DNA from: Nitrospirota bacterium
GTDB lineage: Bacteria > Nitrospirota > Thermodesulfovibrionia > Thermodesulfovibrionales > Magnetobacteriaceae
Length of the DNA: 32,277 bases
Assembly: GCA_015233615.1 (NCBI GenBank)
Contig: JADFXJ010000003.1
Coordinates: forward strand, 1 to 32,277
Direction: 5' to 3'
Below, in pieces: positions 1-32,277 of the stretch. How positions within the stretch are numbered: the stretch's first letter is position 1; the number at the start of each line of letters is the position of its first letter. The position numbers were made by a program, and so were the translations under genes. Under the pieces are notes generated by a model, which worked only from the letters and a program-made list of their open reading frames with translations, was not told the origin of the DNA and did not search any database.

Positions 1-588
1 GCAACTCCTTGTTTTTTAAATAATAACCTCGTTACCTCCGGAAAACTTCCGTTGAAAGAGAAGGTAACGCGTTATACCGTATTGGCGGTTGCGCTCTCTA
101 CTGTGGGTTTGTGGGTGATGCTCAAAGAGGTCTCCGTGGTAGAGACAATCCGGGCAATGATTGCAGGCGGCCAAAAGACGGACGTCAACGTTATAGGAAT
201 ATTTGTCGGACTCGCGTCAGGGGCTGCTTCCGCGACGATTATTCTCATGGCAAGGAAACTCACCATGTCTTTTAACCCTTACTTAATCGTATTCCTAAAA
301 AACTGCTTCCTGGTGCTGTTTTTGATGCCCTTTGCAGGAAAGGCGCCGGTGGACAAACTATGGCTGTTCGCCGTGATGGGAATGCTTTATTTTACGGTAG
401 CGCCGTTTCTTTATTGCATGGGGATTAAACGGGTTGAGGCTAACAGGGCTGCCGTCATGGGGTATGCCGAGCCGCTAAGTGCCATAGCATTAGGGATGGC
501 CTTCCTGCATGAGTCGCCGGAGATGAAGTCGATTGCCGGCGGAGCGCTCATAATAGTGGCAGGTTACCTCGTAATCAGGCAAAAGTGA
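1..588 (+). CDS. EamA/DMT-family membrane transporter, 5'-truncated
   Basis: The frame is open from the first base of the window, so the gene begins upstream; the TTG at 52 is internal. The visible part ends the first EamA repeat (a short hydrophobic helix around VALSTVGLWVML) and then shows the whole second repeat: several hydrophobic helices, the GLASGAASATIILMARK segment, and a C-terminal AEPLSAIALGMAFLHE / GGALIIVAGYLVI pair. That AEP...E-x-P...G-A-L-I pattern is typical of drug/metabolite superfamily exporters of the inner membrane. The substrate cannot be told from sequence. The protein ends in a short basic tail (VIRQK), as usual for the family. No downstream gene follows on this strand, so it is the last gene of its unit. 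Confidence 0.85.
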   Translation, partial: ATPCFLNNNLVTSGKLPLKEKVTRYTVLAVALSTVGLWVMLKEVSVVETIRAMIAGGQKTDVNVIGIFVGLASGAASATIILMARKLTMSFNPYLIVFLKNCFLVLFLMPFAGKAPVDKLWLFAVMGMLYFTVAPFLYCMGIKRVEANRAAVMGYAEPLSAIALGMAFLHESPEMKSIAGGALIIVAGYLVIRQK

Positions 589-661
589 AGGTAACGTTTA
601 TCCTGGTGCGACAAGAAGCGGCTTGGCGTTTAGGAGCTTTTGGCTATCTTGTAGGTCACTC

Positions 662-908
662 CGGGGTTAGTGGGGTCGCATCTCGATATTTGACGACATA
701 CTAATCCGTACGTTGGTAAGAAGACACAAATTACTGTCCAAATGAGTTGATAAGCCATTTTCCGATACATCATATGTCGTCTTACGGATGTACGGATTAA
801 TAACATCAATTTTCCGTGCCGGTCTGACCATTTTATTATACCTTAATCGTAATGAATCGTAATAAAATATTATTTGTCAATCCGTCAAGATGCAACCCCA
901 CTAATCCC
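662..908. repeat. MITE-like palindromic element between the transporter and hicA
   Basis: The two ends are imperfect inverted repeats of about 30 bases: CGGGGTTAGTGGGGTCGCAT at 662 onwards matches the reverse complement of the stretch ending at 908 (CGGGATTAGTGGGGTTGCAT). Inside them, 690-727 and about 775-806 form a second inverted pair around the motif CTAATCCGTAC / GTACGGATTAA. The right arm carries roughly 70 extra A+T-rich bases. A 54-codon minus-strand frame (667-831, beginning MVRPARKID) lies inside; its first residues recall the start of REP-associated Y1 transposases, but the rest does not, so I do not call it a gene. The rest of the gap 589-909 shows nothing else. Confidence 0.55.
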
Positions 909-909
909 G

Positions 910-1128
910 TCAATTCAGTAACTCATCCGTAGTTAGTCCAGCCTGATGTAGTATGGCTTTTAAAGTGCCTTTCGCAATCTCATTATGATTTGGCACCACA
1001 AGTCTCCTATGCGGCGGTGTAAGATTGCGTAATATAATGTGGCTTCCTGTTTGATGGTCAATTATATATCCTGCTTTCCCCAATGCTTTACACACTTCCT
1101 TTCCCGATAATACAGGTAACTTAGTCAA
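910..1128 (-). CDS. hicA: HicA-family mRNA interferase toxin
   Basis: This 72-residue protein has the complete HicA double-stranded-RNA-binding-like fold pattern: SGKEVCKALGKAGY helix, then a turn and strand with the catalytic histidine in TGSHIIL (His30), then VVPNHNEIAKGTL and a last helix. HicA toxins cleave mRNA and stop translation. Length is normal for the family. The start ATG overlaps the stop of hicB by 4 bases, so the two are translationally coupled with the antitoxin first, the order usual for hicBA in many non-enteric bacteria. No inactivating change is visible. Confidence 0.92.
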   Translation of the reverse strand: MTKLPVLSGKEVCKALGKAGYIIDHQTGSHIILRNLTPPHRRLVVPNHNEIAKGTLKAILHQAGLTTDELLN

Positions 1129-1337
1129 ACAGATACCTCTATAATCTCTTCCTCTACTGATGGTGGAATAGGTTCATTATGTATTCTGAGACTTTCGATA
1201 TACCCTTTTAGAGCATCCTGAATATTTAAAATAGCCTCTTGACGCGTTTTACCCTGTGAAATACATCCGGGTAAGCTTGGACATTGGACTATGTACATAC
1301 CATCCTCATCCTGTTCTATAGTTATGCGATACTTCAT
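1125..1337 (-). CDS. hicB: HicB-family antitoxin
   Basis: This 70-residue protein has the HicB partial RNase H-like fold: YRITIEQDEDGMYIVQCPSLPGC, then the helix SQGKTRQEAILNIQDALKGYIESL. The PSLPGC and EA..N..DA motifs are diagnostic. It neutralises HicA by binding it and usually represses its own promoter. The C-terminal tail is short (EEEIIEVSV) and shows no obvious ribbon-helix-helix or helix-turn-helix domain, so DNA binding may be weak or need the complex. A good ribosome-binding site, GGAGGTG, lies 5 bases before the ATG. Confidence 0.92.
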   Translation of the reverse strand: MKYRITIEQDEDGMYIVQCPSLPGCISQGKTRQEAILNIQDALKGYIESLRIHNEPIPPSVEEEIIEVSV

Positions 1338-1500
1338 TATACACCTCCATTCTTTAATTAATCATAATTCAATATTTATCAAATGTCATGATGTGACCCC
1401 GTTAATATTCTATTACTGTAGTAAATTCATTGTGCATCTTTAATCACTTCGAAAAGTTTTGTTAAAGTAGCCTGTCCCCTTTTGTCCAAAATAAAAAAAG
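1338..1500. other. Spacer with mobile-element scar between hicB and the broken HEPN gene
   Basis: Two pieces look like debris of an insertion. At 1391-1403 the motif GATGTGACCCCGTTAAT resembles the terminal motif of the palindromic element at 662-908. At 1467-1494 the stretch GTAGCCTGTCCCCTTTTGTC is of the kind I remember next to REP-type transposase genes in related genomes. The second piece runs into the 3' end of the HEPN gene and replaces its normal ending. No transposase gene remains. Confidence 0.4.
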
Positions 1501-1737
1501 GCTTATTATAACTCCCATCCTTGCCATATCCTGCCAGAGTAACTCTTTATACTCATCTCTGACCGATTGTGGAATATTCTTAGATGCCTCTCCAATGATG
1601 TCGATTGACCACAATACGTCACTCCTTGTCTTCTTATCGGAAAGAAATGCGTTGTAATCCATGCTACCGACATAACTGTCTATGTCGGCAATTGCCTGGA
1701 GAATATCCTTTAAGAAAAGAGTATAATTCCTCTTCAA
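1462..1737 (-). pseudogene. hepT: HEPN toxin of an MNT/HEPN pair, C-terminally broken
   Basis: The first about 70 residues match HepT/DUF86: FLKDILQAIADIDSYV, then IDIIGEASKNIPQSVRDEY, then LWQDMARM. In intact members this is followed at once by R-D-V-(L/I)-I-H-x-Y-F, the R-x4-H-x-Y RNase/AMPylation motif, and about 40 more residues. Here the frame reads MARMGVIISLFLFWTKG and stops at residue 91. Both the motif Arg and His are missing, and the sequence after about 1505 belongs to the mobile-element scar. The gene overlaps the upstream nucleotidyltransferase by 4 bases. I infer an inactive toxin; a short stable remnant that still binds MntA is possible. Confidence 0.75.
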
Positions 1738-2027
1738 ATGTATACAACCTCTTTCAATATTCCGTCTTTCAGCTCAGGCCGTATTCCATTTTTCTCGATC
1801 AAATCCACTTTCTTTCTTAATATTCTCTGCAAACGACGCTCGAGTTCGATAAACTTCAAGAGATCAGGAAGCTCAAAATACTCGACAATAATATCTATAT
1901 CACTTCTCTTTTTTTGTTCGCCCCGGACAAAAGAACCAAAGATGCCAATCTCCTTGACATTATAGTCCCTGACTACCTCTGCTTTGTGCTTTTCCAGCGT
2001 TTTTTTGATCTCATCCAGTGTTTTCAT
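1734..2027 (-). CDS. mntA: MntA-like nucleotidyltransferase antitoxin
   Basis: This 97-residue minimal nucleotidyltransferase has the full catalytic signature G-S-x10-D-x-D: GSFVRGEQKKRSDIDIIVEY with Gly31-Ser32 and Asp43, Asp45. The following helix (LLKFIELERRLQRIL) and strand (KVDLIEK) with the ending ILKEVVYI are standard for the family. In type VII toxin-antitoxin pairs this enzyme adds AMP to the tyrosine of the HEPN R-x4-H-x-Y motif and so silences it. The third acidic residue is probably Asp75 of KVDLI. It precedes the HEPN gene with a 4-base overlap. Its target motif is lost in the adjacent gene, so it is now probably an orphan. Confidence 0.85.
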   Translation of the reverse strand: MKTLDEIKKTLEKHKAEVVRDYNVKEIGIFGSFVRGEQKKRSDIDIIVEYFELPDLLKFIELERRLQRILRKKVDLIEKNGIRPELKDGILKEVVYI

Positions 2028-2188
2028 GTTATAGGTACATTCTTTATTTTACAATTCATGCGTTCCCCTCCGCAATACATAACTAAACCTTCCCGGCGCT
2101 CCGTTGGCATCCGTTGTCCCGACGCACTTTTCAGGGGCGGCCGAACAGTATTGTCGCTGCCTCTATTAATTCAATGTTTTTGAGACAG

Positions 2189-2389
2189 CTATGTGTAGTG
2201 TTCTCTTATATATTTCCTGACACCATTAATTAATGTCTCACCGGATTCTTCGCGTAGGGTTTCAAGCTTTGTGTTTGGCGGCACTTTTGAAAATTCGGGA
2301 TACTCTTTTGACAGATTCCCTGCGCGTGAGTTACCATTTTCTTTACGGAACGCACCTGTTGAGGTTCGTTCGTGTTTTGGTAATACCAT
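2189..2389 (-). CDS. Small hypothetical protein (66 aa)
   Basis: I do not recognise this protein. It is hydrophilic, with many Lys, Arg and Glu residues. It begins MVLPKHERTSTGAFRKENG and ends in a predicted helix, LREESGETLINGVRKYIREH. No membrane segment or metal motif is seen. Support that it is real: a strong ribosome-binding site AAGGAGG 8 bases before the ATG and a near-consensus promoter just upstream (2411-2439) that would give a leader of about 15 bases. It stands alone between the MNT/HEPN remnant and the large helicase gene, on the same strand. The basic tail could bind nucleic acid, but that is a guess. Confidence 0.5.
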   Translation of the reverse strand: MVLPKHERTSTGAFRKENGNSRAGNLSKEYPEFSKVPPNTKLETLREESGETLINGVRKYIREHYT

Positions 2390-2410
2390 AGTGTTGATCC
2401 TCCTTTGTGG

Positions 2411-2439
2411 TTTATATCCACGCTATCTTGATATGTCGA
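2411..2439 (-). promoter_or_regulatory. Sigma70-type promoter of the 66-aa gene
   Basis: On the minus strand TCGACA (2434-2439) is followed after exactly 17 bases by TATAAA (2411-2416). Each box matches consensus at 5 of 6 positions. The start point would be near 2404, giving a very short leader with the ribosome-binding site. Confidence 0.5.
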
Positions 2440-2579
2440 TATATTAAAACATAACATATTGAAATAAATTTCTTATAATCTCGTGATTTAAGATTGATTT
2501 TGTTGTAAAATGTCTGTATAAGTTTGTAAAAAACAATTGGGCATAATATACCTTCGCCCCATGTACTTTGCCTGACTTA

Positions 2580-5500
2580 TTACTGCCACGTGATATGTTT
2601 GGTTCGTAAAAATTCTTGTGCAGGTTTATAGCCAAACTGTGCTGCTTTTTTGCAATCATCGATAGCCTTTACGCGGTATCCCTTGTGATCATAATAGGCC
2701 ATCCCCCGATGATAATAAGCATCAGCATATTGGGGGGTTATCTCAATAGCCCTTGTAAAAGCATCTACGGCCTTGTCGTAGTCTCTTTTTCCAACATAAG
2801 CAAGTCCACTATTAAAGTATATTTCGGCATCTTTATTTTTTGAATTATTATTTTGAAATAACAATTCACCATTGGGGTCAGTCTGCGTTTCATTTGTAGG
2901 TGAGTCTGCTGCGATTATATCTTCAAGCTCTCTTACGAGCGCGCCGGCTGTAACAGAGGCGGGTTCTTCACCGAAATAAGGCTGTATCCCCATGGCTGCA
3001 AGCTGGTCAAAGACAGGGTGTAATGCCTCTTCTGGCTGCCGATAGAAAGCGCTGCCCCTTATCCTCGCGAATGTCCAGCCAAGCCTCTCTAGGATTGCCT
3101 GTCGTTCCATGTCTTCGGTGAGTTTCTCTATCGGGTGCCATCTGTCACCATCGCACTCCACGGCAAGCCGCTTGTTGTCGTTACCCTGAACAACGATGTC
3201 GATTCGATAGTAGCCGACTTTCCACTGAGTCCTAAGTCTATAGCCCTTGTTGGCTAAAATCCTTATGACTTCCCTCTCAAATTCAGATTCAGCGCGCTTT
3301 TCCTCTTGGTCAAACATTCGGATAGTCACCGAAGGATCCATTGCGTGCAGGATGAGTTCCCGTCTGAGATCGTCAGTCTTCAAGTCATTTTGTGGATCCA
3401 GGGAATGGACGACCCATTGCTGGTCTTTGGCCCGGCTGCTAGCGACATTGTATCTTTTCTTAAATGACTCAAAAGCACCCTCTCCTCTTTTGTTTAAAGG
3501 CCCCGCTCCAAAGTCCTTTCCACTGTCAATAACAGAGAGGAGCATTATATCCCGCTCGTCTCCCTGAAAATTTGCCGAGTTCCCGCATAAGATCCTGCGC
3601 TTGTCATAATCCAGCGGGTCTAAAGTATCACGTAGTTTTTTATCTATAACATACGCCTGCGATTCCCCAACCATCGATATTACACCAATGGTCGCGTTAG
3701 CGTAGGCTGGGTGCTTGCACATGGCCTTTATTAAGGCAGTTATCGTTTCCGCCTCTTTCAAATTTACCTGACCCTGAGCTACACCATTGACAGGGTAAGC
3801 TATGCAGGCCGGCGTTATGTGTGTGGAAGTGGATTCACGGAGCGGGCGTATGCGGCCATCGTATGATAAACGATTACTAAATGCAATAATTTCCGGCACA
3901 CATCTGAAATGTTCTACAAGGCAAATAGTTTCTCCAAAGGACTGCCGTGCAAGATCATAGATTGAAAAGCGGTTGTCGAACAAGCGGGAATTCGGGATGT
4001 CCTTGAGATAAGTATCTATGAGGGTGTGTATAAGTGATAAATTCTGGCCAACTGCATCCGGTGTCACCTGCTCGTGGTCCCCAACAATCACTACTTTATC
4101 GGCTTGGTACATCGCTATGAGTGCATTAAGGTCCGCCTGACTAGCCTCGTCGATGATCACAACATCGAAGTGATTTGATGCCGGATCGAAGTTCTCGCTT
4201 ACTGCCGCCAGTGGCATAATCCAAACGGGTACTGCACTAGAGGAAAGCTTCATTAGCTTTCGACTTTCATCCAGCAACTTCCATCTGATGTCAGCCTTCT
4301 GAGTAGACTTAAGTTTTTTCTGTGTGTCGTGCCAGCCGACAAGAGCCTGCCTTATTAGCTGATTGCTCTGAACCCGGCTTATCTGCTTTGCCCACGCTTT
4401 GATTGCAATAAGATCGATGGTCACATCCCTAAGGGTAAGCTTGTTCTGGTCGATCTTCCGCTGCAGAGTATGAGCATCAAGCTCGTTACGCCTGATGAGT
4501 TCCTCTGAGAGTTGGCGCCACAGCCAAGCCTGAGCCGGCGAGTTTGGAATCGATTTTGTGTTATGAGGCGAGACCCTATTGGCGATGGCCGATGCCCACG
4601 AAGGTGCAGACTTTGCGATGGACTCTATCAGTGCTTTACGCTTGTTACTGATCGGTTGTATATTGTGCAGTCTACGGGTGTAGTCTAGGGCCTGCTCATA
4701 GCAAACAACATCTCGTGATCTTATTGCAGTTAACAACCGGCAAATACATCCCTGATTTGTTTCATCATTTCCGTATTTATATAGCATCTGCTCTAATTGA
4801 TTTAGTCGTTCCTCGCATTCCTTTAGTCGCGACCGTCTTATCTGGGCCACAATTATATCAGGCAGAATTTCAACGCTTGCCTTCTCAACCAAATCGTAAT
4901 CGGCTGTAAGACTCGGCTCCCGTGGAATCGAAGAAAATATCTTGTCGATATATAGTCCAATCTGTTTCGCTCGATCTGTAAGCGGTAACCAGACAGACTT
5001 GTACCAATCGAGGCATCGTTTAATTTCGTCAACCAGCGGACGGGCCGCTTGCTCAGGTGTAGAGCCAAGATCAGAAAATACCGAACCACCTCGTGAGGCA
5101 ATAAGCTGTTCCCATATCTGCCCGATCTCTTCTCTCGTCTTTATCAGACTTGCTAAAAGATGCAATGCGGAGAAATGCTCACGCCTACTCGGCTTGCCTG
5201 ATGCTACTGATGATGTGTTGATAAATTTCCGCCAATCGCCCCGCACCATCAATTGCATAGTACCTAGTTTACCCTCATTGTCAAGATGGTTCAAAATCTC
5301 GCTTATAATCTCACACTGCTTTAAAATGTTTATTTTGTCTGACAGTGTGGCTTTAAAGTGCAGGTTCAGGACATGCTTGGAGTAAAGTTCACACGCCATT
5401 TTTATCTTTTCGCAGAGCACTTCCCATACGTCCCGGTGGGTGCCTCCCTGCATGCCGGCCACGATGGCGTAAGGCCGCCAAGACTGTTTCCTATGATGCT

Positions 5501-7793
5501 GTGAAAATTCCGTGGTAATATCATCGAGCAGTTGTGATAGGCTCTCACTCTCTACAAGGTGGTCTTTCTGCCAAAGATCACTCTTGAAGTCGAGATCCAT
5601 CGCTTGCAGATTAGATATATCTTTAATGAGAACACCAAATTGAACAACAGTTGACAGTAGCTCAAGTGAGGGCAGAGGTCGTACGGAGTCTTGCTCTTCC
5701 TGTACCGTAAAGTCCTCGTTAGTAGCATATAAAAATGTCAGTTCCTCATCCGTAAGAGGAAATGAAGATCCCCATGTAATCGGGCCCGGCAACGAAGAAT
5801 ACTGTTTTTCGTATTTGGCGACATAGCGTGCCGCATCAGCAGGAGTGAAAGACTTTCCCAATAAGTTTATCGTAATATATTCGCTCTCCAGTGCCATTCG
5901 GAGCTTTTGGGTCAGTAAACGGTTGTCTTCAAGGAGCTTCCGACGTTCCTGAGTACGTTGCTCTATAAGTTGATCGAGTGTCTGGAGGGTGTCACGACCA
6001 AGACGCGTGTTGATTTCAGTAATCGATGCTTCCAGTTGACGGCGGGAATCGCTCTCGATTCCAAGTACGGAGACGCACAGAGGCTGTAAATCCGTAGGTA
6101 TCTGGGACCTGAGGACACGGAGCGCTTTCGGCGTATGGCTTGTCACAAGAATCCGTTTACCTTGTGACAGAAGATGACCAATAATATTACCAATAGTGTG
6201 TGTTTTGCCGGTTCCCGGCGGTCCCTGTACCAAAACACTGCCGGCAACAGAAAGCCTGCGAATAATCTGCATTTGTTCGGCATTGGCCTCTTTAGCCAGG
6301 AGGATGTCCTCATCATTGATTGGCGGGGCCGTTACGTTTTTGGAAGGACTGCCGTCGGACGACAAAGACTCGTCAGATACACCGCTTGACGGTACGCCTG
6401 CAACCTGGCAAAACGCCGGTGGAAAAACCGTACGCTTTTCAATATCATCAAGTATCGATGATATGGCATTTGTGACTCCGGTAGAACGCTTCCGCACGAA
6501 AATAACAGGAGCACGCCATATTCGGGGGTAATCCTTGGTTTCATCTATATTGGGTTTATCAAAAAACGCGCCTTGGGTAGGGGAAATAGTTTGAATGAAG
6601 GCTTTCAGAAAAGCATCCGTCTCAGCTAAACCCATCGGATGATAGGGTGCATCAGATAGTTCTTTCTGGCGCCGGTTGATGCCGCTTGCATTGATGCCAT
6701 AAATGTCCACCAGGCATGAAGTATATAGTTCCGGATCTCGATCAGTGTCCACAATGCTGAATTCAGGCTTTTTCGGATCGAATGTCAGTTCTACTCTTTT
6801 TAACAAAATAGGATGATGGATCCGGACTTCGGTCTTCTCCACGTTTGAGCGAACCTTCCAGTCGAGCAGACCGTCGCCAATCATAAGTTCATAACGTTCG
6901 CTTTCCTTCTCAATGAATGAGTGCAACGCGTATACTTGTTCGAAGTATGTCAATGCTTCACGTGCAACCATCTCGGGCACAACCCAGCCGGATCTAACCT
7001 TGTTCCATTGCTGCCAAGCCTGGAGCCTATGGGGATCATCGGGAAAAAAGACTGTGACAGGCTCGTCATTACTATTAAGCCGGTTCTGACTCTCTATGTG
7101 CTTTGCCGGTTGAGCTGGGTTATCCCAGCCCGATATCAGCCATTCCATAAGCTCCGCAGGGGGCATAGGGCAAGGAGTTGTCTTAGCACGACCTACCCTT
7201 AGCTGGAACACAATCGACGACTGCTCTGACTCTGTGATACACGGACGTATTAGCTGGATTGAGGGGTGCTCCGGTAGATCTGAGAGCTTTAAAATGTGGG
7301 ATTGGTCGGCAATGTTGCGCTCTGGTCGGAATTTAAGATCGTTAACCGCGTAAAGGAACTGAAAAAGGCTTTTAAGCCTTTTCCTGAGAATATCTTTTCC
7401 ATCATTTAAATCTTTGTCATTTGCTTCTTTATCGAGGGTATGATTACAATAACTACATACTTTAGCGACAACTTTAATGTCCTTTCCGCAAGATGGGCAG
7501 AGCTTTGTATTGTCAGTAGCTTTTTCTGTTTCACTATTTATAGCAGATTCCTTTTCTATAGTGCTCAAAGCACCTGTTTTATTAAAATGCTCGCTGAATT
7601 TATTTGCAGTTTCTAAATCAATATTTTTCTTTAAGATAATCTTTTTGCCGGTAAAAAGCCATTCTAAAAAAGCATTATCGTTCCTTTTGAATAAAGTAGC
7701 TATATTATTCTTAACCGCGTCAATCGTTAAGCCATCCTTTGTTTCACCAGAAAACACTACATTATAAATCTCACTATTTCCATTTTTTTCCAT
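2580..7793 (-). CDS. Zinc-ribbon / SF1 helicase / DUF559-like nuclease / TPR fusion protein
   Basis: This 1737-residue protein is modular. Residues 8-80 form a small alpha-beta domain (YNVVFSGETKDG ... LFTGKKIILKKNID) that I remember as an N-terminal module on diverse bacterial proteins. A C4 zinc ribbon follows (Cys99, 102, 113, 116). An SF1 helicase core of the DNA2/UPF1 type has Walker A GPPGTGKT near 523-530, DEASQAD near 1211, GDHEQVTP near 1238, QGDERDI near 1408 and YNVASSRAK near 1446. From about 1504 there is a DUF559/Vsr-like PD-(D/E)xK nuclease (RIDIVV then LAVECDGDRWH). The last 85 residues hold about two TPR repeats. Such helicase-nuclease fusions occur in defence loci (for example hhe, which has DUF4011 instead). 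I infer nucleic-acid surveillance. An AGGA ribosome-binding site precedes the ATG. It follows a 59-codon ORF by 10 bases in the same transcript. Confidence 0.85.
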   Translation of the reverse strand: MEKNGNSEIYNVVFSGETKDGLTIDAVKNNIATLFKRNDNAFLEWLFTGKKIILKKNIDLETANKFSEHFNKTGALSTIEKESAINSETEKATDNTKLCPSCGKDIKVVAKVCSYCNHTLDKEANDKDLNDGKDILRKRLKSLFQFLYAVNDLKFRPERNIADQSHILKLSDLPEHPSIQLIRPCITESEQSSIVFQLRVGRAKTTPCPMPPAELMEWLISGWDNPAQPAKHIESQNRLNSNDEPVTVFFPDDPHRLQAWQQWNKVRSGWVVPEMVAREALTYFEQVYALHSFIEKESERYELMIGDGLLDWKVRSNVEKTEVRIHHPILLKRVELTFDPKKPEFSIVDTDRDPELYTSCLVDIYGINASGINRRQKELSDAPYHPMGLAETDAFLKAFIQTISPTQGAFFDKPNIDETKDYPRIWRAPVIFVRKRSTGVTNAISSILDDIEKRTVFPPAFCQVAGVPSSGVSDESLSSDGSPSKNVTAPPINDEDILLAKEANAEQMQIIRRLSVAGSVLVQGPPGTGKTHTIGNIIGHLLSQGKRILVTSHTPKALRVLRSQIPTDLQPLCVSVLGIESDSRRQLEASITEINTRLGRDTLQTLDQLIEQRTQERRKLLEDNRLLTQKLRMALESEYITINLLGKSFTPADAARYVAKYEKQYSSLPGPITWGSSFPLTDEELTFLYATNEDFTVQEEQDSVRPLPSLELLSTVVQFGVLIKDISNLQAMDLDFKSDLWQKDHLVESESLSQLLDDITTEFSQHHRKQSWRPYAIVAGMQGGTHRDVWEVLCEKIKMACELYSKHVLNLHFKATLSDKINILKQCEIISEILNHLDNEGKLGTMQLMVRGDWRKFINTSSVASGKPSRREHFSALHLLASLIKTREEIGQIWEQLIASRGGSVFSDLGSTPEQAARPLVDEIKRCLDWYKSVWLPLTDRAKQIGLYIDKIFSSIPREPSLTADYDLVEKASVEILPDIIVAQIRRSRLKECEERLNQLEQMLYKYGNDETNQGCICRLLTAIRSRDVVCYEQALDYTRRLHNIQPISNKRKALIESIAKSAPSWASAIANRVSPHNTKSIPNSPAQAWLWRQLSEELIRRNELDAHTLQRKIDQNKLTLRDVTIDLIAIKAWAKQISRVQSNQLIRQALVGWHDTQKKLKSTQKADIRWKLLDESRKLMKLSSSAVPVWIMPLAAVSENFDPASNHFDVVIIDEASQADLNALIAMYQADKVVIVGDHEQVTPDAVGQNLSLIHTLIDTYLKDIPNSRLFDNRFSIYDLARQSFGETICLVEHFRCVPEIIAFSNRLSYDGRIRPLRESTSTHITPACIAYPVNGVAQGQVNLKEAETITALIKAMCKHPAYANATIGVISMVGESQAYVIDKKLRDTLDPLDYDKRRILCGNSANFQGDERDIMLLSVIDSGKDFGAGPLNKRGEGAFESFKKRYNVASSRAKDQQWVVHSLDPQNDLKTDDLRRELILHAMDPSVTIRMFDQEEKRAESEFEREVIRILANKGYRLRTQWKVGYYRIDIVVQGNDNKRLAVECDGDRWHPIEKLTEDMERQAILERLGWTFARIRGSAFYRQPEEALHPVFDQLAAMGIQPYFGEEPASVTAGALVRELEDIIAADSPTNETQTDPNGELLFQNNNSKNKDAEIYFNSGLAYVGKRDYDKAVDAFTRAIEITPQYADAYYHRGMAYYDHKGYRVKAIDDCKKAAQFGYKPAQEFLRTKHITWQ

Positions 7794-7803
7794 TTACATC
7801 ATC

Positions 7804-7983
7804 CTAATATGGCTTCTGTGAAGTTTCCGCCTCGTAATCGTTAGGCAATTTACCTCTTTTTAGTAATGATAAAGCTGAAGCCAAAGCCTTGCTTTTACAA
7901 TAAATATTCAGGTTAGGCGGTCTATTGGCTGCTAACACTACTCTGAAATTCCGATACAATAAAGCAATAATGAGTGTCTTCAT
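7804..7983 (-). CDS. Small hypothetical protein (59 aa) leading the helicase gene
   Basis: I do not recognise it. The protein starts MKTLIIALLYRNFRVVLAAN and is rich in Ala, Leu, Lys and Ser, with a mildly hydrophobic N-terminus but no convincing membrane helix. I choose the ATG at 7983: it has a strong purine-rich ribosome-binding site (GGGGGAGGG, 8 bases upstream), while a longer frame from 8028 would begin upstream of a perfect -10 box (8017-8022) and so outside the predicted transcript. The stop is 10 bases before the helicase start, so both genes are probably one operon. It could be a partner of the helicase or only a translated leader. Confidence 0.45.
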   Translation of the reverse strand: MKTLIIALLYRNFRVVLAANRPPNLNIYCKSKALASALSLLKRGKLPNDYEAETSQKPY

Positions 7984-8016
7984 AGAAATTCCCTCCCCCT
8001 TTTTAGTTATAACTTT

Positions 8017-8022
8017 ATTATA
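8017..8022 (-). promoter_or_regulatory. -10 box for the 59-aa ORF and helicase operon
   Basis: TATAAT on the minus strand matches the sigma70 -10 consensus exactly. The start point would be near 8010, about 27 bases before the chosen ATG at 7983. No good -35 box lies 17 bases further up; instead the repeated GGTTACRGATAGGATACATA motif sits there, which could mean an activator site or chance. Confidence 0.4.
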
Positions 8023-8032
8023 CACCATAGCA

Positions 8033-8052
8033 GGTTACAGATAGGATACATA
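8033..8052. repeat. 20-base dispersed motif, copy 1
   Basis: GGTTACAGATAGGATACATA here matches 24913-24932 in the same orientation at 19 of 20 bases (position 7 is A here, G there). It lies directly upstream of the helicase operon. The match does not continue beyond one more base (A) on the left. Confidence 0.6.
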
Positions 8053-8171
8053 ATTGATCTTTCCAGAAAAAATGTGTCATATCCAAGCTATGCCCAACCT
8101 CCTGCAATCTATCCCACTTTGAAATTCATAGGTATAAACATTAGATTTCCGGGCAAGTCCCGGCAGTCCGT

Positions 8172-11100
8172 CTACTCCACCCTGCATAACTCCTTCAAGT
8201 CCACGTAGGCTATCACTGCCCCCACGTCCATTGCCGGGTACAGGTGCCTAAGAAGTTCCATGTATTTGTTCGCCTGCTCTATGTGGGACTGCCTCTTGTG
8301 TTTGCCGGTCTTGTAATCAACGACAAGTATATGGCTTCCCGCCTTATGGCATCCCTCACGGCACTGATCGAAGATCACCCTGTCCATCCTGTAGAGGCTC
8401 CCGTCGGAGGCGGCAAACTCCTTTTCCCTGTAAACGACCCGCCCGGGTATGTGGGAGAAAAGCCCCCGAACCTCGTCCATGGATAGAAACCCGTAGAGCG
8501 TTTCCCAAATCTCACCCCCGATCTCATCGTCGTCCGGAGAATAACCTCCAGAGGACGAGGCCTTTTTCATCGCCTCAGCCAGCTCGTGCCCAACGTCAAA
8601 TGAGGCGCTTAATGAGGCGCTAAGGGGGGCGCTTTCGGAGGAGATATAATAGAGAACCGAGTGTATGTAATCGCCCCTTTGCCTTTCCTCCACGTTAAGG
8701 AGCACGTTGTCCGTGGAATGGCCGGCAGGCTTTGCGTAGTTGTAGTGTATGGCGAAAGCCTGCCCCGGGTCTTCGTAAGTGCCGAAGGAGGCGCTTGCGG
8801 ATGGAGGCGTTTCGGGGAGCGGTTTTTCCGTTGGAGCGAACCTCTCCACGGGGAGCAGGTCAAAGGGATACTTTATATTTATCCTTCCACTTTTGGCCCC
8901 GATGACGTAGAGTTCCGATTTGGCTCTTGTAAAAGCCACGTAAAGCGAGTTGAGCCAGTTGACGTTTTCCCTGGTCTTTTCCCTGTCGTAGAGTTCTTCG
9001 AGGTAACCGGAGGCATTAGACGCCATAGCCTTCGTTATCTTCAGTATCTTTACCCCATGAGCGGTTTCGTCAAGGATGTAATCGAAACCTCTGCCTCCGG
9101 GAGATTTCCCGTACAGAAGAACTATGGCTACTGGAAAACCCAGGCCCTTAGCCTTGTGTACTGTCATTATACGCACGGCGTTGGTCTTTTTGGGCACGTC
9201 AACCGTCCATCTCGAATCGCTCCTGTCCTCGTCGGATGCAAACTCCAGGAAATCCCCGATGTTATTGGTACCGGCGTCTTCGTAATTCTTTATGGTCTCG
9301 AGTATCTTTACGAGAGTCGCCTCCTCGTCGGGCATTGTGTCAAAGACCCTGAAAACCCTGTAAATTTCCGTGGCAAGATCGTAAAGGGGCAGGTAACCCG
9401 CACCCCGGAACAGGTTGTCAAAGTATTTTTCCCATAAATGAGGGTACTCCGTCTGGAAAGCTTTATACCGCGGGCTCTGAGTCCTGGCTCTGAGGAGGAA
9501 GTTTTGAAGAGCGTCCCGGTTAAACTCCACGCCTGCCATACCCTGGAATATTTGGCCGGAGCAAAACTCGACAAAGGAGAGATCGTCCAGGGGGGAGTCG
9601 AGGAATTTCAGGAGGGCCACAAGCTCGCCGGTAATTTTTCTGTTGCGTATGTCGAGGCTGCTCAGGGAGATAAAGGGTATCTCAATCTCGTTCAGCCACC
9701 CGGCGACGTTTACCACGTCGTCGTTGCGCGGGGCAAGCACGGCTATATCGCTATATGAGTAGCCCCTTTGCACGAGTTCCCTTATGGTGTTGTGTACGAG
9801 GGCCTTTTCGGGAGGGTCTGAAACGTCGTCGGGTTGTCCGTCGGGCGATATTACCACCGACTCGGCGTATCCGCTTGCTGCCGATCCCTCTCTGGGGTGC
9901 TGGTTGTAAGTGGTGAGGCCGCTCTTGCGCGCGGCTACGGACAGCGTGGGCTCCCCGGCTACGGCCTCCTTGAATACGGCCTCGTTGAAATCGAGTATAC
10001 GCCCAAGACTCCGGTAGTTTACGTCCAGTTCCTTCACGTGATGGCGGGCGGAGGCAAAGGGGGAGTTGTCTTCGAGGCCTTTCATTATCCGGTAGTCTGC
10101 GTTTCTGAACCCGTAAATGGCCTGCTTCGTATCTCCTACGACAAACAGGCTGCCTCCCTGGGAAAGTGAGTTTTCTATCAGCGGAAGCAGGTTTTTCCAC
10201 TGTATGGGAGCCGTGTCCTGGAACTCGTCTATTAAATAGTGGTAAATGGTCTCGCCTATCCTGAAATAAACGTCAGGCACCACGTCCGATTCCATGTATT
10301 CGGAGAGCCGCCTGTTGATGTCTTCGATGAAAACCTTTCCCTGCTGCGACTTAACCCTTTCGAGCGTCTCGCCAAAAGCCTCGTACGCCTTCATAAATGG
10401 TATGAAACAGGTGTGGGCATATAAGTAAATATAGCGCCTGATTAGTTCGCCCAGGTCCGACCAGGCCGCGTTTATGGCCTCGTAGGCCTCGTTTATGGCC
10501 TCGTCGGCTTTTGCTTTTTTGTCGGGCTTGTTAACCGGCGGGATAGTTAAACCCCTCTTTAAGAGGTCTACGAACTTCCCTTGTCCGATACTGGCCAGTA
10601 TAGCGGGAAACGCGCTCCTTTGGCTTCTCTTCAACCCCATCGAGGCGCTTGCGGTGGCGCTTATGGAGGCGCTCGATGACGAGACAAATGACGACGCGAC
10701 CAAAGCCTCCAGCTCCAACGACTTAACCCGCAGACGTTCCTTAAGATTAGTCATCTCGAGTGTGTACTCTTCCACTATGGCCCGCTTGCCCGAAGACGAG
10801 AGTTTTCCGTGAATCGTCTTTATTTCCTTCAGTATGGTTATGGCCGGGTCCCAGGGGTAGGCGGAGGATTCAGGCAGGTTTTCGTGTATAAGGGAGACAA
10901 CCTCTTGCATGAAAGACGCTTCCACCGAGCCCGGCTTGACCTTCCTCAGAAACAGCTCGAAAGCATAGTCCATCATCCGGCCGTTGTCCAGGAGTATCTC
11001 GAAGTCCGGGACAAGCCCCATGTCCAAAGCCGACGCCTTAAAAATGGAGGCCATAAAGCTGTCTATCGTCCTGACCTGGAAATCGGAATAGTTTTCCAGG

Positions 11101-11528
11101 ATGGAGTCTATAGCCGACAGAGCCCTTTCCTTCAGCCATTGCGCCTCACCCGTAACGAGCCCCGCGATCTCCGCAAGTTTTTTGCCGTCTCCGGAGGCGC
11201 CTCCTTGCTGAACGTCTCCCGGTCCGGTAGATTCCAGGGCTATCTCCTTGAGCCAGAGGAGGATGCGCTCTCTCATCTCCCTTGCCGCGTTGTTGGAGAA
11301 GGTTATGGCCAACATGTTACGAGGGGAATTGTTGCTTATAGCCCCCGATAAGAGGAACTGGACAAAACGCTTCGTCAGAGCATGGGTCTTACCGGAGCCT
11401 GCCGAGGCTTTTATTACGGCAGTATGGGGAAATACCAGGTTCAGGTCTTTTTCTGAAATCTCCATAGGCGACGGGCTGCTATCCAACATACTTTCAGCCA
11501 TTGCGGGCCCCATTTTCGTCATTCCCAC
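8172..11528 (-). CDS. AddA/RecB-like UvrD-family helicase-nuclease
   Basis: This 1118-residue protein is an SF1A helicase with a C-terminal nuclease, as in AddA or RecB, which process double-strand breaks for recombination. Walker A is ASAGSGKT (41-48). Motif II is LIDEFQDTAPIQW (about 430), followed by VVGDTKQAIYGFRN (about 465), the VHKAKGLGFPV motif (about 787) and YVAFTRAKSELYV (about 865). The nuclease shows GDYIHSVL, RMDRVIFD and ILVVDYKTGK (Asp and Lys near 1070), the AddA-type PD-(D/E)xK core, and appears intact. The first codon is GTG at 11528, but ATGs at 11522, 11513, 11501 and 11489 are all plausible; the stretch coding residues 1-13 resembles dispersed non-coding repeats, so Met14 (11489) may be the true start. 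Three Ser/Ala-rich inserts are unusual. No AddB or RecC partner is next to it. Confidence 0.85.
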   Translation of the reverse strand: MGMTKMGPAMAESMLDSSPSPMEISEKDLNLVFPHTAVIKASAGSGKTHALTKRFVQFLLSGAISNNSPRNMLAITFSNNAAREMRERILLWLKEIALESTGPGDVQQGGASGDGKKLAEIAGLVTGEAQWLKERALSAIDSILENYSDFQVRTIDSFMASIFKASALDMGLVPDFEILLDNGRMMDYAFELFLRKVKPGSVEASFMQEVVSLIHENLPESSAYPWDPAITILKEIKTIHGKLSSSGKRAIVEEYTLEMTNLKERLRVKSLELEALVASSFVSSSSASISATASASMGLKRSQRSAFPAILASIGQGKFVDLLKRGLTIPPVNKPDKKAKADEAINEAYEAINAAWSDLGELIRRYIYLYAHTCFIPFMKAYEAFGETLERVKSQQGKVFIEDINRRLSEYMESDVVPDVYFRIGETIYHYLIDEFQDTAPIQWKNLLPLIENSLSQGGSLFVVGDTKQAIYGFRNADYRIMKGLEDNSPFASARHHVKELDVNYRSLGRILDFNEAVFKEAVAGEPTLSVAARKSGLTTYNQHPREGSAASGYAESVVISPDGQPDDVSDPPEKALVHNTIRELVQRGYSYSDIAVLAPRNDDVVNVAGWLNEIEIPFISLSSLDIRNRKITGELVALLKFLDSPLDDLSFVEFCSGQIFQGMAGVEFNRDALQNFLLRARTQSPRYKAFQTEYPHLWEKYFDNLFRGAGYLPLYDLATEIYRVFRVFDTMPDEEATLVKILETIKNYEDAGTNNIGDFLEFASDEDRSDSRWTVDVPKKTNAVRIMTVHKAKGLGFPVAIVLLYGKSPGGRGFDYILDETAHGVKILKITKAMASNASGYLEELYDREKTRENVNWLNSLYVAFTRAKSELYVIGAKSGRINIKYPFDLLPVERFAPTEKPLPETPPSASASFGTYEDPGQAFAIHYNYAKPAGHSTDNVLLNVEERQRGDYIHSVLYYISSESAPLSASLSASFDVGHELAEAMKKASSSGGYSPDDDEIGGEIWETLYGFLSMDEVRGLFSHIPGRVVYREKEFAASDGSLYRMDRVIFDQCREGCHKAGSHILVVDYKTGKHKRQSHIEQANKYMELLRHLYPAMDVGAVIAYVDLKELCRVE

Positions 11529-11625
11529 AGATTCCTGTTATTGCGGGCAAGTTCGGGAATCCGTCCTTTCCAGATCCGCGAGTTCAGGTGTAAGCGCGCG
11601 TTCCTGCAAATTGTTTCTGCAAATG

Positions 11626-12900
11626 TTAGTTAAGCCCGGCGTTCGTAACCGTAAAGGTAACGTTACTTCCGTTAACGGCCATGCCCATGTTGGCCCACAA
11701 GTATATGGACGTGCCGGATGCAGGAGAATATTGTACGTTGGGCACGTGCAGCGTTCCGTTTGCGGATAGAGTCGCAGGGGCACAAGCGGATACCGTCGTC
11801 GAATTAATCCCGGCGTTGCTAACCGTAAATATAACGTTACTGCCGCTAACGGCCATGCCCATGTCGGCCCACACGTATATAGATGTGCCGGATGCAGGCG
11901 TATATTGAATATTCGGCACGTGCAGCAATCCGGCCGGTGATAGAGTCGCAGGCGCGCAGAGCGTTCCGGAGGTAAGTATCGTGCCGGAGTCGCCAACCGA
12001 CGCATAGACGCCATTGCCATAGGCTACAGCATACAGAACGTTTGCAGTACCGGAATTTTTCGTATTCCATTTAACCCCGTCCGTCGAGGTAAGTATCGTA
12101 CCACCAACCCCAACCGCTACAAAAAACCCATTCCCATAGGTTGCACCCCACAGCAAATTAGTGGTCCCCGAATTAACCGAATTCCATGCCACCCCGTCCG
12201 TCGAGGTATATATCGCTCCCCCGTCTCCTATCGCTAAAAATATACCGTTGCCATAGGCGATCCAACCTATCGAAGCACCGAACACGGGAGGAACCGTTTT
12301 CCAGGCCGTCCCATCCGTCGACGTATATAGCATCGTCTGACCAATAGCGACAAAAACACCGTTGCCATAAGCTATCATATATATCGCTTCGGAGGTCCCG
12401 GAATTTCTAGATTTCCATGAAACTCCATCCGTCGAGACAAGTATAATACCGCCATCACCAACCGCTACAAAGATACCATTGCCATAGGTTATATTAAATA
12501 ACGTATTAACAGTCCCCGACGTACCCGATTTCCACGTAACTCCATCCGTAGAGGTTAGTATCGTACCTAGATCCCCAACCGCTGCAAAGACACCATTGCC
12601 ATAGGCTATAGCATCCAGCGCGTAACCGGCACCGGAATTTTTCGTATTCCATTTAACCCCATCCGCAGAAGTAAGTATCGTACCATTATCCCCAACCGCA
12701 GCGAATATGCCATTGCCATAGGTTATATCGTATAACGCATTACCAGTCCCCGAAGTACGCGGTGTCCACGTATCGGGAGAGTCCGCGTATACCGGAGTCA
12801 GTAAAAGTAATGACAATGACACGGTAAGACAAAATAAAAACAATCCATTTCTTAACAATTGCCTTCTTAACAATGGCTTTACCCCGAAACTTCTTCTCAT
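11626..12900 (-). CDS. Secreted seven-repeat beta-propeller protein
   Basis: Residues 1-39 are a long Sec signal peptide (basic start, hydrophobic LFLFCLTVSLSLLLL, cleavage after VYA). Residues 44-312 contain seven repeats of about 39 residues, each with YGNG(I/V)F..VG, then G(T/A)I(L/Y)TS.DG..W. The YGNG tetrads are at about 61, 100, 139, 178, 216, 255 and 294, which fits a seven-bladed propeller of the BNR/YCF48-like kind. Two copies of a 58-residue module follow (Cys315 to Asn366 and Cys373 to the end), each CAPATLS...LHVPN.QY.PASGTSIY.WA.MGMAV, ending in a probable beta-strand. Ligand unknown; probably an extracellular binding or adhesion protein. An AAGGA ribosome-binding site precedes the ATG. 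The module resembles sensor-type or surface proteins, but no anchor is visible. Confidence 0.75.
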   Translation of the reverse strand: MRRSFGVKPLLRRQLLRNGLFLFCLTVSLSLLLLTPVYADSPDTWTPRTSGTGNALYDITYGNGIFAAVGDNGTILTSADGVKWNTKNSGAGYALDAIAYGNGVFAAVGDLGTILTSTDGVTWKSGTSGTVNTLFNITYGNGIFVAVGDGGIILVSTDGVSWKSRNSGTSEAIYMIAYGNGVFVAIGQTMLYTSTDGTAWKTVPPVFGASIGWIAYGNGIFLAIGDGGAIYTSTDGVAWNSVNSGTTNLLWGATYGNGFFVAVGVGGTILTSTDGVKWNTKNSGTANVLYAVAYGNGVYASVGDSGTILTSGTLCAPATLSPAGLLHVPNIQYTPASGTSIYVWADMGMAVSGSNVIFTVSNAGINSTTVSACAPATLSANGTLHVPNVQYSPASGTSIYLWANMGMAVNGSNVTFTVTNAGLN

Positions 12901-12925
12901 TTTAAACCATCCTTTGCCGTCACCA

Positions 12926-12990
12926 CAGGCCCGGAACCGTCTGCCGGGCCGTCAGCCGAAATTGCGGTTCCGCAATCTATCCGTATTGTA
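12926..12990. repeat. REP-like dispersed sequence
   Basis: The stretch around GGGCCGTCAGCCGAAATTGCG (about 12946-12966) resembles 14849-14872 and 16881-16904, each GCCGTCAG(C/T)CG followed by an A/T-rich step and GCGG. It also contains short inverted pieces (GCCCGGAACCG / CGGTTCCGC). It lies between two minus-strand genes and shows no reading frame worth calling. Confidence 0.4.
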
Positions 12991-13014
12991 TTGTCATTTT
13001 CAGCCATCCTTCCT

Positions 13015-13512
13015 TTACTCGGGATAAACGAAGGGGTTGTCCCTGTCGATTTCGTCAAGTTTAGGCGGCTCTCCTTTCAGGACGAAGACGGCGAGGCCTT
13101 TTTCCGAATCGCTCTGCCGCCCCTTGTGCCAGGTACCCGTCCAGGAAATATTGACCATAATCGATTTGTCTTTAGGCGACGTCTCTTTGATGGAGACCCA
13201 GTTAGGCACGAAAACCAGATCCGCAGAATCGAAGCTCTTCATGCCGGTGGTAATGGAGATATATCCATCGTTGGTCATATCCTTTTTCATTCCTTCCTTG
13301 TTGCCTTTCAGGTAGCCGTCCTTAATGCGTTCGATTACCTCTATTGCCGAGTTGGCGACCTTTGCTTCCATGGGAGTGGCCTTTACTTCCTTTTTCCCGC
13401 ATGCAGACAGTAATAAACCGCCAACCATAACCAAAACGAGCAGCCCGACGAACTGCCGGGAGAAAAATTCGTAAAATATAACCAATCTTTTTATGACAGC
13501 CAGTCTTTTCAT
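13015..13512 (-). CDS. Small lipoprotein of unknown function
   Basis: The 165-residue product has a signal peptide with hydrophobic core FVGLLVLVMVGGLLLSAC and a lipobox LSAC with the lipid-bearing cysteine at 38; the next residues GKKE would allow outer-membrane sorting. The n-region is unusually long (about 20 residues), so an internal start is possible, although GGGAG precedes this ATG. The mature part (helix AKVANSAIEVIERIKDGYLKG, then strands including DLVFVPNWVSI and IMVNISWTGTWH) has the length and order of an NTF2-like or similar small alpha-beta fold, but I recognise no family. It ends FVYPE. Confidence 0.75.
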   Translation of the reverse strand: MKRLAVIKRLVIFYEFFSRQFVGLLVLVMVGGLLLSACGKKEVKATPMEAKVANSAIEVIERIKDGYLKGNKEGMKKDMTNDGYISITTGMKSFDSADLVFVPNWVSIKETSPKDKSIMVNISWTGTWHKGRQSDSEKGLAVFVLKGEPPKLDEIDRDNPFVYPE

Positions 13513-13559
13513 GTATATCGTCTCCCGTATCGGGTATAAAGCCCAAAGATTTAATAAAT

Positions 13560-13635
13560 AAGCTTTCAGCGAAGCTTTCCGTTATAATAAAGCTTTTCAT
13601 GGCAAAATATCAAAGCTTTTTTCGTCAAAGCTTTT
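13560..13635. repeat. Five AAGCTTT repeats
   Basis: AAGCTTT occurs at 13560, 13572, 13590, 13613 and 13628; the last three are extended to AAAGCTTTT. Spacing is 12, 18, 23 and 15 bases, so this is not a regular tandem array. It lies just upstream of the lipoprotein gene (start 13512) and could be an operator cluster or a degenerate repeat. The surrounding gap 13513-13715 has no other feature. Confidence 0.4.
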
Positions 13636-13715
13636 TCGTCTCGCCTGAAGTGGATAGCCGACGGCTGAAAAACATGGGTAATGGGCTCTGTGGCACCGGA
13701 GATTTAGTTAAGATA

Positions 13716-14645
13716 TCACCGGCGCTCATCACGGTGAGGTCCCCCCGTTGGAGCTTTCCCCGGCGGAGTCTCCTCCGATCCCGGGTTCTTCCGGCTTATC
13801 TGGAGGAATATTCTGGCCTCGTCGACCTTAACCGAGAGCATCGACAACGCCTCCTGTTCCATGGATGGCGAGAGGCCTATGGCAAGCCAGTCGCCGTCTA
13901 CCGGCGCGGCAGACGAATACGTGCCTATCTGGTCGTCAAAGCCGTGAACCTTGCAGTAGAGATTTGAAAGGTAAACGATGTGGGGCATCAAGCTTGCCGG
14001 ATCGACGTATTTATCGTTGTGGTGATGGCGTATGGAGGAGATTAGTTCGGTGGACAGGGCCCATTTCTCGCCAATGATGGCCCCTATTTCGGTGTGGTCC
14101 ATTGTGAAGAATTTCCTTTCCCTTACCGTCAGCAAGTTAGCGTCGGTTATTTTCTTTACCATGGAAAAGTAATCCTTCGGGAAGTGTTTTATGAGAAATA
14201 TCTTGCCAATGTCATGAATCAAACCCGCGATGAAGAACTCTTCGTGCTTGATGGGATCCTCGATAATGTTTTTGGCTATGAGTTTGCAACCTACGGCACA
14301 AGCAAGGCTGTGCTCCCAAAAACGTTCCACGCTGAAGGAAAAACCCCTGGATGGGTTGAAAGAAGAGAGCACTTCGGCACTGAGGGCCAGGTTTTTAATG
14401 GTGTTCATTCCCAGAAGAATTATAGCCCTGTTTATGGACGTAACCTTCTGGGGCATGCCGAAGTAGGCAGAGTTGATAAGGTTTAGCACCCTTGCAGTGA
14501 GAACCGGGTCAAGTTTTATCGCCTGGACCAAGTCTGCCGCAGAGGACTTGTCGTTTCCCGTTATGTTGATTATCTTGGATATGGTTGGCGACAAGGCCGG
14601 TATCTTCTCTATATAAGAGAGTATCTTCGACTGAGTGGCGGCCAT
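13716..14645 (-). CDS. HDOD-domain signalling protein
   Basis: This 309-residue protein is almost entirely an HDOD domain: KILSYIEKIPALSPTISKI, LVQAIKLDPVLTARVLNLINSAYFG, INRAIILLGMNTIKNLALS, then EHSLACAVGCKLIA and FIAGLIHDIGKIFL. His144-Asp145 of the HD pair and His112 are present, so metal binding is possible, unlike many HDOD proteins. HDOD proteins act in the cytoplasm in motility, stress or second-messenger signalling; no enzyme activity is established for most. The C-terminal about 25 residues are proline- and glycine-rich and disordered-looking (PPGKAPTGGPHRDERR). AGGACTAACTT ribosome-binding site before the ATG. The other HDOD protein of the window is at 29444-31078. Confidence 0.85.
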   Translation of the reverse strand: MAATQSKILSYIEKIPALSPTISKIINITGNDKSSAADLVQAIKLDPVLTARVLNLINSAYFGMPQKVTSINRAIILLGMNTIKNLALSAEVLSSFNPSRGFSFSVERFWEHSLACAVGCKLIAKNIIEDPIKHEEFFIAGLIHDIGKIFLIKHFPKDYFSMVKKITDANLLTVRERKFFTMDHTEIGAIIGEKWALSTELISSIRHHHNDKYVDPASLMPHIVYLSNLYCKVHGFDDQIGTYSSAAPVDGDWLAIGLSPSMEQEALSMLSVKVDEARIFLQISRKNPGSEETPPGKAPTGGPHRDERR

Positions 14646-15062
14646 AAGTTAGTCCTTTCCCTTTTGCCAATAACTGCGTATTTAGGTTGAAGCTAGTTGA
14701 AGCTATCAGACTATGATAGCAAAACCAGGACCAGTCTTTCAACGTGATCATTCATAGTGTTCATTGTGTCGATGTCGTCCGGTATCCCAAACCCCGACAT
14801 AAAAACAGGAGACATCACATTTTACTGTCATTGCGAGCACCTCTGAAAGAGCCGTCAGTCGTATTGGCGGGGCGCGGCAATCTCATAAAAAAAGACGAGA
14901 TTGCTTCGCTTCGCTCGCAATTACAAACTTCTAAATCGGAATTTGGGGGTATACTTTTATCCCAATATTTTCACGTGATGTGTTAAAATAACGGCCAATA
15001 GAACGTGAAAAATCCATTATCCGCAGATGAAACAACGATAGCTGACAGTAAGCGGGCGGTAA
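14646..15062. other. Divergent intergenic region with REP hairpin
   Basis: This 417-base gap separates the HDOD gene (leftward) from the potassium channel (rightward), so it should hold both promoters; I cannot fix clear -35/-10 pairs. Its main content is the palindrome at 14830-14921. Short frames inside it are products of the repeat and are not called. Confidence 0.5.
14830..14921. repeat. REP-type double-stem palindrome
   Basis: Outer stem ATTGCGAGC (14830-14838) pairs with GCTCGCAAT (14913-14921). Inner stem GCAATCTC (14877-14884) pairs with GAGATTGC (14897-14904). The form (TGTCATTGCGAGC ... GAGATTGCTTCGCTTCGCTCGCAAT) is a widely seen intergenic repeat type in Gram-negative genomes. Confidence 0.75.
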
Positions 15063-16094
15063 TTGAAAAGCAAGATATTGCATGTGTTTTACAGGAAGTT
15101 TACCACGGGATTCACGCTGCTGGCCATAATCCTTGGCACGGGGACAACCGGGTACTGGTTCATCGGCGACAGGCAATACACCATACTGGATTGTTTTTAC
15201 ATGACGTTTACGACCATCTCCACCATCGGGTTCGGAGAGATAATAGACATGTCCGGCAAGCCCTACGGGCGTGTGTTCACGATGCTGATAGCTTTTACGG
15301 GGATAGGCGTGCTGACCTACCTCTTATCGAATTTTACCGCCTTCATCGTAGGGGGCGAGCTAAAGGAGGCTTTCGAAATGAAGAACATGGAGAGCAAAAT
15401 AAACAATATGTCAAACCACTACATAGTGTGCGGCGTAGAGGGTGACGGCTATTATATAGTCCACGAGCTCTTCGCCACGGCGAGGCAGAGCGTGGTGATA
15501 GATATAGACAGGAAGAAGATAGACAGGGTACTGGAGATTTGCCCGGAGCAGCTCTACATAGAAGGCGACGCCACGGACAACAACGTTCTCATCAGCGCAG
15601 GCATAATGAGGGCTAAGGGACTTTTTGCATCAGCCGGAGACGATCACCATAACCTGGTTGTAGGCCTTACGGCCAAACAACTCAACCCTGGCATAAAAGT
15701 AGTCGCCCGGTGCAAGGAGATAAAAAACAAGGAGAAGATAAAGATAGCCGGGGCCGACGTAGTCGTATCTCCCCACTTCATAGGCGGCCTTCGTATGACC
15801 TCGGAGATGGTAAGACCCGCCGTGGTGACGTTTCTGGACACCATGCTCAGGGACAGAGAGAAGAACCTGCGAATAGAAGAGGTGGCAATTCCGGAAGATT
15901 TCAAAATCAGGCAACTCGGCTCTTTAAACCTGGGTAAATTCTCATCCTCACTCCTGCTGGCCGTAAAGAAAAACAAAGACTGGACCTACAACCCTCCGGA
16001 ACACCACGCCATAACCCCGGGCAGCGTACTTATTTTTATGACGACACCCGAAGAGAGAGCTGACCTGCGTAATTACTTCCACACGGACGCATAG
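15063..16094 (+). CDS. Two-helix potassium channel with RCK (TrkA-N and TrkA-C) domains
   Basis: The 343-residue protein begins with TM1 (FTLLAIILGTGTTGYWFI), then a pore helix and selectivity filter TISTIGFGE (filter Thr54 to Gly58), then TM2 (VFTMLIAFTGIGVLTYLL). The usual filter is TVGYG; IGFG occurs in some prokaryotic channels. From about 118 a RCK/TrkA-N Rossmann domain follows (NHYIVCGVEGDGYYIV, VVIDIDRKKID, LYIEGDATDNNVL); its glycine loop reads GVEGDG where GxGxxG is usual. A TrkA-C domain closes the protein (about 255-340). It should be a ligand-gated K+ channel in the inner membrane, like MthK. The start is TTG at 15063 with a weak GGCGG; GTG at 15084 is an alternative. No operon partner. 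Confidence 0.85.
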   Translation: MKSKILHVFYRKFTTGFTLLAIILGTGTTGYWFIGDRQYTILDCFYMTFTTISTIGFGEIIDMSGKPYGRVFTMLIAFTGIGVLTYLLSNFTAFIVGGELKEAFEMKNMESKINNMSNHYIVCGVEGDGYYIVHELFATARQSVVIDIDRKKIDRVLEICPEQLYIEGDATDNNVLISAGIMRAKGLFASAGDDHHNLVVGLTAKQLNPGIKVVARCKEIKNKEKIKIAGADVVVSPHFIGGLRMTSEMVRPAVVTFLDTMLRDREKNLRIEEVAIPEDFKIRQLGSLNLGKFSSSLLLAVKKNKDWTYNPPEHHAITPGSVLIFMTTPEERADLRNYFHTDA

Positions 16095-16196
16095 TTTTTT
16101 CTCCCGTCGGGTACTTAAAATTATCTTTCCGGACGGATTCGGAGACTTGCCCGCGGCGGCGTAACAAGGATTATTTTGTAAATTTTCCTGGAAATA

Positions 16197-16225
16197 TTGA
16201 CAAATTCCACTATAAATGTTAAATT
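16197..16225 (+). promoter_or_regulatory. Possible promoter of rpsU
   Basis: A perfect -35 TTGACA (16197-16202) is followed after 17 bases by TAAATT (4 of 6 matches, 16220-16225). It is 56 bases before the rpsU start, in an A+T-rich stretch. Confidence 0.4.
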
Positions 16226-16280
16226 ATTAACTATATTTAAATGAAAACTAAAACTTTAATGAAAGGGAGGGGGGTTATGA

Positions 16281-16475
16281 ATGCCGATGGTTAGCGTTAA
16301 AGACAGCGATTCCTTCGAGCTCGCACTTAAGCGATTTAAGAAGCAGTGCGAGAAAGAAGGCATCTTGTCCGAGATAAAAAGAAGAGAACACTACGAGAAA
16401 CCAAGTATCAAGAGAAAGAAAAAAGTTATTGCCGCCAGGAAAAAAGCTGCAAAGCGCATGGCTGTAAATCAGTAG
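16281..16475 (+). CDS. rpsU: 30S ribosomal protein S21
   Basis: The 64-residue protein has the S21 pattern: [45 protein letters not shown], and a basic tail [15 protein letters not shown]21 helps the 30S subunit bind mRNA leaders. A long GGGAGGGGGG ribosome-binding site lies 6 bases before this ATG, and an in-frame second ATG at 16287 is less well placed. In many bacteria rpsU heads the rpsU-dnaG-rpoD operon; here dnaG follows only after a 527-base repeat-filled gap, and rpoD does not follow dnaG. Confidence 0.95.
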
Positions 16476-17002
16476 AGTTATTCATAAATAACGCGCTCTC
16501 CCGCTTGATTATGGTAAAAACGTTAATTGCACCATTATTAATATAGAGCGGTATTTATTTCGGGGCTTTTCCCTCTTCGGGATAGCTGTGTTTTTGAAAA
16601 TGCCAAAAGGTATGCCGAAAGGTAGAGGTGCCCAAAGGCGCAGTAAGAATACCGAAAGGCGCCAGAAAAATGCCGAAAGGTGCCAATAGGCGATAGTACT
16701 CGATATCTAAGGTAGTGAGAAGTTGTAATGCGATTTCTCACGTCTTTAGATTGCGGGGGAAGCTATCGCCTGTATCACCAACCGGCTTTAAATGTTTCCA
16801 ACTTGCCGTCAACCGTATCCCGTTCGTTATCCTAACCCATTTGCCGTCAACCCCACCCATCTTCGTCATCTTTCCGGCTAGAGCCGTCAGCCGCATTCGC
16901 GGGCCGGAATCGCCCTTGCCCGGCAGTCCGGCATTCATCCTTTTAAATTCTCTGGCTTTTTCATCGTGAAAACCCATATAATAATTACATATCATAATTA
17001 CT
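16476..17002. other. 527-base rpsU-dnaG spacer, repeat-rich
   Basis: The gap has no convincing gene. It contains the short repeated unit at 16600-16685 and, from about 16805, pieces TTGCCGTCAACC (16803, 16850) and GAGCCGTCAGCCGCATTCGC (16881-16900) that match the dispersed REP-like family at 12946 and 14849. A minus-strand frame at 16738-16995 is made of this repeat and is rejected. A dnaG promoter should be near its right end, but I see only ATAATT-rich sequence. Confidence 0.5.
16600..16685. repeat. Five imperfect ATGCCGAAAGGYGCC units
   Basis: Units begin near 16600 (ATGCCAAAAGGT), 16612 (ATGCCGAAAGGT), 16628 (GTGCCCAAAGGCGC), 16650 (ATACCGAAAGGCGCC) and 16671 (ATGCCGAAAGGTGCC). Spacing is 12 to 22 bases. 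The core CCGAAAGG is constant apart from one base in two copies. No spacer-repeat regularity of a CRISPR array is seen. Confidence 0.5.
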
Positions 17003-18826
17003 ATGGCAATTGATTTTCAGAGCCTCAAAGACGAGATAAAAGACCGCGCCGACATAGTCGAGGTCATTTCACAATACGTGCAATTAAAAAAAGCCGGCTC
17101 CACCTACAAGGGGCTTTGCCCTTTCCACGCTGAAAAAACGCCGTCTTTCACCGTCAACCCCCAAAAACAGGTATTTCACTGCTTCGGTTGCGGCACGGGC
17201 GGGGACATCCTGGCCTTCCTCATGAAGCAGGAGCGAGTCAATTTCTTCGAGGCCATGCAGCTTCTTGCCGAAAGGGTCGGCGTTAAAATTCCGAACAGGG
17301 ATACCAGTTATGGCGGAGTCCCTCCGGCTAAACGGGAACTTCAGCGAAATATTCTCAATGCCGCAAAGGATTTTTTTGTCGTGTGCCTGACGCAATCGAA
17401 AACAGCCCGGGAGTACCTTAATCAACGTGGCATCTCTCCCGATACAATACGTATATTCTCATTAGGCTACGCACCGGAGGGAAAAGATACCCTTTACAGA
17501 CACCTGAAACAGCAGGGCTGCTCCGACCAGGACGTCAGGGAGGCCGCCGTAGTCAACGTAAAAGACGACCACTTTTTTGACACGTTCAGGGGACGAATAA
17601 TGTTTCCCATAAACAATGCCCACGGCGAAACCGTGGCTTTCGGCGGACGTGCCATAGGTGATTTACAGCCAAAGTACCTGAACTCGGCCGAAACCGCACA
17701 GTTCAAAAAGAGCAGGACTCTCTTTGGCCTCAATCTCGCCAAGGACTCCATCCGCACCAAAGAGCACGCCATACTGGTCGAAGGCTACATAGACGCCATA
17801 ACCTGCTTCCAGTACGGTTGGACCAACGTTGTAGCCCCGCTTGGCACGGCATTCACCGAAGATCATGCAAAAGTGCTGAAGAGATACACACAGTCGGTGC
17901 TCGTAGTCCTCGATGGTGATCGAGCCGGGATAGCGGCAGCCAGGCGGGCCATGGCAACCATATACAAAAACGGCATGGCCGCCAGGGCCGTACTGCTGCC
18001 GGAGGGAGGCGACCCAGACAGCTTTCTCAGGGAAAAGGGGGCGCAGGCCTTTACCGGAGTTCTCGCCGGGGGAAAAGAGCTCGTAGAATTCTTTCTTTCA
18101 ACCGGTGGCAAAGGCACGGAAAACCTTCGGGCTCTGTATGAAATATTCACCGTAATCGAAGATACTGTATTAAAATCTAAACTCTTATCCGAGCTCTCGG
18201 ACAAGGCCTTTATATCCGAAACCATTCTGAGGGAAGGCATGAAAAATGTAAAGCCCGGAGGCCATTCTCCACAAGGTGCCGCCAACTCCCGGCCCTACGT
18301 AAAGACCGGCCGCCCTGATTCCCGGCCGTCCCACTATGGAAACGATGGAGACGGCCCGCAAAAAGTGCCCACGCCGGTACGGCGAAAACTCTCCGACGAG
18401 GAGGTACTACTCAGCATATACCTGTGTTTCCCCGATGAGGCCTCGTCAATCAAAGACAAACTCGACGTCGGCGAGTTGAAAGACGCAATGGTTAAGAAGA
18501 TCTTTACTTCGATTTTCGAGAAAAAGGCTATGCCCACCTTTGATTCCATCTCGGCACTCAGCGCTGCCGAAGAACTTCCCCTGCTGTCCGGGTTAATGGT
18601 TGAGCCCTTCATAGATAGGGAAAAAGTCGAAGAAAACGTAGAATGGTACATACATGCCATAAAAAAACGCAACGTAGATTCAGCCCTGAAAGAACTCGAT
18701 ATAAAGCGCAATATAGCCGAAAACAATGGAGACTACGATCTGGTCAATTCACTGCTGATGGAGCAACGAGAGCTTCTGGCCAAAAAGCAGAGCCTCGAAA
18801 AAAACAGACCCCTGCAGAATTACTAA
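17003..18826 (+). CDS. dnaG: DNA primase
   Basis: The 607-residue protein is a full DnaG, which makes RNA primers for replication. The N-terminal CHC2 zinc finger has Cys39, His42, Cys60, Cys63 (LCPFHAEKTPSF ... HCFGCGTGG). The catalytic core has the FRGRIMFPI and FGGRA motifs (near 193-215) and the TOPRIM acidic residues VEGYIDAI (Glu about 260) and LDGDRAG (about 303-305). The C-terminal about 170 residues form the DnaB-binding domain after a Gly/Pro/Arg-rich linker (HSPQGAANSRPYVKTGR). Length is normal. No Shine-Dalgarno is visible before the ATG at 17003, so translation may start weakly. Downstream are a tRNA and the zinc-ribbon gene, not rpoD. Confidence 0.95.
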   Translation: MAIDFQSLKDEIKDRADIVEVISQYVQLKKAGSTYKGLCPFHAEKTPSFTVNPQKQVFHCFGCGTGGDILAFLMKQERVNFFEAMQLLAERVGVKIPNRDTSYGGVPPAKRELQRNILNAAKDFFVVCLTQSKTAREYLNQRGISPDTIRIFSLGYAPEGKDTLYRHLKQQGCSDQDVREAAVVNVKDDHFFDTFRGRIMFPINNAHGETVAFGGRAIGDLQPKYLNSAETAQFKKSRTLFGLNLAKDSIRTKEHAILVEGYIDAITCFQYGWTNVVAPLGTAFTEDHAKVLKRYTQSVLVVLDGDRAGIAAARRAMATIYKNGMAARAVLLPEGGDPDSFLREKGAQAFTGVLAGGKELVEFFLSTGGKGTENLRALYEIFTVIEDTVLKSKLLSELSDKAFISETILREGMKNVKPGGHSPQGAANSRPYVKTGRPDSRPSHYGNDGDGPQKVPTPVRRKLSDEEVLLSIYLCFPDEASSIKDKLDVGELKDAMVKKIFTSIFEKKAMPTFDSISALSAAEELPLLSGLMVEPFIDREKVEENVEWYIHAIKKRNVDSALKELDIKRNIAENNGDYDLVNSLLMEQRELLAKKQSLEKNRPLQNY

Positions 18827-18881
18827 AGCAAATTCCCCGTAAAATAAATTTCACCTAAACGTAAAATATATCAAATACCAC

Positions 18882-18911
18882 TTGACCGGGACGTGCCCGT
18901 GAAGTTATAGT
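18882..18911 (+). promoter_or_regulatory. Promoter of the tRNA gene
   Basis: TTGACC (18882-18887) is followed by TTATAG after 17 bases or TATAGT after 18 (18906-18911). It is 45 bases before the mature tRNA and just after the dnaG stop. Confidence 0.45.
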
Positions 18912-18955
18912 AAAAGACCTTACGTATGTAATGCAACACATGGCGTGTGTACGGG

Positions 18956-19028
18956 GGGCCCATAGCTCAGTTGGTAGAGCTACCGGCTCATAACCGGTTG
19001 GTCCCAGGTTCGAGTCCTGGTGGGCCCA
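18956..19028 (+). tRNA. tRNA with CAU anticodon (Met elongator or Ile2)
   Basis: The cloverleaf is complete. The acceptor stem GGGCCCA pairs with TGGGCCC (19021-19027), with A at the discriminator position. D arm GCTCAGTTGGTAGAGC. The anticodon stem ACCGG/CCGGT encloses loop CTCATAA, so the anticodon is CAT (18989-18991). The T arm CCAGGTTCGAGTCCTGG has the normal GTTCGAGTC. The first pair is G:C and the anticodon stem lacks the GGG/CCC run of initiators, so it is not tRNA-fMet. Elongator Met and Ile2 (which needs lysidine) cannot be told apart safely here. CCA is not encoded. It is a single tRNA, not part of a cluster. Confidence 0.9.
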
Positions 19029-19086
19029 TTATGAGTTTTATAATAAACATCATTAGAGTCAGTCGCAGCTAAGGCATGGAGGTTCA

Positions 19087-19824
19087 ATGTTAGAAGAGCT
19101 AAATCTCCTGAGGGAGATGCAGTCTCTTGATACGGAAATAATCAAGCTAAAGACGTTAATAGAAAAAGCTCCCCTGAAAGCCATTGAAGGAGACGCATCG
19201 TACAAAGAAGCCTCTTCCGTATACGAGCAGAAGAAGAGTGAACTGGCAGCCATTTTCAAGCAAAAAAAGGAGCTGGAGATGGCGGCGGAAGAAAAATCGG
19301 ACAGGGTTAAAAAGCTCAGGACAAGATCTTCGGACATAAAAACCAACAAAGAGTATCAATCCCACTTGAAAGAGATCGAACAGGCAGAGAAAGATTTCCG
19401 CCTCATCGAAGACGATATCCTTGCCATTATGGAAAAAACCGAAGCAATCGAAAAAACCCTCGCTAAGAACGGAGTGCAATTTAAGCAGGAGCAGGAAAGA
19501 TTAACGGCTAAAAAGGCGGTAGTTAAAAAAGAGCTCGAAGATGCCGGGAAAGAACTTGAGTTCCTTTTAGGGAAAAGGCAAAAACTCGTCAGGACAATAA
19601 CGGGCAAAGACATGGGTACGTACGAAAGGTACATGGCCCTCCTCGAGAAGAAAAACGGATTGGCCGTCGTCAAAGCCGAAAAGGACGTGTGCATGGGCTG
19701 CAATATGAGCATGCCGCCACAACTTTTCGTGGAAGTCACCAAGAGCGAGAAACTGGTAACCTGCCCGCAGTGCGGCAGGATAATGTACTACGCAGAGGAG
19801 GCCAACGGCGACGAAAACAACTGA
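19087..19824 (+). CDS. C4-type zinc-ribbon coiled-coil protein (CdsZ/CT398-like)
   Basis: The 245-residue protein is mostly a long antiparallel coiled coil (residues 1-190, with heptads rich in Glu, Lys, Leu, for example LEMAAEEKSDRVKKLRTRSSDIKTNKEY). A C-terminal zinc ribbon follows, with Cys202 and Cys205 (VCMGCNMSMPPQ) and Cys226 and Cys229 (CPQCGRIMYY). The NKEYQSHLKEIE segment of the coil is characteristic. In Chlamydia the relative CT398 binds sigma54 and secretion parts, but in most bacteria the role is not established. It is commonly found near rnpB, as here: it ends 33 bases before the RNA starts. A GGAGG ribosome-binding site sits 4 bases before the ATG. Cytoplasmic. Confidence 0.85.
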   Translation: MLEELNLLREMQSLDTEIIKLKTLIEKAPLKAIEGDASYKEASSVYEQKKSELAAIFKQKKELEMAAEEKSDRVKKLRTRSSDIKTNKEYQSHLKEIEQAEKDFRLIEDDILAIMEKTEAIEKTLAKNGVQFKQEQERLTAKKAVVKKELEDAGKELEFLLGKRQKLVRTITGKDMGTYERYMALLEKKNGLAVVKAEKDVCMGCNMSMPPQLFVEVTKSEKLVTCPQCGRIMYYAEEANGDENN

Positions 19825-19857
19825 AAGCAAAAATCAGGCCAAATTAAAGCCGTTTAG

Positions 19858-20292
19858 GGCAGAGCAGACCAGGCGGCCGCTCCGGAGTTTATAGTTTGCA
19901 CGTAGACACCGGAGAGGAAAGTCCGGGCTTCGCAGGGCAGGACGGCTGTTAACGGCAGCCGGGGGCGACCCCAGGGAAAGTGCAACAGAAAATACACCGC
20001 CCGCTGAAAAGTTGCCGGGAAATTGTCGACAATTGTCAAAAACTTGAAGCTTCCTATCATGCGGGTAAGGGTGAAATGGTGAGGTAAGAGCTCACCCGCC
20101 GCCGCGGTAACGCGGGGACGTGGTAAACCCCGTCCGGAGAAAGGCTGAATAGGTTTTGCATATCGGGTTGCCCGCCCGATTTCCCGTACGGGGAAAGGCA
20201 AAACGGGTACCAGCCGCTTGAGGCCGAAAGCGATTTCGGCATCCAGATGAATGGTCGCATTACACAGAACCCGGCTTACGGTCTGCTCTGCT
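19858..20292 (+). ncRNA. rnpB: RNase P RNA, class A
   Basis: This is the ribozyme part of RNase P, which trims tRNA 5' leaders. The ends pair as P1: GCAGAGCAGACC (19859-19870) with GGTCTGCTCTGC (20280-20291). Conserved regions are all present in order: GAGGAAAGTCCGGGC (CR I, about 19914), the ACAGAAA element (about 19985), GGTAAGGGTGAAA (about 20063), AGGTAAGAGCTCACC, and the CR V stretch AGATGAATGGTCGC ... ACAGAACCCGGCTTA (about 20245-20278). Exact ends could be off by a few bases. Its 3' end is 60 bases before the GT9 gene start. Confidence 0.92.
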
Positions 20293-20351
20293 CATTTATT
20301 TCGGAATATTCCATAATTTCCGCACCTAAACCGGAATTTTTGTACCCGAAA

Positions 20352-21578
20352 ATGAACAAAATAGAAGCACTTAAAAAGATAGACTCTCTGCTTGGGCCAC
20401 CCCTCGTTAAGGCACTCAGCCTGCTCTTACTTTCCCAACAGAAACGACGCGAAAAACAGGAGAGGAAACCTGAAAGGGCTGCAACCTCCTTTTCCGTCAT
20501 TCCGGCTTGTCCGGAATCTGGGTCGGCGCCCCCGGCTGTAGTGCCGGCTGCCGCTATCAGGCTGGTACTCTTCATACGTCCGGGCGGAATCGGAGACGCG
20601 GTACACTTGATACCGGCCATAAGAGCCTTCAAGGCCATGATCGGATCAGCGGAAATACACTTACTCTGCGAAAAAAGAAACGCGGGTGTCTTCTCTCTCT
20701 GCACGGAGATAAGCCGGATTTACCTCTACGACAAAGGCCCTGGCCTCCTTACGTGTCTGGCTAACCGCTACGACGCGGTAATAGACACGGAGCAGTGGCA
20801 CAGGCTGTCAGCCATAATGGCGGTGCTGTCGCGGGCGCCCGTTACGGTGGGGTTTGGCACGAACGATAGGAAAATCCTCTTTACCCACTCCGTTGCCTAC
20901 AGCCACGACGACTATGAGGTTCTAAGCTTCATGCACCTGCTGGAACCTATAATGGAGCCTATGTTGGGGCCATTAACGGCAACGGCGCCCACCTTTGACG
21001 ATGATGCGCCTTTCATCAATGTAGGTGAAGACGTTGGCGAACCGGAAGCCGGGTTGCAAAACCTATTGCCGCTTTATCCCGGCGACACTCTCGTATCCAT
21101 ATTTCCCGGGGCCTCCGTAAAGGAGCGGCAGTGGGGAGGCCACAGGTATGGCCTCGTATCTGCGGCTTTAATTGCGCGGGGCCTCAAGGTTGCGATAATC
21201 GGTGCCCCATCCGATACGCTGCACGCCAGGGCTATCATAAAACAGTGCCCGGCGTGCCTGGATCTCACCGGCAAGACGTCCCTCGCGGGAACTGCCGCAG
21301 TACTGAAGCGCTCCGGCCTCCTTATAAGCGCGGATTCCGGTATACTTCACCTTGGCGTAGCCGTTGGCACCCCCACGGTTTCACTCTTTGGCCCGGGGAT
21401 CGAGAAAAAATGGGGCCCAAAGGGGAAACGCCACAGGATTATAAACAAATGCCTCCCGTGCAGCCCCTGTACGGAGTTCGGCTATACCCCCACCTGCAAA
21501 ATAAACGTTAAGTGCCTCTCCATGATTACCGAAGACGAAGTCATAGAAGCGGCCGTCGAACTGCTCGCGGATGGATAA
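20352..21578 (+). CDS. Glycosyltransferase family 9 (heptosyltransferase-like)
   Basis: From the chosen ATG the product has 408 residues. It shows the GT9 (GT-B) pattern: RLVLFIRPGGIGDAVHLIPAIRAFK at the start of the N-terminal domain, VIDTEQWHRLSA, VGFGTNDR, then the C-terminal domain with VSIFPGASVKERQWG, AIIGAPSD, DLTGKTSLAGTAAVLKRSGL, and ISADSGILHLGVAVGTPTVSLFGPG. A Cys-rich end (CLPCSPCTEFGYTPTC) is common in such enzymes. It likely adds a sugar to lipopolysaccharide core or another glycan at the inner membrane. A longer frame from 20247 is excluded because it would lie inside rnpB. Residues near 50-65 (SFSVIPACPESGSAPP) come from an inserted REP palindrome. No clear ribosome-binding site is seen. 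Confidence 0.85.
   Translation: MNKIEALKKIDSLLGPPLVKALSLLLLSQQKRREKQERKPERAATSFSVIPACPESGSAPPAVVPAAAIRLVLFIRPGGIGDAVHLIPAIRAFKAMIGSAEIHLLCEKRNAGVFSLCTEISRIYLYDKGPGLLTCLANRYDAVIDTEQWHRLSAIMAVLSRAPVTVGFGTNDRKILFTHSVAYSHDDYEVLSFMHLLEPIMEPMLGPLTATAPTFDDDAPFINVGEDVGEPEAGLQNLLPLYPGDTLVSIFPGASVKERQWGGHRYGLVSAALIARGLKVAIIGAPSDTLHARAIIKQCPACLDLTGKTSLAGTAAVLKRSGLLISADSGILHLGVAVGTPTVSLFGPGIEKKWGPKGKRHRIINKCLPCSPCTEFGYTPTCKINVKCLSMITEDEVIEAAVELLADG
20499..20517. repeat. REP palindrome inside the GT9 coding sequence
   Basis: ATTCCGGCTTGTCCGGAAT is a near-perfect palindrome. With flanks CCGTC on the left and CTG on the right it matches the reverse complement of the intergenic copy at 28525-28544 almost exactly (one base longer in the loop there). 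It is translated as SVIPACPESG. Confidence 0.8.
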
Positions 21579-21814
21579 AAATTAACGATGGTGATTAAAT
21601 TTTGTAATCCACATAGGTCTGCAATTGCCGCTTAGATAAGTCTTCCCATCGAGCGGGCCTACGGAGCTCCCTTTTATGGTACCGGTATAACGGTTTTTAA
21701 TTGCAGGTATAGATTAGCAGGACAATACTCTTATCCCGGACTTGCCTTACCCACTGATGAACGGTTACGAACGATCTTTAGTAACATACTGTTTAAGTTT
21801 CTCCTTAGAAAAGT

Positions 21815-22495
21815 TTAGTTCGAAGTGCCTCCGGGTGTTGGAGAAGCTACAGGTTTCGAAGAAGCTCCGGGTTTTGGAGTTGGAGACGGGACGGGACTTG
21901 ATGTACCACCGGGTTTCGAAGAAGCTTCAGGTTTTGGAGATGAAGAGGGGGTAGGACTTGATGTATCGCCGGGTTTTGGAGCATTTTCCGTTACCGCTGC
22001 ATTGACAAGGGCCGCGCCATTACTTGCAAGTATTCTGGCAGCCAGACCGGTTGCAAAATACTGTGCAATGCTTACGCCATCCTTTCCACTGGTTTTCGAG
22101 CCGAAACTAGCTAAAACCGAATAGGAATCAGATTCATGGGATGTACCGGCAGAATTACTGGCACCCACGCCACGATAAAAACAGTGAGATTGATCCGGAC
22201 TTGTTATTGATGCATCTACCTCTGAACATGGTTTTATTTCACCACCGGAAGCCTTACCATTATAATTATTAGCCAACAAGGGCATCCAGACGAATTCTTG
22301 CCGTGCATAGCCAACCGTTATGCTTGGCTGATTCGAAACTGTAGAAACGGATATATCTACGGCAAGCTTTGTGTTTGTCCCAAAAATAAGGGTATTCGTA
22401 TGTTGCGGAGTACTGCTGCACGCGTCTAAAATCAAAAAGACTCCACATAAAAAGATACAACATAATGCTTTAGCTACGGTGATACGGTTGCACAT
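21815..22495 (-). CDS. Lipoprotein with Pro/Ser/Lys-rich repeat tail
   Basis: The 226-residue product starts with a signal peptide (AKALCCIFLCGVFLILDAC) and lipobox LDAC with Cys26. The middle part (about 35-165) has alternating strands: LAVDISVSTVSNQPSITVGYARQEFVWMPL and an SVLASFGSK segment. It recalls uncharacterised outer-membrane lipoproteins, but I cannot name the family. Residues 168-226 are low complexity, with two 20-residue repeats of the type PKP(E/G)ASSKPGGTSSP. Such tails often cross peptidoglycan or carry sugars. The start ATG has GGAGGAAGG upstream and overlaps the end of the preceding gene by 22 bases. Confidence 0.7.
   Translation of the reverse strand: MCNRITVAKALCCIFLCGVFLILDACSSTPQHTNTLIFGTNTKLAVDISVSTVSNQPSITVGYARQEFVWMPLLANNYNGKASGGEIKPCSEVDASITSPDQSHCFYRGVGASNSAGTSHESDSYSVLASFGSKTSGKDGVSIAQYFATGLAARILASNGAALVNAAVTENAPKPGDTSSPTPSSSPKPEASSKPGGTSSPVPSPTPKPGASSKPVASPTPGGTSN
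21846..21965. repeat. Two 60-base tandem repeats in the lipoprotein tail
   Basis: Units 21846-21905 and 21906-21965 are alike at most positions; each ends GGACTTGATGTA and each contains GGTTTCGAAGAAGC. A partial third copy follows at 21966. They encode the repeated Pro/Lys/Ser tail, so copy number could vary by slippage. Confidence 0.7.
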
Positions 22496-22884
22496 ATACC
22501 TTCCTCCATAATTTTTGTGTTTGATAGGGTTTCAAAAACCCGATCGAGTTGTCGTTTATCCGTTACTCTTATGACCAGCCTGCAATCGAGCGGAATGAAC
22601 TCATTCCTTTCGTGAAAATAACCCACACCCATTCCATTATATATACGAAGGCCAAACGTTTCTATTTCGGATACTTTAAATTCTTCGTTATGTCCAAAAG
22701 TTGGGGGTTCGATTACCTTTACATATCCGAAATAGTGTTTTACAACGCTGCCGTCATATCGAATGGTAGTTAACGGGGTGCATCCGGTCAATATTAAAAC
22801 CGCTCCGATTGAGTATAAAATCAATGCCGCTATCGCAGTCGGTGTTTTGTTTACCCTTTTGTTATCGCCAACGACGTTTTTCAT
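22474..22884 (-). CDS. Small lipoprotein of unknown function
   Basis: The 136-residue product has a long polar N-terminus, then ALILYSIGAVLILTGC with lipobox LTGC. Ile or Thr before the cysteine is normal. After the cysteine comes TPLTTIRYDGSVVKHYFGYVKVIEPP, then strands IETFGLRIYNGMGVGYFHERNEFIPLDCRLVIRV. I recognise no named family. The start ATG at 22884 is preferred over GTG at 22887 since AGGA of the GH13 stop region is 8 bases before it. It sits 9 bases after the GH13 stop and overlaps the next lipoprotein gene by 22 bases, so the three form one tight operon. Confidence 0.7.
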   Translation of the reverse strand: MKNVVGDNKRVNKTPTAIAALILYSIGAVLILTGCTPLTTIRYDGSVVKHYFGYVKVIEPPTFGHNEEFKVSEIETFGLRIYNGMGVGYFHERNEFIPLDCRLVIRVTDKRQLDRVFETLSNTKIMEEGICATVSP

Positions 22885-22893
22885 CACGGTTTC

Positions 22894-24717
22894 CTATTTA
22901 CCAAGTATCTGTGCTTCCATCGGCAATAGTTTCACTTTAACGATGCGCGCCGGGCCGTTGGTGATTTTACCGTAGGGTTCTATTATTTTAGCGCTTCCGG
23001 CTTGCACTTCGGTCGTCTGGTACTGCGTTTTTGTGCCTTGATTGCTGTAGAGTATATTCCATTTTGAACCTACGGGACCGAGTGCGTAGTCCACTATGAC
23101 GAATCCCTCCCATGCGGCATTCATATTAGTGTTGAGAATGACCAGGTTCTCCGTCTCAAAGAGTATGCGAGAGTAGGCCAGGACTCCCTGTTTAAAGCTT
23201 GAAATGCCGAATTCATAGCCGTTTCCGGATATTTGCCTGAAGTACTGTCTGCCGTACCTTAGTGCAGGATAGGACGCGCGCACCTGCGCGATGCTTTTTA
23301 CGGCCTTGTAAAACGGATGATCTTCGTCAAATGCCCCGGGTTTTCCCCAGAGTGCCTCACGGACAAACGAATCTTCTTTGGTCGAAGTCCATCCGCATAG
23401 ACCTTGTTCCGTTCCATAATATATGCATGGCACGCCTTGTATCGTAAGCAATGCGGCCAACCCCATGGTAAGCTGAGGAGCGTACTTGTTAGGATCGCTG
23501 GGGTCGCTATAGTAAAAACGTTTCTTTCTGTCGTGGTTGTCTATAAAGGTTACAAAATACTTACCGGCTTCACCGTGCGAACTCATCAGGTCTTTTTGGA
23601 CGTCTTTTCTATGGTTGTACATGTTAACCACTTGGACAGGAGGAGTATAACCCTTTAAGACGTTAGGCAAATTTTCAAATAACGGAAAGTCAAGAGCCGC
23701 ATCCACTCCAACGACGCCGTCGTCATCGGAGGTGTGGCGGCCGGTGTATAAGGCGATCTTTTCCTCACCGTCGGCTACCTCGCCGAAGGTAAAAAAGTTT
23801 TTTTTGCCTATAGACAATGCAAACTCACGCATGGCATTTCCGAAAAGGAGTTCGAAGTCCCGTTCGATATATTTAAGCGTGTCTATGCGAAAACCATCCA
23901 CGTCGAATTTTGCAATAAAATACTGATATGATTTAATCAAAATGTCTCTTACCGGATAATAATCGTGCTTTGAAAGTTTGTCCGGATATTTGGTTACCAT
24001 TTCCTTTAGGGAACAAAAGTCACCCTCCAACTCATTACTTTCTCTGAACCGGCCTCTTCTGCGGAGGTACTCGTTTTTACGCAGTTCGGCAGGCCAGACT
24101 GCGGCATCGGGATGACATTGTGCGGGAGCGTCCTTCCACCGGCCGATGTCGTTTTCGTCGCGCCAGTAGACGTCGTATGCATCGTCTCTCCAAGGCATTT
24201 CGCGTTGGCGACTGCCGTTGTCGTCGTATTCGAATATGTCACCGCAGTGGTTTAGTACTATGTCCATTATAACGTATATGCCCCTTGCGTGGGCCTCGTC
24301 AACGAGTCTTACGAGGTCCGAGTCGGTACCGAAACGTGGGTCGACGTTCAAAAAGTCCATTATGCCGTAGCCGTGATAGCCATCCTGTTTCTGACAATTT
24401 TTAAGTACCGGGGTGAGCCACAATGCCCCAACTCCCATGGAATTCAAATAGTCGAGCTTTTCCCGTATGCCGTTGATCGTGCCTCCCTGAAAGAACGTGC
24501 ACATTGCGTCATAGGGCAATTTTTTGGGTTTTTTCGACGGGTTGTTGAACCTGTCTACCATGATGAAATAAATCCACTGATCGCGCCAGTCGCCAGGGGA
24601 GGGAAACGGTGAGATTATCTCTACGGTTTGACCGTTTACGTCCACTTTCTTTGTCGTTTTTTTCATAGCAGCTTCTATTGCGGCCCTGTAAAGAGGGCTA
24701 TTAATTGAATCGACCAT
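22894..24717 (-). CDS. Glycoside hydrolase family 13 (alpha-amylase type), cytoplasmic
   Basis: The 607-residue protein has the GH13 barrel: WIYFIMVDRFNNP, FFQGGTINGIREKLDYL, region I DIVLNH (152-157), region II DGFRIDTLKY with nucleophile Asp279, region III FTFGEV with acid/base Glu313, and region IV TFIDNHD with Asp396. The stretch YHGYGIMDFLNVDPRFG is typical of alpha-amylases and cyclomaltodextrinases. It ends with a beta-rich C domain. No signal peptide is seen, so it should act on internal glycogen or maltodextrin. Catalytic residues are intact. The ATG has a strong AAGGAGG ribosome-binding site. It heads an operon with two lipoproteins, an odd pairing for a cytoplasmic enzyme. Confidence 0.85.
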   Translation of the reverse strand: MVDSINSPLYRAAIEAAMKKTTKKVDVNGQTVEIISPFPSPGDWRDQWIYFIMVDRFNNPSKKPKKLPYDAMCTFFQGGTINGIREKLDYLNSMGVGALWLTPVLKNCQKQDGYHGYGIMDFLNVDPRFGTDSDLVRLVDEAHARGIYVIMDIVLNHCGDIFEYDDNGSRQREMPWRDDAYDVYWRDENDIGRWKDAPAQCHPDAAVWPAELRKNEYLRRRGRFRESNELEGDFCSLKEMVTKYPDKLSKHDYYPVRDILIKSYQYFIAKFDVDGFRIDTLKYIERDFELLFGNAMREFALSIGKKNFFTFGEVADGEEKIALYTGRHTSDDDGVVGVDAALDFPLFENLPNVLKGYTPPVQVVNMYNHRKDVQKDLMSSHGEAGKYFVTFIDNHDRKKRFYYSDPSDPNKYAPQLTMGLAALLTIQGVPCIYYGTEQGLCGWTSTKEDSFVREALWGKPGAFDEDHPFYKAVKSIAQVRASYPALRYGRQYFRQISGNGYEFGISSFKQGVLAYSRILFETENLVILNTNMNAAWEGFVIVDYALGPVGSKWNILYSNQGTKTQYQTTEVQAGSAKIIEPYGKITNGPARIVKVKLLPMEAQILGK

Positions 24718-24912
24718 AATACTTATACCTCCTTATTATAAAAAATATATCACACGATATGTGGTATTACTGCTTTGACGATTACGGATTCGGATGTAGC
24801 AAATCATAATAAACCTGGGTTATATTTGCCTGCTCCCGTAGGCATCGTCACGGCCGTACCATCAGCAATACGGAGTATTTGCCCGAGACGCCAAATAGTA
24901 TATCAGACGGTA

Positions 24913-24932
24913 GGTTACGGATAGGATACATA
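24913..24932. repeat. 20-base dispersed motif, copy 2
   Basis: GGTTACGGATAGGATACATA matches 8033-8052 at 19 of 20 positions, on the same strand. It is about 510 bases before the kinase gene. Confidence 0.6.
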
Positions 24933-25072
24933 TGCAAAAAAAATTAAAATAATCGTAAAATAAATTTACGGATGGGCTCACATTCTCAACAATTGGGTGA
25001 ATTACCAGTTTTAACTCGGTGTCGCACTTAAATTACCCCGGGGGTAAACGGTACTGATACGGGGAAAGAGTA

Positions 25073-25390
25073 TTACGGCAACCAAGGGAAACCGGAGTTA
25101 ACGGGTGTTAAAAGTGAGATGGGCTCGACCAGCCCCCACCCCCCAAGTGCCACTGGCGGCCCTCCGTAACGCCCCAATGGCTGATCATTACTCTTATAAT
25201 TACCACGACGTACTAGTTTCACAGATTGAACGGTAGCCCTATCGATGACGGCTTTTGCCCTGCAAATCGCCATGTGTAACTTCGGGAACGCTTCATTCGG
25301 CTTTCCTTTAATGGCCTTAATTTTGGCCTGAGCATATATAAGCGCTTTTGCACTCCCGGTTATTGTCTTTGCCGGAAGATGGAGTTTACT
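25073..25390 (-). pseudogene. Open frame without a start, possible gene remnant
   Basis: The frame is open for 105 codons but has its first ATG only at 25273 and no ribosome-binding site. The upper part reads like real protein (LPAKTITGSAKALIYAQAKIKAIKGK, then AICRAKAVIDRATVQSVKLVRRG, with regular Ala/Lys helices), while the end (GRYGGPPVALGGWGLVEPIS) is Gly- and Pro-rich and less protein-like. I recognise no family. It may be the 3' piece of a decayed gene or chance. Confidence 0.2.
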
Positions 25391-25444
25391 TCATTAGACG
25401 GGCATCATTTATGAAAAATATGTTAATATTATAAGGAGATGGCA

Positions 25445-27247
25445 ATGCACGATAAAGAACTCCAGGAACTTCGCTGCTTCGTTTCTATACCTGATTCGTC
25501 GGTCTTTGAACCGATTAAAAAGGTGATCATAGATGTCGCAACAGAATCTGCATATCAAGTGGTTTCATCTTACATGATTAATGTTAAATCAAGAAGCATC
25601 ATTCAGGAAGAAATCATCGGTGAAATTGCTCGTTCAAACTTGATTATTGCAGATGTGTCGGGTCTTAATCCGAATATACTCTTTGAACTCGGACTAGCCA
25701 AGGCAATGGGTAAGGGTATTCTCTTAATCTCTGAAGAAAAATTCTTTGATAACGTGTTATTCGATATTCATGAATTTAGTGTCATAACATATTCCTACAT
25801 TCCCGTTAGCTTTTCAATACTATCCGAAAAGATTAAACTTTTTCTTGAGGAGTTTCGTCGATTTCCGGTTCAAAAGTCATCTTCTTCCATACATAAATTT
25901 TCATCTCCTTTCTCTGTCGATTGGGATAGATTGTCGGATAGAGATGTGGAAAATCTATGCGCGGAATTATTGGCTCAAATGGGTTTTCATTCTCTTGAGT
26001 GGGAGAAGGTTCTCCCTGATAATGATCTTAAGATTGATCTTATTACCGAGTTTCCTAAAAAAGATCCGGACGGTTATGAATACCGCGAATTATGGCTGGT
26101 ATCGATGGGACTTAGAGTGCCAGCTCAGGAATATTTCGATATTGTTTTCAGCAGACCAGGTCTTTTCTTGTATTTGCTGAGTACAGAGATTGCTCATTTC
26201 AAAGAAAGGGTTTCCTACTCATCGATAACATTTCTTCTTCTATCGTCTCGGAAAGGTTCTGATAATGATGGAATTGAAGCGCTTAGGGAGCGAGTCGAAG
26301 AACTATATAAGAGAGGCGGTTCCTTATCTAATGTACGTCTAAGGATATGGGATCGGGATTATCTTACTTCGCTTGTGCAGAAATTTCCTGGCATTGGCTA
26401 TAAGTATTTTTCGGATGAAGGCCGGCTGCGTTCGGAGACACGGAAAAGCTACGAGGAGCTTTACTTTGAGAACTCTAAGTTATCCGAACGACAGGCAAAG
26501 CTCATTATGGAATTGGAAGAAGAGAAAAACAAGCGTATTCGCGCGGAACGTGATTCCGTTTGGAAAGATATTTCTTTTTCGGCCGCCCATAAGATTGGAA
26601 ATCCTATTTTTGCGATAGAAACCGGTTTAGGTCCCCTTTTGAAGAGAATTAGCGAGGGCCGGAAAGATGAGGCAGTAGAAGTTGTGGATAATATTCGTTC
26701 GGCTGTCGAGAAAGCCAAGGCCTTTATCGACCAACTTAAATCCCTGTCGAAAGCACAGGAAATAAAACCTGTTCCCACTCCGATCCTGCCAATTCTCGAA
26801 GATGCTTGCAAGCAAGTATCTAATCATGGCGTTGATTGTAAAATCGAGTGCCCTTCCAACATTACGGTTCAGGCTGATCCCGATAAACTAGCGGAATGTT
26901 TTGACGAGTTGGTAATGAATACGATTCATTGGTTTGACAAACCTGAGAAAAAAATAGAAATAACGGTTACGAGCCCGGCAACTGCCCATTTGCCGGATTT
27001 TCTCGATACGACTCAAAAATACTTTGTTATCCATGTTAGAGACAATGGTCGTGGTATTGCCATTCAAGATAAGAACCGTATCTTTGACGCATTTTTTACG
27101 ACTTATGATCACGGTACGGGGCTTGGGCTGGCTGTAGTTCGCCGGATTATCGATGGACATGGCGGCGGAATTATCGAATCGGGAATACCCGGAGACGGCG
27201 CTGACTTCGAGGTTTATCTGCCGTTAAAGGAGATAAAAAATGCTTAG
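25445..27247 (+). CDS. NDT/TIR-like + degenerate nuclease-fold + histidine kinase sensor
   Basis: From ATG 25445 the product is 600 residues; numbers below count from the in-frame ATG two codons earlier (25439). That one abuts its GGAG, whereas 25445 is 6 bases after it. Residues 10-140 form a Rossmann-like nucleotide-hydrolase fold of the NDT/TIR-like type (LRCFVSIPDSSVFEPI, SNLIIADVSGLNPNILFELGLAKAMGKG). Residues 160-320 resemble a Mrr-type nuclease fold (LSDRDVENLCAELLAQMGF, DLKIDLITEFP), but where an E/Q-x-K is expected it reads ELWLVSMG, so it may only bind. A coiled coil follows (335-375). Then a soluble kinase: His384 in SAAHKIGNPIFAIE, N box Asn494, DNGRGI (535-540), GTGLGLAVV. No membrane helix, so it senses something in the cytoplasm. 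It overlaps the cyclase by 8 bases. Confidence 0.8.
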   Translation: MHDKELQELRCFVSIPDSSVFEPIKKVIIDVATESAYQVVSSYMINVKSRSIIQEEIIGEIARSNLIIADVSGLNPNILFELGLAKAMGKGILLISEEKFFDNVLFDIHEFSVITYSYIPVSFSILSEKIKLFLEEFRRFPVQKSSSSIHKFSSPFSVDWDRLSDRDVENLCAELLAQMGFHSLEWEKVLPDNDLKIDLITEFPKKDPDGYEYRELWLVSMGLRVPAQEYFDIVFSRPGLFLYLLSTEIAHFKERVSYSSITFLLLSSRKGSDNDGIEALRERVEELYKRGGSLSNVRLRIWDRDYLTSLVQKFPGIGYKYFSDEGRLRSETRKSYEELYFENSKLSERQAKLIMELEEEKNKRIRAERDSVWKDISFSAAHKIGNPIFAIETGLGPLLKRISEGRKDEAVEVVDNIRSAVEKAKAFIDQLKSLSKAQEIKPVPTPILPILEDACKQVSNHGVDCKIECPSNITVQADPDKLAECFDELVMNTIHWFDKPEKKIEITVTSPATAHLPDFLDTTQKYFVIHVRDNGRGIAIQDKNRIFDAFFTTYDHGTGLGLAVVRRIIDGHGGGIIESGIPGDGADFEVYLPLKEIKNA

Positions 27248-28319
27248 CAGAATTCTCATTGTGGATGATGAAGTTGAAAATCTTAACTCGCTCACACTCG
27301 CATTGGGAGACGACAATCCCGATTGGATAATATTTCAGGCGAAGAGTGAATCGGCAGGAGAAACAATTTTAAAGGTACAACTGTCCAAAAGTGAGCCTGT
27401 TGACGTTGTACTGACTGATCTTGTAATGGAGAGCGAAGACAGTGGAATGAATATCCTTAAGAAAGCGAGGCTTATCGACCCTTTGGTTATGGCAATTCTT
27501 TTTACGGCAAAAGAAAAAAGTCTGGATCGCTATGCTGCCTTCGACTATGGTGCTTTTGACGTTGTAGAAAAAAATATTCGTGGAGTTTCAGCCGTCCGTG
27601 AAATTATTACAAAGACCCGGGCTGCCATACGTTATCGACAATGGTCTCAGAGGATCAATTTTCTTCGCAGGTATTTCGACCCCAAAGTTTTTGCAGCCAT
27701 CGAACGAGAGCCGTCGCTGTTATCCTTGTCCCGCAAGATGATTACCATAGTATTCTGGGACATCAGGGGTTTTTCGAGGCTTTGCGACATACTAAGAGCC
27801 CACCCGACGCTAATTTCCGGTTTCCTGCAAGATTATTGCGAAGTTGCGGCAAAAACAATCTTCCAACATAATGGCCTTCTGGATAAGTTTATCGGCGACG
27901 GCGTAATGGCGCTATTCGGAGTTTTGAACCATAAGCAGGATGAAGGCTCAGCCGATGCAATCAGTGCCGTAAAAGCAGCCATAGATTTGAGGCCGACATT
28001 CACGAAAAATGTAGGAAAATGGATGGAAAAGTGGAAATTATATGTACCGGATAAAATAGAGATCGGACTTGGGTGCGGTATACATACGGGTGAAGTTCTA
28101 GTCGGAAATGTAGGCACCGATTTCAGAGACCAGTTTACGGCTCTTGGCTCCCAGGTAAACTTCGCGAGCAGGCTTGAGACCCGTTCCAAACCCGGACAGA
28201 TATTATTATCACAATCTACAGAGATTCGTGTAAAATCGGATATTACCGTCTTACCTGCCGGCGAGATTTCGGATATTAAGAATATACCGGGAACATTTCC
28301 AATATTTGAGGTTAATTGA
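27240..28319 (+). CDS. Response regulator fused to class III nucleotide cyclase
   Basis: The 359-residue protein starts with a receiver domain: acidic pair Asp9-Asp10 (IVDDE), phospho-acceptor Asp60 (VVLTDLVM), Thr89 (LFTAKE) and Lys111 (VEKN). From about 168 a class III cyclase follows: metal Asp174 in FWDIRGFSR, Lys216 and metal Asp220 in LDKFIGDGVMALFG, Thr300 in QFTALG, and transition-state Asn307 and Arg311 in VNFASRLE. The Lys/Thr pair points to ATP and cAMP (class IIIb), but other bases are not excluded. All catalytic residues are present. The usual IGD before VN reads LGS. AAAGGAG lies 8 bases before the ATG, within the kinase gene. It is the natural target of the kinase. No effector or cyclic-nucleotide-binding protein is adjacent. 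Confidence 0.88.
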   Translation: MLSRILIVDDEVENLNSLTLALGDDNPDWIIFQAKSESAGETILKVQLSKSEPVDVVLTDLVMESEDSGMNILKKARLIDPLVMAILFTAKEKSLDRYAAFDYGAFDVVEKNIRGVSAVREIITKTRAAIRYRQWSQRINFLRRYFDPKVFAAIEREPSLLSLSRKMITIVFWDIRGFSRLCDILRAHPTLISGFLQDYCEVAAKTIFQHNGLLDKFIGDGVMALFGVLNHKQDEGSADAISAVKAAIDLRPTFTKNVGKWMEKWKLYVPDKIEIGLGCGIHTGEVLVGNVGTDFRDQFTALGSQVNFASRLETRSKPGQILLSQSTEIRVKSDITVLPAGEISDIKNIPGTFPIFEVN

Positions 28320-28440
28320 CAATATATAGCGGAATTCAGTGGGATGCAACACTGTAACCACACGGATTCAGGGCAGATTCCGGCTCGTGAATGCAGCTGA
28401 CATCTCTATCCGGTAAATGACGACAAGGAGCAAGGACTAT

Positions 28441-28459
28441 ATTCCGGACAAGCCGGAAT
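28441..28459. repeat. REP palindrome, intergenic copy A
   Basis: ATTCCGGACAAGCCGGAAT; near-perfect palindrome with a 3-base centre, same family as the copies at 28525 and 20499. Confidence 0.8.
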
Positions 28460-28524
28460 TACGTATGTGGGGGGTTGACAGTAAGAGGTTGGAATAACGG
28501 CAAGGGAGGCAAGGACAAAGACAG

Positions 28525-28544
28525 ATTCCGGACAAAGCCGGAAT
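28525..28544. repeat. REP palindrome, intergenic copy B
   Basis: ATTCCGGACAAAGCCGGAAT, followed by GACGG. Its reverse complement with flanks is the closest match to the copy inside the GT9 gene. Confidence 0.8.
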
Positions 28545-28637
28545 GACGGTAAAAAGTCGATAAGCGTTTAGATAACCCCACCTATTGTTGTTCTGGTAAG
28601 AGTTTCCCGATCGATAAAAGTCGAACATCGCGTAACA

Positions 28638-29408
28638 CTAATCGGATTCTAATCTCGTACTACCCAGTAGAGCTAGGGTATCTTCGGTGTAAGAGCCGTC
28701 GGTTTTATAGATATAAAAGGGGTTTTCGAGCGTAAAAGTTGGCTTTCCCTCCTTCACGCACTCCATTAAGAACATCTTAGCCCAGGCGCTTTCGTCCGAG
28801 TGGACGAAACGGGCCCGGACGGGCTGAAGGCCGCGGTCTCTCAACGCGTCTATGGCCTCTATAAAGCGCGTCGGATGGTGAATGAAATAAAACCTGCCTT
28901 TACCCCGTAACAGGCAAAAGGCGGCACGGGTCAGATCGTCCAGTGTGAGTTCAAGCTCGTGGCGTGCGACGGCCTTTTCAACGTGTGGGTTAATCAAGCC
29001 TGTGCCGATTTTCCTGAAAGGTGGATTCGATACGACTATGTCGAAACTGTTCGAACCGATGTACGGACACTTCGAAACCTCCGGCAAAAGAAGATCCTTT
29101 ACGTCCGCGTTAAGGGCCGATACTCTGTCCTCAACGCCATTTAACCGTATGTTTTCCAGAGACAGGGCGTAGAGTTCTTCCTGGATTTCGAAAAGCTGCA
29201 CCGTAAGCTTCTCGTATTTTTTTGCAAGCAGCAGACCGATAATGCCCGAACCCGCGCCTATGTCGGCGGCACGCCCGGAAAATAACGGCTTGACGAAGCC
29301 TGACAGCAAAGGAGCGTCTATAGAAAAGCGGTACCCCTTTTTCTTCTGGTATATTTTAACGTCTTTTATTGTATCCAGCGTCAGGTCCATCCGGTCTAAT
29401 GTGTCCAT
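28638..29408 (-). CDS. TrmN6-like tRNA1(Val) A37 N6-methyltransferase
   Basis: From the ATG at 29408 the product has 256 residues. It begins with the TrmN6/YfiC pattern LDTIKDVKIYQKKKGYRFSIDAPLL, then the SAM-binding motif AADIGAGSGIIGLLLA, the acidic end of strand 2 (FEIQEELYALSLENI), and the adenine N6-methyltransferase motif NPPF (VVSNPPFRKIG). It ends with a family-like beta strand region (FYIYKTDGSYTED). It should methylate A37 of a tRNA in the cytoplasm. A frame runs upstream to 29633, but that part overlaps the HDOD gene and looks non-native (HRAHLHGQTLRGRP), so I exclude it. ATG 29390 is an alternative start. It follows the HDOD-GAF gene by 35 bases, so co-transcription is likely. Confidence 0.82.
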   Translation of the reverse strand: MDTLDRMDLTLDTIKDVKIYQKKKGYRFSIDAPLLSGFVKPLFSGRAADIGAGSGIIGLLLAKKYEKLTVQLFEIQEELYALSLENIRLNGVEDRVSALNADVKDLLLPEVSKCPYIGSNSFDIVVSNPPFRKIGTGLINPHVEKAVARHELELTLDDLTRAAFCLLRGKGRFYFIHHPTRFIEAIDALRDRGLQPVRARFVHSDESAWAKMFLMECVKEGKPTFTLENPFYIYKTDGSYTEDTLALLGSTRLESD

Positions 29409-29443
29409 TGATTTAACATGTTTATCCGGCTTAACTGGAGCAT

Positions 29444-31078
29444 CTACTTGGTCTTTTGCTTGATAGCCAGTATGGCCTGGTCGCGAAGCATCTTGAGGCA
29501 ATGCAGTACCGTTGGCGCTATTTGCAGGTCGCCCGCGAAGGGTTTGTCCATGTAGATGAGCCCTATGGGCATCTTGCCTATTCTTATAGGCATTATCATG
29601 AAAGTTTCGGAATCGATCAGGTTCATAAACCACTCCGGAAGCTTGGTGGCAATCCGCTTGTCGTTTACGTTTTTCACGAGGAGGTCAGACCCACGCGATA
29701 GTGCCATGTTAAAGATATCGTCGGCACCGAGGTCTGTGATGAACCTGAAATTCTTGATTATGGTAAAGACGTTCTCTCCAAACCCAAACCTTCCCTCCAT
29801 CACGCTTTCCTTCGGGTTCCTTATTAAGATGATTATTCTGGAGCAGTGCATCCCCCTGAACATTACCTCGATTACCATCCTTAAAATGTCATTCAGAGTG
29901 AGGTCTTCGAGCAAAGCCGTGGCCACCTCCAGAATTCCCCTGTTCAATATGCTCTCGGTGGTTTCCCGGGCGTCGCTCATGGCCATGTTCCAGTCAAGGA
30001 CTTGTATGCCGCCTATGTCCTCGTATTCCCGTGTGGCCATCGGGGCATAGTCCGGTATTACCGTAGTGTTTGTTGCGCTTGTAAAACCTGTTGAGCTAAG
30101 TAACTGGCGCGATATCTTTACAAAGCTGTTGTCATCGGCATCGAAGTCGAAGTTTTGCCCGTATACGGTCACCTCGTCAATGGCCAATTTAAGTATTTCG
30201 ATCATTTTTTCCGGGGAGACGCTAAAGCAGTTAGAGTATCGTTTAATGAGGTTTTCAAGGGAAGCCATCCAGCCAACGTGGTTTGAGTGAAATGAGAGTA
30301 TAGTGGAACATAACTCTCCGGCAAAACTAACGAAGCACCTCAAAAGGTCCATAGGGTTGTCCGGTTTTGCAAGTTTAACGTGAGGTTGTCTGTGCATACA
30401 GTGCACTATCTGCTGCGACAAATGCCAGTCCTTGGCCAGGGTTATGCCGATGCGCTCGTAAGATATGCCGAGCACCTCTGCCGAAGCCGTTTTGTCGTCG
30501 AGCCCCTTTTTAGAAACCAGATCTTTGATGAGCTTACTTTCGTCAGGCATGTAGTACGTTGTGATTATCTTGCCAAGGTCGTAAAACATGGCACAGAGGA
30601 AAGACTCCTCGCACTTTTCCTTGTCTACGATCTTTGCCAGCTCCCTGGATATGATCGAGCTTACATAAGTAGTCATGTAGTTATTCTTCAGTTCTTTGGC
30701 CAGGCTTTTATTCTTCAGATTTTCGAACAGCACCATAGACAGTGCCGCGTTTCTTATGTGCTCGAGGCCCAGAACGTAGACGGCCCTGGATATGGTCGTT
30801 ATCTTGCCGCTGAACTGGGATTTTATGTAGTAAACGGTGTTCACCATCCTCAGGATTTTGTTCGTCAGGGCAAAGTCCTGAAGTATGGTATCCGTTAGCT
30901 CGGTTATAGTGGAGTCGTTGTATTTGGCAGTCTGCCGGCTAACGAGTTTTACCGTATAAGACATGGCGGGCAGCTCTTCCATTTCACCGATTTTCTTTCG
31001 TAAAATTCCTAATTTATCCATATTGTCCGTTAAATTATCCTTATGTTGCCTATAGATGTATGCGAAATTCATTTGCAT
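29444..31078 (-). CDS. HDOD domain protein with C-terminal GAF-like domain
   Basis: The 544-residue protein has an HDOD domain at about 30-260: GILRKKIGEMEELPAMSYTV, ILQDFALTNKILRMVNTVYY, ISRAVYVLGLEHIRNAALSMVLF, and ESFLCAMFYDLGKIITTYYM. The HD pair is changed to Tyr-Asp (FYDLGK), so metal catalysis is unlikely; the domain may act as a binding scaffold. After a linker, residues about 375-540 look like a GAF domain: ILEVATALLEDLTLNDILRMVIEVMFRGM, ILIRN, FMIMPIRIGKMPIGLIYMDKP. GAF domains often bind small molecules or nucleotides. The start could also be ATG 31021 (MDKLGILRKK), which is more family-like. It lies 5' of the TrmN6-like gene. Confidence 0.8.
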   Translation of the reverse strand: MQMNFAYIYRQHKDNLTDNMDKLGILRKKIGEMEELPAMSYTVKLVSRQTAKYNDSTITELTDTILQDFALTNKILRMVNTVYYIKSQFSGKITTISRAVYVLGLEHIRNAALSMVLFENLKNKSLAKELKNNYMTTYVSSIISRELAKIVDKEKCEESFLCAMFYDLGKIITTYYMPDESKLIKDLVSKKGLDDKTASAEVLGISYERIGITLAKDWHLSQQIVHCMHRQPHVKLAKPDNPMDLLRCFVSFAGELCSTILSFHSNHVGWMASLENLIKRYSNCFSVSPEKMIEILKLAIDEVTVYGQNFDFDADDNSFVKISRQLLSSTGFTSATNTTVIPDYAPMATREYEDIGGIQVLDWNMAMSDARETTESILNRGILEVATALLEDLTLNDILRMVIEVMFRGMHCSRIIILIRNPKESVMEGRFGFGENVFTIIKNFRFITDLGADDIFNMALSRGSDLLVKNVNDKRIATKLPEWFMNLIDSETFMIMPIRIGKMPIGLIYMDKPFAGDLQIAPTVLHCLKMLRDQAILAIKQKTK

Positions 31079-31212
31079 GACGTACCTACTCAGATGTCTG
31101 AACTGTGATTTAAATGATTTTTTGATTTACTATGATTCATAATGTGGAAAGCGGATATTTGTTATTTATCATAGTTTTCATTTAATCATTATTAATCATA
31201 GTTCAAGACAAT

Positions 31213-31236
31213 GGGGCAGACCTGTGTGTCTGCCCC
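31213..31236. repeat. Perfect 9-pair hairpin downstream of ilvC
   Basis: GGGGCAGAC (31213-31221), loop CTGTGT, GTCTGCCCC (31228-31236). It lies about 120 bases after the ilvC stop and before the HDOD-GAF gene. No T run follows on the minus strand, so it is more like a dispersed hairpin (the GGGCAGACC/GTCTGCCC type) than a classic terminator, though it may stop ilvC transcripts. Confidence 0.6.
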
Positions 31237-31353
31237 CTGCGATTAAGATTTCCGTAGATTTCCGCAAAAATGGTTTGTCATTACTCGTGCTGACCGGCCC
31301 CACGTGGCCATTTACAGATGGTGCCGGCGAGTGCCGGATTAGTTCCGCCGGCT

Positions 31354-32277
<924 letters not shown>

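Follow-up and report, generated by a model that had tools for sequence, protein, structure and literature searches.

The gene at positions 2,580 to 7,793 of the window, the whole 32,277-nucleotide stretch of Nitrospirota DNA that we analysed, probably encodes a stand-alone helicase-nuclease from a defence-type family that has spread horizontally, and the protein has putative lineage adaptors at both ends. Analysis of the gene brings to light a widespread family of helicase-nucleases whose core includes a domain unlike any solved fold. It also shows that a nuclease that moves between genomes can acquire host-lineage modules, one of which was attached at least twice in one bacterial family.

One open reading frame encodes six modules

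The gene is one uninterrupted open reading frame on the minus strand, without an internal stop, and stops occur throughout the plus strand of the same interval. A search of its own genome with the helicase-nuclease gene returned a single match. An earlier note, made from the sequence of this stretch, had read the protein as five modules in the order small N-terminal domain, C4 zinc ribbon, SF1 helicase, nuclease and TPR tail. The Pfam matches and the cysteine positions agree with that order, and the reported absence of DUF4011 is confirmed among the Pfam matches shown. A sixth module, spanning residues 137 to about 478, had been overlooked (Table 1). The note called the five-module order an unusual fusion. 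The joining of helicase to nuclease is not in itself unusual: a tree built by a quick method from the helicase-nuclease part includes about 75 core-bearing homologues from many phyla.

Table 1. Features of the helicase-nuclease gene and its neighbours in the window
Feature	Positions	Strand	Basis or remarks
HepT-like toxin	1462..1737	-	Pfam HepT-like 2e-10
MntA-like nucleotidyltransferase antitoxin	1734..2027	-	Pfam NTP_transf_2 1.8e-15; NCBIfam MntA 3.9e-13
Whole helicase-nuclease gene	2580..7793	-	1737 aa; ATG start at 7793; stop 2580-2582
TPR repeats and capping end, residues 1653-1732	2598..2837	-	Pfam TPR_11 1.2e-8; similar tails in unrelated proteins
Predicted MTES_1575 / Vsr-type nuclease, residues 1505-1598	3000..3281	-	Pfam PF18741 1.3e-29; conserved residues
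Upf1-like SF1 helicase, residues 503-1474	3372..6287	-	Pfam AAA_11/AAA_12; profile matches; catalytic residues
Family-specific N-terminal core domain, residues 137-478	6360..7385	-	43-row alignment; AlphaFold; no PDB fold match
C4 zinc ribbon, residues 97-119	7437..7505	-	Pfam Zn_Ribbon_1 5.8e-5; cysteines C99, C102, C113, C116
Predicted ClpS/L7-L12-like domain, residues 9-81	7551..7769	-	AlphaFold and Foldseek; Pfam and PDB profile matches
Small ORF, 59 or 74 aa	7804..8028	-	Strong RBS-like stretch; ends just upstream of helicase-nuclease start
RecB/AddA-type helicase-nuclease (P0002)	8172..11528	-	Core gene for repair; neighbour outside the system

The core joins a Upf1-like helicase to a predicted Vsr-type nuclease

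Homologues align from about residue 137 to residue 1605, and this stretch constitutes a widespread single-gene family. The SF1 helicase matches Pfam AAA_11 (1.4e-20) and AAA_12 (5.7e-13), and profile matches were obtained to the structures of UPF1, SEN1, SMUBP-2 and DNA2. A long insert separates its Walker A region from motif II. In an alignment of 50 family members, the Walker A lysine (K530) and motif II residues D1215 and E1216 were invariant (50/50). The nuclease matches Pfam MTES_1575 over the full profile (positions 1-96) at 102.6 bits against a cut-off of 38.2; the match to DUF559 was weaker (6e-7). All but two of the 50 members (48/50) retain residues E1506, D1532, E1546 and D1548, and the nuclease motif, on whose conservation the reading in the earlier note depended, is thus conserved. 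With a profile score over the cut-off and conserved catalytic residues, we assign the predicted nuclease to the MTES_1575 REase domain.

The N-terminal core domain is conserved family-wide and has no Pfam match. Its AlphaFold model, which covers residues 137-505, reached a pLDDT of 88.6 and a pTM of 0.81; five plasmid-record rows were left out of the alignment used for modelling. A PDB fold search with the model gave no match, with all listed probabilities below 0.1. The same kind of search against viral predictions returned one significant match (E 3e-4, with a low TM-score of 0.26), to the phage protein A0A8S5P0T8, named 'AAA domain protein'. This protein may be a distant relative of the N-terminal core domain.

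The N-terminus carries a predicted ClpS/L7-L12-like domain and a zinc ribbon

Residues 9-81 form a domain without annotation, which AlphaFold predicts at a pLDDT of about 90 as beta-alpha-alpha-beta-alpha-beta. The pattern of the sequence had already raised the suspicion of an L7/L12- or ClpS-like fold ahead of the search with the model. In Foldseek, the top 32 PDB matches were all ClpS, L7/L12 or mitoribosome chains, the last presumably mitochondrial L12. The best E was 5.5e-3 (none below 0.001) at a probability of 1.00, and the target-normalised TM-score for the ClpS and L7/L12 matches was 0.41-0.69. Pfam Ribosomal_L12 matched three of the 18 domain-family members (best 2.2e-5), the 1737-aa protein itself not being one of them, and a PDB profile search listed L7/L12 chains at E of about 0.05-0.2. 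Because no Foldseek E passes 0.001, the assignment of the fold rests on the agreement of these three methods. We conclude that the predicted topology of residues 9-81 matches the solved structures of the ClpS adaptor and the ribosomal L7/L12 C-terminal domain. The likeness is one of predicted fold: residues 9-81 are about 10-20% identical to ClpS or L12 and are a module of a larger protein, and the sequence match to Ribosomal_L12 in three domain-family members is weak. The zinc ribbon was matched on the N-terminal piece just under the Pfam bit cut-off, and all four cysteines are there.

The ClpS/L7-L12-like domain is also found in unrelated proteins of relatives, where it occurs alone (122-128 aa), with a zinc ribbon and membrane segments, or in a CpsD-type (tyrosine-kinase-like) kinase. 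In the host's own genome it is also combined with DnaJ and TPR; the partner domains in these proteins were recognised by eye. The domain, about 70 aa long, recurs in the host's order (L023-L028, L034, L035, L037), and plasmid matches place it in a Pseudomonas hypothetical protein and an Azoarcus YjgN-family protein (H26, H27). No other core-family member tested carries the domain, and the pair of N-terminal domain and zinc ribbon was found in no other member examined. One homologue, from Planctomycetes (L084), does have its own zinc ribbon at the N-terminus.

A lineage-typical TPR tail was attached at least twice

The TPR tail closes with the capping end AAxxGxxxAQxxLxxxxIxW, which is typical of the lineage. 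Among the loci tested, three members carry such a tail: the 1737-aa protein, L069 (genome G002) and L070 (genome G004), all from the host's family. The contig of L069 ends within the gene, which hides the N-terminus, and L070 has no N-terminal extension. By eye, other family members have winged-helix-like tails at the position of the TPR tail. In the tree of the helicase-nuclease part, the 1737-aa protein fell in an 18-row clade (support 100) and L069 and L070 in a 34-row clade (support 99). Forcing the three TPR-tailed members together was rejected (AU p = 2.5e-5). Because the carriers fall in two clades, we conclude that, on this phylogeny, the lineage-typical repeat was attached at least twice independently.

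The tail of the 1737-aa protein matches unrelated TPR proteins of relatives at 55%, compared with 36-40% for the tails of L069 and L070. This closeness accords with separate attachments. It would also, like the recurrence of both end modules across many unrelated proteins in relatives and the presence of the N-terminal pair in a single member, suit an explanation in which the ends are neutral passengers, chance fusions of lineage-common domains that fit either role of the core. We consider this possible but unlikely, given that a sparse family gained TPR tails at least twice within one bacterial family, that the N-terminal fold and zinc cysteines look intact, and that other members have winged-helix-like tails or an N-terminal zinc ribbon at the same places. 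The suggestion in the earlier note that the TPR repeats recruit a partner gains indirect support from the fold at the other end, the two attachments and the sharing of the modules with other proteins of the lineage, and we retain recruitment as the putative role of the tail.

The family is patchily distributed and partly associated with defence genes

Homologues were found in plasmid-collection records, in relatives and in named genomes of several phyla, the last from Bacillota, Planctomycetota, Actinomycetota, Acidobacteriota, Pseudomonadota and others. The closest homologue seen (G190/L181) is 42-43% identical and the others mostly 26-41%. The gene was present in eight of 20 genomes of the host's bacterial family and in 24 of 296 sampled genomes of its phylum. 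The defence reading in the earlier note assumed that homologues are not single-copy core genes, and in the host's family the gene is indeed patchy. Its nearest relatives in the tree come from other phyla and from another family of Nitrospirota. The locus is not syntenic: AddA, HDOD and orf165 lie together or nearby in five relatives that do not have the gene, and homologues in relatives occupy other genomic places. A scan of viral contigs found no relative of the protein and a phage collection gave just four weak partial matches, so as far as these two scans reach it is not a phage gene.

In a second family of the phylum, four genomes (L196-L199) have the core gene at a shared position close to KpsF/KdsA-like genes. 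The small toxin-antitoxin-like neighbours at this position vary, and the L199 copy is split over two frames with masked bases between them.

Several homologues have defence genes as neighbours. The Acinetobacter homologue adjoins BREX genes, with brxL adjacent, the Fusobacteria homologue adjoins a type I R-M system, and the Sphingobium homologue adjoins R-M genes and AbiE. Genes read by eye from their sequences place the Desulfosporosinus homologue near an MNT/HEPN pair and JetA-like and BREX-like genes, and the Halanaerobium homologue near BREX-like genes. The Fusobacteria homologue is directly preceded by a gene for a PC4/YdbC-type ssDNA-binding protein (L063 7744-7971). Another homologue (G027; L073 4258-15701) lies between Cas1-like and Cas6/Csm5-like genes, also read by eye, and from these neighbours is apparently within a type III CRISPR locus. 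Neighbours of family members matched 204 (130 proteins) and 152 (126 proteins) PADLOC families, and a control around AddA in relatives matched 44 families (106 proteins). This comparison is supportive at most: the counts are of model families, not loci, and one protein can inflate them; the neighbour distance was 4 kb for family members and 7 kb for the control; and the control came from other genomes. Taken together, the patchy distribution and the defence neighbours of homologues, the latter for part of the family only, mark the gene as a candidate anti-phage defence gene.

The AddA-like neighbour is a core gene

The earlier note had pointed to a defence-rich setting between toxin-antitoxin genes and an AddA-like gene. 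The toxin-antitoxin half of this claim stands: an MntA/HepT pair, of a common kind, is present and is the sole defence-related neighbour within the window, with the MntA-like antitoxin scoring 49 bits against NCBIfam MntA, under the 60-bit cut-off. The AddA-like protein has UvrD/RecB helicase domains, and a RecB-type nuclease motif (RMDRV...VDYKTG) can be recognised in it by eye. Because all 13 same-family genomes searched have a single copy of its gene, we conclude that it is a core gene and no sign of defence. No AddB partner was recognised among the neighbouring genes scanned. The small ORF upstream of the helicase-nuclease gene is possibly coupled to it. A family-wide search found no conserved small upstream partner; the upstream ORFs differ (PC4-like, HTH-like and others), and only one Streptomyces pair match each other.

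Upf1-like helicases and helicase-nucleases also have roles in repair or RNA metabolism. A host DNA-repair or genome-maintenance helicase-nuclease acting beside the AddA-like repair gene would account for the position of our gene directly downstream of it, for a Upf1/Dna2-like helicase class that includes repair enzymes, and for the slot shared by four genomes of another family. We judge this explanation improbable, since at the thresholds used the gene is missing in 12 of 20 family and 272 of 296 phylum genomes, homologues lie elsewhere in relatives, its nearest relatives are in other phyla and in a different Nitrospirota family, and several homologues sit in BREX, CRISPR or R-M loci.

A proposed mechanism for a probable defence helicase-nuclease

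The anti-phage reading of the earlier note keeps the support of patchiness, low identity, BREX, CRISPR, R-M and toxin-antitoxin neighbours in part of the family, and partial homology to Hhe, ProA and PDC-S37, and loses the argument from the AddA-like gene. Several observations count against it: the matches to Hhe, ProA and PDC-S37 lie mainly in the helicase and nuclease and are far under the NCBIfam cut-offs; the window itself offers just a common toxin-antitoxin pair as defence-related neighbour; the helicase class also serves repair or RNA metabolism; and the conserved slot in L196-L199 resembles that of a resident gene.

We infer an anti-invader role, together with the substrate, order of action and adaptor partners that follow. 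The Upf1-like SF1 motor would engage an invader (phage or plasmid) at single-stranded or branched stretches of its DNA, translocate, and feed the DNA to the Vsr-type nuclease on its C-terminal side. The N-terminal core domain (137-478) may serve in substrate recognition or keep the nuclease in check. The N-terminal ClpS/L7-L12-like domain with its zinc ribbon, and the TPR tail, would dock the enzyme to host proteins that locate or regulate it. A bolder version, which we regard as rather doubtful, is an immune family wired per host by swappable lineage adaptors. Both ends of our protein would then take the nuclease to a complex of host proteins, or restrain it by way of that complex, so that this wiring and not the nuclease core would set the moment of firing, with the N-terminal core as a new invader-recognition fold.

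The main mechanistic rival to this DNA-degrading model is RNA targeting, in which the protein is an RNA-targeting or abortive effector whose helicase and Vsr nuclease attack RNA. The analogy is with type III-B CoCoNuTs, for which a census predicts RNA targeting. Their UPF1-like helicase contains a large helical insert following Walker A and is joined directly to a Vsr-like endonuclease (PMC11090510). An L7/L12-like fold could likewise hint at ribosome-related partners. No McrB or McrC gene was recognised beside our gene, however, Pfam recognised no RNA-binding domain in the 1737-aa protein, and Vsr-type nucleases are classed as DNA endonucleases (PMC3710099). RNA as the target therefore appears quite unlikely, and we favour degradation of invader DNA. 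If the adaptors are functional, the family would offer a way to study how transferred immune genes connect to the proteins of a new host, and the idea of ClpS/L7-L12-like domains as docking modules beyond proteolysis and translation becomes testable.

Comparison with known systems

The earlier note had raised a kinship with Hhe, which holds as partial homology in the helicase-nuclease part; the protein is not Hhe. Both have the C-terminal half of an SF1 helicase followed by a Vsr/DUF559-type nuclease, and residues 1163-1602 match the Hhe model (NCBIfam NF042953, PADLOC Hhe) at 3.7e-45. The score of 153.9 bits compares with a cut-off of 2000, and Hhe carries DUF4011, whereas our protein has no DUF4011 match, another N-terminal domain and other ends; we therefore reject membership. 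The best NCBIfam match was to the ProA anti-phage protein (NF058533; 4.6e-57), with its best stretch at residues 1131-1615. This stretch is about a quarter of the model and the score is 193.4 bits against a cut-off of 1500, so membership in ProA is also rejected. A literature search found no paper on ProA (NF058533).

In PADLOC, the candidate defence family PDC-S37 was the best match of the 1737-aa protein (5e-55) and of all six homologues tested. The matches span the helicase through the nuclease and score 185-252 bits on a 1550-position model. The best stretch covers model positions 811-1341 for the 1737-aa protein and at most 289-1399 or 661-1533 for the homologues, so that the first 288 model positions lie outside every best stretch reported. 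Full-length matching was not seen, and we do not assign the protein to PDC-S37, on which the literature search found nothing.

Type III-B CoCoNuT CnuH-Vsr shares with our protein a UPF1-like helicase that has a large insert behind Walker A and is fused to a Vsr-like nuclease. CoCoNuTs have McrB-like GTPase and McrC partners and an SmpB-like domain, none of which was recognised at or beside the 1737-aa protein, and with no McrB or McrC among the neighbours scanned this assignment was rejected. MTES_1575-type giant proteins combine HEPN, transglutaminase, SF1 helicase, Vsr and wHTH domains, and in a survey of the HEPN superfamily a related architecture was predicted to attack invading DNA without a modification partner (PMC3710099). 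They have in common with our protein an SF1 helicase fused to a Vsr-like MTES_1575 nuclease; the HEPN, transglutaminase and winged-helix domains that they carry were not recognised in it. The 1737-aa protein belongs to a familiar type, the helicase-Vsr nucleases for which defence roles have been predicted or reported, and what is new is its unusual ends, which other proteins of the host lineage also have, and a core domain without a solved fold.
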